Shown here one piece after another: positions 1 to 64,000 of a stretch of 64,000 bases of DNA (the stretch's first letter is position 1; each line of letters opens with the position of its first letter). A program made the position numbers and the translations under genes. The notes under the pieces were generated by a model. That model saw only the letters and a list, made by a program, of their open reading frames with translations, was not told where the DNA came from and did not search any database. The DNA is from Thermorudis peleae (GTDB lineage Bacteria > Chloroflexota > Chloroflexia > Thermomicrobiales > Thermomicrobiaceae), in the NCBI RefSeq assembly GCF_000744775.1, contig NZ_JQMP01000003.1, forward strand, positions 1,426,001 to 1,490,000, read 5' to 3'.

Positions 1-9
1 GGGCTTGGC

Positions 10-618
10 ATGATCATTGCTTTCCTTGCGCTCTACTGGTTCGTGACAATCTGTAGCCTGCTCGGCCGACTTGGCCTGCCTCCAGCTTCGACACACGGTG
101 TGTTGCGTCCGGGCATAACCTTTCTGCCAGCGCCAGGTGTCGAGACCACCGGGACATGGGTGCGCCAGCAGTTTGCTGACCAGGCCTATCTCGCAACACG
201 GCAGCCCGGAGCAACACTCCAGCTGACCTTTGCCGGTACGGACGTTGCGCTCGTTGTTCGGCGCAGTCCTGACGCTGGCCGCGTCTCGATCCGCATTGAT
301 GGACAATTCCCGAATGGCCTGCCGCGCGATGAATCAGGTACGTATCTCTCCCTGAAAGCGACAACCGCTGTGACAACCGAAGTCTCATTGGCAGCTGGCC
401 TTATGCCCGGTATCCATCACGTAACCCTTGAGAATCGTGATGGCGAATTCGCTATCTTAGCGATCCGCGTTCGTAATTGGCCACCCCTTGATTGGGCCGT
501 TGCCCTTGGCATCGTGGGGTATAGCCTTGTGCTTTTCGGTGCGATCCTGCACTTTTGGCGGACGTTAGCGCAAATGCGTGGCTGGCTCCCGACAGTACCG
601 CCTCGGGAGGGGCAATGA
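10..618 (+). CDS. Membrane-anchored protein of polysaccharide cluster, possibly partial
   Basis: I do not recognise a family. The product (202 aa from the first ATG) starts with a hydrophobic segment (about residues 1-20). An extracytoplasmic, beta-rich stretch of about 130 residues follows, resembling a jelly-roll or carbohydrate-binding fold, and a second membrane segment lies near residues 160-185. The reading frame is open to the window edge (Gly-Leu-Gly precede the Met), so this may be the C-terminal part of a longer membrane protein. Its stop overlaps the next gene's start (ATGA), which suggests translational coupling and membership of the exopolysaccharide operon. Confidence 0.6.
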   Translation: MIIAFLALYWFVTICSLLGRLGLPPASTHGVLRPGITFLPAPGVETTGTWVRQQFADQAYLATRQPGATLQLTFAGTDVALVVRRSPDAGRVSIRIDGQFPNGLPRDESGTYLSLKATTAVTTEVSLAAGLMPGIHHVTLENRDGEFAILAIRVRNWPPLDWAVALGIVGYSLVLFGAILHFWRTLAQMRGWLPTVPPREGQ

Positions 619-2030
619 ACCGCTGGCATGCTCTCCGTATTGTCCTCGGGCATGGATGGGCGGGGTGCTTCGCCCTCTGGGGATTGCTTGCGCTCGCTTT
701 CCTGTTCCAGGGGCATGTCCTTGCGTTGCTGCTCGTTGTGTTGATTGTTGGCTGTGCAGTGCTTGCACCATGGTCAGCGCTGCTTGCTTTGCCGGGAGCC
801 CTTGGCTTTCGTTATCTCCTCATTTCGCTGCCAGTTGCCGGACGCACTCTCCAACTCAGTCCACCGGAAGTAGTGGTGCTCGCAGCTGTGTTTGCCGCTG
901 CCTGTCATGGCGGTTGGCACTTGCTGCAGAGTGCGATTCAGCGACGTGTTCGTGCCCAGTTGTCGCTGCTGTGGGCACGATGGACTGCGCGGCCGTTTAG
1001 TGCGCTCGCGTTCGGCCTCGTGGTGCTGGGCTGCGCCTCCCTTGCGACCGTAGCCGATCCTGCGCACCGTCATGAAAGCGTTCGAGAGTTGCGTTGGGTT
1101 ATTCTCGAGCCGGTTGCCTGGTATGGTCTTGCCGGCTGGTATGCTCGCCGATGGGGAGATGCGTGGCCGATTGCGCTCTCGTGGATGATGGGGACGAGCG
1201 TCGTGGCCCTCATAAGTCTCTTTCGTGGCGTTGTTGGCGCTGGCGTCGCGGTTGAAGGCGTGCTGCGGGTCAGCGGTGTATTTCCCCATCCAAATGCGCT
1301 TGCGTTGTATCTGGAACGACCATTGTTGCTCGCCGTTGGCCTCGCGCTTTTTGACACGGCTGTTTCCCGGCGTCGCTTCTGGCAAGGGGCAAGTCTGCTT
1401 CTTGGCATCACTCTTTTCCTTACCTTTTCTCGTGGAGCCTATCTAGGAGTACTTATCGGTGTGCTCTTGCTTGCCTGGCGCCACAGCCGGCGTGCTCTTG
1501 GGGCAGCAGTCAGCCTTGCCGCGGCCTTCGGCCTCGTTGCGCTCATCACTGCTCCGCATCGGATGGCGAATCTCTTAGGCGGTGGCTCAGGGAGCTTGCG
1601 CCTTTCAATCTGGCAATCCGCGCTAGCCATGATTCGCGATTTTCCCCTCTTCGGCGTTGGACTTGATCAATTCTTGTATCAATACACGCCTCGTTATGTC
1701 AACCCTTCAGCCTGGGCTGAGCGTTTCACGGCGCATCCGCATAATCTCCTCCTCGATCTCTGGTTGCGTCTCGGGCTTGCGGGAATTGCGCTTGCGGCAG
1801 CACTCGTGGTTCTATTGGTGCGCTGTGTCGGCCAGGCCTGGACGCGCCGTGAGCCGCTCGCTGTTGCTGCACTGAGCGCATTGGTCGCGGGAATAGTCCA
1901 TGGCATGGTCGACCAGGGCTATTTTCTACTTGAACTGGCAATGAGTACGTGGATCATCCTGTTTTTGATCGAGGAAAGTGGCATGGTCGGCGTAGCAATG
2001 CGAACGGAGGACCAGCAATGCGCATCGTAG
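615..2030 (+). CDS. O-antigen ligase/polymerase-like membrane protein
   Basis: A 471-aa polytopic membrane protein of the O-antigen ligase (Wzy/WaaL-like) type, expected to polymerise or ligate polysaccharide repeat units at the outer face of the membrane. It has about ten or more hydrophobic segments. The periplasmic-loop motif typical of the family is visible around residues 370-410 (FGVGLDQF, then [16 protein letters not shown]). The ATG at 615 overlaps the upstream stop and fits better than an in-frame ATG 60 bases earlier. A second, different ligase-like gene lies two genes downstream (2949-4460). Family assignment is firm; substrate and polymerase-versus-ligase role are not. Confidence 0.8.
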
Positions 2031-2971
2031 TAGCTGGTGGCGCAGGATTTATCGGCTCCCACCTCTGCGAAGCTTTGCTCGCCGACGGCCATGAGGTGAT
2101 TGCGGTTGACAACCTGCTTACTGGCCAACGCGCGCATGTACAAGCGTTCCTCGATCACCCCCGGTTTACGTTTCTGGAACACGATGTAACGCAGCCGCTC
2201 GACCTTGCCGTCGATCAGATTTATCACCTTGCCAGTCCAGCGAGCCCTGAAGGATATCGGCGCTATCCGATTCCGACGCTCTTGGTGAACGCGCTTGGAA
2301 CCTATCACCTGTTGGAGCTGGCTCGCCGGTACGGTGCACGCTTTCTCTTTGCCTCGACGTCAGAAGTCTACGGCGATCCACTCGTCCATCCGCAAGTCGA
2401 AAGCTACTTTGGCAACGTCAACCCGATTGGTCCGCGAAGCTGCTATGACGAGGGGAAACGATATGGCGAGGCAATGACGATGGAATTTGTGCGCAGTTAT
2501 AACCTCGATGCCCGCATCGTCCGCATTTTTAACACCTATGGTCCCCGAATGGATCCGCACGACGGCCGCGTCGTCCCAAACTTCATCACGCGTGCCTTGC
2601 GCGGCGAGCCACTGGTGATCTATGGCGATGGTACGCAGACCCGTTCGCTCTGCTACGTCAGTGACCTGGTGCGAGGCTTGCGGTTAGCAATGGATCGCGA
2701 TGGATTGGCCGGCGCCGTCATTAACCTTGGCAATCCTCATGAGCAGACCATTCGTGAGTTGGCTGAGCTTGTTTTGGAATTGACGGGCTCGATGTCGCCG
2801 ATTCTCTTCGCCGAACCACGTCCTGACGATCCCTCCCGGCGTTGTCCTGATATCACGCGTGCACGAACACTGCTTGGCTGGGAGCCGCAGGTTCCGGTGC
2901 GCGAAGGCTTGCAGGCAACGATTGCGTATTTCGCTCAGGTGCTTAACCATGCGCCCTCTGCTGGTCTCTGA
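2018..2971 (+). CDS. UDP-glucuronate decarboxylase-like SDR (UDP-xylose synthase type)
   Basis: A 317-aa extended short-chain dehydrogenase. The N-terminal Rossmann motif [10 protein letters not shown] binds NAD. The motif [17 protein letters not shown] contains the catalytic Tyr-x-x-x-Lys and is diagnostic of UDP-glucuronate decarboxylases, which convert UDP-glucuronate to UDP-xylose; later motifs ([17 protein letters not shown]) agree. The ATG at 2018 is chosen because GGAGG lies 7-8 bases upstream and the Rossmann motif begins immediately; the gene overlaps the previous stop by 13 bases. It would supply activated pentose for the surrounding polysaccharide genes. A related UDP- or dTDP-sugar epimerase/dehydratase is the alternative. 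Confidence 0.85.
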
Positions 2972-4460
2972 CGATCGTCTCGGGCAACGACTGCGCTCAA
3001 CGCAGATCCTCGGGATCATACTTTCGCTTGGCCTTGCCCTTGCGATTGTGTTTCTTCCATTTCCGCTTAATCTGGTTGTACCGTTCGGCCTTGCCCTGGT
3101 TGTGCTCGCGGTTCGTTTCCCCGCGCTCTTCCCAATTGCCCTGATAGCGTCAGTACCGGTTCAGGAGTTTGGCGCAGTCCAGCTGGCTGGCCAGGATGTG
3201 ACTGCCACAAAACTTGCGGTGGCGGCTACCGTTGTCGGTTTATCAGCAACGGTATTCGCACGGCGCTGGTCCTGGCGCTTCACGTGGTTGACTGGAGCAC
3301 TCGTGCTCTATCTCAGCATGCAAGCCCTCTCACTACGCGCGGCTGTTGCGCTCGGTCCGGGGCTCGCTGAAATGTACCGCTGGACTGTTGCGTTGATTGC
3401 ATTGCTCGCCACACTCAACCTTGTTCGTCACGCCCGTGAGGTGTGGTGGCTTGCTGGCATCGTCAGCCTGTTGATTTTGGCGGAAACTGCAACCGGGCTG
3501 ATCCAGTCAGTGCTTGGTATTGCGCCGGCAAGTTTCGCTGTCACAGGCGGCCTCTTCCGTGCCTACGGTACGTTTGGGAAGCCAAACCCGTACGCGGGTT
3601 ATCTCGAACTTGCCGGACTCTGGCTTTTTCCACTCGCGCTTCTCCGCTGGCAACGCGTACGAGCGGCGTATCGTCGTTGGCAGAGCACTCGGCTCCAGGG
3701 CAGCGCCGCAAGTGGACCAGTCCGCCGTGCACTGCTCCGAGAGCTTGCGTTTGCATTCTGGCTGACTGCCGGTGTGACAGCGTCAATCCTTGGTATTGGC
3801 CTGAGCTTTTCGCGTGGCGCATGGCTTGGCACTGCCGCAGCACTCATTGTGCTTGTCGCTTTCGCACCCCGCGCAATCAAACTGACGCTCCTTACTGGAG
3901 CAATACTCGCCGTCTTTGGCCTCTTGCTCAGTGGTGGTGCGATTGCCCCGGCGAGCTTTCGTGCCCGCGCCGTTCAACTGGTTGAACAGCTGAAGCCTTT
4001 TGACGTGCGCGATGTGCAAGTGACGCCGGAAAACTTTGCGACGGTTGAGCGGATGGACCATTGGCAGGCCGGTATCGCCATGTTTCTTGCCTATCCATGG
4101 AGCGGGGTGGGAGTCGGGAACTTCAATGTCCGGTTCCCAGACTTCTCTCCTCATCCTGGCTTTCGTATTTCGCAAGGGCATGCGCATAACTACTACATCC
4201 ATGCAGCAGCCGAAACGGGGCTACCGGGCTTGCTTGCCTATCTCGCGCTGCTCGTCGTCGCGCTTGGGACCATTCGCCGAGCGATTCGGCATAGTCCTAC
4301 CGCGCTTGGCAGAGCGCTGGGGCTTGGGGCTCTGGCTGCAACCGTTGCCTTGATGACGCACAACGTTGTTGAGGACCTGCATGCGTTAAACCTGAGTGTC
4401 CATACGTTGGCGGTGTGGGGATTAGCGAGCATTGCGCCATCCCTTGCTGACAGTGCGTGA
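2949..4460 (+). CDS. O-antigen ligase/polymerase-like membrane protein (second copy)
   Basis: A 503-aa polytopic membrane protein of the same broad family as the gene at 615-2030, but divergent. It carries the family signature in the large periplasmic loop (YPWSGVGVGNF, GHAHNYYIHAAAETGLPG), including the His-x-Asn-Tyr element, between flanking hydrophobic segments. The ATG at 2949 overlaps the decarboxylase stop by 23 bases and is favoured over a Met 30 codons upstream because the earlier stretch is arginine- and cysteine-rich shadow sequence. Two ligase/polymerase-like proteins in one cluster may divide polymerisation and ligation; that division is inference. Confidence 0.8.
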   Translation: MRPLLVSDDRLGQRLRSTQILGIILSLGLALAIVFLPFPLNLVVPFGLALVVLAVRFPALFPIALIASVPVQEFGAVQLAGQDVTATKLAVAATVVGLSATVFARRWSWRFTWLTGALVLYLSMQALSLRAAVALGPGLAEMYRWTVALIALLATLNLVRHAREVWWLAGIVSLLILAETATGLIQSVLGIAPASFAVTGGLFRAYGTFGKPNPYAGYLELAGLWLFPLALLRWQRVRAAYRRWQSTRLQGSAASGPVRRALLRELAFAFWLTAGVTASILGIGLSFSRGAWLGTAAALIVLVAFAPRAIKLTLLTGAILAVFGLLLSGGAIAPASFRARAVQLVEQLKPFDVRDVQVTPENFATVERMDHWQAGIAMFLAYPWSGVGVGNFNVRFPDFSPHPGFRISQGHAHNYYIHAAAETGLPGLLAYLALLVVALGTIRRAIRHSPTALGRALGLGALAATVALMTHNVVEDLHALNLSVHTLAVWGLASIAPSLADSA

Positions 4461-4473
4461 GATGGGGTGAATC

Positions 4474-5544
4474 GTGGGGCGCTCAGTTCGAGACGGTGAG
4501 CTACCTGTTGCCGAACAGCCACTGCCGTTCGTGACACCGGCAGCTGACCGGTGGTCGCTGCGCAGCGTCCTTGGCCGCGAATGGCGCCGCATGGTGATTG
4601 GCGTTGGGATCATTGGATTACTTACAGCATTCGGTGTCCGGCAACTTCATCTGAACATCGGGAACATTCTTGCTGAGTTGCGCCAGACAAGTCCGGGCTT
4701 TCTCAGCGTTGCGCTCGGCATCTATTACGTTTCGATTCTCTTACGAGCCTGGCGTTGGCAATACATCCTGCACGGCAGTCTTCCCCCGCCACCCTCTCCA
4801 CAGCCACGGCTCCGTTCGTTGACTGCGATGTATCTGTGGAGTTGGCTACTCAATTGTCTTACGCCTGCCAAGCTAGGAGAACTTTATCGCGGTTATCTGC
4901 TGAAGCGTGCAGCGCCAGTGGGGTTGAGTCAAGCGCTCGGGAGCGTCGTTGTTGAACGCGCAGCCGATCTGCTTGGTCTCTGCACGCTCTTCCTTGTGGC
5001 AATTGGGGCAACCTTCGGTGGCGCGCTCGCCAGTCCGCTACGGCGCTGGGTGCTTTGGGCAATTGCTCTCGCTGTCTGTACCGGTCTTGTCCTCTGGCTG
5101 TTCGTGCGCTTTCGTGAGACGCTCGCGCGCATGCTTCCGCCACGGTTCCAGTCGATCTACCGCGGTCTTGAAGCTGGAGTGCTTGGTGCACGCCAGGAAA
5201 TCCCCAAAATTTTGGTGCTCACGGCAGCAATTTGGGGTCTTGAGGGTGTCCGCTTCTATTTCGCTGCCCTTGCTCTTGGCCTCGCGTTGCCGATGCTCAT
5301 CGCCTTTCTTGCCGCGCTGCTTGCTTCACTCCTCACGACGTTGCCGATTACTCCCTCGGGGCTTGGGTTCGTTGAAGCGGGCGTGACTGGGGCGCTCGTC
5401 CTCGCTGGATTTGCTCCAGACCAAGCTGTAGCGGTAACGCTTGTCGATCGCATCGTTGCGTACTGGAGTGTCCTGGTCATCGTGCCGCCGCTTTGGCTTG
5501 CAGCTATTGCCCTGGAGCGCTGGTTCCGTGCGCATCGCGCTTGA
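4474..5544 (+). CDS. UPF0104 / LPG-synthase-TM family membrane protein
   Basis: A 356-aa integral membrane protein of the family that forms the flippase domain of lysylphosphatidylglycerol synthase. Family hallmarks are LNCLTPAKLGELYRGYLLKR near residue 135, VVVERAADLLGL near 165 and PSGLGFVEAG near 305. Stand-alone members occur often in polysaccharide and glycolipid gene clusters, where a lipid-flipping or accessory role is assumed but rarely proven. It starts with GTG at 4474, after a 13-base gap from the previous stop, and its 3' end overlaps the next gene by 17 bases, so it belongs to the same transcription unit. Confidence 0.82.
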   Translation: MGRSVRDGELPVAEQPLPFVTPAADRWSLRSVLGREWRRMVIGVGIIGLLTAFGVRQLHLNIGNILAELRQTSPGFLSVALGIYYVSILLRAWRWQYILHGSLPPPPSPQPRLRSLTAMYLWSWLLNCLTPAKLGELYRGYLLKRAAPVGLSQALGSVVVERAADLLGLCTLFLVAIGATFGGALASPLRRWVLWAIALAVCTGLVLWLFVRFRETLARMLPPRFQSIYRGLEAGVLGARQEIPKILVLTAAIWGLEGVRFYFAALALGLALPMLIAFLAALLASLLTTLPITPSGLGFVEAGVTGALVLAGFAPDQAVAVTLVDRIVAYWSVLVIVPPLWLAAIALERWFRAHRA

Positions 5545-6667
5545 TAGTACGCCTGCCTTGGTGCAACGAGCTGGTGTTGGCCGCTATGCCCGTGGACTGC
5601 TTCATGGCTTGGCATTGTCACTTTCCCCTGATGATCACCTGATCTTGTGGCATGGATGTGGTCTCCAACCAGTTGAACATTTACCGTCACTGCAGGGGTC
5701 AACCGTGCATCGAGTCGCGGTGCCAATCCCCGCGCGTGTGCTTCCTTGGCTCTGGTATCGCGCGAGCTTCCCGCTCAGACTCGAGCAGATCCTCGGCCCA
5801 ATTGACGTGAATCATGGACTAGACTTTGTTGTTGCGCCAAGCCGTGCACCGTCTGTCGTCACGATCCACGATCTCAGCTTTCTCGTTGTCCCACAGTATG
5901 CTCACCCGCGGTTGCGAGCCTATCTTGCTAGCGCCGTGCCGCGTACGTTGCAGCGTGTAGCCGCGGTCATTGCCGTTTCTGAGCAGGTGCGCCGAGAGAT
6001 TGCGGCATTCTATAGCATTCCTGACGATCGAATTGTTGCGATCCCCCACGGCGTTGAACCACGATTCCGCCCTCCTTCTGCTGCCGCAATTGCCGCGACG
6101 CTCAGCCGACACGGCATTGCGCCCCCTTACTTTCTCGCCGTCGGCACGATTGAGCCGCGAAAGAATCATCAGACGCTTCTAGCTGCCTTTGCGGCGGTGG
6201 CTGCCGTTGATCCAGCGGTCCAGCTCGTCGTTGTGGGGCGACCCGGTTGGCTGTGCCGCGGTATTGTTCAGCAACTCCAGGTCTGGGAACGGCGTGGACG
6301 TCTGAAGTGGCTGCAGGCATTGGCCGATGATGATCTGCCAGCACTGTATGCTGGGTGCGTTGCGCTCGTCTACCCTTCATGGTATGAGGGCTTTGGTTTT
6401 CCGGTGCTTGAGGCAATGGCATGTGGTGCTCCAGTCATTGCCAGCGACCTGCCAGTCCTGCGAGACGTCGCGGGTGAAGCGGCGATGTACGTTCCAGCTG
6501 GTGACGCTGAGGCACTTGGTGCAGCAATGCAACGACTGCTCACTGACCAGTCGTTGCGGGAGCAGTTGCGGACGGCTGGTCTGATACGTGCACAGCAGTT
6601 TACGTGGGAAGCGTCGGCAGCCCGGCACCTTGCCGTCTATCGGGCTGTGGCCGAAATGCGCAGGTAG
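5528..6667 (+). CDS. Glycosyltransferase family 4 (GT-B fold)
   Basis: A 379-aa retaining glycosyltransferase of the GT4/glycogen-synthase clan, predicted to add a sugar to a lipid-linked repeat unit at the cytoplasmic face. The C-terminal donor-binding half shows VGTIEPRKNHQTLLAAF (about residue 205) and the E-x7-E region YEGFGFPVLEAMACGAPV (about residue 285). The N-terminus VRIALDSTPALVQRAGVGRY is the expected acceptor-domain glycine loop; this fixes the GTG start at 5528, overlapping the upstream gene, rather than the earlier in-frame ATG inside that gene. Donor and acceptor cannot be told from sequence. Confidence 0.88.
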   Translation: MRIALDSTPALVQRAGVGRYARGLLHGLALSLSPDDHLILWHGCGLQPVEHLPSLQGSTVHRVAVPIPARVLPWLWYRASFPLRLEQILGPIDVNHGLDFVVAPSRAPSVVTIHDLSFLVVPQYAHPRLRAYLASAVPRTLQRVAAVIAVSEQVRREIAAFYSIPDDRIVAIPHGVEPRFRPPSAAAIAATLSRHGIAPPYFLAVGTIEPRKNHQTLLAAFAAVAAVDPAVQLVVVGRPGWLCRGIVQQLQVWERRGRLKWLQALADDDLPALYAGCVALVYPSWYEGFGFPVLEAMACGAPVIASDLPVLRDVAGEAAMYVPAGDAEALGAAMQRLLTDQSLREQLRTAGLIRAQQFTWEASAARHLAVYRAVAEMRR

Positions 6668-6673
6668 TGTTCG

Positions 6674-8254
6674 ATGCCAGAAGTGCATGGCTTGACAGCC
6701 GAACTTTGCTTCGGCTTTGGTCTGCTGAGCATCACGCTGCTCTTTCTGCTTGCTTGGCAGGGAGTGCCAGGCATCGAGCGCGTCCTGACCAGTCCGGCGC
6801 GGCGTGTGTTGACCAACAGCGTGTTCCCAATCGGGGCACAGATACTCAACCGTGCTGTTGACCTCGTCTTCGCAGCCTTTGCGCTCCGACTGCTTGGTGT
6901 GACCGGCAACGGTCAATACGCGATTGCGACCGTGACGTGGCTCTATCTCAAGACGATTTCAGACTTAGGACTCAGTGTCCTCGTCACACGGGAAATTGCC
7001 AAAGATCGCGCTGTTGCACCACAACTCCTTGGACAGTCGACGCTTCTGCGCTGGCTGGCTCTGCTGGCCCTTGCTCCCGTCATCGTGCTGTTAAGCCTTG
7101 CGGGGCCTCGTTGGCTCCACCTCGCTCCGGCGAGCGTGCATGCGATCCTCTTGTTGTACCTGTCAATCATTCCAAGCAGCTTTTCCGAGGCGATCAACTC
7201 CGTTTTTAACGGCTATGAGCAGATGCATCTACCAGCGATCCTGACCGTGTTCACCAATCTTGGGCGCGCGGGATTTGGGTTAGCGGCGCTGTTTTCTGGC
7301 TATGGCGTGACTGGGCTCGCCGGGGTCGCGTGTGGCGTCACAGCGCTTTCAGCACTGGCCTTCCGTGTCGCATTGCGCCATCTTCAGGTTCGGCCGCAGT
7401 GGCATTTACCGCTTGACCGTGCCCGTCTGTTGTTACAGACAACCTGGCCATTACTCCTCAACGGTCTGTTGATTACCGTCTTTTTCCGAATCGATACCTA
7501 CGTTGTTCAAGGGTTCCAGGGTGATCATGCTCTCGGCATTTACGATGCTGCGTACAAGCTCCCAAACTTGCTGCCGATTATCCCGGCGTATTTTGTGATG
7601 GCGATCTTTCCAACGCTAACACGGCACGCGCAAGGCGGAAAACTGCGCGAGAGCTTTCTCCTCGCCGCCAAGTTTCTCTGGCTACTCGCCTGGCCCATTG
7701 TTATGGGGACGCTTGCGCTTGCACCGTTCATGATTCGCATTCTCGGTGGACGCGCATTTCTCCCGGAAGCTGCAACTGCCCTCCGTATCTTGATCTGGTT
7801 TGCACCGCTGCATTTTGTCAACGGTGTCGCACAGTATGCGATGATCGCTGTTGATCAGCAACGCACCATTGCCTATGCCTATCTCTTAGCAACAGGCTTT
7901 AATATGGCCGCGAACCTTGTGCTTGTTCCGCACTTTGGGTACGTAGCGGCTGCGGTAACGACCGTGCTGACGGAACTTGTCTTATTCTTCCCGCTTGCGC
8001 GATCGCTCAACCGTCACCTTGGCTCCATTCCTTGGTTTAGCATCGTGATCCGAACTGTGCCGGCAATCGCCTCGCTTGGTCTTGCGGCGTTGTTCGCAGC
8101 GCACCTTGCAGTTCCTCTTGCTCTCCTCGTGCTCTGCTGCGGCGGACTTCTCTACCTTGGTCTTCTCGTTGTTTGCGGTGCTCTTGGGTCAGTTGAATAC
8201 CACATTGTCCGTGATCTCATTGGACGGCGTGCGTGGCAGAGTGTGCGCGGCTAG
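6674..8254 (+). CDS. Wzx-type polysaccharide flippase (MOP superfamily)
   Basis: A 526-aa polytopic membrane protein of the multidrug/oligosaccharidyl-lipid/polysaccharide exporter superfamily, predicted to flip lipid-linked repeat units across the membrane. About fourteen hydrophobic segments are visible, with the usual N-terminal core from about residue 45 (SVFPIGAQILNRAVDLVFAA). There is one extra hydrophobic segment at the very N-terminus (about residues 12-32), so translation might begin further in. It is the last gene of the plus-strand cluster, and its stop overlaps the convergent lipoprotein gene by 4 bases. Confidence 0.85.
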   Translation: MPEVHGLTAELCFGFGLLSITLLFLLAWQGVPGIERVLTSPARRVLTNSVFPIGAQILNRAVDLVFAAFALRLLGVTGNGQYAIATVTWLYLKTISDLGLSVLVTREIAKDRAVAPQLLGQSTLLRWLALLALAPVIVLLSLAGPRWLHLAPASVHAILLLYLSIIPSSFSEAINSVFNGYEQMHLPAILTVFTNLGRAGFGLAALFSGYGVTGLAGVACGVTALSALAFRVALRHLQVRPQWHLPLDRARLLLQTTWPLLLNGLLITVFFRIDTYVVQGFQGDHALGIYDAAYKLPNLLPIIPAYFVMAIFPTLTRHAQGGKLRESFLLAAKFLWLLAWPIVMGTLALAPFMIRILGGRAFLPEAATALRILIWFAPLHFVNGVAQYAMIAVDQQRTIAYAYLLATGFNMAANLVLVPHFGYVAAAVTTVLTELVLFFPLARSLNRHLGSIPWFSIVIRTVPAIASLGLAALFAAHLAVPLALLVLCCGGLLYLGLLVVCGALGSVEYHIVRDLIGRRAWQSVRG

Positions 8255-9405
8255 TCTGGCTGGAGAGCGAGAACGACGACGTGGTGATCAGCTTGACGCC
8301 AGAACGCGAGCCATTTCCCTCCTGGACTGACTTCCCAGTCGTCATTCTGGACTTGCCCGGGCAGATCCCGGGTAAGCCATGGAGTCGCAGATCCAAGACG
8401 GTAACCGAGCACAGTATCATGCTCTATCCCCGGTTGGATCGTCCACATTGTCGCGTCGTCACTGAAGCGAAAGCCGGTTGACAGTGGAAGCCGAGTTCGT
8501 TGTTGGCTTTGCACATCCATTATCCAGCATCCGTTTTCTTCCGCTGTCGCGCTCAGACCAACAGCGTAACCAACTCGGGTGCCGCTGGGGGAAAGGCGCA
8601 CGTTGTAGATGAAGTCAGCGCTGACGAGTACATTGACAGCGCCCGACGTTGCATCGATACGCCAGATCCCAGACTGCTGTCCGTCGAGCGTACGTGCGCG
8701 GGCTAAAAGCGCCTTGCTATCAGCAGTCCAGGCAAGTGTGGCTGCTTGCAGGCTCAGCAAGGGGTGGGCGTTCGTTCCGTCTCTATTACTTACCCAGAGC
8801 CGTACAGCCGGATTGACTGAAGAACTTTGGGATGGAATCGGTAAACGTTCAAGCCAGGCAGCGCGCTGGCCATCGGGCGAAATCCAGGTGACTACTCCAC
8901 CATTGGCAATCGTCGAGACGAGCGTACCACTCGCATCCCGGACACGCGTGACCCGTTGTGCATGATCTGGGATAGCGATCAGCCCAGCAGCTGAGGGCAA
9001 TCCCATCATGCTATCGAGCCAATGAGCCTGTCCGTCTGCGAGGTCAATGACCCAGAGTCCAGCGGGTGAGGAGCTGGTGCGATAGACAAGCAGCCGATGG
9101 TCGTCAAGCCAGGCAAACAGGCCGCAGCAATCACTGACATCTTGGAACGACGGTACCCCCGATGACGCCTTTGCTGTTGCGAGTGATACCTCAGGCGTTG
9201 GTGATGGCGTTGGCGTCGGCTGTTGCTCCTCACTCGTTGGTGAAGATGTTGCCGGTGGTGTCGTGATCGGAAGAGCAAATGAGGTTGGTGTTAGCAACGG
9301 CGTTGCCGGGGCGGCATGACTGTGACAACCGCTCAACAAGAGCGTGATGGTAATCAACACGAGCGTAAGATGGCTAGCGCGGCGGCCAGGCATCAGTCCA
9401 GTCAT
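8251..9405 (-). CDS. Lipoprotein with WD40/TolB-like beta-propeller
   Basis: A 384-aa secreted lipoprotein. The signal peptide ends in the lipobox LLSGC, about 25 residues from the start. A Pro/Thr/Ser-rich spacer follows, then a repeat domain with PD40/TolB-type blades (AWTADSKALLARAR, LSPSGTRVGYA, SPGGKWLAFW). Such propellers usually mediate protein or ligand contacts rather than catalysis. Start choice: ATG at 9405 (or 9393), because the longer frame adds a non-signal-like stretch. The start overlaps the end of the upstream M23 peptidase gene by 32 bases, so the two are probably co-transcribed. Function beyond surface exposure is unknown. Confidence 0.75.
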   Translation of the reverse strand: MTGLMPGRRASHLTLVLITITLLLSGCHSHAAPATPLLTPTSFALPITTPPATSSPTSEEQQPTPTPSPTPEVSLATAKASSGVPSFQDVSDCCGLFAWLDDHRLLVYRTSSSPAGLWVIDLADGQAHWLDSMMGLPSAAGLIAIPDHAQRVTRVRDASGTLVSTIANGGVVTWISPDGQRAAWLERLPIPSQSSSVNPAVRLWVSNRDGTNAHPLLSLQAATLAWTADSKALLARARTLDGQQSGIWRIDATSGAVNVLVSADFIYNVRLSPSGTRVGYAVGLSATAEENGCWIMDVQSQQRTRLPLSTGFRFSDDATMWTIQPGIEHDTVLGYRLGSATPWLTRDLPGQVQNDDWEVSPGGKWLAFWRQADHHVVVLALQPD

Positions 9406-10087
9406 TGAGGAGTGGACCACCAAATCGGATCGTGGGTTGATCGTCGATGGTCTGCCATTGATTCGGCTGCTGGTACGGTACTTCAAAGTGTGTGCCATCT
9501 CCACCAAGTCCAAGTGTAAGTCGTCGCCAATCAGCTGGAATAACGGTTACCGGATTGATTGCATGGCTCATTGAGCGGTCACGAATCTCAAGGTGCAGAT
9601 GCGAGGCGCTATGACAGGTTGGGGTCGCTGGATCACCGACGAGCCCAATTTGTTGGCCTTTCTGAACGTGCTGTCCAATGGCGAGCGGTGAACGCTCCAG
9701 CAAGTGTCCATAGAGCGAGCGCAGGCCATTCGCGTGCTCGATGACCACATTGTGGGGCGGTGCTCCATAGGGGCCATCAACGGCAACGACGATCCCATCC
9801 GCGATGGCGAGGACGGGCGTGCCGCAGCGGGCTGCAAAATCGACACCAAAATGGATGCCTTGTCCCTGTCGGTACAGGCTATCGCGATTGCGGTATGCCG
9901 TCGTGGTGTTGCCATACCATTGCACAACGAACCATGTCGAGAGGCTCGGCTCACCAGCCAGTGGCAATCCGAAACTTACCGCGGCTCGGGTGCGCTGTGC
10001 GGTGACTCCAGCGCTTGCGGCAATGAAGAGAAAGGCGAGAAGGAGAAGTCGCACCCGACTGGGGCGTCGACGGATCACGTACTTCAT
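9374..10087 (-). CDS. M23 family metallopeptidase (peptidoglycan endopeptidase)
   Basis: A 237-aa secreted M23 (LytM-like) protein expected to cut peptidoglycan cross-bridges or stems. A basic N-terminus and hydrophobic signal segment come first. The catalytic domain shows the zinc motifs HFGVDF and SHLHLEIRD, with the intervening YGHLL; all expected ligands are present, so it looks active. The ATG at 10087 gives a normal signal peptide, whereas the upstream alternative adds 16 residues. It is divergent from holA, with an 83-base gap holding both promoters, and overlaps the downstream lipoprotein gene. Confidence 0.85.
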   Translation of the reverse strand: MKYVIRRRPSRVRLLLLAFLFIAASAGVTAQRTRAAVSFGLPLAGEPSLSTWFVVQWYGNTTTAYRNRDSLYRQGQGIHFGVDFAARCGTPVLAIADGIVVAVDGPYGAPPHNVVIEHANGLRSLYGHLLERSPLAIGQHVQKGQQIGLVGDPATPTCHSASHLHLEIRDRSMSHAINPVTVIPADWRRLTLGLGGDGTHFEVPYQQPNQWQTIDDQPTIRFGGPLLNDWTDAWPPR

Positions 10088-10170
10088 GTTAGCTGTCCGA
10101 TTGATCTCATGCTGTGCTAGAGTCATGATGGCCAAGCGGCTGGGTGATCACGGCGAGTTTGACAACAGGG

Positions 10171-11163
10171 ATGATAACGCTCTTCACCGGTGAGAACCAG
10201 CTTGAACTTCACGAAGCGATCCACGCGCTGCGGCAAGAGCTTGATCCAAGTGAGATCGCGACAAGTGTCTTTGATCCCCCGCATGATCTGCAGGCGATTC
10301 GCGGGGCGATACGTTCCCCCGGCTTCTTTGGCTCCACGCGTCTGGTTATTGTGCGCAGGCTACTCAGCGCTGCCAGCATGGCGCGTCGTTCATCTCTCGA
10401 TGAATCCTTGCTTGACATACTGGCTACTTGTCCCGAGACGACGCGCCTTGTGCTACTCGAACCAGTCACCTTGGACACACGTGTGCTCACTGCGCTGAAG
10501 CAGCGCATCCCGAACCTTGAGGTAACGGTCTTTTCTATTCCGAGGGGACAAGCGCTGCTGCGCTGGGTTGTGCAACGGGCCGAACGCTATCAGGCAACGA
10601 TTTCGCCGCAAGCAGCGGAGCATCTCGTGGCAGCAGTCTGTCCGTGGGGGCTACAGTCTACTGAAGGCAATAGTGGGTTGCAGCCCGATCTCGTTCGCCT
10701 TGACCAGGAACTCGCGAAACTCGCAACGGCTGCGCTTCCCGAGCGGCATATCACCGATGCGCTTGTCCGACAGCTTGTCGCAGCCGTTGAGCCAGAGCAT
10801 GGGTGGGCTTTGCTCAATGCATTCGAGCGACACGATCTTGCTGGAATTATCCGGGAAATTGAGCACGAACTTGACCAGGGAACGCCACCCGAACGGCTTC
10901 TTGCCCAAATCGTCACGCAACTTGAGCTCTATCTGCAAGTACGGGCAGCTGGACAGCACGCTGAGACCGCGTTAGCATCCGCTGGCATTTCTGCCGGGCG
11001 ACTTCGGCATGCTATACCAGCTGCGCGCCGTTTTCCGGACGCGCTCCTCCATTCGCTCCTCGAGCAGCTTCGCCAGCTTGATTTGGCGTCAAAACTTGGC
11101 CCTGTCGATGTTGGCGCAGGACTGCTGAGTATTCTCGGTACAGCGGTATCGAGAACAACATAA
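10171..11163 (+). CDS. holA: DNA polymerase III delta subunit
   Basis: A 330-aa clamp-loader delta subunit, which opens the beta sliding clamp during replication. The N-terminus MITLFTGENQLELHEAI matches the start of the AAA-like domain I; the phrases FFGSTRLVIVRRL and TTRLVLLEP follow the HolA pattern, and the C-terminal helical collar domain covers about residues 210-330. As is normal for delta, no functional P-loop is present. The ATG at 10171 is preferred over a GTG 27 bases upstream because it starts exactly at the conserved strand. Downstream is a hairpin shared with the convergent rpsT gene. Length is typical. Confidence 0.85.
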   Translation: MITLFTGENQLELHEAIHALRQELDPSEIATSVFDPPHDLQAIRGAIRSPGFFGSTRLVIVRRLLSAASMARRSSLDESLLDILATCPETTRLVLLEPVTLDTRVLTALKQRIPNLEVTVFSIPRGQALLRWVVQRAERYQATISPQAAEHLVAAVCPWGLQSTEGNSGLQPDLVRLDQELAKLATAALPERHITDALVRQLVAAVEPEHGWALLNAFERHDLAGIIREIEHELDQGTPPERLLAQIVTQLELYLQVRAAGQHAETALASAGISAGRLRHAIPAARRFPDALLHSLLEQLRQLDLASKLGPVDVGAGLLSILGTAVSRTT

Positions 11164-11191
11164 GGGGTGAAGGCGCGTTGTCTTCACCCCT
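11163..11191. terminator. Bidirectional hairpin between holA and rpsT
   Basis: A perfect 10-bp inverted repeat (AGGGGTGAAG at 11163-11172 pairing with 11182-11191) with a 9-base loop begins at the holA stop codon. It sits between two convergent genes, so it can end transcription from both sides. No long T-run follows. Confidence 0.6.
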
Positions 11192-11213
11192 ACAACGTTG
11201 CCGCTGGTGTCGC

Positions 11214-11516
11214 TTATGCTGATGCGCCGGACTGCTCAGCTTGGAGCTTTGCTCGGACGAGGGCGTTGAAGCGCTTCATCAGTCGTGACTTGCCCCGTGC
11301 TGCAGCATTCTTGTGAATAATTCCCTTGACTGCCGCGCGGTCAAGCATGCTGATCGCATCGCCAACAGCCCGGGCTGCTGCCTCAACATCGCCCGCTTCA
11401 ATCAGCTTCCGGGCCTTCTTGACGAAGGTCCTCGTCGCAGAGCGATACATCCGGTTGCGAATTCGCTTTTTCTCCGCACGTCGCGCAGCTCGTGCAGCCG
11501 ATTTCGTATTCGGCAA
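11214..11516 (-). CDS. rpsT: 30S ribosomal protein S20
   Basis: A 100-aa small-subunit protein that binds 16S rRNA. The sequence has the S20 pattern: N-terminal PNTKSAARAARRAEKKRIRN, the RSATRTFVKKARKLI helix and the C-terminal KNAAARGKSRLMKRFN. The start is inferred to be TTG at 11516, because AGGAGA lies 6-7 bases upstream and there is no in-frame ATG; an ATG at 11523 is out of frame. A weak start codon on a ribosomal protein may serve feedback control, as in other bacteria, but that is inference here. Confidence 0.92.
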   Translation of the reverse strand: MPNTKSAARAARRAEKKRIRNRMYRSATRTFVKKARKLIEAGDVEAAARAVGDAISMLDRAAVKGIIHKNAAARGKSRLMKRFNALVRAKLQAEQSGASA

Positions 11517-11670
11517 GGGTCATCTCCTCTTGTTTGCTCGACGCCACGCCTACACTTGCCGACTGGCTAGTGTAGCAGGTTTACCCGTTTGTGTGCAATA
11601 TCACTGCCTCTATCGCTTCCTTGGCCAACAGAAGCGTTCGGCACGCGGTATCCTCAACGCGATACAAGGG

Positions 11671-13296
11671 ATGGGCGGGATGCGGGCACAGCGGACGGCT
11701 CGGTTCCAGTACCGAGAAGCAGCGGAACGTGTGAGTGTATTGAGTAGCGCAAGCGTCGTCGCGCTTGGCTTCGTCCTCAGCCGCGTGCTCGGCTTAGTAC
11801 GTGAAGTCCTCATCGCAGCACGCTTCGGGACCAGCGCCAATTACGATGCCTACGTTGCAGCGTTTCGACTACCCGATTTTCTCTTCCTGGTCGTCATGAG
11901 CGGCGCGTTTGGCTCAGCCTTCATTCCAGTCTTCGGTGGGCTTCTTGCGCGCGGTGAAACGCAACGGGCTTGGCGCTTAGCGAACACGATCTTAACGTTT
12001 ACCCTGGTCGTTCTTGCCATTACCGGCGTGATTGTCTATCTCGCGGCTGGTCCGCTTATCCGCACAGTCGTTGCGCCTGGGCTCGCGCCGCCGCAGCAAG
12101 CGCTTGCTGTTCACCTCACTCGCCTGTTGCTCCTCTCACCACTTTTGCTTGGGCTCGGCGCTGCCGGAAAGGGGATGCTTGAAGCGCAAGCGCGCTTTGC
12201 CTTACCCGCTTTTGCTCCGGTGCTCTACAACCTCGGCATCATCGTTGGTGCGGCAGTACTTGCACCATTTTTCGGGATCTATGGCTTGGCCTATGGCGTT
12301 GTCCTCGGCGCATTGGGACACATGGGCATTCAATTTCTCGCTCTCTATGCGAACGGATGGCGGTTTATCCCGACATGGGATCTTCATGACCCACAGGTGG
12401 GCGAAGTAGCCCGTCTAATGGGCCCACGCGTGATCGGCCAGGCGGCATTCCAGGTCAATATGATTGTGATGACGAATTTTGCATCGCGTCTTGGGCCGCA
12501 GCACGTGTCATCATTGAACTATGCCTATCAACTCTTTATGCTGCCGCATGGCGTATTAGCGCTGAGCCTCTCAACAGTCATTTTCCCCTTGATGGCACAG
12601 GATGTTGCGCGAGGGTTGCTGGATCGGGCCCGGGCAATGCTGAATCAATCGCTTGATGCCCTGCTGCTCTTCACGCTTCCCGCGAGTGCGGGGCTCTTGC
12701 TATTCCGGACGAGTATTGTGCAAACACTTTTCCAGTTCGGCGCGTTCTCGTCGACCTCGACCACGCTCGTCGCCGAAGCACTTGCCTACATGGCGCCGGG
12801 ACTGTTGGCCTTCGCGGTCGTTGAGGCTGTGACCAGAGCGTTCTATGCGCTACACGATACCCGTACTCCGGTCACTGTTGCGGTTGTTGCCGTTGCCGTC
12901 AATGCCCTGCTCTGCGCGCTGTTTGCCTCTCCCCTTGGCAATCGTGGAATCGCCCTCGCCTTGACGTTGAGCACGACGCTGGAAATGGCAATCCTGTTGC
13001 TGATCCTGCGACAGCGGCTGCATGGTTTCGGCGCTGGCCTTTGGTCGTCCTTTGGCAAAATGCTCCTCGCCACCGCGGTTATGACCATTATCGGGTGGCA
13101 ATTCGCTGGCCCGCTTACTCAAGTGACTAACCCGACGAATGGACGCTCACTCATGCAGCCGCTTATCCTGCTCTATACCTGCTTTGCGCTTGCAGCTGCT
13201 TACTTTGTCACGGTTGCCCTTCTGCGCGTGCCAGCAGCATGGCGCATGCTTGAACAAGCACAGCGCATTGCAGCGCGGCGACGACGCTACCATTAA
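11671..13296 (+). CDS. murJ: Lipid II flippase MurJ
   Basis: A 541-aa MOP-superfamily membrane protein that flips lipid-linked peptidoglycan precursor. The family signature [20 protein letters not shown] lies about 35 residues from the start, followed by [14 protein letters not shown]. About fourteen hydrophobic segments and an arginine-rich tail follow. Possible starts are ATG 11671 and ATG 11680. The frame is open much further upstream, but that part is antisense to rpsT and is not protein-like. The lepA promoter region follows directly. Confidence 0.9.
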
Positions 13297-13357
13297 CCGG
13301 AAATGCGCTGGCGGCTCGCTATACTTGATGGTTGTGTATGATGACGTGGCGCGGGCA

Positions 13358-15181
13358 ATGACGAACCAGGAACGCATTCGGAATTTCAGCATTATTGCAC
13401 ACGTTGACCATGGCAAATCGACCCTCGCGGATCGCTTGCTCGAGTACACCCATACCATTGAGACGCCCGAGCAGGCGCAGGAGATTCTTGACTCCATGGA
13501 TCTCGAGCGTGAAAAAGGCATCACCATTAAAGCCCGTACGGTGCGCATGGAGTATACAGCGCAGGATGGGCAAACCTATGTACTGAATCTCATCGATACG
13601 CCAGGACATGTCGATTTTTCCTCGGAGGTAAGCCGCAGCCTCGCTGCCTGTGAAGGCGCGTTGCTGGTCGTCGATGCAGCCCAGGGAATTGAGGCGCAAA
13701 CGCTGGCCAATGCATCGCTTGCGATCGATCTCGGGCTTGCGTTGATTGCAGTCATTAACAAGATCGATTTACCGAATGCGATGCCGGAGAAGGTCGCGAA
13801 AGATATCACCGACCACATCGGCTTGCTCGAAGATGAGATCATCTTCGCTTCAGCGAAGGAAGGTACTGGGATCCCGGAGATTCTCGAAGCGATTGTTCGC
13901 CGGATTCCGCCCCCCTCAGGCGACCGTACCGCTCCCCTCCGTGCCTTGATCTTCGATTCGCATTATGACCCCTATAAAGGGGTGATTGCCTATGTCAAAG
14001 TTGTCGATGGCGTCCTTCGCCCGGGCGACCGCATTCGGCTCATGGCAACAGGAGTTGTCACGGAAGCCCTGGAAATTGGCCAGTTCCGTCCGTTCATGAC
14101 ACCAGTCAACGCGCTCGCTGCTGGCGAAGTTGGTTATGTTGCGACAGGCCTCAAGGTCGTTCGCGAGTGCGAAGTCGGTGACACGATTACCCATGACGAG
14201 CATCCCGCACTGCATCCGCTCCCTGGCTACCGGCCAGTCAAGCCGATGGTCTTCGCAAGCTTCTATCCAGTCAACAGCGATGAATATCCAGAGTTGCGCG
14301 ATGCTCTCGAACGGCTGCGCCTTAATGATGCCGCGCTCGTCTTTGAGCCAGAATCCTCGGAGGCACTTGGCTTCGGTTTTCGTTGTGGCTTCTTAGGCCT
14401 GCTGCATATGGAAATTATTCAGGAGCGGCTTGAGCGCGAATACAAGCTTAACCTGCTTGCAACCGCGCCGAGTGTGCAGTACGAAGTTGTCAAGCGTGAT
14501 GGCACCACGGTCTTGATCAACAAGCCGTCAGACATGCCGCCAGCAGGCGAGATTGAAGAGATCCGCGAGCCATGGGCACGGGTGACAATCCTCACGCCAA
14601 GCCACTATATCGGCAATCTGATGGAACTGGCGACATCGCGCCGTGGTGTCTTGGTTGAAATGGACTATCTGGACCCCCAGCGGGTTCGCCTCGTGTTCGA
14701 CGTACCATTGGCCGAGTTGATTGTTGACTTCTATGACCAGCTGAAGTCTCGCTCGCAAGGCTACGCGTCGCTCGATTATCAGCCGATCGGCTATCGGCCT
14801 GGCGACCTCGTGAAGCTCGACATTCTCGTCCACGGGAAACCGGTTGATGCGTTGTCGCTGATTGTGCATCGTGACCAGGCCTATGAGCGCGGTCGCGAGC
14901 TCGTTCAACGCTTGCGCACCTTAATCCCGCGTCAGCTGTTCGACGTGCCAATTCAAGCAGCGATTGGCAGCCGCGTCATTGCGCGCGAGACGATTAAAGC
15001 ATTGCGAAAGAACGTGCTCGCTAAGTGCTATGGCGGAGATGTAACGCGCAAGCGCAAGCTCCTCGAAAAGCAGAAAGAAGGCAAAGCTCGCATGAAGAAA
15101 GTCGGCAGTGTCGAAATTCCGCAAGAGGCCTTCCTGGCCGTGCTGAGCCTCGGCGACAATACGCAGGGGGGCAACCGGTGA
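13358..15181 (+). CDS. lepA: Elongation factor 4 (LepA) GTPase
   Basis: A 607-aa translational GTPase that back-translocates or remodels stalled ribosomes. The G domain shows [15 protein letters not shown] (G1), [11 protein letters not shown] (G2), DTPGHVDF (G3) and NKIDLP (G4). The LepA-specific C-terminal domain ends with [19 protein letters not shown], which separates it from EF-G. The start at ATG 13358 ([15 protein letters not shown]) matches the family; an upstream in-frame ATG at 13328 is possible. TATACT at 13320-13325 could be its -10 box. The stop overlaps the next start (GTGA). Confidence 0.95.
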
Positions 15182-16581
15182 GCATCACCGTTGTTGGGCT
15201 TGGGCCAGGGCAAGTAGAACTGCTCACAGCTGAAGCACGCGCAATCCTTGAGCATGCTGCTGGCCACATCTTTGTCCGCACCAAACAGCATCCGGTTGTC
15301 GCTGCCTTGTCGCATCTCGCCTGGGAAAGCTTTGATCCACTCTACGAGCGGGCAGCAAGCTTTGAAGAAGTCTACGAAGGAATTGTCACAACGCTCATCG
15401 AAGCCGCCCGTCATGGACCGGTCGTCTATGCTGTTCCAGGGCATCCGCTCGTTGGCGAAGCAACCGTCCGCAAGCTTCTTGCCCAAGCGCGTGCATCAGC
15501 GATGTCCTGCAGCGTCGTCCCTGGATTAAGCTTCGTCGACGTCGTCCTGCCGCTGCTCGAGTGCGATGCACTGGCCGAGAACCTTCAGATCGTGGATGCA
15601 TTCGACCTCGCTGCTTGCCTCGATGGTCAGCCCTTCTCCGGAGGCCGTTGGCCCATTTCACCCCTTCGGCCGGCGCTCATTGGGCAGGTTAGTGACCGGT
15701 TTCTCGCGTCGAAAGTCAAGCTGGCCTTGATGCGACTCTACCCCGATGATATCGAGATTACGGTTGTCAGCAGGGCTGGAATGGCTGATCCACTGGTCCG
15801 ACGCCTCCCGCTCTATGAGCTTGATCACCACGAGATAGATGCATTGACGGCAGTGTTCATCCCTGCACAGTCTGCTGAACAGAGCCGTGTCGCTGAAGGA
15901 CTTCAGCAGATCGTCGCACGACTGCGTGCTCCTGGAGGCTGTCCCTGGGATCGTCAACAAACGCCGCAGAGCTTGACACGGCATATCCTTGAGGAAGCCT
16001 ACGAGCTCGTTGAAGCGATCGAGCAGAACGACACTGAGGCAATCTGCGAAGAACTTGGCGACTTTGTCTTGCAGGCCTTCATGCAAGCGCAACTCGCAGA
16101 AGAACAAGACGCCTTCACCCTTGAGGATGTTTTCAGCGGCGTTATTCACAAACTCGTGCGCCGGCATCCACACGTCTTTGGCTCTGTCCGTGCCGAAACT
16201 GCTGAGGTTGTGCTGGCAAACTGGGAGCAGATCAAGGCAGCCGAGCGAGCGGAACGCAAGGGGACAGCGGAGAACGGCACGCACGATGTGTCGCCATTTC
16301 CAGCGCTTGCCCGAGCACAGCGCTTATTCCGTCAAGCAGCCCGGCGCAAACAGGCTGTGCCACTACCGCCTCACGCCGCAGCGTCGCTTGAAAACCTCCG
16401 ACAGGAGGCCCCAATACCGGAAGACATGGTGGTGGCACGGCTCGTGGCACTTTGTGCGCTGGCAAGCGAGCAGGGCATTGATCTTGAACGGGCGCTGTTT
16501 CGCTGGACACGCCAGGTCGAACATGCCCAGGACACCACTACGATGAATGCGGAGGCGATCGAAGAAGAGAACGGCGCGTAA
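15178..16581 (+). CDS. Tetrapyrrole methylase-like / MazG pyrophosphohydrolase fusion (YabN type)
   Basis: A 467-aa two-domain protein. Residues 1 to about 215 form an SAM-dependent tetrapyrrole (corrin/porphyrin) methylase-like domain beginning [15 protein letters not shown]. Residues from about 240 form a MazG-type all-alpha NTP pyrophosphohydrolase with [18 protein letters not shown] and the metal motif [11 protein letters not shown] followed by EELGD. This arrangement is that of Bacillus YabN; the MazG part probably hydrolyses non-canonical or excess NTPs, and the role of the methylase part is unclear. The GTG at 15178 overlaps the lepA stop and has a G-rich ribosome-binding site. Confidence 0.88.
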
Positions 16582-16603
16582 TCGGCATGTGAAAGGGATG
16601 CAG

Positions 16604-18445
16604 ATGATGCAAGAACCGACAACAGGGCAACGGGTGCCAGGCGGTCGCTCGTATACAACATGTGGCGAGCTCCGTCTTGCCGACGCTGGACGCCGTGTTA
16701 CGCTCAAAGGCTGGGTACACCGACGGCGCGACCACGGTGGCCTCATCTTTCTCGATTTGCGAGACCGGTATGGTATTACCCAGGTCGTTGCCAATCCCGA
16801 GCACTCGCCTGAGGCCCACGCGGTTGCGGATCGCGTGCGCAGTGAGTATGTGCTCGCTGTCCATGGACAGGTTGTGCCACGGCCGGAAGGAACGGCCAAT
16901 CCATCGATGGCCACTGGCGACATTGAAGTGCTCGCCGATGCCATTGAGGTACTCAACCCAGCTAAGCCATTGCCGTTTCCTATTCACGAAGAAGCGCCTG
17001 TTGACGAAGCGCTCCGGCTCGAATTTCGCTATCTTGACCTGCGACGTCCGCGGATGCAGCGCAACATCCTGCTCCGGCATCAGGTGATCCGCTTCATCCG
17101 TGAGTACCTCGATGCTCGCGACTTCGTTGAAATCGAAACGCCAATGCTGATTAAGAGCACGCCAGAAGGCGCACGTGACTATGTTGTGCCAAGTCGCATC
17201 TTCCCTGGACAGTTCTATGCGCTGCCCCAATCCCCCCAGCAACTCAAGCAGTTGCTGATGGTCGCGGGATTTGACCGGTACTACCAAATCGCGCGCTGCA
17301 TGCGTGATGAAGATCTCCGTGCTGACCGGCAACCTGAGTTTACGCAGCTTGACTTGGAGATGTCCTTTGTTGACATGGAGGACATCTTGACCCTCATCGA
17401 GGGACTCTATACTGAGCTCTTCGAGCGTTTCGCCACCAAGCCGTTGCAGCAGAAGCCGTTCCCGCGCCTAACGTTTGCTGAGGCGATGCTCCGGTATGGC
17501 AGTGACAAGCCTGACTTGCGTTTTGGCCTTGAAATCAGCGATGTCAGCGAACTCGTGGCCGAAAGCCAGTTCAGCGTCTTCCGTAACGCGGTCGCTCAAG
17601 GTGGAGTTGTGCGTGGTCTCGCTGCACCCGGTTTTGCCAGCGCCACGCGCAGCCAGCTTGACGGCTTAACCGAAATCGCACGCAGTTTTGGGGCAAAAGG
17701 CTTGGTGTGGCTTGCGTTGCAGCACGAAAACGGCCAACTCAGCGCTCGCTCGCCCGTGGCCAAGTATCTCAGCCAGACTGAACTTGAGAGTATGGCAGCG
17801 CGCTTGGGCGGCAAGCCGGGCGATCTTCTGCTCCTCGTCGCTGACCAGCCAGATGTGGCTGCCAACGTGCTCGGGCGATTACGCCTCCACCTTGGTCGTG
17901 AACTGAAGTTGATTAATGAGCATGTCCATGCCTTTTGCTGGGTAGTCGATCCTCCACTCTTTGAGTGGAACGATGAAGAAGGCCGTTGGGAGGCAATGCA
18001 CCATCCCTTCACCGCGCCACGGGATGAAGACGTGCCTTTGCTTGAATCAGCGCCGAACCATGTTCGCGCCAAAGCTTACGATCTTGTTGCGGATGGCTAT
18101 GAGCTTGGCACTGGCAGTATTCGGATTCATCAGCGTGATGTCCAGAATGCCATCTTCCGCATTATGGGGTACGACCAACCAGAGATTGAGCGACGCTTTG
18201 GCCACTTGCTCCGGGCATTTGAGTATGGCGCACCGCCGCATGGGGGCATGGCGCCTGGCATTGACCGGACCGTCATGATCTTGGCTGGCGAGGATTCAAT
18301 CCGCGATGTCATCGCATTTCCCAAGAACCAGCGGGCGCAAGATCTCATGCTTGGTGCACCATCACCGCTTGACGATCGTCAACTTCGGGAGTTGCACATT
18401 CAGGTCGTCTTGCCTGAAGAAGAACACACGCCGGCGCGCTCGTAA
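16604..18445 (+). CDS. aspS: Aspartyl-tRNA synthetase (bacterial type, with GAD insert)
   Basis: A 613-aa class II synthetase that charges tRNA-Asp (possibly also tRNA-Asn). It has the N-terminal anticodon-binding OB domain ([19 protein letters not shown]), motif 2 region [20 protein letters not shown], the GAD insertion in the middle and motif 3 [13 protein letters not shown]. The start is one of several ATGs (16598, 16604, 16607); 16604 has the best spacing to AAAGGG. Bacterial-type AspRS is discriminating in organisms with AsnRS and non-discriminating when GatCAB is used; the window does not decide. A strong hairpin follows the stop. Confidence 0.95.
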
Positions 18446-18457
18446 GTAGTCGTGCTG

Positions 18458-20248
18458 TTACCGCGGCGCTGCCTGTTGGGTTTCCACAGGCAGCGCCGCG
18501 CCGTCTTCACGTTCCACTGTTTCATAGAGACGCTCTCCCCGGTGTAGTCGCGCGGCAATCCGATACGTCTGGACTTGCGAGCGAGCAGTTGGCGCGTGTG
18601 CAGCAAGATACCGGGTTGCTGCAAGCAGCATGTGCCAGCTTTCCGGTGTATTGCCGCGTTGCGCGACTTGGCTGACCGCTGCTTCAACCATCTGAATAGT
18701 GTGGAAGTTCCGATCTTCCCGCAGGAGAAGTTGTCCGAGCGTTGCCACGAGCGGTGCAATTGCGCCGCCTTTTGCTTGATAGCGTGCTACTGTCTCAGCG
18801 GCCGCTTGCACCTGCTGCTGGCGGTCAAGCAGCTCAGCAAGCGTTGCAAGCTCTTCGTGCGGATCACCTGCCAGAGACGGATAGGACGGGATCCGTACCG
18901 CCGGGATATTGAGGAAGCGGTCAAGATAGACACTCATAGCCGCGTCGAAGACCCCGCGAAGCAACCAGGGTGACGGGACACGGCGCAGTCCCCGCTCAAC
19001 GGCATGAGCAAAGCTCAGCGTATGGAGCGCGGTATCCCAGTCGCTAAATTCATTGCTGGTGGGGAAGTGTGCGATCCGTAGCGCGGCAGCGTAGGTTACC
19101 GCTGCGGCAAGTTGGGCGGGTTTGGCACCGTCGCGCAGCGCGTCAAGCAAGGCATCTGCGATCGCCTGTGGATCATCTCCAAGCAAGACTGGGAGAAGTG
19201 TGGCCTCATCACTCCATTGGGTTGCTCGAGTCTGTCCCTGCTCCAAGGCCTGTGGCAGTACATCAAACGCCTGCTCCAGGATGCGCACGAGGTCGATGGG
19301 ACGACGCCACTGGTTATGTTCTTCCATACGATCGCCGTTCACGTAACCCGGCACTAGACTCGGCAAGATCTCTGGCGCAAGATCCCAGCCCAGGCCATCG
19401 AGCGCTTCGAGAGCTTTATTCGTAAAGTCGAGTGGGTGTCCAAGACTAACGTAGCGATGGTCGGTGATCGCCGCAAAGAGTGTCTCTGCAATGACAGTCG
19501 GATCTGCGCCGTTCGTCAGCATGGAAAGCAGGCAACGTTCGGCCCCCTCACGGTCGCGAACGTCAACGAACTGGCGGAACCAACGTTGATAGAGCGCGTT
19601 GTCACGAGCTGGGCCGGGCAGAGGCCGGACCGGTAGGTGCGGAGGCATCTGCTGGGTATCAGCGGCTACGGCTACGATTCCGTGATACAAGGCTAATGGC
19701 CGGTCCTGGGGAGCAAGCCACGGAGCGAGGTTCTGCATACAAATCAGAATTGTTAGCCCAGGCCCCCAACCAGCCTGACGATACCGCACGCCAAAACGCG
19801 CCGCTTCGCAGTAGGCAGTGGATTCCGCTTTATTCTCCGCAAGCGTGAGCGCAGCTTTCGCAAGGACAAGCGACAGATTGTGTGCGAGTCCGTCCTGTAA
19901 TCGCTGTAGAGCGTGTTCAACTGGCGAACTGGTTGGCGTCAGGTCAACCCAGACTTCGTTTCCTCGTATCTCGACTCGATACGTGCGCACGTCACCCGCC
20001 CAGAGGTCAAATGTGCCGCCGGTTGCAAGATCGAAGCGTGCGTGGTGCCAGTGGCACGTCAGCAAGCCGTCACAGACGGTACCACGGTCAAGCGGAAAGC
20101 CCATGTGCGGACAACGATTGTCGAGCGCGTAGACATGGTCGTTTTCAGCAATCAACAGGACTGCGTGGCCATTGAGTGATACGACAAGCTTTCCAGCCGC
20201 CTGTACCGCATCAAGCGGGGCAGCGTAGACAAACTGATCCTGTTCCAT
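18458..20248 (-). CDS. Rieske [2Fe-2S] protein with large C-terminal helical extension
   Basis: A 596-aa protein. Residues 1 to about 105 are a complete Rieske ferredoxin-like domain: Cys46-Pro-His48 and Cys65-His-Trp-His68 supply the cluster ligands. The remaining ~490 residues are alpha-helical, rich in Ala, Leu and acidic residues, with no motif I recognise; this part contains several His and Arg (for example GDRMEEHNQWRRPIDL) that could line an active site. There is no signal peptide, so it is probably cytoplasmic. AGGAG sits 9 bases before the ATG. A 55-aa ORF lies 27 bases upstream on the same strand. It might be an electron-transfer or oxygenase-type enzyme; this is inference only. Confidence 0.8.
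   Translation of the reverse strand: MEQDQFVYAAPLDAVQAAGKLVVSLNGHAVLLIAENDHVYALDNRCPHMGFPLDRGTVCDGLLTCHWHHARFDLATGGTFDLWAGDVRTYRVEIRGNEVWVDLTPTSSPVEHALQRLQDGLAHNLSLVLAKAALTLAENKAESTAYCEAARFGVRYRQAGWGPGLTILICMQNLAPWLAPQDRPLALYHGIVAVAADTQQMPPHLPVRPLPGPARDNALYQRWFRQFVDVRDREGAERCLLSMLTNGADPTVIAETLFAAITDHRYVSLGHPLDFTNKALEALDGLGWDLAPEILPSLVPGYVNGDRMEEHNQWRRPIDLVRILEQAFDVLPQALEQGQTRATQWSDEATLLPVLLGDDPQAIADALLDALRDGAKPAQLAAAVTYAAALRIAHFPTSNEFSDWDTALHTLSFAHAVERGLRRVPSPWLLRGVFDAAMSVYLDRFLNIPAVRIPSYPSLAGDPHEELATLAELLDRQQQVQAAAETVARYQAKGGAIAPLVATLGQLLLREDRNFHTIQMVEAAVSQVAQRGNTPESWHMLLAATRYLAAHAPTARSQVQTYRIAARLHRGERLYETVEREDGAALPVETQQAAPR
18462..18500. terminator. 14-bp hairpin downstream of aspS, inside 3' end of Rieske gene
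   Basis: Positions 18462-18475 pair perfectly with 18487-18500 (14 bp, GC-rich) around an 11-base loop that reads TTGGGTTTCCA on the plus strand. It begins 17 bases after the aspS stop and lies within the last codons of the convergent Rieske gene, so it is probably the aspS terminator and also protects the Rieske mRNA end. No T-tract follows. Confidence 0.6.
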
Positions 20249-20275
20249 TGCTTCTGCTCCTTTGAAGCTATGCTG

Positions 20276-20443
20276 CTAACGCCAGGTGCGTTGTAGACTG
20301 CGCCGGATAGCGCGGCGAACCCACCGCCGTTCCACTTGTCGCGTCCGCCCGCGACTGAGGTCGTAGAGGTCAAGGATGCGACTTGCTGGCCGCCGTGCTG
20401 AGCGTGGGAGTAGCGCAAAGAAGAACCACCGCCACCACCGCAT
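20276..20443 (-). CDS. Small basic protein (55 aa)
   Basis: A 55-codon ORF upstream of the Rieske gene and in the same direction. The product begins MRWWRWFFFALLPRS and continues with many arginines (ending RRSLQRTWR). A very good ribosome-binding site (AGAGGAG, 7 bases before the ATG) supports translation, and the stop is 27 bases before the Rieske start. The aromatic N-terminus could touch a membrane and the basic tail could bind nucleic acid or phospholipid. No family is recognised. It might instead be a leader peptide for the Rieske gene. Confidence 0.55.
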   Translation of the reverse strand: MRWWRWFFFALLPRSARRPASRILDLYDLSRGRTRQVERRWVRRAIRRSLQRTWR

Positions 20444-20522
20444 GGTTCGACTCCTCTCGGCCTGAGGTAAGTGTGGGAGGAAGTTGGCGAGGCGTCAAGA
20501 GGAAAATTGGGTGAGAGCATTA

Positions 20523-20548
20523 ACAAAAGACCCGGCGCGATGGCCGGG
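20523..20548 (-). terminator. Intrinsic terminator of the tRNA Leu-Val-Phe operon
   Basis: On the minus strand, after tRNA-Phe, a CCCGGC/GCCGGG stem (20531-20536 with 20543-20548, 6-base loop) is followed by TCTTTTGTT. This is a classic Rho-independent terminator placed about 28 bases past the last tRNA. Confidence 0.75.
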
Positions 20549-20575
20549 GGATGTTCGCGTGGCTGGGGCTATCAG

Positions 20576-20648
20576 TGCCGAGGGGCGGGATCGAACCGCC
20601 GACACCGTGATTTTCAGTCACGTGCTCTACCAACTGAGCTACCTCGGC
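20576..20648 (-). tRNA. tRNA-Phe (GAA)
   Basis: A 73-nt cloverleaf with acceptor stem GCCGAGG/CCTCGGC, D-arm AGCTCAGTTGGTAGAGC, anticodon loop CTGAAAA (anticodon GAA) and T-arm containing GGTTCGATCC. The CCA end is not encoded. It is the last of three tRNAs in one operon. Confidence 0.97.
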
Positions 20649-20671
20649 AAACGCCTGAATTCCCGGCGTCG

Positions 20672-20744
20672 TGGGCGATAGAGGACTCGAACCTCTGACT
20701 TCCACGGTGTAAACGTGGCGCTCTACCAGCTGAGCTAATCGCCC
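20672..20744 (-). tRNA. tRNA-Val (UAC)
   Basis: A 73-nt cloverleaf with acceptor GGGCGAT/ATCGCCC, anticodon stem CCACG/CGTGG and loop TTTACAC (anticodon UAC). The T-loop is standard (GGTTCGAGTCC). CCA is not encoded. It is the middle gene of the Leu-Val-Phe operon; a second Val tRNA (CAC) lies at 35214-35287. Confidence 0.97.
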
Positions 20745-20750
20745 ATGCCA

Positions 20751-20837
20751 TGGTGCCGAGGAAGGGATTTGAACCCCCACGCCCTTTCGGGCACTACCCC
20801 CTCAAGGTAGCGCGTCTGCCTATTCCGCCACCTCGGC
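20751..20837 (-). tRNA. tRNA-Leu (GAG)
   Basis: A class II tRNA with a long variable arm (GTGCCCGAAAGGGCGT), acceptor stem GCCGAGG/CCTCGGC, anticodon stem CTACC/GGTAG and loop TTGAGGG (anticodon GAG). The body covers 20754-20837 and CCA is encoded at 20751-20753, unlike in its two operon neighbours. Confidence 0.96.
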
Positions 20838-20867
20838 ATCGCGCTGCCAGCCTCGGCAGCAACGAAA

Positions 20868-20897
20868 AGTATAGACGCGTCTGCCTGTTCCTGTCAA
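20868..20897 (-). promoter_or_regulatory. Strong promoter of the tRNA operon
   Basis: On the minus strand TTGACA (20892-20897) is followed after 18 bases by TATACT (20868-20873), 30 bases upstream of tRNA-Leu. This is close to the sigma-70 consensus, as expected for stable-RNA genes. Confidence 0.75.
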
Positions 20898-21054
20898 GCG
20901 CGTTGCGTTCGCCCCAAGCTGCCTGCCCGCGTGATTCGCGGGAAACCCTCGTGCGCTTCTTGGAAGAAGGGTACTACGAGGACTGAAGGCACACTGGCGT
21001 ACTTACTGGGGTGCGGCGCTCCCGCGCACTGAAACCAGTATCTCGTAAACCACG

Positions 21055-21327
21055 TTGCTGCTTGAGGTTGTTGCCTGGCTTATCGACACTGGCCGCCTGA
21101 CAGAACAGCACTGTCCGGTGACCGTTACTGATAAACCCAATGGCCGTTATATTGCCCACACTGTTCCTCTCCATGGTTCTGGGAAGCCGTTTCTCGCGCA
21201 ACCCCAGGTGCGTCAGCGCATGTGGGTTGAGACGCATCTTAACTCGCTTGATCTCTACCGCAATGCGTGCACTATCCTCGAGCGATGTGGCGTGTCACCT
21301 GCCCGCGTACAGGTGCGCTTTGGATAG
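21055..21327 (+). CDS. Hypothetical small protein (90 aa), start uncertain
   Basis: The frame codes for a protein-like 90-residue sequence with mixed polarity and no internal bias (for example YIAHTVPLHGSGKPF and RMWVETHLNSLDLYR). An in-frame TAA lies 7-9 bases before the first possible start, a TTG, with no clear ribosome-binding site. It may therefore be the C-terminal remnant of a larger, truncated gene rather than an intact one. The DNA between the tRNA promoter (20897) and this ORF shows no other gene. No family is recognised. Confidence 0.4.
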   Translation: MLLEVVAWLIDTGRLTEQHCPVTVTDKPNGRYIAHTVPLHGSGKPFLAQPQVRQRMWVETHLNSLDLYRNACTILERCGVSPARVQVRFG

Positions 21328-21420
21328 TCAGGCAACTGCCGAGGAAGAGGCATAGACCGGCACTGAGCCTGCACCAGGCACAGGATCACCAGACGCACGG
21401 TTGGATCTCTCCAGCGATAC

Positions 21421-21450
21421 ACGGGGCAAGGGTACCGCTCCTTGCCCCGT
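21421..21450. terminator. Hairpin downstream of the DUF2090 gene
   Basis: ACGGGGCAAGG (21421-21431) pairs perfectly with 21440-21450 around an 8-base loop. It lies 27 bases past the stop of the minus-strand aldolase-like gene and 94 bases past the plus-strand ORF ending at 21327, so it could serve both. Confidence 0.6.
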
Positions 21451-21477
21451 ACACGTTGTCTATTTAATCGCAGGCAA

Positions 21478-22401
21478 CTAGCGAGCAGCGGCAGCCGCGG
21501 CTTCAACGAAGAGATCGATTGCGCGCCGGTAATTCGCTGCAATCTGCTCAGCAGCCGCTTCAGCGCTGAGGTTGCCATTCAAATAACCGCGCACGCCATC
21601 CCACCACAACGTTCGTCCAATCGCAAACCCGATATAGCCTGGGACACCAGCCCCTTGTCGCAGCCAGTGATCAACTCGGTCCGGGTCAGCGCCACGGCCG
21701 AGAACGACGCAGCCCACATGGTCGCGCCCACCTTGGCGCACTTGCGCTGCCATCCGCTCACAGTCTTCGCGCCGGTCAAGCCCTTCGATCTTCCAGATAT
21801 CCGGCTCAACCCCGGCTTCCTGAAACTCGGCGATCGCTTGAACCGTCAAACTTGGGCGAACATCCCGATCATATCGCTCCGTATCCCCACCGACTGATTC
21901 AAGTTGCGCCTTCGTCGCTGGCACCAGCAATTCCAGGAGAAACTTCCGGTCACGTTCATGCAGCCAATCCGAGAGCCGCTTTAAGCGCTCAAGCTGAATG
22001 CGCTTGGTTTCGGGATCATCGTCCGGGTTATAGCGGACCAGTGCCTTGGTAAATGTCGGATTAAAGTCTTCAATATGCTTCGCAAAATCTTCGCCATATT
22101 CAAAGTCAAAGACTTTCTGTCCACTCTTTTCAACCGGCATCGCAAACAGATAGCCTTGCGCGCGGGCATCCCGGGCAACATCGGCACCATACTGCTCGTC
22201 AACGAGGATGCCAGCGGCGTCACGGGGAGCGCCGTTGCGAATCGCATGCTGAAATCCTTCGTAAATGACGCGTTTGGCAGCGCGAACGCGCTCTGGCACC
22301 TCGTCCGGTGCAACACCAGCCTTTTGGGCCATCTCTTCAAATGAACTTCGGTGATCAAACGCCAGAATGTAGAGCGGTCGATCGTATCCGAGTGTTCCCA
22401 T
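21478..22401 (-). CDS. DUF2090 aldolase-like protein (IolC C-terminal-domain family)
   Basis: A 307-aa TIM-barrel-type protein matching DUF2090, the domain fused to the IolC kinase in many inositol-degrading bacteria, where it is annotated as 2-deoxy-5-keto-D-gluconate-6-phosphate aldolase. The N-terminus YDRPLYILAFDHRSSF is the family hallmark; DIWKIEGLD and IGFAIGRTLWWD are later conserved blocks with a likely Schiff-base Lys and phosphate-binding region. AGGAG precedes the ATG at 22401. It stands alone here, with no kinase domain, about 40 kb from the iolD operon, so its substrate may be another sugar phosphate. Confidence 0.8.
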   Translation of the reverse strand: MGTLGYDRPLYILAFDHRSSFEEMAQKAGVAPDEVPERVRAAKRVIYEGFQHAIRNGAPRDAAGILVDEQYGADVARDARAQGYLFAMPVEKSGQKVFDFEYGEDFAKHIEDFNPTFTKALVRYNPDDDPETKRIQLERLKRLSDWLHERDRKFLLELLVPATKAQLESVGGDTERYDRDVRPSLTVQAIAEFQEAGVEPDIWKIEGLDRREDCERMAAQVRQGGRDHVGCVVLGRGADPDRVDHWLRQGAGVPGYIGFAIGRTLWWDGVRGYLNGNLSAEAAAEQIAANYRRAIDLFVEAAAAAAR

Positions 22402-22710
22402 TACCGATGCTCCTTTCACTCCAACCCCTATGAGGGGTTGTACCCGATAGTGCGCACGCTGACAAGCCTTTTACCTATGGCAGGCGTTGTGCAGCGATCA
22501 TACCAAGACTGCAAGACCAACACCCTTCGCTGTTACGTACTCCTCTCCTTGAGCAGCCTGCAATCTCTCTGTTCACGCTGCTTTTTCTGCGAGATTGGAT
22601 GGTGGTGCCCCTTAGCTAGCGGGAACGTCGTGTCGGCAAGGCTGTTGCATCATAACATGTCGCGCACCGACCGAGTATGAATGCCGACACCGATCAGTGT
22701 GATGCAGCCG
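22402..22710. other. Intergenic region, no gene seen
   Basis: About 310 bases between the divergent DUF2090 gene and the tRNA-Gln promoter. It should hold the minus-strand promoter for the DUF2090 gene. I see no open frame with protein-like sequence and no riboswitch or T-box motif. Confidence 0.5.
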
Positions 22711-22740
22711 TTGACAGCGTGGCCAAATACGCAGTATTAT
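22711..22740 (+). promoter_or_regulatory. Promoter of tRNA-Gln
   Basis: TTGACA (22711-22716), an 18-base spacer and TATTAT (22735-22740), 13 bases before the mature tRNA 5' end. Confidence 0.75.
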
Positions 22741-22753
22741 TGCAGGCGGATAT

Positions 22754-22824
22754 TGGGGAGTCGTCTAACGGTAGGACGGCTGACTCTGGATCAGCAAGTT
22801 GGGGTTCGAATCCCTGCTCCCCAG
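22754..22824 (+). tRNA. tRNA-Gln (CUG)
   Basis: A 71-nt cloverleaf with acceptor TGGGGAG/CTCCCCA, discriminator G, anticodon loop CTCTGGA (anticodon CUG) and T-arm GGTTCGAATCC. The U1-A72 pair and G73 are Gln identity features. CCA is not encoded. Confidence 0.95.
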
Positions 22825-22830
22825 CTTCAG

Positions 22831-22865
22831 GCACAAGGCGGCTGACAAGCTGCCTTGTGCTTTTT
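22831..22865 (+). terminator. Intrinsic terminator of tRNA-Gln
   Basis: GCACAAGGC pairs with GCCTTGTGC (within 22831-22860) and is followed directly by TTTTT (22861-22865), seven bases after the tRNA. Confidence 0.85.
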
Positions 22866-22973
22866 GCTCACCAGCTCATTTCACTGGAACCCTATCCCAA
22901 TCTGCCCAAGCGTAAGCACATCAGCATGGCGGATATGGGTTCGCTATACTCAAGCTAGCACGAATCTGGTGAG

Positions 22974-24362
22974 ATGGAGGGAACGTTGATTGAGACACGG
23001 ATGGCAACCGAGCGTGCCTTCCTCATTGGTGTTGACTGGGAACGGGATGGCTGGGATATTGAGTCGTCGATGGCAGAGCTTGCCCAGCTCGCGCGCTCGG
23101 CTGGCCTTGACGTCGTTGGTATGCTCACCCAACGGCTGCCCCATCCGCACCAAAGCCACTATCTTGGCGCAGGCAAACTCGAAGAACTGAAGGCACGTCA
23201 GGCAATCACGCCGTACGATGTGGTCCTCGTCAATGACGAGCTGAGTCCAGCGCAACTCCGAACACTCGAGGACGAACTTGGGGTCAAGGTCATTGACCGG
23301 ACTGCACTGATTCTTGACATCTTCGCCCGGCGTGCCCAGACGCGCGAAGGTCGACTCCAGGTTGAATTAGCCCAGCTGGAGTATCGGCTCCCGCGCCTGA
23401 CGCGAATGTGGACACACCTGTCGCGACAGGCTGTTGGTGGCGTCGGCTTGCGGGGACCTGGTGAGACGCAGCTTGAGATCGACCGGCGCCGGGCACGACA
23501 ACGGATCACACAACTTCGACGGGAAATCGCCGAAGTACGTGCCCATCGTGAGCGCTATCGCCAGCGCCGCCGGCAGAACCAGATGCCCGTTATCGCGTTG
23601 GTCGGCTACACCAACGCTGGAAAGTCAACGTTGCTCAATGCCCTTGCCGGCAGTGACGTCTACGTTGCAGACAAACTGTTTGCAACCCTGGATCCGACAA
23701 CGCGGCGCGTGACATTGCCAAGCGGCCGCGTCGTGCTCCTGACCGATACTGTTGGTTTTATTCATCGACTGCCGACGATGCTCGTTGCAGCATTTCGCGC
23801 AACGCTCGAAGAAATTCTAGAAGCTCGTGTCCTCGTCCACGTTGTCGATATCACCCATCCACGGGCAGCTGAGCAGGCGGCAACGGTCCGCCAAGTGCTT
23901 GCCGAACTCGGCGCTGCGCACTATCCAACGTTGACGGTCCTGAACAAGATTGATGGTATCGAGCCGAACCTCTCTCCCGAAGAGCTTGTCCGCGAATTTG
24001 ACCTTGATGGCGATGTTGTGCCAGTCTCGGCCCTCAAAGGCACTGGACTTCCCTTGCTTCTCGAACGGCTCGAAGCCAAGCTGATGGAGGCTGAGCGTGT
24101 TCGCGAGGTAACCCTTGTCCTACCGTATGACCAAGTGCGCATGCTGCACCTCTTCCATGAACGAGGGCATGTCGAGGATGTCAGTTACCTCCCGTACGGG
24201 GTGCGCGTCCGGGGCCGTTTCCCCGCTTATCTTTTGGCATCCCTCATCCCCCAACTGCATCCAGTAGTCGAGCGTGAGGGGCAACGACGACCAATTGAGC
24301 GCATGAACCGGTACGAAAGTCACATTCCCTCGCCACAGCCTTTCCCCAAGCACTCCGTATAA
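22974..24362 (+). CDS. hflX: GTPase HflX
   Basis: A 462-aa ribosome-associated GTPase that splits or rescues stalled ribosomes under stress. It shows the N-terminal HflX domain (HYLGAGKLEELK), a coiled linker with GVGLRGPGETQLEIDRRRAR, and a G domain with GYTNAGKSTLLNALAG (G1), DTVGFI (G3) and NKID (G4). ATG 22974 is the longest plausible start, but GGAGGG at 22976-22980 would better serve TTG 22986. TATACT at 22945-22950 may be the -10 box. It overlaps the roadblock gene by one base, starting a run of seven plus-strand genes. Confidence 0.93.
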   Translation: MEGTLIETRMATERAFLIGVDWERDGWDIESSMAELAQLARSAGLDVVGMLTQRLPHPHQSHYLGAGKLEELKARQAITPYDVVLVNDELSPAQLRTLEDELGVKVIDRTALILDIFARRAQTREGRLQVELAQLEYRLPRLTRMWTHLSRQAVGGVGLRGPGETQLEIDRRRARQRITQLRREIAEVRAHRERYRQRRRQNQMPVIALVGYTNAGKSTLLNALAGSDVYVADKLFATLDPTTRRVTLPSGRVVLLTDTVGFIHRLPTMLVAAFRATLEEILEARVLVHVVDITHPRAAEQAATVRQVLAELGAAHYPTLTVLNKIDGIEPNLSPEELVREFDLDGDVVPVSALKGTGLPLLLERLEAKLMEAERVREVTLVLPYDQVRMLHLFHERGHVEDVSYLPYGVRVRGRFPAYLLASLIPQLHPVVEREGQRRPIERMNRYESHIPSPQPFPKHSV

Positions 24363-24763
24363 TGGCCAATGTCGAGGGTGTCTTGGTGACGGAAGGGGGA
24401 GGCGTGGCAGTCGGGGAAGTGCTGCAGCAACTCCGTGCTGAATATGGCTGCGATCTTGCAGCCCTCGTTGGTGTTGATGGATTGCTTATCGAAGCGGCGA
24501 CTGCTGAAGGTCTTGATGCGGAGTCGGTTGCCGCAAATGCAGTGAGTGGCTTACTGATGATGGAAGCGCTTGGGCGCGAACTCCAGGAAACGGCAGCCCG
24601 GCAGGCCCTCATTGAGTTCGCCGACCACGTCGTGCTTGTTGCCCCACTGGGGGGTGATGTTGCGCTTGTCCTCGTTGCCTCAGGCGAGTCTAACCTTGGA
24701 CGACTTCGACTTGCAGTACGGCGGATTCGTCCGCGTCTTGAAGCCGAAGTTGCCGCGCTGTAA
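24362..24763 (+). CDS. Roadblock/LC7 (MglB-like) protein 1
   Basis: A 133-aa roadblock/LC7-domain protein, the fold of MglB, the GTPase-activating partner of MglA. The pattern fits: an N-terminal helix (VGEVLQQLRAEYG), the strand AALVGVDGLLIEAA, a central helix and the strand HVVLVAPLGGDVALVLVA. It starts within the hflX stop (TAATG). A second, divergent roadblock gene and an MglA GTPase lie about 1.1-1.6 kb downstream, so the two may form a heteromer. Biochemical partner assignment is inference. Confidence 0.8.
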   Translation: MANVEGVLVTEGGGVAVGEVLQQLRAEYGCDLAALVGVDGLLIEAATAEGLDAESVAANAVSGLLMMEALGRELQETAARQALIEFADHVVLVAPLGGDVALVLVASGESNLGRLRLAVRRIRPRLEAEVAAL

Positions 24764-24793
24764 TCGCTCAACCGGTGCATGTATGGAGAAGGA

Positions 24794-25843
24794 ATGAATA
24801 CGCAACCAACCGCATGGACGTATGCCCAGGCAGGCGTTGATCTCGACGACGTTGCCCAGCTGAAGCGTCGCATTGCGACGCTTGCCGCGCAAACATTTAC
24901 TCCTGGCGTCGTTGGCGGCATCGGCCACTTCGGCGGCCTCTTTCGCACGCCGGGGGAAAACATGCTTCTTGTGTCAAGCGTCGACAGCGTGGGCACGAAA
25001 GTGCTCCTTGCCGCGCTACTCGAGCGGTATGACGGCTTGGGCATTGATATCGTCAATCATTGCATCAATGACGTGCTCGCCTGTGGCGCACGCCCACTCT
25101 TTTTTCTTGACTACCTTGGGTTAGGAAGGCTTAACCCGGCGGCCGTTGAAGCGATTTTGCGTGGCATCGCCCATGCTTGTCACGAAGCAGGCTGCGCGCT
25201 TATCGGCGGGGAAACGGCACAGCTGCCTGGTCTCTATCGTGACGGTGCATTCGATATTGTGGGATGTATTGTCGGTGCTGTGCGGGCCGATCACGTACTC
25301 GACGGTTCAGCCGTTCGGGCCGGGGATGTGCTCGTTGGTTTACCGAGCAATGGTCTTCATACCAACGGCTATTCGCTTGTCCGCGCGGTACTTGGTCTTG
25401 ATGATGATCCGCAACGGGCTCGCGCGCTTCTTGCTGAACAACCCGCATGGGCTGAAGCTTCGCTTGGTGAGCTACTGCTTCGTCCCCATCGGTCATATCT
25501 GCCGCTTGTCTTACCCTTACTTGACTCTGGGGTCGTCCATGCTCTTGCGCATATTACTGGAGGAGGTATCTGCGAGAATCTGGCACGCGTGATTCCGCCC
25601 GGGCTACAAGCTCGTGTTCGACGCCAATCATGGCCAATACCACCGCTCTTTTCCTTCTTACAGGAACGTGGCCATATTCCCGATGAAGAAATGGTACGGG
25701 TATTCAATCTTGGTATCGGCTATATTCTCGTTGTTGATGCACAGGTCGGCCACGCACTCCCATCCCAGCTTGGTGAAGGTTGGGTCATTGGCGAGGTTGT
25801 GACGAGTGCACACGATGAACCTCGTGCTGTGCTGGTGGCCTAA
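24794..25843 (+). CDS. purM: Phosphoribosylformylglycinamidine cyclo-ligase (AIR synthetase)
   Basis: A 349-aa enzyme of purine synthesis that closes the imidazole ring (FGAM to AIR) using ATP. Typical motifs are YAQAGVDLDD at the N-terminus, SSVDSVGTKVLLA, HCINDVLACGARPLFFLDYL, ALIGGETAQLPGLY and GLPSNGLHTNGYSLVR. Length is normal. ATG 24794 is preferred over 24779 because GGAGAAGGA immediately precedes it. It sits between the two roadblock genes, with purH four genes downstream, so purine synthesis and the GTPase module appear co-transcribed. Confidence 0.95.
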   Translation: MNTQPTAWTYAQAGVDLDDVAQLKRRIATLAAQTFTPGVVGGIGHFGGLFRTPGENMLLVSSVDSVGTKVLLAALLERYDGLGIDIVNHCINDVLACGARPLFFLDYLGLGRLNPAAVEAILRGIAHACHEAGCALIGGETAQLPGLYRDGAFDIVGCIVGAVRADHVLDGSAVRAGDVLVGLPSNGLHTNGYSLVRAVLGLDDDPQRARALLAEQPAWAEASLGELLLRPHRSYLPLVLPLLDSGVVHALAHITGGGICENLARVIPPGLQARVRRQSWPIPPLFSFLQERGHIPDEEMVRVFNLGIGYILVVDAQVGHALPSQLGEGWVIGEVVTSAHDEPRAVLVA

Positions 25844-25873
25844 AATTCCCCGCAGTGGTATCTGGGAGCTGAC

Positions 25874-26401
25874 ATGAGCAGGCATGGCACCAAGCGACTT
25901 CTCGCACCAGAGACGCTACTCCACGCGCAAGCGCTGCTTGAGCAGTTTCTCCATGACTCGCAGGCCACACTTGCATTGCTTGTTGATCGGAATGGACGAG
26001 TACTCGCGGCCCAGAGTCACGAAGGGACTGAACGGCTTGCGAGTCTTGGCGCATCTGTTGCTGCTGTGTATGCGGCATTGCAGAGTGTGGCGAGCCTTTT
26101 GCATGAGGAGCGGTTCCTTACGCTCCTGCATGAGGGCTTGCATGAGCGCCTCCTTGCTGAAGCTGTTGGCTCACGCTGGCTTCTCGTTGTCATATTTGGG
26201 CAACATGTGCCACTCGGTTTAATGCGTGTGTTGGGTCACCAACTCGCTGAACAATTAACGGTGCTGCTTGAGCCAAGTACTCCGCCACGTCGCCTTCGCG
26301 AGCGACGAATTCGTCGAGCTGCTCAGGATACAGTTGATTTAATCTTTGGCTTCGATGCAACCGATACCGAAGCGCAGCCAGGAGCGAACCCATGGCCTTA
26401 A
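25874..26401 (+). CDS. Roadblock/LC7-like protein 2
   Basis: A 175-aa protein with a roadblock/LC7-like core at about residues 12-125 (LEQFLHDSQATLALLVDRNGRVLAA, the helix SLGASVAAVYAALQSVASLL, then WLLVVIFGQHVPLGLMRVLG) and a C-terminal Arg-rich tail of about 45 residues. Its end overlaps the mglA start by 10 bases, the classic mglB-mglA arrangement, so this is the better candidate for the direct MglA regulator. The tail may bind MglA or nucleic acid; this is inference. The domain call is by pattern and moderate. Confidence 0.72.
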   Translation: MSRHGTKRLLAPETLLHAQALLEQFLHDSQATLALLVDRNGRVLAAQSHEGTERLASLGASVAAVYAALQSVASLLHEERFLTLLHEGLHERLLAEAVGSRWLLVVIFGQHVPLGLMRVLGHQLAEQLTVLLEPSTPPRRLRERRIRRAAQDTVDLIFGFDATDTEAQPGANPWP

Positions 26402-26967
26402 TTAACGTCGCTGCGCGCGAAATTCACGGTAAGATTGTCTATTACGGACCGGGATTATCCGGTAAGACAACCAACCTGCAATATATTCATGCTCATATTC
26501 CGGAGCATACACGAGGGGAACTGCTCTCTGTTGACACTGAGTCGGAGCGGACGTTGTTCTTTGACTTTCTGCCTCTCAATCTTGGCACTGTTCACGGATT
26601 CACGATTCGTTTTCACTTGTACACTGTTCCTGGACAAGTTCTGTATGAGCGAACGCGTGTGGCGGTTTTAAATGGTGCTGATGGCGTTGTCTTTGTGGCA
26701 GATGCCCAGCGAGATCGGCTTGCGGAGAATATTCAGAGTCTTCGTGAACTTGGGCAGAACCTCATCGCTCAAGGCAAGCCTTTTCTCAATTTCCCATTAG
26801 TCTTGCAGTATAACAAAATGGACTTACCAACAGCGCTCCCAGTTCCTGTTCTTGATCGCTATCTTAACCCGATGCGTGCGCCGCGGTTTGAGGCCGTTGC
26901 GGTGCGTGGTGTCGGCGTTTTTGAGACCCTACGAGCGATCTGCAAGCTCGTTGTCAAGCGCTTCTAG
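26392..26967 (+). CDS. mglA: MglA-like small Ras-family GTPase
   Basis: A 191-aa GTPase of the MglA group. G1 is GPGLSGKTTNLQ, the switch II block TVPGQVLYERTR carries the MglA-specific TVPGQ form, and G4 is NKMD within LQYNKMDLP. The N-terminus (MALINVAAREIHGKIVYYG) and length are typical. In Myxococcus, MglA sets cell polarity and motility with its GAP MglB; many Chloroflexota and Deinococcota carry it without known gliding. It overlaps the preceding roadblock gene. All nucleotide-binding residues look intact. Confidence 0.92.
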   Translation: MALINVAAREIHGKIVYYGPGLSGKTTNLQYIHAHIPEHTRGELLSVDTESERTLFFDFLPLNLGTVHGFTIRFHLYTVPGQVLYERTRVAVLNGADGVVFVADAQRDRLAENIQSLRELGQNLIAQGKPFLNFPLVLQYNKMDLPTALPVPVLDRYLNPMRAPRFEAVAVRGVGVFETLRAICKLVVKRF

Positions 26968-26983
26968 CCCATTCCCAGTAAGA

Positions 26984-27014
26984 TTGCCTCGGCAAGTAGT
27001 GCTTGCCGAGGCAA
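26984..27014 (+). terminator. 13-bp perfect hairpin after mglA
   Basis: TTGCCTCGGCAAG (26984-26996) pairs perfectly with 27002-27014 around a 5-base loop, 17 bases after the mglA stop. There is no T-tract, so it may be an mRNA-stabilising or attenuating element between mglA and the HD gene rather than a full terminator. Confidence 0.5.
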
Positions 27015-27041
27015 TGCGCGTCGTTCTATCCGGGAGTCTGT

Positions 27042-27683
27042 ATGCGTTTGGCGGAGCGCTTTCGTGATGACCCCTCCTTAGCACGAGCCCGTGCTGCTGG
27101 TGATATCGAGACACCCGATCCACCGCATAGTGAGCACGTGGCCTACCTCAGTTTGCGTCTTTATGACCAACTTCGCGAATTCCTGCAGTTACCCTCTGAA
27201 GGTCGAGACTTACTTGCAGCGGCAGCGCTGTGGCACGATTGCGGGCAATTTCGTTCATTGCCAGACCATCACCGGCAAAGCCTCCGGCGAATTCTTGCAT
27301 TACCGCTGAACGGATTTAGCCGTGAAGAGCAGGCTGTCATTGCGAATATTGCACGGTATCACCGGGCTGCCCCGCCGTCGATTGAGCACCCGGAATATCG
27401 TCGTCTCTCTCCTGCTCAACGACGCGTGGTTGACCAAATGGCAGCGATTCTCCGTATTGCTGAAGGTTTGGATGCAGGTCATCTCCAGCTTGTGGAGGAT
27501 GTCGTTGTTGAGCAACAACAGGGATATGTCGTAATCTGGGTCTACGCACCAACGCTGCCCTCGCTCGAAATCGAGCGCGCCCAAGCTCGTGCTGGCCTCT
27601 TCCGCGATGTCTTCAGCTGCGATATCGATGTGCGCTTGGCTCTCCCTGAAACGAAAGGAGCAAACACTTCATGCGCGCACTAA
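27042..27683 (+). CDS. HD-domain protein resembling the Ppx/GppA C-terminal domain
   Basis: A 213-aa stand-alone HD-superfamily protein. The sequence follows the C-terminal domain of exopolyphosphatase/guanosine-pentaphosphate phosphatase: SEHVAYLSLRLYDQL, AAALWHDCGQF (the HD pair), then GFSREEQAVIANIARYHR and AAILRIAEGLDAGH. The N-terminal actin-like phosphatase half of Ppx is absent. HD proteins often hydrolyse phosphate esters or (p)ppGpp-type nucleotides; activity is unproven here. ATG 27042 follows a GGGAG site. The gene overlaps purH by 13 bases. Confidence 0.75.
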   Translation: MRLAERFRDDPSLARARAAGDIETPDPPHSEHVAYLSLRLYDQLREFLQLPSEGRDLLAAAALWHDCGQFRSLPDHHRQSLRRILALPLNGFSREEQAVIANIARYHRAAPPSIEHPEYRRLSPAQRRVVDQMAAILRIAEGLDAGHLQLVEDVVVEQQQGYVVIWVYAPTLPSLEIERAQARAGLFRDVFSCDIDVRLALPETKGANTSCAH

Positions 27684-29194
27684 TCTCCGTCGCCGATAAG
27701 TCAGCGATTGTCCCGTTTGCGCAAGCATTGCACGAATTAGGCTGGGAGCTCATTTCAACCGGCGGCACCGCTGCCATACTCGATGCAGCAGGATTACCCG
27801 TGACCCCAGTCACCGAGATCACTGGATTCCCAGAAATTCTCGGTGGTCGCGTAAAGACACTCCACCCGGCAATTCACGCAGCGATCTTAGCCCGACGTGA
27901 ACAGGAAGATGACCTCGCCACACTTGCAGCGTACGGGATTACGCCGATCGATCTCGTTGCGGTGAACCTTTATCCATTTGCTCAAGCCGTGCAGCAGGGC
28001 GCCGTACTCGAAGCTGTGCTCGAACAGATCGATATCGGCGGCCCAGCACTTCTGCGCGCAGCAGCAAAGAATTTCCCATCCGTCTTGCCGGTTGTGGATC
28101 CCTCCGACTATCCCATGCTCTTGAGTTTTCTCCGACAGGGAGGCCCCCGAGCAGTCCCCTTTGCCGTCCGGCGTGGGCTAGCTGCAAAAGCGTTTGCTCA
28201 TGTTGCATGCTACGATAGCGTGATCGCCCACTATCTCGGTGAAAAGCTTGAAACCTTCCCGCGCGAACTCCCCATCGGGCTTGCAAAGGTTGAAGAGCTA
28301 CGCTATGGCGAAAATCCAGGGCAGTCCGCTGCTCTGTATCACCTCTATAGCCCCTCGTATCCAGTCAGCTCACCGTTTGCTACCCTCCAAGGCAAAGCGT
28401 TGTCCTATAACAATGTCCTCGATGCACTTGCAGCCTGGCTTGCAGTTCAGGAGTTTGATGAACCGGCCGCCGTTATCGTCAAGCATGCAAACCCCTGTGG
28501 GGCTGCAACCGCTTCAACACTGCTCGATGCCTACACGAAAGCCTTTGCTGGTGACCCGATTTCTGCATTTGGCGGCATTGTGGCCTTGAACCAAGAAGTC
28601 GACCACGAAACGGCACAAGCCCTAACCGAACAGTTCTACGAAGTCATTGTCGCCCCGAGTTTTGCAAGTTCGGCGCACGAGATCCTCAGCAAACGCAGTA
28701 CACTCCGTCTTCTCCAAGCAACACCACTGCGTCGCCCTAAATTGAGCTTACGAACTATTGGTTCTACAGTGCTCGTGCAAAAGCCCGATCGTATTGCGGA
28801 TGATATTACCCAGTGGCACGTCGTCACCAAACGCGCCCCGACAGCAGAGGAATGGCGAAGCCTCCAATTCGCGTGGCGCGTTGTTCGTCACCTCTGGTCG
28901 AATGCGATTGTGCTCGCGCAAGGGACGGCAACGGTCGGACTCTGCGGTGGACAACCCAACAGAGTTGATGCTGTCCGCTTTGCTGTATGGCGTGCCGGCG
29001 AGCGGGCCGCTGGATCGGTACTTGCAAGTGATGGCTTTTTCCCCTTTGCCGATAACATCGAGGTTGCTGCACAAGCCGGTATCACAGCCGTCGTCCAGCC
29101 AGGGGGATCTCGGCGTGACACAGAGGTCATCGAAGCTGCAGACGCAGCAGGCATTGCAATGGTCTTTACGAACCAGCGCGTATTCCGACACTAA
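27671..29194 (+). CDS. purH: Bifunctional AICAR formyltransferase / IMP cyclohydrolase
   Basis: A 507-aa enzyme performing the last two steps of IMP synthesis. The N-terminal MGS-like cyclohydrolase domain (RALISVADKSAIVPFAQAL, STGGTAAIL, GRVKTLHPAIHAAIL) occupies about 1-190. The AICAR transformylase domain follows with RYGENPGQSAALY, KHANPCGAA and SDGFFPFADNIE. Length and motifs are normal. It ends the plus-strand operon; its stop overlaps the convergent minus-strand gene by 4 bases. Confidence 0.96.
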   Translation: MRALISVADKSAIVPFAQALHELGWELISTGGTAAILDAAGLPVTPVTEITGFPEILGGRVKTLHPAIHAAILARREQEDDLATLAAYGITPIDLVAVNLYPFAQAVQQGAVLEAVLEQIDIGGPALLRAAAKNFPSVLPVVDPSDYPMLLSFLRQGGPRAVPFAVRRGLAAKAFAHVACYDSVIAHYLGEKLETFPRELPIGLAKVEELRYGENPGQSAALYHLYSPSYPVSSPFATLQGKALSYNNVLDALAAWLAVQEFDEPAAVIVKHANPCGAATASTLLDAYTKAFAGDPISAFGGIVALNQEVDHETAQALTEQFYEVIVAPSFASSAHEILSKRSTLRLLQATPLRRPKLSLRTIGSTVLVQKPDRIADDITQWHVVTKRAPTAEEWRSLQFAWRVVRHLWSNAIVLAQGTATVGLCGGQPNRVDAVRFAVWRAGERAAGSVLASDGFFPFADNIEVAAQAGITAVVQPGGSRRDTEVIEAADAAGIAMVFTNQRVFRH

Positions 29195-29802
29195 AGCGCA
29201 TCTGGATCGAGGCTTTCAAGTAACGGAAGAAGGCGATCATAATCCTGCTTAAAGACGCGCGCGATCTCACGTGCAGCCTGCTCAAGCCAAACTCGATCAC
29301 GACCCCGCGCATCAAAGACGTAGCGAATATGCGCGACGAGCAACTGGTCGGTTGGCACTTCACCAGTATAGTGCGCAAGGATGCTGAAATATCGCGGACG
29401 CGCTGTAAACTGAACGACATCGTCAGACGTAGCAACTTCTACTGAATAGTGAAGCGGAGGTGGTAAACTCGGCAGCACGTGGTGAATAACTCCATTCGCT
29501 TCATAGCCGACAGCAACAGCGTGGAACAACGAACGCAGGATATGCTTCAACTCGGGGTTCTGCTCGTAGAGCGCTGCGTCACTCAGCCCTTGTCGCCCAC
29601 GCCGGATAATTCGTCGTCCTGGGTCAATGCTACTCGTTTCCCCGTAGGCAACAACAGCGAAAATTCGCTCTCCTTGGACTCCATGCACAAGCACGAGGCT
29701 GCCAAGAGGCGGTATGCAATGAAGTTCCTCACACTCCGAGATGAAGCCGATTGTGCTTGTTGAGACAATTTCTCCCCAACGCTGGCGTTCAGCCTCAGGC
29801 AT
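29191..29802 (-). CDS. HAS-barrel domain protein (HerA-type N-terminal domain without ATPase)
   Basis: A 203-aa protein whose first ~70 residues resemble the HAS barrel found at the N-terminus of HerA-type DNA-translocating ATPases (GEIVSTSTIGFISECEEL, PPLGSLVLVHG, then SIDPGRRIIRRGR). No ATPase domain follows; the rest is a mixed domain of unknown role. ATG 29802 with GAGGA upstream is chosen; it overlaps the end of the nurA-like gene by 8 bases. In related genomes such proteins adjoin NurA, which suggests an adaptor linking nuclease and translocase. Family call is by pattern, not search. Confidence 0.65.
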   Translation of the reverse strand: MPEAERQRWGEIVSTSTIGFISECEELHCIPPLGSLVLVHGVQGERIFAVVAYGETSSIDPGRRIIRRGRQGLSDAALYEQNPELKHILRSLFHAVAVGYEANGVIHHVLPSLPPPLHYSVEVATSDDVVQFTARPRYFSILAHYTGEVPTDQLLVAHIRYVFDARGRDRVWLEQAAREIARVFKQDYDRLLPLLESLDPDAL

Positions 29803-30994
29803 AGCGTCCTCGCTTGCTTCGCTGTTTGGCAGATTCCCGCAAAAGCATCCCGTGTTCTGCAAGCAATTGTTCAATCATCATCAGCAATGTCTCGCGTTCT
29901 TCAGCATGAATTACCGCTTGTTCATGCGCTTCCTGTAGCGCTAGTGGATACCCACGTGCTCGGTTACACTGATCGACAAGCACGCCATGGACAAAGTCGA
30001 GCATCTCCTGGTCAGCAGCAACCCAAGCGGGCACCTCAACGCGAGCAACTTCTGTCCCAGTATGGAGATAGAAGAACACGATGCGGTCTTCAGGCGGATA
30101 ATGATCAAGTACGCGTGATGAGCTTTGGAACACCTGCGATCGTTCGCCGGGCTGAAGAGCAAGCGCTTTCTCAAAAAGTTCACGATCAGGAATGTCTGGG
30201 AGCTGATCACAGGCTGGGCGATGCCCTTCCGTGACGATGCGCGCACGGCAATGGTCACAGTTCACTGGTAGGCCATGCAGCGGATAGTCACAGACAGCAA
30301 CGCGGAGAACGTTATACACGTCACTTGACCCCGGGAAGCTGATGAAACCAGCAACGGGAACACGCTTTTCACGAAAGGCAGCGAGTGCCGCAAGAAACGG
30401 CTTTAACCCCCACGATACGACGAAATCGGGGAGCCCTTCGAGTCCCCAGAGGATGAGTGTTCCATCGAGGACTGCTAGAGTGCCAAGGGATATGTCATTA
30501 CTGGCCAGCCGAACTGCCGCCTCAAGCTCCGCTACAGCCCGCCGAATCCCAAGCACTGCACCCGCTACGGGCACCCGACGTGAACGATCGGTGACATAGA
30601 GCTCCTCGTCATTCGCACAGAGTTGCGTTTCAACATCAAGAAGAGCCTCACAGATTGCGCCATATTGGAGGATAGCGTAGCCGACGTTCAAGACGTAGTA
30701 GCGCAATGGAGTATGCCGATCGGGATGGATCACTGATCCATCGGTTGCAACCACACGATAGGAACGTGGTACGGCAGGTGACGGAAAGCGGTCAAAGTAA
30801 CCAGCGTGTGTCCGCGCTAGTAACCAGGAAGTTCGTGCAGACGCAAGCCGCTGCAGTACCTCGGCCTCATCAAATACTGCGAGCGCCTGGTGGAGAACGT
30901 TCCACCGGGGCCGGGTTGCACCAACATTCGTCTCGACAACCGCACGAAGCGGCGCAGTGATCGCCGTAAAATCAATCGGCATAGCGTCGGTCAC
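29795..30994 (-). CDS. nurA: NurA-domain nuclease
   Basis: A 399-aa protein of the NurA family, 5'-to-3' nucleases of the RNase H-like fold that act with the HerA helicase in DNA-end resection. Key acidic residues are visible: VVATDGSVIHPDRH (first catalytic Asp), LAVLDGTLILW (second) and a C-terminal HEQAVIHAEERE block. It starts with GTG at 30994, overlapping the protease stop (GTGA), and overlaps the HAS-barrel gene downstream. No complete HerA is in the window. Family call is good; activity is not shown. Confidence 0.8.
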   Translation of the reverse strand: MTDAMPIDFTAITAPLRAVVETNVGATRPRWNVLHQALAVFDEAEVLQRLASARTSWLLARTHAGYFDRFPSPAVPRSYRVVATDGSVIHPDRHTPLRYYVLNVGYAILQYGAICEALLDVETQLCANDEELYVTDRSRRVPVAGAVLGIRRAVAELEAAVRLASNDISLGTLAVLDGTLILWGLEGLPDFVVSWGLKPFLAALAAFREKRVPVAGFISFPGSSDVYNVLRVAVCDYPLHGLPVNCDHCRARIVTEGHRPACDQLPDIPDRELFEKALALQPGERSQVFQSSSRVLDHYPPEDRIVFFYLHTGTEVARVEVPAWVAADQEMLDFVHGVLVDQCNRARGYPLALQEAHEQAVIHAEERETLLMMIEQLLAEHGMLLRESAKQRSKRGRYA

Positions 30995-32223
30995 GCAGTC
31001 GGCTCACCAACTCTGCCAGTAACACGCCGAGCCCAATCATCAGGGTGGCGCAATTCGTCAAGGGTCGGGAGCAGCGCCGGTCCTTCCCAGATTCGCCGGA
31101 AGACATCCCGTCCATAGCGCTGGATGATCGCGTCAGCAAATTGTTCGCCAAGACGGTACTGCTCAAGCTTGACATCAAGACCAATAAGGCGAATGAACAG
31201 CTGCTCAGCAGGCGTACGCTGTTGCTGGCGCTGCTCAAAGCGGCGAGCAATTTCAGCATAGGAGGGAATAGTCTCGCGCCCAACAGCATTCATCACATGA
31301 TTTCCATAGCCTTCGATAACGGCCATGACAGCTTGGACCTGCTGAAAGAGCTCACGCTGTTCAGTTGACAGCAGCGATTCAATAAACGCTTGGGTATCAT
31401 CACCACGGCCAAAAAGAAGTGGTACAGCCCGTAGCCCTTGTTGCAGGCGCTTCATGAGTTGCCCCTCGGCGTACAAGCTTGTCACCAAGCGAACAATTCG
31501 ATCATTGAGGTAATCGCGAAGCCAAGGGTGTGCCTCAAACTCAAAGGCATGCGTTACTTCATGCAGAGCAAGCCAAAAACGAAAGTCGACAGGATGGACT
31601 CCCAGCTGACGCTCGACCCAGCGCACATTTGGTTCAACGAAGTATAGGCGCCCTGTCGTTATCGGCTCACGGCCAAGCAACACCAGGTCATACTGTCCGA
31701 GGACTCGACGGGCAAGAAAACCTAACATGATACCAACTTCGGTAGTGGCAAGAACTTGGCCAGCCTGGATCCACGCAAGAGCACCTAACCGTAATGCTGG
31801 ATGGTCAGGAAGGGAGACAAGCTCTTCAATCGGGCGAAGAAGCGCGGCAAACCCCTCAAGATTTGCATCGATCCAATCAACACGGTCGAAAGCGTAGACT
31901 CGTTCAACTGCAGCAGGAATTGAATCACCGGTATATGAAGCGACAAGCGGAGCAGCACGTTCAACCAGCTCACGATAGGCAGCCGTTAAACGCGCACGCT
32001 CTTCACCATTTAGCCGCTCACGCGCATTGGCCTGGATCGCGAGCTGGCGAACTCGTTCCCAGTCGATGAGACGCGGTGTTGTGTATGAGCGTGCAAAATC
32101 TCGCGCACGAGCGCCGGCCCACGCGCCGACAGTCATGCCAAGGAGCAGGCCGACCCCAAAGAGGGTGCGCGTGTTATTCTGATTCCGCGAGAAAGATAGT
32201 GGACGCATTGCCGTACGATTCAT
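30991..32223 (-). CDS. Zinc-dependent metalloprotease-like protein (DUF2342 / F420-associated family)
   Basis: A 410-aa protein with the zincin motif HEVTHAFEF at about residue 218 and a later EGYGNHVMN block, matching the family described as coenzyme-F420-biosynthesis-associated or DUF2342 zinc-dependent metalloproteases. The N-terminus has a hydrophobic glycine-rich segment (about residues 21-38) that may anchor it in the membrane. GGAGG lies 8 bases before the ATG. It is transcribed with nurA and the HAS-barrel gene through overlapping ends. Substrate is unknown; the F420 link is only a family association. Confidence 0.8.
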   Translation of the reverse strand: MNRTAMRPLSFSRNQNNTRTLFGVGLLLGMTVGAWAGARARDFARSYTTPRLIDWERVRQLAIQANARERLNGEERARLTAAYRELVERAAPLVASYTGDSIPAAVERVYAFDRVDWIDANLEGFAALLRPIEELVSLPDHPALRLGALAWIQAGQVLATTEVGIMLGFLARRVLGQYDLVLLGREPITTGRLYFVEPNVRWVERQLGVHPVDFRFWLALHEVTHAFEFEAHPWLRDYLNDRIVRLVTSLYAEGQLMKRLQQGLRAVPLLFGRGDDTQAFIESLLSTEQRELFQQVQAVMAVIEGYGNHVMNAVGRETIPSYAEIARRFEQRQQQRTPAEQLFIRLIGLDVKLEQYRLGEQFADAIIQRYGRDVFRRIWEGPALLPTLDELRHPDDWARRVTGRVGEPTA

Positions 32224-32238
32224 CCTTTCTTCCTCCGT

Positions 32239-34590
32239 CTAATGTGACGGGGTAGGCGTCGTCGATGGCTTTGCCGCTGGCGTCGGCGTTGGTGTCGTCG
32301 ACGGCTGCGGACTTGGTGACGGTATAGGCTCTGGAGCCGGCTGCGTGCTCGACGATGCCGGCTGATTCGGCGACGGCCCAACGAGCGTCACATTGGACGA
32401 CGGCAAATAGTGACTCTTGAGCACCAGATCATCAATCAACTGATCCCCCTGGTAAACCCGGCGATGGATCATCGCATCAAAACCATCACGCGCCTCTTCA
32501 ACGACGACCCGAGCACCGGGTGGCAAATCGGGAGAAACTTCAACGCGTGGTGTTGGATCAGCTTTCACGACGTTCGTAATGACAGGATTATCGACCTCGA
32601 CACGCCAGTTCGGTTTCGTTCCCCAAATTTCAAATCGCACCCACTGGCCATCAGCAGTTGCGACGATCGCGATCCAGTCATTGGTCGTATTCCGAAACTT
32701 GAAATCAAGTCCATAGTCAGTGTCAACGGTCGCATCAAGGCCAGTTAAGCCGCTTGGTGGTTGTCCATAGAGCGGAATCCAATAGAGATGCCAATTGCGC
32801 TCCACAATCGGGAAACCGCCCCAAAATGCCGCGTGAAAGAGTGTCGTCGAGACCTGACAGACACCGCCACCGACAGAAGGCACAGTAGCAACCTGGCCGT
32901 TCGTCGCAACAATGCCGTAGCCAACTTTAAAGCCGGACTTCAGATCAATTGGACCAACCGTCGCATCAAAGGAGAATACCCCACCGGGTGGCACAAGCGC
33001 CCCGTTGACCCGTTGAACAGCTAGTTCAACGTTGTACTTTCGATTCGGAACCGAACCACCATAGTATGTCGCACCTGAGGAAATTTTCTCGCGGATTTGG
33101 ATCTGTGATGCCATCGCTGCAGTAATCTTTGGCGGCGTTGTCTTCACAGTAAGCTGCACGTCCCGCTGCCCAGCCATCAGCGCTTGCTTGAGTGTAGAAG
33201 CTGAGGCTGCGACATCGAGATCCTGGCCCGGTTGTTCAGGCGCAACAACCTTGACCTGGCCATTGAGATAACGCAGTTGAGCATCCCGCGCGTCAACATG
33301 GACGTTGGGAGCAAGATCCTGGAGGAGGCGACTTACTGCAGCGTCATCAACCGCCACATCAAGCCCCGCTACACCCCCGCTGGCATCGTTCTTCGGCACA
33401 AAGGTGAGCAACTGCGCCATTTGGTCAGGACGTAGTGTAGCAGTGCCATTCGTGCCCCAATGCAGGGTAAGCGGAGCATTGACCAAAGACTGGGCGCGAT
33501 CTGCTGCCTGCTGCGCCATTTCGGCTGTCACCGCCGCAGGCCTGGTAACTGTTCGCACGACAACGTCATGCTTCCCTTGTTGCAACGCTGCAACGATGGC
33601 ATCAACTGAACCTGCCGGATCAAGCACCTGTCCGGGCTGCGGCGGAACAACGACAAATCGTCCACCCTGCCAGCGAACAGTTGCGTCTCGTGGTGCTTGT
33701 GAAACATGATCGCGCAGCGTAGCAAGGTAGCTTTCGACAGCTGCACGGTCAACTGGCTGAATCGTCGGATTCCCATTTGACGAAGTGACAATGGTGAAGA
33801 GCCGCACAAGATCTGATGGTGGGATAGCCCAACGCTGGTCACCTGCCACCAACACCAGTGGCTGCCCAAACGCGGCCTGCGCCTGCGGCAACAGTGGCTT
33901 TAAGGTATCCGCCGTAATCGTTGGTTTAATCGTCACAAATGGTACAGCGATTGCGGCAGTGTCACGCTGACCAAGTCGATCGACGAGCATAGCATAGAGC
34001 GTGGCAACATCGATACCGCGGCCGGGATGATCAGGAGCAATTTGAATACCTTTGCCATCAAACGTAAAGTGCGCGTCAACTGGTGGCTGCGCAACTCCTT
34101 CAGCAATGGGAGCAAGTTGCTTAACGAATGCGGCTGGATCAATGGTAACGGCACTCGAGACAGCAGCGCCAAACAAGCGAGCACGCACCCAAGCGGCAGA
34201 ATCGTGCCACAGATCACCTGTACGACCGTAGCGATACGCAGCGTCAGCAGCTTGGCTGGGATTGATCATGACATGTAAGTCGGCAAGCGCAAGCGGCCAC
34301 TCTCGTCCGTCGGCACGTAAGGTAATCGTTCGTTGGGCAAAGGCTTGTTGCTCGGTTGCAATGCGAGCCTCAGCTTGTTGTTGCGTTAATCCGCCAACAG
34401 GGATTCCCGCAACAGTAACACCGGGATAGATCTTGCCATGCCAGACATAGCCATAGGCAAGGACAGCAGCACCACTCAGCATGCAGAGAAGCGCGAGCGT
34501 CGCTGCAACAAGCAAAAGGGCGCGCTGGCTAACATGCCAGACGCGCTGTTGTGCTATTGACCACTGCCTTGCCGGTGCAATATCCGCCAT
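32239..34590 (-). CDS. VanW/YoaR-type surface protein with peptidoglycan-binding repeats and G5 domain
   Basis: A 783-aa exported protein. A single membrane anchor (about residues 25-50) is followed by three or more repeats of the YoaR-type putative peptidoglycan-binding domain (GKGIQIAPDHPGRGID, RFVVVPPQPGQVLDP, GQVKVVAPEQPGQDLD). A VanW domain (PGGVFSFDATVGP, VGGGVCQVSTTLFHAAFW) and a G5-like domain come next, and the tail is rich in Pro, Thr and Ser. The start at 34590 is taken because the longer frame adds Arg/Gly-rich shadow. A role at the cell wall is likely; VanW has no firmly known biochemical activity. Confidence 0.88.
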   Translation of the reverse strand: MADIAPARQWSIAQQRVWHVSQRALLLVAATLALLCMLSGAAVLAYGYVWHGKIYPGVTVAGIPVGGLTQQQAEARIATEQQAFAQRTITLRADGREWPLALADLHVMINPSQAADAAYRYGRTGDLWHDSAAWVRARLFGAAVSSAVTIDPAAFVKQLAPIAEGVAQPPVDAHFTFDGKGIQIAPDHPGRGIDVATLYAMLVDRLGQRDTAAIAVPFVTIKPTITADTLKPLLPQAQAAFGQPLVLVAGDQRWAIPPSDLVRLFTIVTSSNGNPTIQPVDRAAVESYLATLRDHVSQAPRDATVRWQGGRFVVVPPQPGQVLDPAGSVDAIVAALQQGKHDVVVRTVTRPAAVTAEMAQQAADRAQSLVNAPLTLHWGTNGTATLRPDQMAQLLTFVPKNDASGGVAGLDVAVDDAAVSRLLQDLAPNVHVDARDAQLRYLNGQVKVVAPEQPGQDLDVAASASTLKQALMAGQRDVQLTVKTTPPKITAAMASQIQIREKISSGATYYGGSVPNRKYNVELAVQRVNGALVPPGGVFSFDATVGPIDLKSGFKVGYGIVATNGQVATVPSVGGGVCQVSTTLFHAAFWGGFPIVERNWHLYWIPLYGQPPSGLTGLDATVDTDYGLDFKFRNTTNDWIAIVATADGQWVRFEIWGTKPNWRVEVDNPVITNVVKADPTPRVEVSPDLPPGARVVVEEARDGFDAMIHRRVYQGDQLIDDLVLKSHYLPSSNVTLVGPSPNQPASSSTQPAPEPIPSPSPQPSTTPTPTPAAKPSTTPTPSH

Positions 34591-34688
34591 GCTCTGCCGT
34601 TGTCCCCCTCGCCACCTGTTCAGTGGCTTCCTTCCATCACGCGACGTGCTGCCGGCCTGAGTGTACCACAGGTCCCGAGATCCATCCC

Positions 34689-34717
34689 TTGCCTCGTGCA
34701 AGGAAGCTTGGTACATT
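34689..34717 (+). promoter_or_regulatory. Candidate promoter of ridA
   Basis: TTGCCT (34689-34694), 17 bases, TACATT (34712-34717), 34 bases before the GTG start. Confidence 0.5.
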
Positions 34718-34751
34718 CCGGCAGGGATAGGTACACGCGGAAGGAACAAGG

Positions 34752-35144
34752 GTGGAACGACAGGTTATTCAAACACCATTAGCCCCAAAGGCAATCGGGC
34801 CCTATTCGCAAGCCATCCGCTTCGGCCAACTCCTCTTTACGGCAGGACAGATTCCGCTTGACCCACACACGGGTCAACTCGTCGGTGATGACATCGCAAC
34901 GCAAACGCGGCAGGTTCTTGAGAATCTCCGGGCCATTGTTGAAGCAGCTGGCAGCAGCTTTGCGCATGTTGTGAAGACAACCTGCTACCTTGTTGACCTT
35001 GGCGACTTTCAGACATTTAACCAAATCTATGCCGAGTATTTCGGGGAAAGCGCTCCAGCACGTAGCACGGTACAAGTCGCCAGCTTGCCAGCCGGTGCAC
35101 GTGTCGAGATCGAGTGCATCGCTATCGTGCCCGAAACTGCTTAG
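34752..35144 (+). CDS. ridA: RidA family reactive-intermediate deaminase
   Basis: A 130-aa RidA/YjgF protein that hydrolyses reactive enamine/imine intermediates made by PLP enzymes. Conserved blocks are APKAIGPYSQAIRFGQLLFTA, the substrate-binding Arg in PARSTVQVASLP and the C-terminal VEIECIAIVP. It starts with GTG at 34752 after an AAGGAAC-type site. Length is exactly that of the family, and it is monocistronic between divergent VanW and a tRNA. Confidence 0.93.
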   Translation: MERQVIQTPLAPKAIGPYSQAIRFGQLLFTAGQIPLDPHTGQLVGDDIATQTRQVLENLRAIVEAAGSSFAHVVKTTCYLVDLGDFQTFNQIYAEYFGESAPARSTVQVASLPAGARVEIECIAIVPETA

Positions 35145-35169
35145 GGGCTCGCGTAGAACACGACCGTCC

Positions 35170-35199
35170 TTGCATACTGGCGAATCAGCATGATAGACT
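35170..35199 (+). promoter_or_regulatory. Promoter of tRNA-Val (CAC)
   Basis: TTGCAT (35170-35175), 18 bases, TAGACT (35194-35199), 14 bases before the tRNA. Confidence 0.6.
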
Positions 35200-35213
35200 A
35201 TCGGCCAGGAACT

Positions 35214-35287
35214 GGGTGAGTAGCTCAGCTGGTTAGAGCGCGCGGTTCACATCCGCGAGGTCAGGGGTTCAAGTCCCTTCTCACCCA
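35214..35287 (+). tRNA. tRNA-Val (CAC)
   Basis: A 74-nt cloverleaf with acceptor GGGTGAG/CTCACCC, D-arm AGCTCAGCTGGTTAGAGC, anticodon stem CGCGG/CCGCG, loop TTCACAT (anticodon CAC) and T-arm GGTTCAAGTCC. CCA is not encoded. Confidence 0.96.
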
Positions 35288-35480
35288 CTTTGTGTATTGG
35301 GAAGGATGGCAGCGAGAGTCGCTGCCGTTTGTCTTACCGGAGCGAGGCAGCTAGCGCTTACAGGACGCGCTTGATGCATACAAGTACCCCGAAAGCGCTC
35401 CGCATGTGTTAACGTTCTGAACGCGGCATCTTCACGGTCCGGATTTCCGAGAGCGCCTGGCGGGGTAGAGAGGGTGGGAG

Positions 35481-35948
35481 ATGGTTCGCGAACGCCCAGT
35501 CGTACTGACACCGCAAGGCAAAGCTCAGCTTGAGCAGGAGCTTGAGCACTTACGCACGGTGAAGCTTCCCGCGCTCGTCGATCGGCTCCAGCAGCTGAGC
35601 AATGAAGGCGATATCTCAGACAATAGCGAGTACGAAGATACCAAGGAAGAGCTGGTTCATACTGAAGCGCGAATCCGGGAGATTGAACACATTCTCCGCC
35701 GGGCGCAGATCGTGACGGCTGGTGACCGAGAACGGGTTCATCTCGGCGCGCGCGTTACCGTGGTTGACGATGAGGGCATCGAAGAAACCTGGGTGATCGT
35801 CAGCCCGGAAGAAGCAAATGCCTCGCAGGGTCGCATCTCCGTCGAGTCACCTGTGGGCTCAGCTCTGCTTGGAAAACGCGTCGGAGACACCGTTGTCGTC
35901 CAAGCCCCTGGCGGCGAAACACGTCTCACCATCAAACACATTGAGTAA
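35481..35948 (+). CDS. greA: Transcription elongation factor GreA
   Basis: A 155-aa factor that rescues backtracked RNA polymerase by stimulating transcript cleavage. The N-terminal coiled coil carries the expected acidic tip (GDISDNSEYEDTKEE), and the C-terminal FKBP-like domain ends with GSALLGKRVGDTVVVQAPGG. A GAGGGTGGGAG stretch provides the ribosome-binding site. The ~190 bases between tRNA-Val and greA show no other gene. It is co-directional with lysS, 63 bases downstream. Confidence 0.95.
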   Translation: MVRERPVVLTPQGKAQLEQELEHLRTVKLPALVDRLQQLSNEGDISDNSEYEDTKEELVHTEARIREIEHILRRAQIVTAGDRERVHLGARVTVVDDEGIEETWVIVSPEEANASQGRISVESPVGSALLGKRVGDTVVVQAPGGETRLTIKHIE

Positions 35949-36011
35949 CGCCAAGGCAGTGGATAAGCACGTGGTATCCTAGCCCCGGCATCATCTGGGG
36001 AGAGGTGGGGT

Positions 36012-37562
36012 ATGCCACTGAACGACCAGCAGCAGCAACGGCTTGCAAAGCTCCAGGCTTTACGCCAACAGGGAGTCGACCCTTATCCCCCGCGAGCAAC
36101 GCGAACACACACAACGCAAGCAGCCATCGCTCGCTTTCTCGAGCGCGAGCCAGCACTCCAGGGGGCGCCCGACCCCGAGGGCATTAGCGTTGTCGGAAGG
36201 CTCACTGCAATCCGGGACATGGGGAAACTCGTTTTCTGCCACATTCGCGATGGCTATGGCGCTCTCCAACTCTATCTCCGCCAGGATGTGCTGGGCAGCG
36301 AGCAATTTGCCTGGTTTAAGCGGTATCTGGACCTCAATGACTTTGTTGAGGCCCATGGTCACCTGTTTCGTACCCGCACCGGTGAAATTACCCTCCAGGT
36401 AACCAGCATCCGCTTGTTGAGCAAGGCATTGCAACCTCCGCCTGACAAATGGCATGGGCTCAGTGATGTTGAAACCCGATATCGACAACGGTACGTTGAT
36501 CTGTTAGCGAATGAAGAAACACGGCAACTTTTCGTCACACGCACGCGGATCATTAGCGCGATCCGTCGGTTTCTTGACGAGCGCGGCTTCCTGGAGGTTG
36601 AAACGCCAACATTACAGCCCCTCTATGGAGGAGCCGCAGCTCGTCCATTTACAACCCACTACCATGCACTTGATCAAACCTTTTATCTTCGGATTTCCGA
36701 CGAACTGTATCTGAAGCGCCTTCTTGTCGGCGGGTACGAGCGGGTCTACGAGATCTGCAAAGATTTCCGGAATGAGGGCATCGATTCACGGCATTCGCCC
36801 GAATTCACCATGCTCGAGTTCTACATGGCCTATGCCGATTATCAAGAAGTGATGAACCTCTGTGAGGAGCTTATTCTTGCTGCCGCCGATGCTGCACTTG
36901 GGCAACGACAGATTCAATGGGGCGAGACGACAATTGACCTCTCACCTCCATGGCGGCGGATGACACTGCGTGAGGCATTGCGCGAAGCCACCGGCATCGA
37001 TTTCCTTGAGGTTACTGAGCAAGAGACACTCTACGAGCGAGCACGAGCGTTAGGTGCTGACGTGACTCCCACAACGGTCTGGCCACGAATCATTGATGAA
37101 TTGCTCAAGACATTCGTCCGACCACGGCTTATCGCACCAACGTTTCTTTATGACTACCCTGTCGCGCTTTCTCCACTCGCGAAGCGTAAGCCCGAAGATC
37201 CTCGACTCGTCGAGCGTTTCCAGTTGTTCATTGGCGGGATGGAACTCGCGAACGCATACTCCGAGCTCAATGACCCACTTGACCAACTGGCCCGGTTCCT
37301 CGAGCAGGCACGGGATCGCGCCCGCGGCGACGAGGAAGCGATGCCAATTGACGAAGATTATGTCAATGCACTGATGTACGGCATGCCCCCGACGGGGGGT
37401 TTTGGCCTCGGCATCGACCGACTCGTCATGCTCTTCACCAACCAACAAGCGATCCGCGAGGTCATTTTGTTCCCACAACTCCGCGTGAAGCCAACGCCGC
37501 TAGGACTTACCGAAGCCCTTACCCCGTATATCGCGGAAGAAACTTCAATCAACACTGGCTAG
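36012..37562 (+). CDS. lysS: Lysyl-tRNA synthetase (class II)
   Basis: A 516-aa class II LysRS. The N-terminal OB-fold anticodon domain (GRLTAIRDMGKLVFCHIRD), motif 1 region FLEVETPTLQPLYGGAAARPF, motif 2 FRNEGIDSRHSPEFTMLE and motif 3 GFGLGIDRLVML are all present. The extension after motif 3 is short. The start at ATG 36012 follows GGGGAGAGGTGGGG. TATCCT near 35974 is a possible -10 box. The stop overlaps the convergent transporter gene by 4 bases. Confidence 0.96.
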   Translation: MPLNDQQQQRLAKLQALRQQGVDPYPPRATRTHTTQAAIARFLEREPALQGAPDPEGISVVGRLTAIRDMGKLVFCHIRDGYGALQLYLRQDVLGSEQFAWFKRYLDLNDFVEAHGHLFRTRTGEITLQVTSIRLLSKALQPPPDKWHGLSDVETRYRQRYVDLLANEETRQLFVTRTRIISAIRRFLDERGFLEVETPTLQPLYGGAAARPFTTHYHALDQTFYLRISDELYLKRLLVGGYERVYEICKDFRNEGIDSRHSPEFTMLEFYMAYADYQEVMNLCEELILAAADAALGQRQIQWGETTIDLSPPWRRMTLREALREATGIDFLEVTEQETLYERARALGADVTPTTVWPRIIDELLKTFVRPRLIAPTFLYDYPVALSPLAKRKPEDPRLVERFQLFIGGMELANAYSELNDPLDQLARFLEQARDRARGDEEAMPIDEDYVNALMYGMPPTGGFGLGIDRLVMLFTNQQAIREVILFPQLRVKPTPLGLTEALTPYIAEETSINTG

Positions 37563-38713
37563 TCCAACTGCCGCGCATTCGAGTGACTTGCCAGTTCGGC
37601 TTCGCGCAGTCGGCGGTAAAGATATCGATAGACATCACGACAAGCAGCGGCAATCGGGACAACTAACAGCGTTCCAAGTAAGCCCCAAATCGCGCCGCCG
37701 ATCACGAGCAACAGCATGACGATCGCCGGATTGAATTGCACAGCGCGTCCCTGAACGCGCGGAACGAGCAAGTTGTTCTCAAGTTGCTGGATAACGATAA
37801 ACGCAATCGCGACAGCAAAGAGTTTGTCGGCATCAGTGGCGAGTGCAACGACGGCGATCACGAGGAAAGACAAAATCGGGCCAAGCAATGGCACGAGCTC
37901 GAGCACACCAGCAATAAGTCCAAGGACAAGCGGTTGCGCCAAGCCAATCGCCCACATTGCAAGGCCAGTCGCTGTGCCAATCACCACACCAAGGAAAAGT
38001 TGACCACGAATATAGGCGCCAAATGTTCGATCAATAATGTGGACAATGGCACGCACATCATCCTGCCACTGCACCGGCCAGAGACCATAAAACCAGTGAA
38101 GTGCCTGGCGTTCGTGCCGGAGAGCATAGAAGATCCAGAAGGGGAGCAGCACCAGCGCAGAGAAAAACCCGAAGAGCGCGCTGACAGCCGTAACCGTTGC
38201 CAGGAGCGCTGGACGCGTTATCGAAAAGAGTACCCCAACCAAGCTCTCAACCTGACGTTCGATTTGTATTTGCAAACGTGGCGGCAAGCCCTGCTCGAGC
38301 CGAGCAGAAAGGTGCGGTACTGCTTGGAGAAGACTGCGGAGATAGTCGGGAAAATTTGTCACGAACTGGATCGCCTGCTCCAGGAGCGGTGGCACAAGAA
38401 TATAGCCGGCCAGAGCAAGTCCACCGAAGAAGAGCAAATAGCTCACTAGGATCGCAATGGTTCGAGCCAGGCCCGGAGAGCGCTGTGCAAAGGGAAGCTG
38501 CTGTTCAATGCGCGCGACGAGCGGGGCAAGAAGGTACACGATGAGTGCACCAATCGCAAAGGGAATCAATGCTCCCCGCGCGCGCCATAGCATCCAGCCA
38601 ACAAGGCCGACAGCGAGCGCAACCATCACGCCACGCCAGAAGCGCGGCGTCCGCCAAGGAGAAGAAGGTGGTGAAAGGTCGTGTTGTGGACGAGGTTGAA
38701 CGCGCTCGATCAT
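37559..38713 (-). CDS. AI-2E family transporter (PerM-like membrane protein)
   Basis: A 384-aa membrane protein of the AI-2E/UPF0118 family, with a pair of N-terminal hydrophobic segments, a soluble segment (about residues 120-190) and four or five C-terminal segments including GLAQPLVLGLIAGVLELVPL and LENNLLVPRVQGRAV, the family signature. Members are linked to autoinducer-2 export or Na+/H+ exchange; the role here is open. ATG 38713 is chosen because AAGGA lies 7 bases upstream; another ATG at 38728 is possible. Confidence 0.85.
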   Translation of the reverse strand: MIERVQPRPQHDLSPPSSPWRTPRFWRGVMVALAVGLVGWMLWRARGALIPFAIGALIVYLLAPLVARIEQQLPFAQRSPGLARTIAILVSYLLFFGGLALAGYILVPPLLEQAIQFVTNFPDYLRSLLQAVPHLSARLEQGLPPRLQIQIERQVESLVGVLFSITRPALLATVTAVSALFGFFSALVLLPFWIFYALRHERQALHWFYGLWPVQWQDDVRAIVHIIDRTFGAYIRGQLFLGVVIGTATGLAMWAIGLAQPLVLGLIAGVLELVPLLGPILSFLVIAVVALATDADKLFAVAIAFIVIQQLENNLLVPRVQGRAVQFNPAIVMLLLVIGGAIWGLLGTLLVVPIAAACRDVYRYLYRRLREAELASHSNARQLD

Positions 38714-38794
38714 CGCAATGTCCTTCATGTACTGTGGACAACTACTGAACGCGTCTCTTGATTGTCTACGATCTTGCCACATCGGTCGGACAAC

Positions 38795-38821
38795 GACACC
38801 CCCAGCATAGCTGGGGGTGTC
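38795..38821 (-). terminator. 12-bp hairpin ending the sugar ABC operon
   Basis: GACACCCCCAGC (38795-38806) pairs perfectly with 38810-38821 around a 3-base loop. It lies 34 bases past the stop of the minus-strand binding-protein gene and before the transporter gene. No T-tract is visible. Confidence 0.6.
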
Positions 38822-38854
38822 AACACATGATTGGCCTTTGTGGAAACGACTGCG

Positions 38855-40309
38855 TTAGAGAAGCCCACGCTGCTTCCACTTGTTGAAGATATCTTTAATC
38901 TGTTGCACGGCAGTGCTGATCGCATCATCGACACTCGCCTTGCCCGTGGCAACTTTGGTAAACATGTCGTTGATAATCCAGCGGTCAAAAATCTCCGCTT
39001 CAGCCGCATTCATGTAGCCCGGGTAGCCGATGTTAACGGTCCAGTCAGGAGCCGTAGCAAGTACAGCGTACTTATCGGGTGGTGTCGCCTTCGGATCATT
39101 CTTCACTTGCTCCTGCCAATCGGGCACAGCCTTGGGGAACGATGGAACATTATAGAAACGACTTGCGGTAAATGCTTCCTTATAGTTATCAACCAGATCC
39201 AGCAAAAACTTCTTGGCCAGGTCAACATTTGGCGAAAACTTCCAGATAACGAAGCAGTTCAACCAGTGGGCTGAGCCACGACGATCCTTCGGGCCAGCAG
39301 GGGTCTTCGCAACACCGACGTTCTTCGCTAAGTCAGGATATGTGCTCTCAATCGTCCGGAGAGCCGAGATCGCGTTGAGAATTAGGGCGCCACGTCCCGA
39401 GGCAAGCAAGCGGTTATTGGATGATGCATCCCAGGCCAACACTTCTTCCGTTTCGGCATCTTTGAAGAGTGAGGCGGCAAACTTGAGTGCATCGCGGGTT
39501 TCCGGAGAGTCAAGCACGATGTTTCCATTCGCATCCTGAATCGACGCGCCGAAGCCCCACATGATAGTGCGCATTGCCATGCCAGTATCAATTTCGGGAG
39601 AGAAACCAATGCCGATCGGCGTGCCCTTTGGCTTGAGCTTGCGGCCAGCTTCGAGGATACCTTCCCAGGTGTCAGGGTTACCGCCGACCTGCTGGAAGAG
39701 ATCGGTCCGGTACAGAATCGGGTCGACGGCCCAGAAGTCCATGAAGGCAAACCATTTATCGGTCTTCGGATTATGACAGGAGCGTTCGTAGAGAGGATAA
39801 GGATCCCCATATTTCTGCTTCAATTGGCTGACAAGGTCGTTGAGTGGCACAACCTCTGTTTCGTACTGGGCCGGTGGGAAGCCAAACGCAAAGAGATCAT
39901 GCCCACTTTGCGCTGAAACTTCCGCTGCCGCACGGGCCGGAATGTCGGCATAGTTAATATGGTCAGAGACGACTGTCACATTATTTTGCTGGGCCCATTT
40001 CTGGACGTACTGATCAAACCATTTATCATAATCGGGCACAAAGTGACTCCACTGAAGAATCTTGAGCGTACCAGTGCCTTTAGCCTGCGAAGTAGTTATT
40101 ACCGTCGGTGTTGCTGCCGCGGTGCTTGCGGCTTTCGTTGGAGTTGCAGCGGCCGATGTCGCTGCTACGGTTGGACTTGCCTGTGCGCCACCGCCTGATT
40201 GCGGTGCAGGTGTCGGCGTCGCCCCACCACCACCGCAGCTTGCAAGCAAGCCGGTAGCAGCGGTTGCCGCAGCCCACTGAAGGAGCCGTCGTCGGGTCAA
40301 GGCATTCAT
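38855..40309 (-). CDS. Sugar ABC transporter substrate-binding lipoprotein (family 1)
   Basis: A 484-aa extracellular solute-binding protein. The N-terminus TRRRLLQWAAATAATGLLAS followed by Cys combines a twin-arginine-like signal with a lipobox, so export may be by Tat and the protein lipid-anchored. An Ala/Pro/Thr-rich linker runs to about residue 75, then a maltose-binding-type domain begins (GTGLKILQW-like strand TLKILQWSHF) and ends with QIKDIFNKW. It is the last of three genes with two permeases. The ligand is probably an oligosaccharide or related polyol; sequence alone does not say which. Confidence 0.88.
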   Translation of the reverse strand: MNALTRRRLLQWAAATAATGLLASCGGGGATPTPAPQSGGGAQASPTVAATSAAATPTKAASTAAATPTVITTSQAKGTGTLKILQWSHFVPDYDKWFDQYVQKWAQQNNVTVVSDHINYADIPARAAAEVSAQSGHDLFAFGFPPAQYETEVVPLNDLVSQLKQKYGDPYPLYERSCHNPKTDKWFAFMDFWAVDPILYRTDLFQQVGGNPDTWEGILEAGRKLKPKGTPIGIGFSPEIDTGMAMRTIMWGFGASIQDANGNIVLDSPETRDALKFAASLFKDAETEEVLAWDASSNNRLLASGRGALILNAISALRTIESTYPDLAKNVGVAKTPAGPKDRRGSAHWLNCFVIWKFSPNVDLAKKFLLDLVDNYKEAFTASRFYNVPSFPKAVPDWQEQVKNDPKATPPDKYAVLATAPDWTVNIGYPGYMNAAEAEIFDRWIINDMFTKVATGKASVDDAISTAVQQIKDIFNKWKQRGLL

Positions 40310-40352
40310 TGCACTACCCCCTCACGTCTCAACGCCACCCACCGATCGCACG

Positions 40353-41228
40353 TTACCGCAGTGCCCCAGCCGTCAGCCCTTCGACAAAGCGATCCAAAAA
40401 CGCGTTGTAGAGCAAGGCGACTGGGAGACTGACCACGAGTGCTGAGGCCATGATCGCGCCCCAGAAGAAGACGTCACCACGAATCAGGTCCGTCGGCACA
40501 CCAACACTCACGGTTTTCAAGTCGGAAATCGAAACGAATGTAAGCGCGTAGATGAACTCGTTCACCGCAACCGTGAGCGTGAAGATCACGACGGTCAGGA
40601 GTCCCGGCAGCGCGAGCGGTAGAAGCACGCGAGTAAATGCGGAAAGCCGCCCAGCCCCATCAACGAGCGCAGCTTCCTCAAGCTCCTGCGGGAGAGAACG
40701 GAAGAATCCCATGAGCAGCCAGACACAGAACGGCACGCTGAGGCTTGGATAGGTCAAGACGAGAGCCCAATCATTATCTTGAAGCTTGAGCCAGCTCACA
40801 ACCTGAGAGAGTGGCAGGAAGAGCAGGGTTGGTGGAATGAGATACGTTAAGAAAATGGCAATCGCCAGTTGCTGACCAAGCCGTCCCCGCAAGCGTGCAA
40901 GGGCGTATCCGGCTGGAACGCTGAGCGCAAGGGTAATGATAACAGTAAGCAGTCCAATCCAGGCAGTATTCACAACCCAATGGCTGAACTTCGTCTCATG
41001 AAAGAGAATTGAGAATTGACGAAGCGTCGGTGGCTCATTGAAGAAGAACGGATTATGCGTTGGGTTGTAGAGGTCACTATCACGCTTAAATGCCGTAATT
41101 GCCATCCAGACGAAAGGAAACAGTGCTTGCACGAGAAAGACGGCGAGAACAGCAACCACAATCAGTCGCAGTACGTACCACCGCAAGGGATGAGCAGGTG
41201 CTTGCGGCCGCGCTTGAGCCGTGCTCAT
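40353..41228 (-). CDS. Carbohydrate ABC transporter permease (MalG type)
   Basis: A 291-aa inner-membrane permease with six hydrophobic segments. The EAA loop that docks the ATPase is clear (LEEAALVDGAGRLSAFTRVLLP). The N-terminal part (FVWMAITAFKRDSDLYN) is typical of MalG-like subunits. Its ATG overlaps the stop of the upstream MalF-type gene (ATGA), so the two are coupled. Confidence 0.9.
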   Translation of the reverse strand: MSTAQARPQAPAHPLRWYVLRLIVVAVLAVFLVQALFPFVWMAITAFKRDSDLYNPTHNPFFFNEPPTLRQFSILFHETKFSHWVVNTAWIGLLTVIITLALSVPAGYALARLRGRLGQQLAIAIFLTYLIPPTLLFLPLSQVVSWLKLQDNDWALVLTYPSLSVPFCVWLLMGFFRSLPQELEEAALVDGAGRLSAFTRVLLPLALPGLLTVVIFTLTVAVNEFIYALTFVSISDLKTVSVGVPTDLIRGDVFFWGAIMASALVVSLPVALLYNAFLDRFVEGLTAGALR

Positions 41229-42166
41229 TCGGTCACCTCCCGGCTGGCAAGACGCAGCACCCAGACAGCGACTGCAGCAAGAACAGGGAGCATAAACAAG
41301 GCAATGGCAGCACCCTGAGCAAGGTCACCGGCGACGATACCCACTTGAAATGCCCAACTTGCAAGGACGTGACTGGAATTATAGGGACCGCCACGTGTCA
41401 AGATCCACACCACAGCCATATCAGTGAAGGTAAAAAGTGCAGTGAACAGCACGGCGACGCCGATGATCGGGCGAATCATCGGCAAGGTAATCTGAAAGAG
41501 CCGTGTAAAAAAGCCGGCACCATCAACCAACGCCGCCTCAAGTAACTCTTTCGGTACGGCATTGACTCCTGCAAGGGTAATGACGGTAGCGAACGGCAAG
41601 ATGCGCCAGACCTGAACCATAATAATGGAAATAATTGCGAGTTTGGGAACACCAAGCCACTGCGGAAATTCATACGGGCCGATAATATGCAACTGGCGAA
41701 GCACCCAGTTAATCACGCTGTACTGCGAGTCAAAAATCCATTTCCATGCGATCGTGCTCATCACGACTGGAGCAGCCCAAGGTAAGAGCAACAGATACCG
41801 GACAACGGCCCTCCCTCGGAACCGCGCTGCCAAGATGGTGGCGAGAATCGTCGCCAAAATAAGTACGATGACAAGCACAGCTATCGTAATCAGTACGGTA
41901 TTGCGAAGCGCTTGGAGAAAAATGCCATCATGAAGAATAGCGCGGAAGTTAGCCAGACCGGCGAAAGAGAAATCTCGCCGACCCACGGAAATATGACTGA
42001 GGCTGTAATAGATTGAAAGAATGAGGGGAAAGCCAATTAAGAGAAAGATATAGATGACCGCAGGAAGAAGAAGCCAGAATTCCCAGGGGATCGCGCGCTT
42101 TGGCCGGGCAACTGCAGCTTCTGGCCGAATAAGCGGCACCGCCGTTTCACTCACCGGCTTTGCCAC
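41225..42166 (-). CDS. Carbohydrate ABC transporter permease (MalF type)
   Basis: A 313-aa permease with six hydrophobic segments and the EAA loop LLEAALVDGAGFFTRLFQIT. The start is GTG at 42166, with GGAGGG 9 bases upstream. It is the first gene of the permease-permease-binding protein operon. No ATP-binding subunit is encoded nearby, so the complex probably recruits a shared MsmK/UgpC-type ATPase from elsewhere (inference). Confidence 0.9.
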   Translation of the reverse strand: MAKPVSETAVPLIRPEAAVARPKRAIPWEFWLLLPAVIYIFLLIGFPLILSIYYSLSHISVGRRDFSFAGLANFRAILHDGIFLQALRNTVLITIAVLVIVLILATILATILAARFRGRAVVRYLLLLPWAAPVVMSTIAWKWIFDSQYSVINWVLRQLHIIGPYEFPQWLGVPKLAIISIIMVQVWRILPFATVITLAGVNAVPKELLEAALVDGAGFFTRLFQITLPMIRPIIGVAVLFTALFTFTDMAVVWILTRGGPYNSSHVLASWAFQVGIVAGDLAQGAAIALFMLPVLAAVAVWVLRLASREVTE

Positions 42167-42251
42167 CGGAACCTGCCCTCCTCACTTACCCATGCACGAT
42201 ACGGCCAGCACAGTAGTTGGGAATCTACCACATCCACGGCTTAGTAGCTTT

Positions 42252-42280
42252 ATCGTACCAAAGGACTTGGTTGTTGACAA
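42252..42280 (-). promoter_or_regulatory. Candidate promoter of the sugar ABC operon
   Basis: On the minus strand TTGTCA (42275-42280) is followed after 17 bases by TACGAT (42252-42257), about 85 bases before the GTG start, leaving a long leader in which an operator could lie. Confidence 0.55.
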
Positions 42281-42334
42281 GAGGAAGGCCGAATCGGAAG
42301 CCACAGCCCCGGTCATGTATGATCATGCACCACT

Positions 42335-42365
42335 CTGGCACAACACCGGTCTGGCACAACACCGG
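42335..42365. repeat. Tandem 15-bp direct repeat in an intergenic region
   Basis: CTGGCACAACACCGG occurs twice in tandem (42335-42349 and 42351-42365), one base apart. It lies upstream of the sugar ABC promoter. The rest of the 42,281-42,542 gap shows no protein-like frame. The repeat could be a regulator-binding site or a replication-slippage duplication. Confidence 0.6.
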
Positions 42366-42542
42366 GAAACCTTCAGACAAGAACAAGACACAGAAAAAGC
42401 AGGCTACCGGTGGTCGCATAGACACTTGTCGGATCGAATCGGGAGAGCTTGATTTCCTCTCCTTGAAGATAGACTCGTCGTTGACCACGAGCCGCCGCCG
42501 ACAAAACATTTTCGCAACTACGGTAATCCTGCCCCAAATAAC

Positions 42543-42588
42543 AAAATAACAAAAGCACAGCGAATGGTTGCAGATATCTTCGCTGTGC
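42543..42588 (-). terminator. Intrinsic terminator of accDA
   Basis: On the minus strand a 10-bp stem GCACAGCGAA/TTCGCTGTGC (42555-42564 with 42579-42588; 14-base loop) is followed by TTTTGTTATTTTG. It lies 45 bases past the accDA stop. Confidence 0.85.
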
Positions 42589-42632
42589 TACACAAGAGAG
42601 ATTCGACCGGCGAATACGCTTACAACTGCGCA

Positions 42633-44417
42633 CTATGATGGAGTAACCAGGTGTTCCTCGGTGTCATCATGGGTAAATGGGAGTCGCTCACGAAGCGAGC
42701 CAAAGGTTCGGCTGACAAGCGCGCTTAACTCACTCACTTCTTGCGTGACTAACTCGCGTAAATAGGTGTTGGTTTGTCCCATGCGGCGGAACTTCCGCCA
42801 GCGCTCGCGGATAAGCCGTTCAGGCGGCTGATCAACCAGCTGACCAAGATGCCGGACAATCGCGTCGAGTAAGAGCGCAGCTGCATAGTCCGGATCTCGG
42901 TGCGCGCCGCCTTCTGGCTCAGGGACGATATCGTCAATAACATCGAAGCGTTTCAGGTCAGCCGCCGTAATCTTGAGTGATTCAGCAACCTCAGGAGCCC
43001 GCGCGGCATCGCGATAGAGGATCGCCGCAGCCCCTTCAGGAGAGATCACACTATAAATCGTATGCTCTTGCATGAGCACCCGATCCGCGACAGCAAGGGC
43101 AAGCGCACCGCCACTGCCGCCTTCACCGATAATGACGGCAATTGTCGGCACTGGTAGTAAGGTCATCGCCGCAATCGATTCGCTAATCGCACTTGCAATT
43201 CCCCGCTCTTCAGCACCTTCACCCAAGTAAGCGCCCGGTGTATCAATGAACGTAAGCACGGGAAGACGCAGTCGGGACGCGAGCGCAAAGAGACGAATTG
43301 CCTTGCGGTAGCCTTCCGGCAATGCTTGCCCATTCCGACGGATTGGGTCACCATGACCTCGCTCATGGCCAATGATGATGACGCCATGGCCAGCAATTTC
43401 GCCGATCCCGCCGACAATAGCCGGGTCATCGCCATAGAGGCGGTCACCGTGGAGTTCAACGAATTGCGGGCTAATTCGGCGAATATAGTCAAGCGTGGTG
43501 GGGCGATCTGGTCGACGTGCAAGCTGGACAACCTCCCACGCCCGGCGAGTAGGACGCTCCTGTGGTATTGGCGAGGCCGTTGTCCGCTCAGGCAGTTCAG
43601 CACGCGCCTGAAGAAGGCGAAGGATCAGGGCGATGGTGTCACGCAGACGACGACGATCAACCACCTGGTCAACAAAGCCATGCTCCAGCAAGAACTCCGC
43701 GGAATGCGAACGCACCGGTTCCGTATGCGCGGTTTCCTTCACAACGCGCGGACCAGCAAAGCCGATGAGCGCACCGGGTTCAGCAAGAATGATGTCGCCC
43801 TGGTTGGCGAAAGAGGCATAGATGCCACCAGTGGTCGGATGCGTCAACACAGAGATATAGGGTACGTTCGAATCATGGGCACGCTTGGCGGCCGCCGTTG
43901 TCTTCGCCATCTGAACAAGGCTCAGGATGCCTTCCTGCATCCGAGCCCCACCTGATGCAGCGACAGTGATAATTGGCAGACGTCGCTCCGCGGCACGTTC
44001 AAAGGCGAGTGTAATTTTCTCACCAACGACGGAGCCCATGCTCCCGCCAAGAAAGCGAAAATCAAGCACAGCCAGCACAACCTCATGCCCACGAATCCGT
44101 GCAATCCCCGTTACCACGGCTTCGCGCAAGCCAGTTTGCTCGCGGGCTTGGAGAATTCGCTTACGGTACGGGAGTCGATCAGAGAAGACCAGCGGATCAA
44201 CCGAGACAAGATGACGGTTAAATTCCTGAAACGACCCAGGATCAACGAGCAAGCGGATACGTTCATCGGCAGAAAGGGTAAAGTGGTGACCACATGCTCC
44301 ACATACCCGATAGCGGGCATAGGTCTCATCGTTGGACAGATCAGCACCGCACTTGGGACACTGCGGTGCAACGTCGGTGACTGCGGTGCTGGCTGCCTGC
44401 TGCTCTGCCTGGCTCAC
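42633..44417 (-). CDS. accDA: Fused acetyl-CoA carboxylase carboxyltransferase, beta (AccD) + alpha (AccA)
   Basis: A 594-aa fusion joining both carboxyltransferase subunits, which transfer CO2 from biotin to acetyl-CoA in the first step of fatty-acid synthesis. The N-terminal AccD half (to about residue 290) has the four-cysteine zinc ribbon (CPKCGADL and CGACGHHF) and SGGARMQEGILSLVQM. The C-terminal AccA half has RRISPQFVELHGDRLYGDD and DTPGAYLGEGAEERG. The start is GTG at 44417 with an excellent AGGAGG site; the longer frame upstream is not protein-like. Biotin carboxylase and carrier genes are not in the window. Confidence 0.92.
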   Translation of the reverse strand: MSQAEQQAASTAVTDVAPQCPKCGADLSNDETYARYRVCGACGHHFTLSADERIRLLVDPGSFQEFNRHLVSVDPLVFSDRLPYRKRILQAREQTGLREAVVTGIARIRGHEVVLAVLDFRFLGGSMGSVVGEKITLAFERAAERRLPIITVAASGGARMQEGILSLVQMAKTTAAAKRAHDSNVPYISVLTHPTTGGIYASFANQGDIILAEPGALIGFAGPRVVKETAHTEPVRSHSAEFLLEHGFVDQVVDRRRLRDTIALILRLLQARAELPERTTASPIPQERPTRRAWEVVQLARRPDRPTTLDYIRRISPQFVELHGDRLYGDDPAIVGGIGEIAGHGVIIIGHERGHGDPIRRNGQALPEGYRKAIRLFALASRLRLPVLTFIDTPGAYLGEGAEERGIASAISESIAAMTLLPVPTIAVIIGEGGSGGALALAVADRVLMQEHTIYSVISPEGAAAILYRDAARAPEVAESLKITAADLKRFDVIDDIVPEPEGGAHRDPDYAAALLLDAIVRHLGQLVDQPPERLIRERWRKFRRMGQTNTYLRELVTQEVSELSALVSRTFGSLRERLPFTHDDTEEHLVTPS

Positions 44418-44535
44418 ACTCGCCTCCTGCCATGAAGCCGTTCCCTGCGCTTTAGCTCCATGATACCGTACGGACAAGCACACGGTAGCGATGAACGTGA
44501 ATACATCGGCGCAGTAGTGGGGAAAGGATAGGAAT

Positions 44536-46005
44536 GTGCGGATCGGGCTCGTCCGTATCATGCAACGAAGCAACACCTTCGCACGCCAACCTGGGCGGTT
44601 ACGCCGCGAAGATGGTGCACGCTGGTATGTCGGCGAAGCACTCAGCACCCATTTTGCTCACACGGCAACCGCGCTCGGTGGCGCCCTCGCTGCCTGTCAC
44701 GACCTTGGCATCGCAGCAGTCCCGCTTCTTGCCGTTGATGGCGAGGCGGGAGGCCCTGTTCCCGACACAGACCTTCGGGACACGCTTGCCGCCCTTGAGC
44801 AGGCCGTTCGCACCGCGCAGCCACTCGACGGCATCTTCATCGAACTTTCCGGCGCGTTAACAACCCAAGAGGGAACCCACGGTGATCAAGCAATTCTCCA
44901 GGCATTGCGAAGTTGGCTCGGACCGGAGCCAGTGATCGGCGTTCTCTTCGATCATGCGGCAAACCTGTCTTTTGAACTGCCAAGCGTCGTCGATATCGTG
45001 GTTGGCCCAGGAACGGCTCCAGCAACCGACAAAGCAGAGCGAGCACGCCAGCTCATTGTCGCACTTGCAACAATCGGAAAAAGTAAGCGTCGACCTGCTC
45101 TGGCAATGCGGCGCATTCCCCTCCTCCTTCCGCTCTCCTGGCAATGGACCGGCTATCCCCCTTTACAGCGCCTGCTTCAGGAAGTGCGCGAGAGTGAGGA
45201 TCTAGAACAGTGCGCGTTAACGAGCCTGTTCTTCGGTTTTCCACAGGCTGATGTGCCCTGGGCCGGAGCTACCGTATTCACCAGTGATGCCCGTGGACCA
45301 GCTGCTGCACATGAGCGAGCAGCAGCGTTCGCTGAGAAGCTTTGGCACACACGCAATGACCTTGCACAAACACAATGGAACATCGAAGAAGCTGTCCACA
45401 CAGCGATGGCCGATCCCACAACACCGTTCTGCCTCGCAGAGCTCGGCGATGTCCCGGAGGCAGGTGGGCCGGCCGAAGGCACAGCAGCCCTCTGGGCCAT
45501 GCTCGACCTGGGCGTCCACGAAGGGCTGCTCGTTGCCATCGCCGACGCCGAGGCCCTCGCGCAAGCCCAACGCGTGGGTGTTGGCGGAGCATTTAACGGC
45601 GCAATCGGCGGCAAACGCGATACGCGAGGCGGCTATCCGATTGATGTCCAGGGCGAGGTTCGTGCTCTAGCCCCTGGGCGATTTCGACGAGAACGTGGAG
45701 ACGGAGCCGGGCTTGACGATGATGCAGGCGGGATTGCTTTCCTGGATCTTGCAGCACGGCACGGAGGGCATGTTCAGGTGATCTTGACCGAGCGCCCGGT
45801 CGTACCTGATCCCGGTCTGTTCACCGCCATCGGCATTGATCCGATACCAAACCTCTTGGTCGTCAAGTCAGCGCTCGCGTTTCGAGCAGCCTGGCCTCAC
45901 CGTCTCGCCTTACCGGTAGCAACACCAGGTATTACCACGCCGGAGTTCACCTTCTATCGATTTACGCGTTTACCACGTCCGCTGTGGCCACTTGATCCGC
46001 TTTAA
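44536..46005 (+). CDS. M81 (microcystinase C/MlrC-like) family protein with altered metal motifs
   Basis: A 489-aa protein of the MlrC family: DUF1485-type N-terminal domain (GLVRIMQRSNTFARQPG, LDGIFIELSGAL) and MlrC C-terminal domain (GGKRDTRGGYPIDVQGEV, VVKSALAFRAAWPH, ending RLPRPLWPLDP). Compared with the family as I know it, zinc-binding elements look changed: the usual DLHAN reads FDHAAN, the usual YPHxD reads APATD, and HGA reads SGA. It may therefore have lost or altered peptidase activity. The start is GTG 44536 with AGGA upstream. It is convergent with otsB (4-base overlap). Confidence 0.8.
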   Translation: MRIGLVRIMQRSNTFARQPGRLRREDGARWYVGEALSTHFAHTATALGGALAACHDLGIAAVPLLAVDGEAGGPVPDTDLRDTLAALEQAVRTAQPLDGIFIELSGALTTQEGTHGDQAILQALRSWLGPEPVIGVLFDHAANLSFELPSVVDIVVGPGTAPATDKAERARQLIVALATIGKSKRRPALAMRRIPLLLPLSWQWTGYPPLQRLLQEVRESEDLEQCALTSLFFGFPQADVPWAGATVFTSDARGPAAAHERAAAFAEKLWHTRNDLAQTQWNIEEAVHTAMADPTTPFCLAELGDVPEAGGPAEGTAALWAMLDLGVHEGLLVAIADAEALAQAQRVGVGGAFNGAIGGKRDTRGGYPIDVQGEVRALAPGRFRRERGDGAGLDDDAGGIAFLDLAARHGGHVQVILTERPVVPDPGLFTAIGIDPIPNLLVVKSALAFRAAWPHRLALPVATPGITTPEFTFYRFTRLPRPLWPLDPL

Positions 46006-46817
46006 GGCGACGAAGCAAGCGAATCAGCAAGCGACATGAGGCAGTCAGCAACAGCGTCAACCCCAGGAAGGAGGAGATCGGCGATCTCAGTCAATTCAGT
46101 CGGCGCCTCAGCGCTGGCTACCCCAACAGCTACACCAGTGAACTGACCAGCAGCGCGTAACGCGCGAACCGCATGCATCGCATCGAGGTCAGTTCGATCG
46201 TCGCCAAAAAAGACGAGTGATCGTAGGGAGAAACGACGAACCAGGTCCTGAATGGCCTGCCCCTTCGAAACCTCGTTCCGAGGACGCACCTCCACGAGCA
46301 TGCGTCCACGGGTAACCGTAAGAAGAGAAGGAAATGTGTGGGCAACTCGCTGATTCACCCAATCTTCAAGTTGCTGGCGAACAATCTCAGGTGCAGGAGC
46401 CGTGCGATAGTGAAGGCTCAGCGAAAAGCGCTTCGCCTCAACCAGCACACCAAGCGCCGCAAAACGCTCCCGCGCTTCATTGGCCAGCAACGCGATAGCC
46501 TGCGACGCAGCCGTTGCTTCTGGCATAACCCAGCGGGTGCTATCGGTGAGCCATTCGGCCCCATGCTCACCAATGTAGACAATGCCGTCTAACCCCACAC
46601 GAGCACGGAGGTCATCAACCTGCCGCCCACTCAACAGAGCAACGCATGCCAGCAACTGCCGAAGCCGCGCGAGGGCAGCGCGGGCAGCTGGATGAATGGT
46701 CGCAGCCGCTGGATCTTGCACAATTGGGCTGACGGTGCCATCAAAATCACAGCAAAGACCAGCACGGGGAGAGCGCAAGACCGGCAGGAGACGCTGACGA
46801 CAAACGGCATCCATCAT
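46002..46817 (-). CDS. otsB: Trehalose-6-phosphate phosphatase
   Basis: A 271-aa HAD-superfamily phosphatase that removes phosphate from trehalose-6-phosphate. The catalytic motif is CCDFDGTVSPI (first Asp nucleophile); LLSGRQVDDLRARV, GEHGAEW and FFGDDRTDLDAM complete the HAD and OtsB motifs. Length is normal. No OtsA is adjacent, so the phosphate donor step must be encoded elsewhere, or the substrate is another sugar phosphate such as glucosylglycerate or mannosylglycerate phosphate. Confidence 0.88.
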   Translation of the reverse strand: MMDAVCRQRLLPVLRSPRAGLCCDFDGTVSPIVQDPAAATIHPAARAALARLRQLLACVALLSGRQVDDLRARVGLDGIVYIGEHGAEWLTDSTRWVMPEATAASQAIALLANEARERFAALGVLVEAKRFSLSLHYRTAPAPEIVRQQLEDWVNQRVAHTFPSLLTVTRGRMLVEVRPRNEVSKGQAIQDLVRRFSLRSLVFFGDDRTDLDAMHAVRALRAAGQFTGVAVGVASAEAPTELTEIADLLLPGVDAVADCLMSLADSLASSP

Positions 46818-46911
46818 TGGTCATATCACCATGAAACATACATCCATCCGCGCCTCTCTCATCGTATACTACCCCCGGCGCGCCGGGAGTGTCCGGAGTG
46901 GGTGGGACGTC

Positions 46912-48198
46912 ATGGCTGCCGTGCGAAGCGGGTTACGAGGATACATCCAAGGGTTGGCCGCGCTTGATGCCGATATCAAGCGTTTTTTCGTCTTTAGCCT
47001 CTTCTCAAATATCGGCATCGGTGCCTTTACCTTGCTCTACAACCTTTACCTTGTGCAACTTGGCTATAAAGAAGATTTCATTGGATTATTCAACAGCGCC
47101 TCGACGATTGCGCTTGCGCTCGGAGCACTCCTGATTGGACGCCTCCTGAATGCCCGTGGTTCGTGGTGGACAACCACGTATGGCACGGCCGCATTCGTTG
47201 TCTGTTCCATTGCCTTAGCGCTTTCGACGCATCCAATAACCATCATGATTTTTGGAGCACTCTATGGCATTGGCTCCGGCTTTGTCCTCGTAACACTCAT
47301 GCCCTTCATTGTCGAGCACGTGCCATCGCGTGAGCGATCAACGGTCGCCGCAGTAGCGCTTTCCCTCACATCAGTCTCGGCAACACTTGGGAGCCTTCTT
47401 GGCGGCTGGACACCGCGGCTCGTCAACGTGCTGCTTGGACGACATGGTCCAAGTGCACTCGGCTATGCAACAGCCCTTGTCTTCAGCATGATCCTGACAG
47501 CTGTTGGTCTCGTGCCACTCTTCCAAATGCGCCAAGCACGCTGGCATCGGCTGGAACAGACAACGAGCCTGCACATTCGTCTGAACGAAAACCAGCGCCA
47601 ACGCCAGGGGCACTTCTATCTCATCGCCTTCGTACTGGCTGGCGGTCTCCTTAGCTTAGGATCAGGTGCAGCGGTACCGTTCTACAACGTTTTCCTCTCT
47701 GACATCGGGATGCGGACCAGTCAAATCGGTTTCGTGTATGCACTTGGCAATTTGCTCGGAGCATTCTTTGGCTTGTTTAGCCCGCCACTGGCACGCCGAT
47801 TTGGGCCACTGGGAGCAGTGAGCGTCATTCGCTTCGCTCCCGTGCCGCTCTTCGCACTCTTGGCACTCCTCCCGAACCCTGGACTTGCGATTCTCGCCCA
47901 CCTTGTCCGGATGGTGTCGATCTCAATGGCCTGGCCAATCGATTCCACGTTGGTCGCTGATGTCCTTCCAGGGAGGTTACGAGCGACAGCCTACAGCTGG
48001 CGAAGTGCTGCCTGGAACCTCGGTTGGGCCGGTGCGAGCCTCGTCGCCGGACGGGTTATCGTGAGCACGGGGTATGGGCCAGTCTTCCTCGCCTTTTGCC
48101 TCTTCACCATACTGAGCATTGGGGTGATGGTCGGCGTCTTTCGTACCCATCCCGCAGCTCAGCGAGCAGTCTCCCAGTCTGTTACACCATCGCCGTGA
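46912..48198 (+). CDS. MFS transporter
   Basis: A 428-aa major facilitator with twelve hydrophobic segments. The motif between segments 2 and 3 is GALLIGRLLNARGSW, a variant of the MFS GxxxDRxGRR signature. The start is ATG 46912; the frame is open upstream from 46831, but that part is not hydrophobic. TATACT at 46865-46870 is a plausible -10 box, with a poor -35. Substrate is unknown. The 3' end overlaps the convergent lhgO by 17 bases. Confidence 0.8.
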   Translation: MAAVRSGLRGYIQGLAALDADIKRFFVFSLFSNIGIGAFTLLYNLYLVQLGYKEDFIGLFNSASTIALALGALLIGRLLNARGSWWTTTYGTAAFVVCSIALALSTHPITIMIFGALYGIGSGFVLVTLMPFIVEHVPSRERSTVAAVALSLTSVSATLGSLLGGWTPRLVNVLLGRHGPSALGYATALVFSMILTAVGLVPLFQMRQARWHRLEQTTSLHIRLNENQRQRQGHFYLIAFVLAGGLLSLGSGAAVPFYNVFLSDIGMRTSQIGFVYALGNLLGAFFGLFSPPLARRFGPLGAVSVIRFAPVPLFALLALLPNPGLAILAHLVRMVSISMAWPIDSTLVADVLPGRLRATAYSWRSAAWNLGWAGASLVAGRVIVSTGYGPVFLAFCLFTILSIGVMVGVFRTHPAAQRAVSQSVTPSP

Positions 48199-49402
48199 CC
48201 AGTGCTTCCGCTTCACTTGCAATTTGATCCGCAACGTACGCAGCTATCGTGAGCGACGAGGTCGCGGCCGGCGATGGCGCATTGCGAATGTGGACAATAC
48301 CAGGCTGACGTTCGATAACGAAATCGTCAACTAACGTGCCATCGCGCGTCATAGCCTGAGCACGCACGCCAGAAGGCCCAGGCAGAAGGTCATCGTCAGT
48401 CAGTTCGGGGATGTAGCGCTGGAGCGCGCGCAAAAACGCACGCCGGCTAAAGTCCCGCCACATTTCCAGCGCGCCCGTCAGCCAGTATCGGCGCGCAAGA
48501 CGTTGAAATCCGGGATACGTCAACGTTTCAAGCAATTCGTTTGGCCGCACGGTGAAGCGCCCATACCCCTCGCGGGCGAAGGCAAGCACAGCATTTGGCC
48601 CCAGCCAGACACTCCCATCCATGCGCGGCGTGAAATGAACCCCCAGGAATGGGAAGCGCGGATCAGGTACCGGGTAAATATTGCAGGGAACGAGCGAACG
48701 GCGTTCCGGACGCAACACATAGTAGTCGCCACGAAACGGAACGATGCGTGGATCAGGCGCGCCACCGCTGAGACGGGCGACATGATCGGCGTAGAGCCCA
48801 GCACAACTAATGACTAGCCGCGCTTCAACGGGATTCCCCGTCGTCTCGAGACGGGTCCAACCGCCACGCCGGGCTACGCCAACAACGGCGTGGTTAAGCC
48901 AGATGGCCCCACCAGCGCGCACGATGTCAGTCGCATACGATTGGGCGACTTGCTCGTAATCAACAATCCCCGTGACGGGCGACCAGATGGCACGGATCCC
49001 ACTTGCGTGTGGCGCATATTCCCGTAACTCTTCTGGGCCAATCAGACGCAAGCCACGCACACCATTGGCTTGACCTCGCTCGAAGAGCGCTTGTAAGCGA
49101 GGGAGTTCTTCTGGTGACGTTGCCACGACAACTTTGCCACACTCGCGATAGGGAATACCGTGCTCATCACAATAGCGCTTTAATTGCGCTGCTCCAGCAA
49201 CACAAAGCCGAGCTTTGAGAGACCCGGGAGTGTAATAGAGCCCGGAGTGGATCACTCCACTGTTATGGCTTGATTGATGGGCGGCAATGCGTGGCTCCTT
49301 GTCCAGCACGACGAGGCGCAGGCGTGGCCACCGCTGGAGCAATTCCCGTCCAACAGCCAACCCAACGATTCCCGCTCCAATAACTGCCACATCGTATTGC
49401 AT
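48182..49402 (-). CDS. lhgO: L-2-hydroxyglutarate oxidase/dehydrogenase family FAD enzyme
   Basis: A 406-aa FAD-dependent DAO-superfamily enzyme. The dinucleotide motif AVIGAGIVGLAVGREL is at the N-terminus. SSHNSGVIHSGLYYTPGSLK, next to the active site, and PGPSGVRAQAMTRDG near the C-terminus are the LhgO signatures. It oxidises L-2-hydroxyglutarate to 2-oxoglutarate and feeds electrons to the membrane quinone pool in E. coli. Length is normal. It has no operon partner here. Confidence 0.9.
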   Translation of the reverse strand: MQYDVAVIGAGIVGLAVGRELLQRWPRLRLVVLDKEPRIAAHQSSHNSGVIHSGLYYTPGSLKARLCVAGAAQLKRYCDEHGIPYRECGKVVVATSPEELPRLQALFERGQANGVRGLRLIGPEELREYAPHASGIRAIWSPVTGIVDYEQVAQSYATDIVRAGGAIWLNHAVVGVARRGGWTRLETTGNPVEARLVISCAGLYADHVARLSGGAPDPRIVPFRGDYYVLRPERRSLVPCNIYPVPDPRFPFLGVHFTPRMDGSVWLGPNAVLAFAREGYGRFTVRPNELLETLTYPGFQRLARRYWLTGALEMWRDFSRRAFLRALQRYIPELTDDDLLPGPSGVRAQAMTRDGTLVDDFVIERQPGIVHIRNAPSPAATSSLTIAAYVADQIASEAEALVTAMV

Positions 49403-49520
49403 GCCTTCAGCCCTCTCCGCTCACCGTATCACGAGCCACGCGTCAACCATGGTATATTCTCTGGCAAAAGGCGCCAAGCGGAGGGCGCAGTCGGTACGAA
49501 GCCCTCGGTAGTGACAAGCC

Positions 49521-49814
49521 ATGATTATTGGTGTCGCACGATTTTCCATTTTCATCCCTGGTGCACAGTCCCTCAAAGACAAGCGGCACGTAATGAAGGC
49601 AATCATCAACCAGGTACAACATCGCTTCAACGTCGCGATCGCTGAAGTTGACGGCCATGATCAGTGGCAAGCCGCTGAATTAGGGGTTGTCTGCGTCTCA
49701 ACATCAGCTGACCATGCTGATGCCATGCTGCAGGAAGTCGCACAGTTTATTGAGCGCCGGCTCGTCGACGGCTACGTTGCCGGCGTGCACACTGAGCTTA
49801 TCCCGATGGGCTAA
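49521..49814 (+). CDS. DUF503 (YlxP-like) protein
   Basis: A 97-aa DUF503 protein. The family signature SLKDKRHVMKAIINQVQHRFNVA is complete. Homologues (YlxP) usually lie near translation or ribosome maturation genes, and their role is not settled. The gene follows TATATT at 49453-49458 and is convergent with the coiled-coil gene, nine bases apart. Confidence 0.88.
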   Translation: MIIGVARFSIFIPGAQSLKDKRHVMKAIINQVQHRFNVAIAEVDGHDQWQAAELGVVCVSTSADHADAMLQEVAQFIERRLVDGYVAGVHTELIPMG

Positions 49815-49823
49815 TCTTTGCCG

Positions 49824-50654
49824 TTAGGATGTGGATTGCTGCACTTGGGCACGATGCTCAAGCTCACGCCGTCGTTCCTCGATAAGGCGTAAGACACGGC
49901 GACGACGCATACGCTGGTGAGCAAGCTCCTGCCGAAGCACCTGCTCCTGTTGCGCAAGGTACCGCTCAAGCGCAGCCGGTCCACGAGCCCGGAGCCGTCC
50001 TAAATCGGATTGCCGCAATGCCGCAAGTTGACGCTCCAGTGCACTCAGTTCCACGCCAAGCTGAGCAACACGGGTACGCAACGACTCGAGATCGCGTGGC
50101 CGCTCCTCCTGATCACTGCGGGACCAGATCGCCAGCAAGCGACGGAGTTGGTCCACATCCCCGGCTTCGCGCGCCTGGTTCACTAAGCGCATGAGCGCTT
50201 CGCGTTGGGCTCGCTCATGTTCGTCACGGGCAAGATCGGGGTGAATAAGGCGGGCAAGGGAACGGTAGAGTTGACGCAGGATGCCATCGTCATGGCCATT
50301 GGGAGAGCTGAGCAGCCGGCCGAAGCGCGCCTCGCCTTCAGCTTCCTCGGCTCCATTCGTCGATCGTTGGGCGCGTTCTTGGGCACTGAGTTCAGCATCA
50401 CTTAAGGGGCGATCGGCACGGAGGAGGCGCCGAAGCCGCGATTCCAGTACGGCAACTTCCGCCTGGATATGATCGACTTCGCGGCGAAGCGTGCCAATCC
50501 GCTCGTCAATCTGCCGTTGGAGTGCTTGCTGACCTAACTCCTCTGCCGCAAGTTCCTGGCGAACACGCTCAAGGAGTGCCATACGACGGTGCAACTCGAG
50601 TTCCAGCTGCACCCATTCAAGATCGGTGAGTTTGGCGACTGCTCGCTGTGTCAT
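49824..50654 (-). CDS. Coiled-coil protein with embedded J-domain-like segment
   Basis: A 276-aa, highly charged protein. Long heptad-like helices rich in Arg, Glu, Gln and Leu lie at about residues 5-90 and 185-270. Between them is a J-domain-like segment (about residues 125-165): LYRSLARLIHPDLARDEHER, containing the HPD tripeptide that stimulates Hsp70, followed by a helix ALMRLVNQAREAGD. This suggests a DnaK co-chaperone or scaffold. Starts at ATG 50654 or GTG 50666 are both possible. Divergent from the ThDP enzyme, about 150 bases away. Confidence 0.7.
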   Translation of the reverse strand: MTQRAVAKLTDLEWVQLELELHRRMALLERVRQELAAEELGQQALQRQIDERIGTLRREVDHIQAEVAVLESRLRRLLRADRPLSDAELSAQERAQRSTNGAEEAEGEARFGRLLSSPNGHDDGILRQLYRSLARLIHPDLARDEHERAQREALMRLVNQAREAGDVDQLRRLLAIWSRSDQEERPRDLESLRTRVAQLGVELSALERQLAALRQSDLGRLRARGPAALERYLAQQEQVLRQELAHQRMRRRRVLRLIEERRRELEHRAQVQQSTS

Positions 50655-50728
50655 CGTCCTCGTCACACGCTCCGTCTCGCAACCCCCTCATTCTAGCCAG
50701 TCGCGTGCGAACGCGCCAAACGCACCGG

Positions 50729-50757
50729 TTGGCTTCCAAGAAGAATTCAGCTATGCT
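50729..50757 (+). promoter_or_regulatory. Candidate promoter of the ThDP enzyme operon
   Basis: TTGGCT (50729-50734), 17 bases, TATGCT (50752-50757), 45 bases before the ATG. The same -10 box is seen upstream of the selenocysteine tRNA. Confidence 0.55.
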
Positions 50758-50802
50758 GCAAGGCAAAAATGGCCTGCAGTACCAAAACCGAAGGAACAGG
50801 GC

Positions 50803-52521
50803 ATGACCCAACACATCGCCAGCAAGCAAGTCGAAAATGCGAAGCCAGCACAAACACCGTGGCAGGCACTCGTTGATCAGCTTGCCGCCGAAGGCGTGCG
50901 CGTGCTCTTTGGGATGCCTGGGGGCGCGAAACATCTCTACGACGCGCTCTACGACCAGCCAGCAATCCGCCCCGTGCTCGTCCGACATGAGACCTCCGGG
51001 GCATTTATGGCTCACGCGTATGCCCGGGTCTCGGGTGAACTCGGCGTCTGCTTCGGCTGTCCAGGCCCAGGCGTCGCGAACCTTGTCCCCGGTGTCCTCG
51101 AGGCCTGGTCTGCCTGCATGCCCGTGCTTGCCCTCGGCGTGCGAGCGCCAACGCGAACATTCGGGATGGGGGCATTCCAAGAAGCTGATCAACTCAGGAT
51201 CTTCCGGCCGATCACGAAGTGGGCGTTCACCGTTGAGCGGCCGGAACGCGTTGGCTGGGCCGTGCGGCGTGCGATAAGCCTTGCGACAACCGGACAACCC
51301 GGACCCGTCTACCTCGAGCTCCCAGCCGACGTTGCGTTAACCCCCGTTGTGCATCCATCAGTGGCTCGGGCTGACCGCACGGTTCGCCCAGCGCCTGATC
51401 CAGCCCGGGTTGAGCAGGCGATCCACCTGCTTGCTGCCGCACGACGTCCCCTGCTCGTCTGCGGCGGTGGCGTGATCCTTGGGCGAGCGCACCAGGCAGT
51501 GCGGCGTTTTGCCGAAACGTTTGGGATCCCGGTTCAAACAACGGCAAGCGGACGAGGGTGCTTTCCCGAAGACCACCCGCTGTTTGCTGGGCTCATTGGC
51601 CTCTACCGAACAGAATACGCGCAAGAAATCTATGAACAGGCTGACCTCCTGATTGCCGTCGGCACGCGGTTCGAAGAATTCCAGTCGGGGAACTGGCACT
51701 ACTTCCCCGCTGGGGCTCGGTTGGTGCAGATCGATATCGCCGCCGAGGAGCTCGGACGCAACTGGATCCCCGATCTCGCGATTCACGGCGATGCCGCCCT
51801 GACCCTCGAGGCCTTGACGGCAGCCGGCCTGGCTCATGGGCTGCAGCCGAATCCAGCGCGGGTCGCAGAACTCGCAGCCGGCCATGCCGAAGCCGTCGCA
51901 CGCGCTGCGCAGGACGCGTACGATCCCCAGGTGCCAGTGCGTGGCAAACGCGTGGCCTGGATGATCAGCCGCGTGTTCGACCGTAACTGCATCCTTGTCA
52001 ATGAGAACGGTGCACAAGATCTTTGGGCCTATTACTGGCCCTATACCATCATCGGCGAGGAAAACGCTGTCGTTCCGCCAGCTGAGCAGACCGCAATGGG
52101 ATTTGGCGTTTGCGGCGCTATCGGCGCCAAACTTGCACGACCTGAGGCGACGGTTGTCTGTACAACTGGGGATGGTGCATTCCAGATGGGTCTCCATGAG
52201 CTCCCAACTGCGGTCCAAGAACGAGCACCAGTGGTGTGGGTTGTCTTCAACGACGGGGCACTTGGCTGGCCACGGTGGACGCAGCAGACCGCCCTTGGCG
52301 GACGCGTGATTGCGACCGAATTCCACGCGCGCTTTGACTTTGTGACGGTCGCACGCGCTGCCGGCTGCTGGGCGCAGCGCGTGGAGACGCCCGAAGAACT
52401 TGGTCCGGCGCTTGAAGCGGCAAAGCGGGCCAATGCCGATGGCGTCCCCGCTGTCGTCGATGTTGCGGTCGACAGCCAGGAGCACCATCCCAACTTTGTG
52501 GCGTTCCACAGCGTGCGTTAG
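50803..52521 (+). CDS. Acetolactate-synthase-like ThDP-dependent enzyme
   Basis: A 572-aa enzyme of the pyruvate-oxidase/acetolactate-synthase group with N-terminal Pyr, central and C-terminal PP domains. The catalytic Glu sits in VRHETSGAFMAHAYAR. The ThDP/Mg motif runs from GDGAFQMGLHELPTAV to FNDGALGWP. It lacks a neighbouring small regulatory subunit, so it is less likely to be the biosynthetic IlvB and more likely a catabolic or oxo-acid decarboxylase/carboligase. The ATG at 50803 has AAGGAACAGGG upstream. It is followed after 14 bases by a small gene in the same operon. Confidence 0.85.
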   Translation: MTQHIASKQVENAKPAQTPWQALVDQLAAEGVRVLFGMPGGAKHLYDALYDQPAIRPVLVRHETSGAFMAHAYARVSGELGVCFGCPGPGVANLVPGVLEAWSACMPVLALGVRAPTRTFGMGAFQEADQLRIFRPITKWAFTVERPERVGWAVRRAISLATTGQPGPVYLELPADVALTPVVHPSVARADRTVRPAPDPARVEQAIHLLAAARRPLLVCGGGVILGRAHQAVRRFAETFGIPVQTTASGRGCFPEDHPLFAGLIGLYRTEYAQEIYEQADLLIAVGTRFEEFQSGNWHYFPAGARLVQIDIAAEELGRNWIPDLAIHGDAALTLEALTAAGLAHGLQPNPARVAELAAGHAEAVARAAQDAYDPQVPVRGKRVAWMISRVFDRNCILVNENGAQDLWAYYWPYTIIGEENAVVPPAEQTAMGFGVCGAIGAKLARPEATVVCTTGDGAFQMGLHELPTAVQERAPVVWVVFNDGALGWPRWTQQTALGGRVIATEFHARFDFVTVARAAGCWAQRVETPEELGPALEAAKRANADGVPAVVDVAVDSQEHHPNFVAFHSVR

Positions 52522-52535
52522 ATTGAGAGGGGATC

Positions 52536-52802
52536 ATGCTCGACCACACTGGACGCTACCGCACGCGCTACGAAGACACGCTTCGGGCACTCGGTCACTA
52601 CCTGGACGCACACCATTTCACCCGCATTGCGTTGGTTGAGACACCGGAAGGCTTTCTAGTCAAAGGCTATCGGGTTGAAGAGACCAAACTCACCGGTGAG
52701 AGCACCCTTGCGCCTGAGACATATCTGTTCACAAACGAAGATCTCGAGGCGTTGCTTGAAGAGGCCTATCGACGGCGCGGCCAAGGCACTTCCCGGCAGT
52801 AG
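52536..52802 (+). CDS. Small hypothetical protein, partner of ThDP enzyme gene
   Basis: An 88-aa acidic/basic mixed protein beginning MLDHTGRYRTRYEDTLRALG and containing IALVETPEGFLVKGYRV and LFTNEDLEALLEEAYRRR. No family is recognised. GAGAGGGG lies just before the ATG, and it starts 14 bases after the ThDP enzyme, so co-translation is likely. The size does not match an ACT-type regulatory subunit, and no ACT pattern is visible. Confidence 0.65.
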   Translation: MLDHTGRYRTRYEDTLRALGHYLDAHHFTRIALVETPEGFLVKGYRVEETKLTGESTLAPETYLFTNEDLEALLEEAYRRRGQGTSRQ

Positions 52803-53158
52803 CACCATCAACGCGCCGCGATGTGGCAGGGGCTGGAGTCCGCTCAGTCAACGGTAAGCGACACCAATCGCCTTGGCGATGCACGCTCGTGCCCAATTGC
52901 TCCAGGTGCGCGCGCTTCCTACAACATACTCTCAGCGGCAGCGCCCAACGACAGCATCCGGAGACTGCTGCGAGGGGCATATACACAGTGCAGCGACGTT
53001 CGGCTCAGCCATCACAGGAGAGAGACGAACTGCAGCGCGAATCACGGCAACGCCTGTACGAACGCGCATCGTCAAGGCCACCATGCGTGTTTGGCGCACC
53101 AGACAGGGAATCGCGTCGAGACAGGCCGGGTGACAGCAGCAGGACCGCCAGGGCGTGC
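52803..53158. other. Region without a recognised gene
   Basis: About 360 bases between the small gene and the selenocysteine-tRNA promoter. Open frames here have arginine-, serine- and alanine-rich, non-protein-like translations with no ribosome-binding sites. I see no repeats or structured-RNA motif I can name. Confidence 0.4.
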
Positions 53159-53187
53159 TTGGCGAATGTCCGGAGCAACGGTATGCT
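53159..53187 (+). promoter_or_regulatory. Promoter of the selenocysteine tRNA
   Basis: TTGGCG (53159-53164), 17 bases, TATGCT (53182-53187), about 42 bases before the tRNA. Confidence 0.55.
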
Positions 53188-53229
53188 CAACAATGGGCAC
53201 GGCACGTGGCGAGCGTGTCGGGGGGCGAT

Positions 53230-53326
53230 GAGGGCGGATCGGGCCCGGTGGCCCGCACGGTCTTCAAAATCGCTGGGCGTCGGTCGTCCCGGCGCTGGTG
53301 GGTTCGACTCCCATCCGCCCTCGCCA
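53230..53326 (+). tRNA. selC: tRNA-Sec (UCA), selenocysteine tRNA
   Basis: All bacterial tRNA-Sec hallmarks are seen: an 8-bp acceptor stem GAGGGCGG/CCGCCCTC, a 6-bp D-stem CGGGCC/GGCCCG with 4-base loop CGGT, anticodon loop CTTCAAA (UCA at 53264-53266), a 7-bp variable arm GCGTCGG/CCGGCGC, T-arm GTGGG-TTCGACT-CCCAT, discriminator G and encoded CCA (53324-53326). The anticodon stem is weak: four inner pairs including a G-U, then mismatches. It implies selenocysteine decoding in this organism, and it is the integration site of the island that follows. Confidence 0.93.
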
Positions 53327-53351
53327 GCGTCCGTACGCACCAACTCGATGA

Positions 53352-54569
53352 TCAGCCATCGACGTCCTCCGGGGCGGTGTGCGCGGAGTTAGCAATTGAG
53401 TTAGCAACCAGCGCGCCGAGCCGGTCGGCGGCTTCTCGCGCGAGTCCCGGCGTGACATGCGAGTAGGTATCCAGCGTGAGCTGGATCGTGCTGTGGCCCA
53501 GGAGACTGGCCACCACCTTCGGATGCACCCCGTCGGTCAAGAGCAGCGTTGCCGTGGTGTGCCGCAGATCGTGGAAGCGCCGGTGTGACAGGCCCGCGCG
53601 CGCGAGCAGCTGCTGGTAGTCGTGGGTGACGTCGGCTGGATCGAGCGGCGTGCCAACACGCGTGGTGAAGACCCAGTCGCCGTCGGCCCAGGCCGGGCCA
53701 GCCGCCAGCCGCTGCTCGAGTTGCCGCCGCCGCTGGAGCCGCAGGGCCTCGAGCGCCTGCGGTGGCAGGGGAATGCTGCGCCGTGACGTCGCCGTCTTCG
53801 GCTCAACGACGACCAGGCCACGGCCGGTAACGCGCTGGATGGCGCGGACGACGCGCACCTCGCCTCGTTCCCAGTCAATGTCACCCCACTGCAGGCCGAG
53901 GAGTTCCCCCAGCCGCATCCCGGTGAACACCGCGAGCGTCACCAGCGGGCCGAGTGGATCGTCGGCGCAGGCGGTGAGCAGCGCCCGGACCTCGTCGAGC
54001 GTGAGCGGCTGAATCGCCGGCCGCGGGGCATGCGGCGGGTCAACCAGGTCACACGGGTTGCGGCCGAGCAGGCCCCATTTCACGGCGTCCTCAAAGGCGC
54101 GGTGCAGGAGCCGGTGGGCGTGGACGACAGAACGCGGGGCGAGGCCGCGCGCGAGCAGCTGGCTGTAGGCGGCCTGGAGCACGGCCGGCGTCACCTTCTC
54201 CAGGGTGAGATGGCCGAGCACCGGCACGATCCGGCTGCGGATCACCATGCGGTAGCTCTCCACGGTGCGCGGCCGCAAGCTCGGCCGGCGTCCCTCGAGC
54301 CACTGGGTGAGGAACTGCGCGAGTGTCGGCGGCCGGCCATGGGCCAGCACCCCCCGCTCGTGTTCTTCCCGCAGCTTCTGCAGGAGCTTGAGCGCCTCGC
54401 GCTGCGTGTCGGCCACGCGCGAGACTCGCCGCAGCCGGCCCCGGACTGGATCGGGCACGGAGAGCTGCGCCACCCACTTCCCACGGCGCTGGTCGAAGAA
54501 GACGGTGCCTTCGCCGCTCCCCCGGCGGCGGCTCTTGCGCTTGCTGTGGTCTTCGGGTACGGTTGTCAT
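53352..54569 (-). CDS. Tyrosine-type site-specific integrase
   Basis: A 405-aa phage-type integrase. It has an N-terminal AP2-like arm-binding domain (GTVFFDQRRGKWVAQLSVPD), a SAM-like core-binding domain (FLTQWLEGRRPSLRPRTVES), and a catalytic domain with Arg in TGMRLGELLGLQW, His-x-x-Arg in FHDLRHTTATLLL, the later His in LLGHSTIQLTLDTYSH and Tyr in DTYSH. All catalytic residues are present, so it is probably active. The ATG at 54569 has AAAGGAG 8 bases upstream. The gene end is 26 bases from the selC CCA, as expected for an element using the tRNA 3' end as attB. Confidence 0.93.
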   Translation of the reverse strand: MTTVPEDHSKRKSRRRGSGEGTVFFDQRRGKWVAQLSVPDPVRGRLRRVSRVADTQREALKLLQKLREEHERGVLAHGRPPTLAQFLTQWLEGRRPSLRPRTVESYRMVIRSRIVPVLGHLTLEKVTPAVLQAAYSQLLARGLAPRSVVHAHRLLHRAFEDAVKWGLLGRNPCDLVDPPHAPRPAIQPLTLDEVRALLTACADDPLGPLVTLAVFTGMRLGELLGLQWGDIDWERGEVRVVRAIQRVTGRGLVVVEPKTATSRRSIPLPPQALEALRLQRRRQLEQRLAAGPAWADGDWVFTTRVGTPLDPADVTHDYQQLLARAGLSHRRFHDLRHTTATLLLTDGVHPKVVASLLGHSTIQLTLDTYSHVTPGLAREAADRLGALVANSIANSAHTAPEDVDG

Positions 54570-54629
54570 TGCACACACTCCTTTCTGCGGAGCGCCCGGT
54601 TCCCCAGTGGGAGCCGGGTACCGTCCCGT

Positions 54630-55016
54630 TTAGCGCACCGCCAGGAGCGCGTGGAGGCGCGCCCCCTGCGGGGTCTCGGCGTCTTCCTCAACCACAGCCG
54701 TTCCCTCACCTGGGTGGGCCGGCACGATCTCGAGCGCAACGTGCAACCCCAGCGTCTCGGCCAACCGAACGAGCGTGGCGATCTCCGGCACATGCTCGCC
54801 CGACTCCCAGCGGGCCACCGTGGGCTGGCTCACCCCGAGCCGGCGTGCCAGTTCCGTCTGGGAGAGACCGAGTTCGGCCCGGCGCCGCACCAGCCAGAGC
54901 GCAAATGCCCGCGCCAGAGCGGTGGCCTGCCAGCGCTGCCGGACTGCCGTATCCGTCAGCGCCCGCGCGAGCACTGCCGTCGCCGGCTCGAGTCGGCGTT
55001 CAGGTTCTGTCGTCAT
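54630..55016 (-). CDS. XRE-family antitoxin (HigA-like)
   Basis: A 128-aa protein with a clear helix-turn-helix of the Cro/C1 type: LGLSQTELARRLGVSQPTVA, followed by RWESGEHVPEIATLVRLAE. The tail after residue 95 is disordered. Its ATG overlaps the upstream toxin stop (ATGA), giving the toxin-first order of higBA systems. Expected to neutralise the toxin and repress the operon through the palindromic site upstream. Confidence 0.82.
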   Translation of the reverse strand: MTTEPERRLEPATAVLARALTDTAVRQRWQATALARAFALWLVRRRAELGLSQTELARRLGVSQPTVARWESGEHVPEIATLVRLAETLGLHVALEIVPAHPGEGTAVVEEDAETPQGARLHALLAVR

Positions 55017-55351
55017 GCGGTTCCTCCTTCCCGGAGCGCTGCCGCGCGTTCCTGCGCCCGCTGGACGGCGGCACGGAACCCCGGCGGGTCGTGCCGGGCC
55101 TCGGGGGCAATCGTCAGGATGACGAAGCGGCCACCGATCCGCGTGTCCAGCGCCCGCCAGGGACTGTGTCCCGAGCGCGGCCGGAGTTCGCGCAGGTTGG
55201 CCATGCCACGGACCGTGCTCGTGTGCGGGTACGGGAGTCGGGGGCCGAGCGCCATGAGTTTTTCGACCGCGTGCAAGAGCGCGACCCGCTCGTCAGGCGG
55301 GAGCAGGGCGAGTTCCGCTTCCGCGACAGCCACGAAGCTAACCCTCCACAT
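55013..55351 (-). CDS. RelE/HigB-superfamily toxin (phage-derived Gp49-like)
   Basis: A 112-aa protein starting MWRVSFVAVAEAELALLPPD with a RelE-fold pattern: helix VALLHAVEKLMALGPRLPYPH, then MANLRELRPRSGHSPWRALDT, a strand with GGRFVILTIAPEAR, and a C-terminal helix AAVQRAQERAAAL. The LRELR and WRALD blocks match Gp49-like/HigB toxins, which cleave ribosome-bound mRNA. The ATG at 55351 gives the family N-terminus; 16 extra upstream codons run through the operator palindrome and are not chosen. Confidence 0.8.
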   Translation of the reverse strand: MWRVSFVAVAEAELALLPPDERVALLHAVEKLMALGPRLPYPHTSTVRGMANLRELRPRSGHSPWRALDTRIGGRFVILTIAPEARHDPPGFRAAVQRAQERAAALREGGTA

Positions 55352-55355
55352 GGAG

Positions 55356-55373
55356 TATAGTATGCATGCTATA
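55356..55373. promoter_or_regulatory. 18-bp palindromic operator of the toxin-antitoxin operon
   Basis: TATAGTATGCATGCTATA is a near-perfect palindrome with one mismatched pair, located 5 bases upstream of the toxin start. It is AT-rich in a GC-rich setting and probably overlaps the promoter; this is the usual position for the autoregulatory antitoxin-binding site. Confidence 0.65.
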
Positions 55374-55405
55374 CCAGTATGAACCAGTGCGTGGTTCATG
55401 ACTGG
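55374..55405. terminator. 13-bp hairpin between XRE gene and toxin-antitoxin operon
   Basis: Positions 55374-55386 pair with 55392-55405 (one bulged G at 55400) around the 5-base loop GTGCG. It covers the stop codon of the upstream XRE gene and abuts the operator palindrome. It could be a terminator or a second regulator-binding site. Confidence 0.55.
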
Positions 55406-55641
55406 GACGCTGCATCAGCATCCAAGCCAACCGCGGCGCGGTACTCGGCGATCTGGGTGACCTTGATCGCCAACGCCTCGGCGAGCTTCCGCCAGGTTTC
55501 GCCACGTGGGAGCTGTCGTCTTCCATGTTCGATCGCCGTGATTGTCGCATGCGACACGCCAGCTCGACGCGCAAGCTCCCGGATTCCATAGCCGCGCTCG
55601 ATCCTCCACCGTCGGAGCGGCCAGATCCGTTCCTCGTTCAT
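55396..55641 (-). CDS. Small XRE-family transcriptional regulator
   Basis: An 81-aa DNA-binding protein with one helix-turn-helix domain: YGIRELARRAGVSHATITAI, then EHGRRQLPRGETWRKLAEAL. AAGGAGG lies 5 bases before the ATG at 55641. There is no partner domain, so it is probably a repressor belonging to the island. It is co-directional with the toxin-antitoxin operon downstream, separated from it by the hairpin. Confidence 0.8.
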   Translation of the reverse strand: MNEERIWPLRRWRIERGYGIRELARRAGVSHATITAIEHGRRQLPRGETWRKLAEALAIKVTQIAEYRAAVGLDADAASQS

Positions 55642-56140
55642 CGCCACCTCCTTGTCCAGAGCTATCGTACCAGATCTGCCACGAAACGAACCACTTTGAT
55701 CCGATCCTTAACAAGACATACCAGACTTGGTCACTATGGTCAGAATCGGTTGGTAGTGGGTCGAGAGGAATGGAAAAGGGAGTTGACCAACGGCACAGTG
55801 AACGATCAAAAGCGAAGCCGAGCAGTGCGCCGCTCTGTTCGACAAGCGGCTGGCGAAGGCTAAGAAACCGGTAACCCAGAACACGGTCTGTGCACGGTCT
55901 CCGGTCAGCCGGATACTCGCAGCATGGTCAACGGCGCTGGCATGCTCGAGTTCGTCAACGCCATGACCGGTACGTGCTCGCGATCCGACCGCCTCTGCCG
56001 CAACCGCCTGGGCCTGCCCTGTAAGCACAGCCGGAGGGACACACTAATCAGCAGCCTAAGCGCGACTGGCGCTGATCAGTCGTGCTTCAGCAAGAACGAG
56101 AGTGGAGCACAGGCCGCACTCCCTGTGATCCTGCTCACCC
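55642..56140. other. Degenerate region without an intact gene
   Basis: About 500 bases upstream of the XRE gene. Its promoter should lie in the first 60 bases. Beyond that I see only short frames; one plus-strand stretch near 55,815-55,880 reads like a protein fragment (AALFDKRLAKAKKPVTQNTV) but is soon closed by stops. This looks like decayed DNA of unknown origin. Confidence 0.45.
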
Positions 56141-56505
56141 TACGGACAGATATTCTGATTGAGCCGGAAGAAGTTCGTGATACCACACCGCCGCTCGAGG
56201 GCAACCAGCCGCTCGTAGTGCGGACTATAGGTCTGCTGCACTCGCTCATCCCCTTCCCCGCTCATGAAATTGACATAGGTGCCACGTTCGTTGGCCTGCA
56301 GAGCCCCGGATCAGCGGCGCAGCCTCGACTGGCTGCGCTCATCCTCCACCGGAACCGTCCAGATCGCCAAGATGTCATAAAGATGATAGATAGGTTGGAT
56401 GGACGAACGCACTTGACGCCAGAACGACACGCACAATCGCGCCCCTTGGTGATGCATATGGATCATCGACAGCGGTGTCGGGCAGTAGTTGCCGTAGTAC
56501 ACCAC
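56141..56505 (-). pseudogene. Decayed 3' end of a berberine-bridge-type FAD-linked oxidase
   Basis: Reading the minus strand in one frame with one internal stop gives the C-terminal part of a BBE-family FAD oxidoreductase: YDILAIWTVPVEDER, then after a TGA ALQANERGTYVNFMSGEG, PHYERLVALERRCGITNFF and RLNQNICP, ending at a normal stop. The YVNF...RLVAL...FRLNQNI string is the BBE-domain signature. The FAD-binding N-terminal domain and upstream region are missing, and the start is not identifiable. Only about 120 codons remain, so this is a remnant. Confidence 0.75.
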
Positions 56506-56631
56506 AATTTACTAGCAGCGCGATGAGGCAACTAATGAAGCCAGAACGCCAGTCGTGGGACAGACCCAGCGGATAGGCTCCGGGCATCTGCCCCCAATTC
56601 TCGGTATAAGAGCCATAGCCTATCCGGAATC

Positions 56632-56660
56632 TTGACAAACGAAACCACATATGTTACGCT
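56632..56660 (+). promoter_or_regulatory. Promoter of the polyol uptake/catabolism operon
   Basis: Consensus TTGACA (56632-56637), 17 bases, TACGCT (56655-56660), 53 bases before the ABC ATPase start. The leader contains short repeated elements (AAAGTGA at 56664 and 56686) that could be regulator sites. GAGGG lies 9 bases before the ATG. Confidence 0.65.
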
Positions 56661-56712
56661 TTGAAAGTGAAAACGGCGATCTCCACTAAAGTGATAACTG
56701 AGGGTTTATCAA

Positions 56713-57495
56713 ATGGCTGAAGGGGTTACTAGAGATAATAACGTGTTAATCGAAATGCGAGGCATCTGTAAGCGTTTCGGAGCGGTTACTGCTCTTGATC
56801 ATGTCAATTTAACGTTACGCTCTGGAGAAGTACTCGGCCTTGTCGGTGATAACGGAGCGGGGAAATCAACATTAATGAAAATTTTAAGCGGTGCATATCA
56901 GCCAGACGCCGGCCAGATACTGTGGCAAGGAAAACCTGTCCGGTTCGCGAACCCGCAGGACGCACGCAATATAGGCATTGAAATGGTATACCAAGATTTA
57001 GGATTAGCCGATAATTTATCGGTGGTCGAAAATATTTTTCTTGGACGTGAAATTACCAAAACGTATATAAAAGGCATTATTCGCTTCGTTGATTTCCGCG
57101 CCATGGCAGCTAAGACCCACGCTCATCTTAACCAATTACAAATTAATATTCCTGACATCTGGCAAAGAATAGAGCTACTTTCAGGAGGGCAAAGACAGGC
57201 AGTAGCCATTGCACGAGCTACGGTCTTTAGGGCACGTGTCGTTATTATGGATGAGCCAACAGCTGCCCTTGCAATTAAGGAGGTCCACAAAGTGCTCAAC
57301 TTAGTCCGATCTCTCAAAGATCATGGAGTTGCTGTGATTCTCATCAGCCACCGAATCGACGACATTTTTCAAGTATGCGACCGAGTAATGGCTCTATATC
57401 AGGGGCGCAACTTTGCTGAATCTCCAATTGAATCAGTGCAACCTAATGATGTTATTGGATGGATTATGGGGTTAAGCCATGCAAAGCCAGTATGA
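56713..57495 (+). CDS. Sugar/polyol ABC transporter ATP-binding protein (single NBD)
   Basis: A 260-aa ATPase of the CUT2 group. Walker A is GDNGAGKSTLMK, the signature LLSGGQRQAVAIAR and Walker B VVIMDEPTAAL. Unlike RbsA-type proteins (about 500 aa with two domains) it has one nucleotide-binding domain, as in FrcA, so it should work as a homodimer. It is AT-rich compared with the chromosome to the left. Its end overlaps the permease gene by 17 bases. Inositol, fructose or ribose are possible substrates; the context favours inositol. Confidence 0.92.
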   Translation: MAEGVTRDNNVLIEMRGICKRFGAVTALDHVNLTLRSGEVLGLVGDNGAGKSTLMKILSGAYQPDAGQILWQGKPVRFANPQDARNIGIEMVYQDLGLADNLSVVENIFLGREITKTYIKGIIRFVDFRAMAAKTHAHLNQLQINIPDIWQRIELLSGGQRQAVAIARATVFRARVVIMDEPTAALAIKEVHKVLNLVRSLKDHGVAVILISHRIDDIFQVCDRVMALYQGRNFAESPIESVQPNDVIGWIMGLSHAKPV

Positions 57496-58531
57496 ACCTG
57501 AAGAGTATAGCATGCCCCCGTCAAAACTTAACATAGATTCTCCGCTCCCATGGCGGATTCGGGCTATTGACTTAGCCGAGCGCTTTGGCGTCGCTGCTAT
57601 CGCCCTTCTGATGGCACTCTTCCTTGCTTTGACTCGGCCTGAGACATTTCCAACTTCTGGGAATCTAGCAAATATCGCTCGCCAAACACCCTATATCGCT
57701 GTCTTAGCGCTTGGTGAATTCTTCACTATCCTTACCGCGGGCATCGATCTCTCTATCAGCTCGGTTATGGCGTTGAGCATGGTTACTCTGGCGTTAGCTG
57801 TTCACGCTGGTGTCCCTGTAATCATATGCGTATTCACCCCGCTCTTAATTGGATGTTTATTTGGTCTTCTCAATGGTATTGGATTAACCCGTTTGCGTCT
57901 TCCGCACGCATTTATTATGACACTAGGAACACAATATATTGCGCGGGGGTTGACTAACCTTATATCAGGTGGTGTGCCGATCTCTGGCTTGCCTCCATCT
58001 ATACGCTGGCTTGGTGCGAGCGATATTGAACTTAGCAAAAATCTAGCTATCCCTTGGGCTTTCATTGCTGTCTTGCTACTTTATAGTCTGGTAGGGGTGT
58101 TCTTACACCGAACTGTAACCGGGCGCCGCATCTATGCTGTTGGAGGAAATCCCAAAGCCGCTCGCTATGCCGGTATTGATGTTGATCGTATCCTCGTTAT
58201 TGTCTATACCCTCTCTGGTACGCTCGCTGGATTAGCTGGTCTTATTTTAGCCGGTCGCACTGGTTCAGGGTATCCAAATGCTGGATTAGGTGACGAACTC
58301 TATGCTATTGCTGCTGTCATTATTGGAGGAACTAGCTTTTTCGGAGGTCGCGGCAACCTTCTAGGCGTATTTGCAGGGGTCATTATTATCGGTCTATTGC
58401 GAAATGGACTAAATCTCTTTAATGTTAGTGTTTTCTGGCAACAAGTTTTAATAGGAGTCATAGTGATTACGGTCGTCTATGGAGATGTTTTGCGCCAACA
58501 AATCGCACAACGTTTCCAGCGAGGACAATAA
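57479..58531 (+). CDS. Sugar/polyol ABC transporter permease (RbsC/FrcC type)
   Basis: A 350-aa permease with eight to ten hydrophobic segments and the CUT2 signatures LAVLALGEFFTILTAGIDLS-like stretch near residue 75 and AIAAVIIGGTSFFGGRG near 275. A short polar N-terminus of about 25 residues precedes the first segment. Starts at ATG 57479 (overlapping the ATPase gene) or ATG 57512 are possible. It is AT-rich like its neighbours and belongs to the same transcription unit. Confidence 0.9.
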   Translation: MQSQYEPEEYSMPPSKLNIDSPLPWRIRAIDLAERFGVAAIALLMALFLALTRPETFPTSGNLANIARQTPYIAVLALGEFFTILTAGIDLSISSVMALSMVTLALAVHAGVPVIICVFTPLLIGCLFGLLNGIGLTRLRLPHAFIMTLGTQYIARGLTNLISGGVPISGLPPSIRWLGASDIELSKNLAIPWAFIAVLLLYSLVGVFLHRTVTGRRIYAVGGNPKAARYAGIDVDRILVIVYTLSGTLAGLAGLILAGRTGSGYPNAGLGDELYAIAAVIIGGTSFFGGRGNLLGVFAGVIIIGLLRNGLNLFNVSVFWQQVLIGVIVITVVYGDVLRQQIAQRFQRGQ

Positions 58532-58603
58532 AAGATGATCTAGGCACATAGATCAATGGCGATGGAGGTGTACGGTGTTAAGCAGTAGAGAGGAGGGACT
58601 GCC

Positions 58604-59671
58604 ATGCAGCAAAGCCTAAAGTCACTTATCTTGGGTACGGCCTTAGCTATCCTTGTTGTAGCCTGTGGCTCTCAAGGGGGGGCGACTCCCACAACGGCCG
58701 GGGGAGTCAGTGGTAATACCCCGACTGCCGCTCTAACTCCTACTCAGGGGACTGTTCAAACCGCTTCGCCAACGCCGGCTCCACAAAACTCTCCTACGGC
58801 GAGCAGCACTACAGTTGGCAAAGTTAAAATTCTGCTAAGCATGAAGGGTCCGGGCGGCGGCAATCCATTCTGGGCTGCAGTGGAACAAGGAGCGCGTGAC
58901 GCAGCAAAAACAAATGGAGTTGATCTTGTCGTTCTCGCTCCGCCTAACGAAACTGATGTTCAGACCCAAATCAGTCAAATTGAGGACCAAATCACTGCTG
59001 GAGTTCAAGCGATTGTTGTCGCGCCGACTGATCCACAAGCGTTGAATCCCACCCTCGATAAGGCTAAGGCGAAGGGAATTCCTGTCCTCTTCGTTGATAC
59101 AGATGCTCCATGGCCGGGAAAGATTACCTTTATCGGAACGGACAACAAAGCAGGTGGCCAATTAGCTGGCCAATATATCTGTCAACATCTGTCGAAATCT
59201 AAAAAAGTTGCTATTATAACTGGCGTTATGACGCAACAAACACATATTGATCGCGATAGTGGGGCTAAAGCCGCATTGCAAGCCTGTGGAGCGAAAATTG
59301 TTGCAGAGTTGCCAGCGGATTCAGATCGAGCCAAAGGGCAACAAGTTATGGAAGATATTCTCACGTCCAATCCAGATTTAGAAGCTGTCTTCGCTACGAA
59401 CGATCTTATGGCATTAGGAGCAGCCGAGGCCGCCAAAGCGGCTGGTAAACTACCGGGCATTATTATTGTTGGCTTTGACGCGAATCCTGATGCTGCCAAG
59501 AGCATCCTAGCTGGCGAGATGAGTGCTTCTATCGCACAGAATCCCTACAAGATGGGACAGCTCGGGATTGAAAATGCACTTAAGGCTATTAAGGGCCAGC
59601 CAGTACCACCACGCATCGATACTGGTACCACCTTGGTAACGAAAGACAACGCGCAGCAGTACATCAAATAA
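58604..59671 (+). CDS. Sugar/polyol ABC transporter substrate-binding lipoprotein (RbsB type)
   Basis: A 355-aa Periplasmic_binding_4 protein. The signal peptide ends at a lipobox-like AILVVAC, followed by a Thr/Pro-rich linker to about residue 70. The binding domain begins KVKILLSMKGPGGGNPFW and includes IVVAPTDPQALNP, FVDTDAPWPGKITFIGTDN and VGFDANPDAAKSILAGEMSA. The GAGGAGGGA site precedes the ATG by 7 bases. A small hairpin (58537-58554) lies in the gap after the permease and may set relative expression. The ligand is inferred to be inositol or a related polyol from downstream enzymes. Confidence 0.9.
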   Translation: MQQSLKSLILGTALAILVVACGSQGGATPTTAGGVSGNTPTAALTPTQGTVQTASPTPAPQNSPTASSTTVGKVKILLSMKGPGGGNPFWAAVEQGARDAAKTNGVDLVVLAPPNETDVQTQISQIEDQITAGVQAIVVAPTDPQALNPTLDKAKAKGIPVLFVDTDAPWPGKITFIGTDNKAGGQLAGQYICQHLSKSKKVAIITGVMTQQTHIDRDSGAKAALQACGAKIVAELPADSDRAKGQQVMEDILTSNPDLEAVFATNDLMALGAAEAAKAAGKLPGIIIVGFDANPDAAKSILAGEMSASIAQNPYKMGQLGIENALKAIKGQPVPPRIDTGTTLVTKDNAQQYIK

Positions 59672-59696
59672 AAGCCAATATTTGGAGGAATACCAC

Positions 59697-60734
59697 ATGC
59701 TTCGAATTGGTGTTATTGGTGTTGGAGCAATCGGACAGGGTCATGTTCGACGCCTACATCATCTTGCTCCAGACTTAGTTAAGGTAACAGGTGTAGTTGA
59801 TCTAAGCTCTGATCGCGTTGCGGCACTAACTCGCGAAATACCATCCCTGAGAGCCTTTGAGAGTAGCAATGAGCTTATTGATTCACCAGAGATTGATGCT
59901 GTGGTTATCGCTAGCTGGGGAGCTACCCATGCAGACTTAGCGGTGAGGGCAATTAGCAGGGGGAAACCAGTATTCTGTGAGAAGCCTCTGGCCCCTACCG
60001 TTGCAGACTGCCAACGTATCGTCGAAGCAGAACTCAAGGCAGATCGTCGTCTCGTATGGGTTGGATTCAATCGCAGATACGACAAAGCTTATTTGGAACT
60101 CAAGCAGGCCCTTGATGCACATATAGTGGGAAAACCCTTATTGATCCACTGCAGACATCGCAATCCTGGTGTGCCTTCTCACTATACTGGCGATATGCCT
60201 ATCACCGATACCGCCGTGCATGAGTTCGACCTAGTGCGCTGGTTGTTTGAGTCAGAAGTCAGCGAAGTTAAAGTTTTTCTACCGCCTCGATCGTCCCGAG
60301 CAAAACAGAACCTTGTTCATGATCCAGTGATAATTATTCTTAAGTTATCAAGTGGTGTAGTTGCAGAAATTGAGATCTTTGTTAATTCCTACGGCTACGA
60401 CATTTCTTGCGAAGTTGTAGGAGAAGAAGGTTCGCTTCTCCTAAGAGAGAATCCAAATCTTACCACTAGTAAAGAGGGAAAGGTGACCGGCGCGATTGCT
60501 CAAGGATATGAAGAGCGTTTTGCCGCGTCTTATGAACTTGAGTTGCGTAAGTGGATCGAAAGCCTGCTTACCGGACAACACGAGGGGCCAACTGCATGGG
60601 ATGGCTACATGGCAACACTAGTTGCCGATTATTGCTTAAAATCAATGCAATCAGATGATATGTTAACGATAAAGATCCCCGAGTGTCCTAAGCTATACCG
60701 AAAAGACTTTGAACTAAGGGGTGCAGCGCGATGA
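59697..60734 (+). CDS. Gfo/Idh/MocA family dehydrogenase (inositol 2-dehydrogenase-like)
   Basis: A 345-aa NAD(P)-dependent oxidoreductase. The Rossmann motif [16 protein letters not shown] is followed by the family EKP element in CEKPLAP and by [19 protein letters not shown], which contains the active-site His/Asp typical of inositol dehydrogenases. The ATG at 59697 has GGAGG 9 bases upstream. It would oxidise myo-inositol to scyllo-inosose, the first step before IolE/IolD chemistry. A sugar 3-dehydrogenase acting with ThuA is the alternative. The stop overlaps thuA (ATGA). Confidence 0.85.
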
Positions 60735-61483
60735 CGGTGAAGCCGGTGCGGGTGACGATCTGGAACGAATACCGGCACGAGCGACAGGATCCCGCGGTGC
60801 GTGCCCACTATCCGGCAGGCATCCACGCGGTGCTGGCCGCAGCCCTGGAGGCGGCTGGCTGCACGGTGCGCGTGGCCACGCTGGACGAGCCGGAGCACGG
60901 GCTGGACGCGGCCACGCTGGCGGCGACCGACGTGCTGGTCTGGTGGGGCCACCTGGCACACGAGGCCGTCGCCGACACCGTCGTCGACCGGGTGCAGCAG
61001 CGTGTGCTCGATGGCATGGGACTGGTGGTGCTGCACTCCGCCCACGAGTCGAAGATCTTCCGGCGGCTGATGGGCACGACCTGCAAGGTGATGTGGCGCG
61101 AGCGTGGGGAACGGGAGCGGGTGTGGGTGGTGCAGCCGGCCCACCCGGTCGCGGCTGGGTTGCCGGAATACTTCGAGCTGCCGCAGTCGGAGATGTATGG
61201 CGAGCCGACGGACATCCCGGCGCCCGACGAGCTCGTCTTCATCAGCTGGTTCCAGGGGGGCGAAGTCTTTCGCAGCGGTGGCGCCTACACCCGCGGCCGG
61301 GGCCGGATCTTCTACTTCAGCCCGGGCCATGAGACCTTCCCGATCTACCATCACCCGCTCGTCCAGCGGGTCATCGTCAACGCGGTGCGCTGGGCAGCCC
61401 CCAACGACTTCTCGGGGGCGCCGGTGGCCGGTATTCGCCAGGGCGGCGCGCACCGGCCGGACCCGCTGGAGCCGCTGGACTAA
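60731..61483 (+). CDS. thuA: ThuA-domain protein
   Basis: A 250-aa protein of the ThuA (trehalose utilisation) family, a class I glutamine amidotransferase-like fold without the catalytic Cys. Motifs include [45 protein letters not shown] and [17 protein letters not shown]. ThuA-like proteins act with ThuB-type Idh dehydrogenases in 3-keto-disaccharide metabolism, so it may extend the dehydrogenase's substrate range. Base composition jumps here to very GC-rich although the gene overlaps the AT-rich dehydrogenase gene by 4 bases. Confidence 0.88.
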
Positions 61484-61501
61484 GGGGAGAGGAGGCCGAC
61501 G

Positions 61502-63382
61502 ATGACGACGCGCCGGCTGACGGTGGCGCAGGCCCTGGTGCACTTCCTGGCAGCGCAGTATAGCGAGCGCGATGGCGTGCGCCAGCGATTGATCCGCGGG
61601 GTCTGGGCCATTTTCGGGCATGGCAACGTAGCCGGGCTGGGGCAGGCGCTGGCCGAATACGGGACGAGGCTTGGGTTGCCGACCTATCGCCCGCAGCACG
61701 AGCAAGCGATGGTGCACGCCGCGGCCGCCTTTGCCCGCCACACTGAACGGCTGAGTACGTTTGCCTGCACCGCCTCGATCGGGCCAGGCTCGACGAACAT
61801 GCTCACCGCAGCCGCGGGGGCAACGATCAACCGGCTGCCGGTGCTGCTCTTGCCAGCCGATGCCTTCGCTAACCGGGTACCTGATCCTGTGCTTCAGCAA
61901 CTCGAGCACCCACTGGAGCGCGACGTCAGCGTCAACGATGCGTTTCGCCCGCTCTCGCGCTTCTTTGCCCGGATCACCCGGCCGGAGCAGATGCTGGACG
62001 TCCTGCCGGAGGCGATGCGGGTGCTGACGGATCCGGCCGAGACCGGGGCGGTGACGGTGGCCTTGCCGCAGGATGTGCAGGCCGAAGCCTATGACTGGCC
62101 AGTCGCCTTCCTGGCCGAGCGGGTCTGGCCGATCCGCCGGCCGGTGCCGGATCCGGCAGCGGTCGCCGTGGCGGCACAGCTGCTGCGGCAGGCGGAGCGG
62201 CCGCTGGTGATTGTGGGCGGAGGAGCACGCTACAGTGCGGCGGGGGAGGCCCTGGCCGCGCTGGCCAGCCGCTTTGGCCTGCCGGTTGCCGAGACACAGG
62301 CGGGCAAAGGGGTGTTGAGCTGGCAGCATCCGTGGAACGTGGGGCCGATCGGGGTCAACGGCGGGCTGGCGGCTAACCGGCTGGCACGGCAGGCTGACCT
62401 CATTCTGGCGGTCGGCACACGGCTGACCGATTTCACCACGGCGTCCAAGACGGCCTTCCAGCATCCTGCGGTGCGGGTCATCGGGCTGAACATTAACGCG
62501 GCCGATGCGGCCAAACTGGGCGGGGTGGCGCTGGTGGGCGATGCCCGGCAGGGGATAGAGGCCTTGGCGGCGGCGCTCAGCGACTGGCCGGGCACGGCTG
62601 CGCCCTACCGGGCCGAGGTGGCGCAGTTGCGGACCGAGTGGGACGCGTGGGTCGCGGCGTGGCGCACGCCGCCCGCAGCAGCCGGGCCACGACTCCGCCA
62701 GGCGGCAGTGCTGGGAGTGCTCAACACGGTCGTCGGCGGGCGGGCGACGGTGATCAATGCGGCGGGGAGCATGCCGGGGGACCTGGTGCGGCTCTGGCGT
62801 GCGGAGGAGCCCGCCGCCTACCACGTCGAGTATGGCTACTCGTGCATGGGCTATGAGCTGCCGGCAGGGATTGGGGTGAAGCTGGCCGAGCCAGACCGGG
62901 ACGTGGTGGTGCTGGTGGGCGATGGGAGCTACCTCATGGCCAGCGCGGAGTTAGTCACCGCCGTGGCCGAGGGGCTTGACCTCACCGTGGTGCTGGTGGA
63001 CAATGGCGGGTTTGGCTCGATCCACGGGTTACAGCAGGCGGTGGGCTCGCCGCCGTTCGGGAACTTATTGCGGGCGCGGAATCCGGCGACCGGGCAACTG
63101 GATGGGCCGCCGATCGTCGTTGACTACGTCCAGCATGCGGCGGCGATGGGAGCACGGGCCTGGGCTGTGACGAGCTACGAGGAACTGGCGGCGCGGCTAG
63201 CGGAGGCACAGCGGCTGCCGGGGGTGAAGGTGCTGGTTGTGCCGGTTGATCCAGACGACCGGCTGCCGGGCTGTGAGAGCTGGTGGGACGTGCCGGTTGC
63301 CGCAGTCTCGGAGCAGCCGGCGGTGCAGGCCGCCCGCCAGGCCTATGAGCAGGCCCGGCAGCAGCAACGGTGGTTCGGCTAA
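61502..63382 (+). CDS. iolD: 3D-(3,5/4)-trihydroxycyclohexane-1,2-dione hydrolase
   Basis: A 626-aa ThDP-dependent enzyme that hydrolyses the C-C ring bond of trihydroxycyclohexane-1,2-dione in inositol breakdown, giving 5-deoxy-glucuronate. It has the catalytic Glu in RPQHEQAMVHAAAAFARHT, STFACTASIGPGSTNM, and the ThDP/Mg motif GDGSYLMASAELVTAVAEG to VLVDNGGFGSIHG. Its length agrees with Bacillus IolD. A GGAGAGGAGG site precedes the ATG. It is very GC-rich, like thuA, and contrasts with genes on both sides. This is the best evidence that the operon handles inositols. Confidence 0.92.
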   Translation: MTTRRLTVAQALVHFLAAQYSERDGVRQRLIRGVWAIFGHGNVAGLGQALAEYGTRLGLPTYRPQHEQAMVHAAAAFARHTERLSTFACTASIGPGSTNMLTAAAGATINRLPVLLLPADAFANRVPDPVLQQLEHPLERDVSVNDAFRPLSRFFARITRPEQMLDVLPEAMRVLTDPAETGAVTVALPQDVQAEAYDWPVAFLAERVWPIRRPVPDPAAVAVAAQLLRQAERPLVIVGGGARYSAAGEALAALASRFGLPVAETQAGKGVLSWQHPWNVGPIGVNGGLAANRLARQADLILAVGTRLTDFTTASKTAFQHPAVRVIGLNINAADAAKLGGVALVGDARQGIEALAAALSDWPGTAAPYRAEVAQLRTEWDAWVAAWRTPPAAAGPRLRQAAVLGVLNTVVGGRATVINAAGSMPGDLVRLWRAEEPAAYHVEYGYSCMGYELPAGIGVKLAEPDRDVVVLVGDGSYLMASAELVTAVAEGLDLTVVLVDNGGFGSIHGLQQAVGSPPFGNLLRARNPATGQLDGPPIVVDYVQHAAAMGARAWAVTSYEELAARLAEAQRLPGVKVLVVPVDPDDRLPGCESWWDVPVAAVSEQPAVQAARQAYEQARQQQRWFG

Positions 63383-63398
63383 ATGAGGAGTAATGTAG

Positions 63399-64000
63399 AT
63401 GGAGCGGCTGCGCTTCGGCAATGCACCCTGCTCGTGGGGCATTATCGAAGGGATATCGGGGGATCGACTCCCGTATTACCAGATGCTCGATGAACTTGTC
63501 GAGGCTGGTTATGAGGGAACAGAACTGGGAGATTACGGCTATCTCCCGACTGACCCAGAGGTTCTTAGAGCAGAGCTGGACCGACGCGGATTAACGCTCC
63601 TGGGTGCTTTTGTCATGGTAGCCTTGACTAATCCTCATGCTCATCGTGAGGGGATACAACAAGCTGTACGCACCGCCACACTTCTTGCACAGGTTGCTGA
63701 TATCGGCGACCCACACTGGCGACCACTGCTGATTCTATCTGACGCACACAGCTTTGCACCGGTTCGCCTTACCTACGCTGGCCGAATACGCCCAGAGATG
63801 AGCCTCACGAAAGAGGAATGGAATATTGTCACCCAAGGAATCAAACAGATTGTCCAGGCGGTTCGAGAGACCACTGGCATTGAAACTGTATTTCATCCCC
63901 ACTGTGCCAGCTACGTTGAGACCCCGGACGAGATTGCGCAAGTGCTTGGGCGTACAGAAATTGGGCTTGTGTTTGACACGGGACATTACTTCTATGGCAG
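63399..64000 (+). CDS. TIM-barrel inosose dehydratase/isomerase-like protein (IolE/IolI type), 3' end outside window
   Basis: The frame is open from ATG 63399 to the window end (200 codons), with GAGGAG 8 bases upstream. The product starts MERLRFGNAPCSWG and contains VEAGYEGTELGDYGYLPTDP, GAFVMVALTNP and TVFHPHCASYVETPDE, and runs to LGLVFDTGHYFYG-like sequence (IGLVFDTGHYFYG). The NAPCSWG start and the Glu/His/Asp metal positions are typical of IolE 2-keto-myo-inositol dehydratases and IolI isomerases. It supplies the step between the dehydrogenase and IolD. Composition is again moderate, unlike iolD. Confidence 0.85.
   Translation, partial: MERLRFGNAPCSWGIIEGISGDRLPYYQMLDELVEAGYEGTELGDYGYLPTDPEVLRAELDRRGLTLLGAFVMVALTNPHAHREGIQQAVRTATLLAQVADIGDPHWRPLLILSDAHSFAPVRLTYAGRIRPEMSLTKEEWNIVTQGIKQIVQAVRETTGIETVFHPHCASYVETPDEIAQVLGRTEIGLVFDTGHYFYG

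Follow-up and report, generated by a model that had tools for sequence, protein, structure and literature searches.

In genome G000, the gene for the selenocysteine tRNA (selC) is met almost end to end by a tyrosine recombinase gene reading towards it, which raises the question of whether this tRNA gene marks one end of an integrated element and, if so, how far the element extends, what it carries and whether it could still move. The locus lies within the window, i.e., the whole 64,000-nucleotide stretch analysed here (G000:C3:1426001-1490000). A previous, sequence-only reading took the arrangement for a selC-integrated island with metabolic cargo in a Chloroflexota host. The adjacency and the interpretation both hold: the locus is a genuine selC island of an ordinary kind, delimited in full, and the host is a member of the Chloroflexota, in the family that contains Thermomicrobium.

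Ends and content of the island

The tRNA-Sec gene (anticodon TCA, encoded CCA) was identified both by ARAGORN and by Rfam (RF01852, 73.3 bits against a gathering score of 47). A SelB protein scoring above the curated cut-off is encoded elsewhere in G000, so that selC is probably in use. The two genes are convergent, with 25 bases between the tRNA and the stop codon of the integrase gene (int), which has its ATG start at 54569 and a GTG further upstream, at 54578. The catalytic R-K-H-R-H-Y set of the integrase (Int) is complete (R222, K261, H336, R339, H362, Y372), as had been read from the sequence. The features at this end are:

53230..53326, plus strand: selC, tRNA-Sec, the target gene, intact at the left end of the island (ARAGORN and RF01852)
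53262..53331, plus strand: attL core, 70 bp, beginning in the anticodon loop and ending 5 bp beyond the CCA, identical to the attR core
53352..54578, minus strand: tyrosine recombinase (integrase), 408 aa (PF00589, 1.2e-28; PF14659; PHROG phrog_1, 1.4e-81)

A search to the right of position 64,000 for a direct repeat of the tRNA 3' end, proposed along with the original claim, succeeded. With selC and its flank as the query, G000 yielded one full match and one perfect 70-bp match on contig C4 (attR core, G000:C4:7219-7288, 70/70 identity with the attL core), 31.7 kb away and beyond the window. A perfect repeat of this length is not due to chance. Given that contigs C3, C4 and C2 overlap, the two copies bound one island in direct orientation, 31,668 bp from core to core. 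Together with the matching arm-type sites at both ends (see below), this repeat supports a 31.7-kb integrative element in selC with the 70-bp direct repeats as its ends, a reading to which we assign a probability of about 0.93.

From int towards attR, the following genes are encoded:

54630..55016, minus strand: HTH_3 antitoxin- or regulator-like protein (Pfam, 1.1e-16)
55013..55399, minus strand: Gp49-like, toxin-like protein (PF05973, 3.9e-9), overlapping the HTH gene by 4 bp
55396..55647, minus strand: second HTH_3 regulator (Pfam), with a 56% homologue in the HRbin27 element
56713..59671, plus strand: sugar (inositol-type) ABC transporter, i.e., ATPase, permease and substrate-binding protein (NCBIfam)
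59682..63382, plus strand: iolG-like dehydrogenase, ThuA-domain protein and iolD (Pfam, NCBIfam)
63399..64000, plus strand: iolE, running on past the window end
L006 (C3:1489001 onward), after iolE: iolC, iolG, iolB and a DeoR-type regulator, the last named by reading the protein sequence
L006, after the DeoR-type regulator: DUF499 protein, DUF3780 protein, DUF1156 methyltransferase and PLD-SNF2 helicase (Pfam, PADLOC)
L007 (C4): VRR-NUC protein, AAA protein, Prim-Pol, HTH_17 protein and 418-aa protein, then attR at C4:7219-7288

The myo-inositol genes between the cores, among them an IolD that scores 879 bits against TIGR04377 (above the cut-off), bear out the metabolic cargo. The first HTH_3 gene and the Gp49-like gene probably form a toxin-antitoxin pair. 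The four-gene defence cluster matches a single PADLOC set (PDLC02189-02193) and has the complete composition of the Type-2 BR group of DUF499-centred BREX-related defence systems (PMC12839542), that is, a DUF499 ATPase with an Fn3-type match, DUF3780, a DUF1156 N6-methyltransferase and a PLD(HKD)-helicase in one cluster. No difference from that group was seen, and the island copy is an ordinary member carried as cargo. At the right end, the AAA protein bears a Walker A motif, and the HTH_17 protein (80 aa), whose gene is conserved in three elements, is a candidate excisionase on the strength of a family-level match. The 418-aa protein has a relative (39% identity) in the corresponding position of the Thermomicrobium sp. 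CFH 73360 (G013) selC element and was found only in G000 and G013 among 150 genomes searched. Neither capsid, tail nor terminase genes, the marks of a prophage, were detected among the island proteins scanned; nor were relaxase or type IV secretion domains, the marks of an integrative conjugative element, in a Pfam scan of the island proteins that covered the small ORFs in part. No IMG/VR contig carries a close Int (best full-length match, 28%), and no close viral relative was found there for Int, the 418-aa end protein or the G013 Prim-Pol.

The base composition of the island is a mosaic, with a GC content of ~71% at int, ~48% at the ABC transporter genes (46-50%, vs 58% for the window) and ~70% at iolD. 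This mosaic, and the existence of related elements that lack inositol and defence cargo (the 9.2-kb element of G013), would also fit an integrase that is a remnant beside inositol and defence genes that came separately, in which case the 31.7-kb span would be a composite no longer mobile as a unit. We regard such an origin as unlikely, given that the attL and attR cores are identical at all 70 positions, Int is intact and both arm-type sites are kept, and that mosaic cargo is no bar to movement as a unit.

The attL and attR cores sit on different contigs, and the joining of the island rests on contig overlap. The last ~2.85 kb of C3 are the start of C4 in the same orientation, and C2, a 13-kb contig of G000 with two more copies of the 70-bp repeat, runs from the C3-tail sequence into C4, past attR, and then folds back on itself. 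Separate contigs for the two ends, and a fold-back contig that repeats the C4 end, could also be produced if the element were present twice, the copy at selC on C3 lacking an assembled right end and the right end on C4 belonging to a copy elsewhere; the direct repeats would then not be the two ends of one island. This arrangement is very improbable: a full selC and a left end are each found just once in G000, and the overlaps differ throughout by single-base indels, mostly in homopolymers, with no substitutions, which points to long-read errors and not to diverged copies. The C2 contig itself (L008), an inverted duplicate of the attR region, is probably an assembly or read artefact. Neither an excised circle (attP) nor a reconstituted attB was seen in the G000 assembly.

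Arm-type sites and proposed mechanism of integration

Further evidence for a single island in selC comes from short paired repeats that lie inside both ends:

53387..53408, plus strand: candidate left arm-type site, AGTTAGCAATTGAGTTAGCAAC, two TTAGCAA units 12 bp apart, within the 3' end of int
C4:7093-7112: candidate right arm-type site, AGTCAGCAATCCAGTTAGCA, the counterpart of the left site

The arm-type sequence beside attL, within the int 3' end, is AGTTAGCAATTGAGTTAGCAA and that beside attR is AGTCAGCAATCCAGTTAGCAA; both pairs start about 125 bp from the start of the respective core, on the element side. Three copies of GTTAGCAA are present in 36 kb, always at the two island ends. Furthermore, the G013 selC element has TGCTAGCAAT..TGCTAGCA at both ends, and the arm pair of the HRbin27 element is AGTTAGCAATCGAGTTAGCA. 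In 61 whole genomes, the consensus of the pair motif matches only attL and attR of the present island, attL and attR of the G013 element and attL of the HRbin27 element (genomes G000, G013 and G019), and the reversed consensus, used as a control, gives one match in all; because the consensus was built from the very sites matched, the informative part of this result is the absence of matches elsewhere. In G002, independently, a pair of this type lies 125 bp left of a displaced tRNA-Leu(CAA) fragment. Judging from this placement and recurrence, the paired TTAGCAA-type repeats are probably the arm sites of Int. Genomes do contain tRNA fragments, but the notion that the tRNA and integrase genes are neighbours by coincidence, the repeat being an old duplicated tRNA fragment, is already contradicted by the arm-type repeats common to both ends in the right geometry and by the recurrence of the arrangement in G013 and at other tRNAs.

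Integrases of the wider family (tRNA 3' flanks in L057, L058, L059, L062 and L068) have a tandem pair of 11-12 bp of their own near the int 3' end, different in sequence in each case, which suggests that the arm sites change along with the integrase. In addition, GTCCGTACGC is present in exactly two copies in the element, one by the attL core (window 53329-53338) and one in the promoter region of the HTH_17 gene (L007, about 5790-5820). Conceivably this is a site for a regulator or excisionase, although two copies are too thin a basis for such a claim.

We propose that integration of the 31.7-kb element would proceed as follows. The attP site would carry the tRNA-Sec sequence between the anticodon loop and the CCA (the final ~65 bp), and Int, presumably bound to the arm repeats, would recombine it with the identical chromosomal sequence. 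This exchange would restore a whole selC next to int and leave the displaced 3' half at the opposite end. The HTH_17 protein would act as the excisionase, and the Prim-Pol and AAA genes could serve to copy the excised circle. As the island contains no recognised capsid or conjugation gene, its movement between cells would depend on another element. With this cargo, the host should be able to use myo-inositol and to resist phages, the latter through the Type-2 BREX-related methylation/helicase system. Given its intact parts, the element may still be mobile, as had been surmised.

The integrase clade and its choice of tRNA

The five closest integrases, two of which (G002 and G005) are represented in the tree by partial sequences, form one clade with 100/100 support. 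The adjacent tRNAs are Sec (G000), Tyr (HRbin27), Leu (G002), Sec (G013) and Tyr (G005), and these targets are interspersed on the tree. In all five tRNAs, the anticodon arm matches CGGTCTNNAAAAYCG, a motif that occurs at 2-6 places per genome in seven genomes, nearly all of them tRNAs or tRNA fragments (Leu, Trp, Sec, Tyr, Cys and Ser). An anticodon-arm core common to the targets, as opposed to tRNA identity, would explain the target switches, and we hypothesize from these five integrases that the core determines target choice. Tentatively, and at slightly less than even odds, the history of the clade could be extended further: it would recognise the anticodon arm CGGTCTNNAAAAYCG, would probably be confined to the Thermomicrobium family and would have moved repeatedly among tRNA-Sec, tRNA-Tyr and tRNA-Leu with its arm sites retained, with a common replication module, sometimes in the form of a fused Prim-Pol/family A polymerase, and variable cargo.

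The HRbin27 element (L010/L100) resembles the selC island in its Int (86% identical), near-identical arm pair and HTH_17 gene but differs in that it is located at tRNA-Tyr, encodes a fused Prim-Pol/PolA protein and has an unassembled far end. The fused protein is a single 1587-aa ORF (L100:1770-6533, plus strand) composed of Prim-Pol, a middle region with a weak DUF927 match, a 3'-5' exonuclease and a family A DNA polymerase; its counterpart in G013 is split into two adjacent genes (L074:7190-9769 and 9773-11923; 65% and 61% identical). A pattern search of the Prim-Pol/polymerase protein gave no match to the classical Walker A motif. The 9.2-kb selC element of G013 (L011) shares with the island a 61% identical Int, the core start, the kind of arm pair, the HTH_17 gene and the 418-aa-type protein at the far end. 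Unlike the island, it lacks the inositol and defence cargo, carries Prim-Pol together with a family A DNA polymerase, and has attL and attR cores that differ at 4 of 62 positions.

Two further loci involve other tRNAs. In G000, a second tRNA-integrated element (L163, G000:C4:405000-424000) is bounded by a direct repeat of 169 bp (99.4%; local 5652-5820 and 15198-15366) that takes in the whole tRNA-Ser(GCT) together with the 3' portion of tRNA-Ser(TGA); the copies lie about 9.5 kb from each other and flank a 37% identical integrase. In G002, there are two displaced 3' halves of tRNA-Leu(CAA) (C23:517-573 and C8:5652-5708), one of which adjoins a DUF499 relative, suggesting that this tRNA gene is a second hotspot.

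selC as an insertion hotspot

A selC match was detected in 31 of 41 genomes, several of which have extra 3'-half fragments. The gene order on the left flank (TPP-enzyme gene, 88-aa gene, selC) is conserved in several other genera, indicating that this flank is old chromosome. Elements in selC are present in at least four Thermomicrobium genomes: selC is accompanied by a displaced fragment in G013 (9.2 kb away), G005 (55.8 kb) and G009 (54.9 kb), and a displaced fragment is also found in G018. The comparison with an empty site, proposed together with the island, applies to the related Thermomicrobium elements only. For these, there is an empty selC in G020, with both flanks joined and no integrase; for the island itself, the right-flank (dpp) genes lie away from selC in the relatives examined. 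The selC integrases of G005 and G009 are distant (about 31% identity) and read away from selC. Thus, insertion into selC has recurred in Thermomicrobiales, where integrases of two unrelated lineages use this gene as a hotspot.

In G005 and G009, the core of the displaced fragment is identical to that of their own selC; only in G013 do the two differ, and there the displaced fragment has the allele of the genus-mates G005, G009, G018 and G020. By sequence comparison, it is as if the island had supplied a new 3' half to the G013 selC, the alternative being later drift.

The selC island resembles the anticodon-centred class (A) of tRNA-gene genomic islands defined by Islander (PMC4383910): both have a tyrosine integrase, a tDNA rebuilt at one end with the displaced 3' fragment at the other, and a crossover region that starts in the anticodon loop. 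The differences are the Chloroflexota host, the selC tDNA and the cargo of inositol catabolism and BREX-related genes. The selC islands of enterobacteria, including LEE (PMC6174562), are alike in the target gene and in the position of the integrase at the tRNA 3' end but are unrelated in cargo and host. No paper on selC integration in Chloroflexota was found in the partial literature collection consulted.

The island described here is a fully delimited selC island outside the enterobacteria, and it provides a candidate mobile carrier for both a Type-2 BREX-related defence system and an inositol pathway. Given that sister integrases 86% identical to each other are found at tRNA-Sec and tRNA-Tyr, respectively, with near-identical arm sites and with anticodon arms that match one motif, this integrase clade provides a testable case of tRNA target change.
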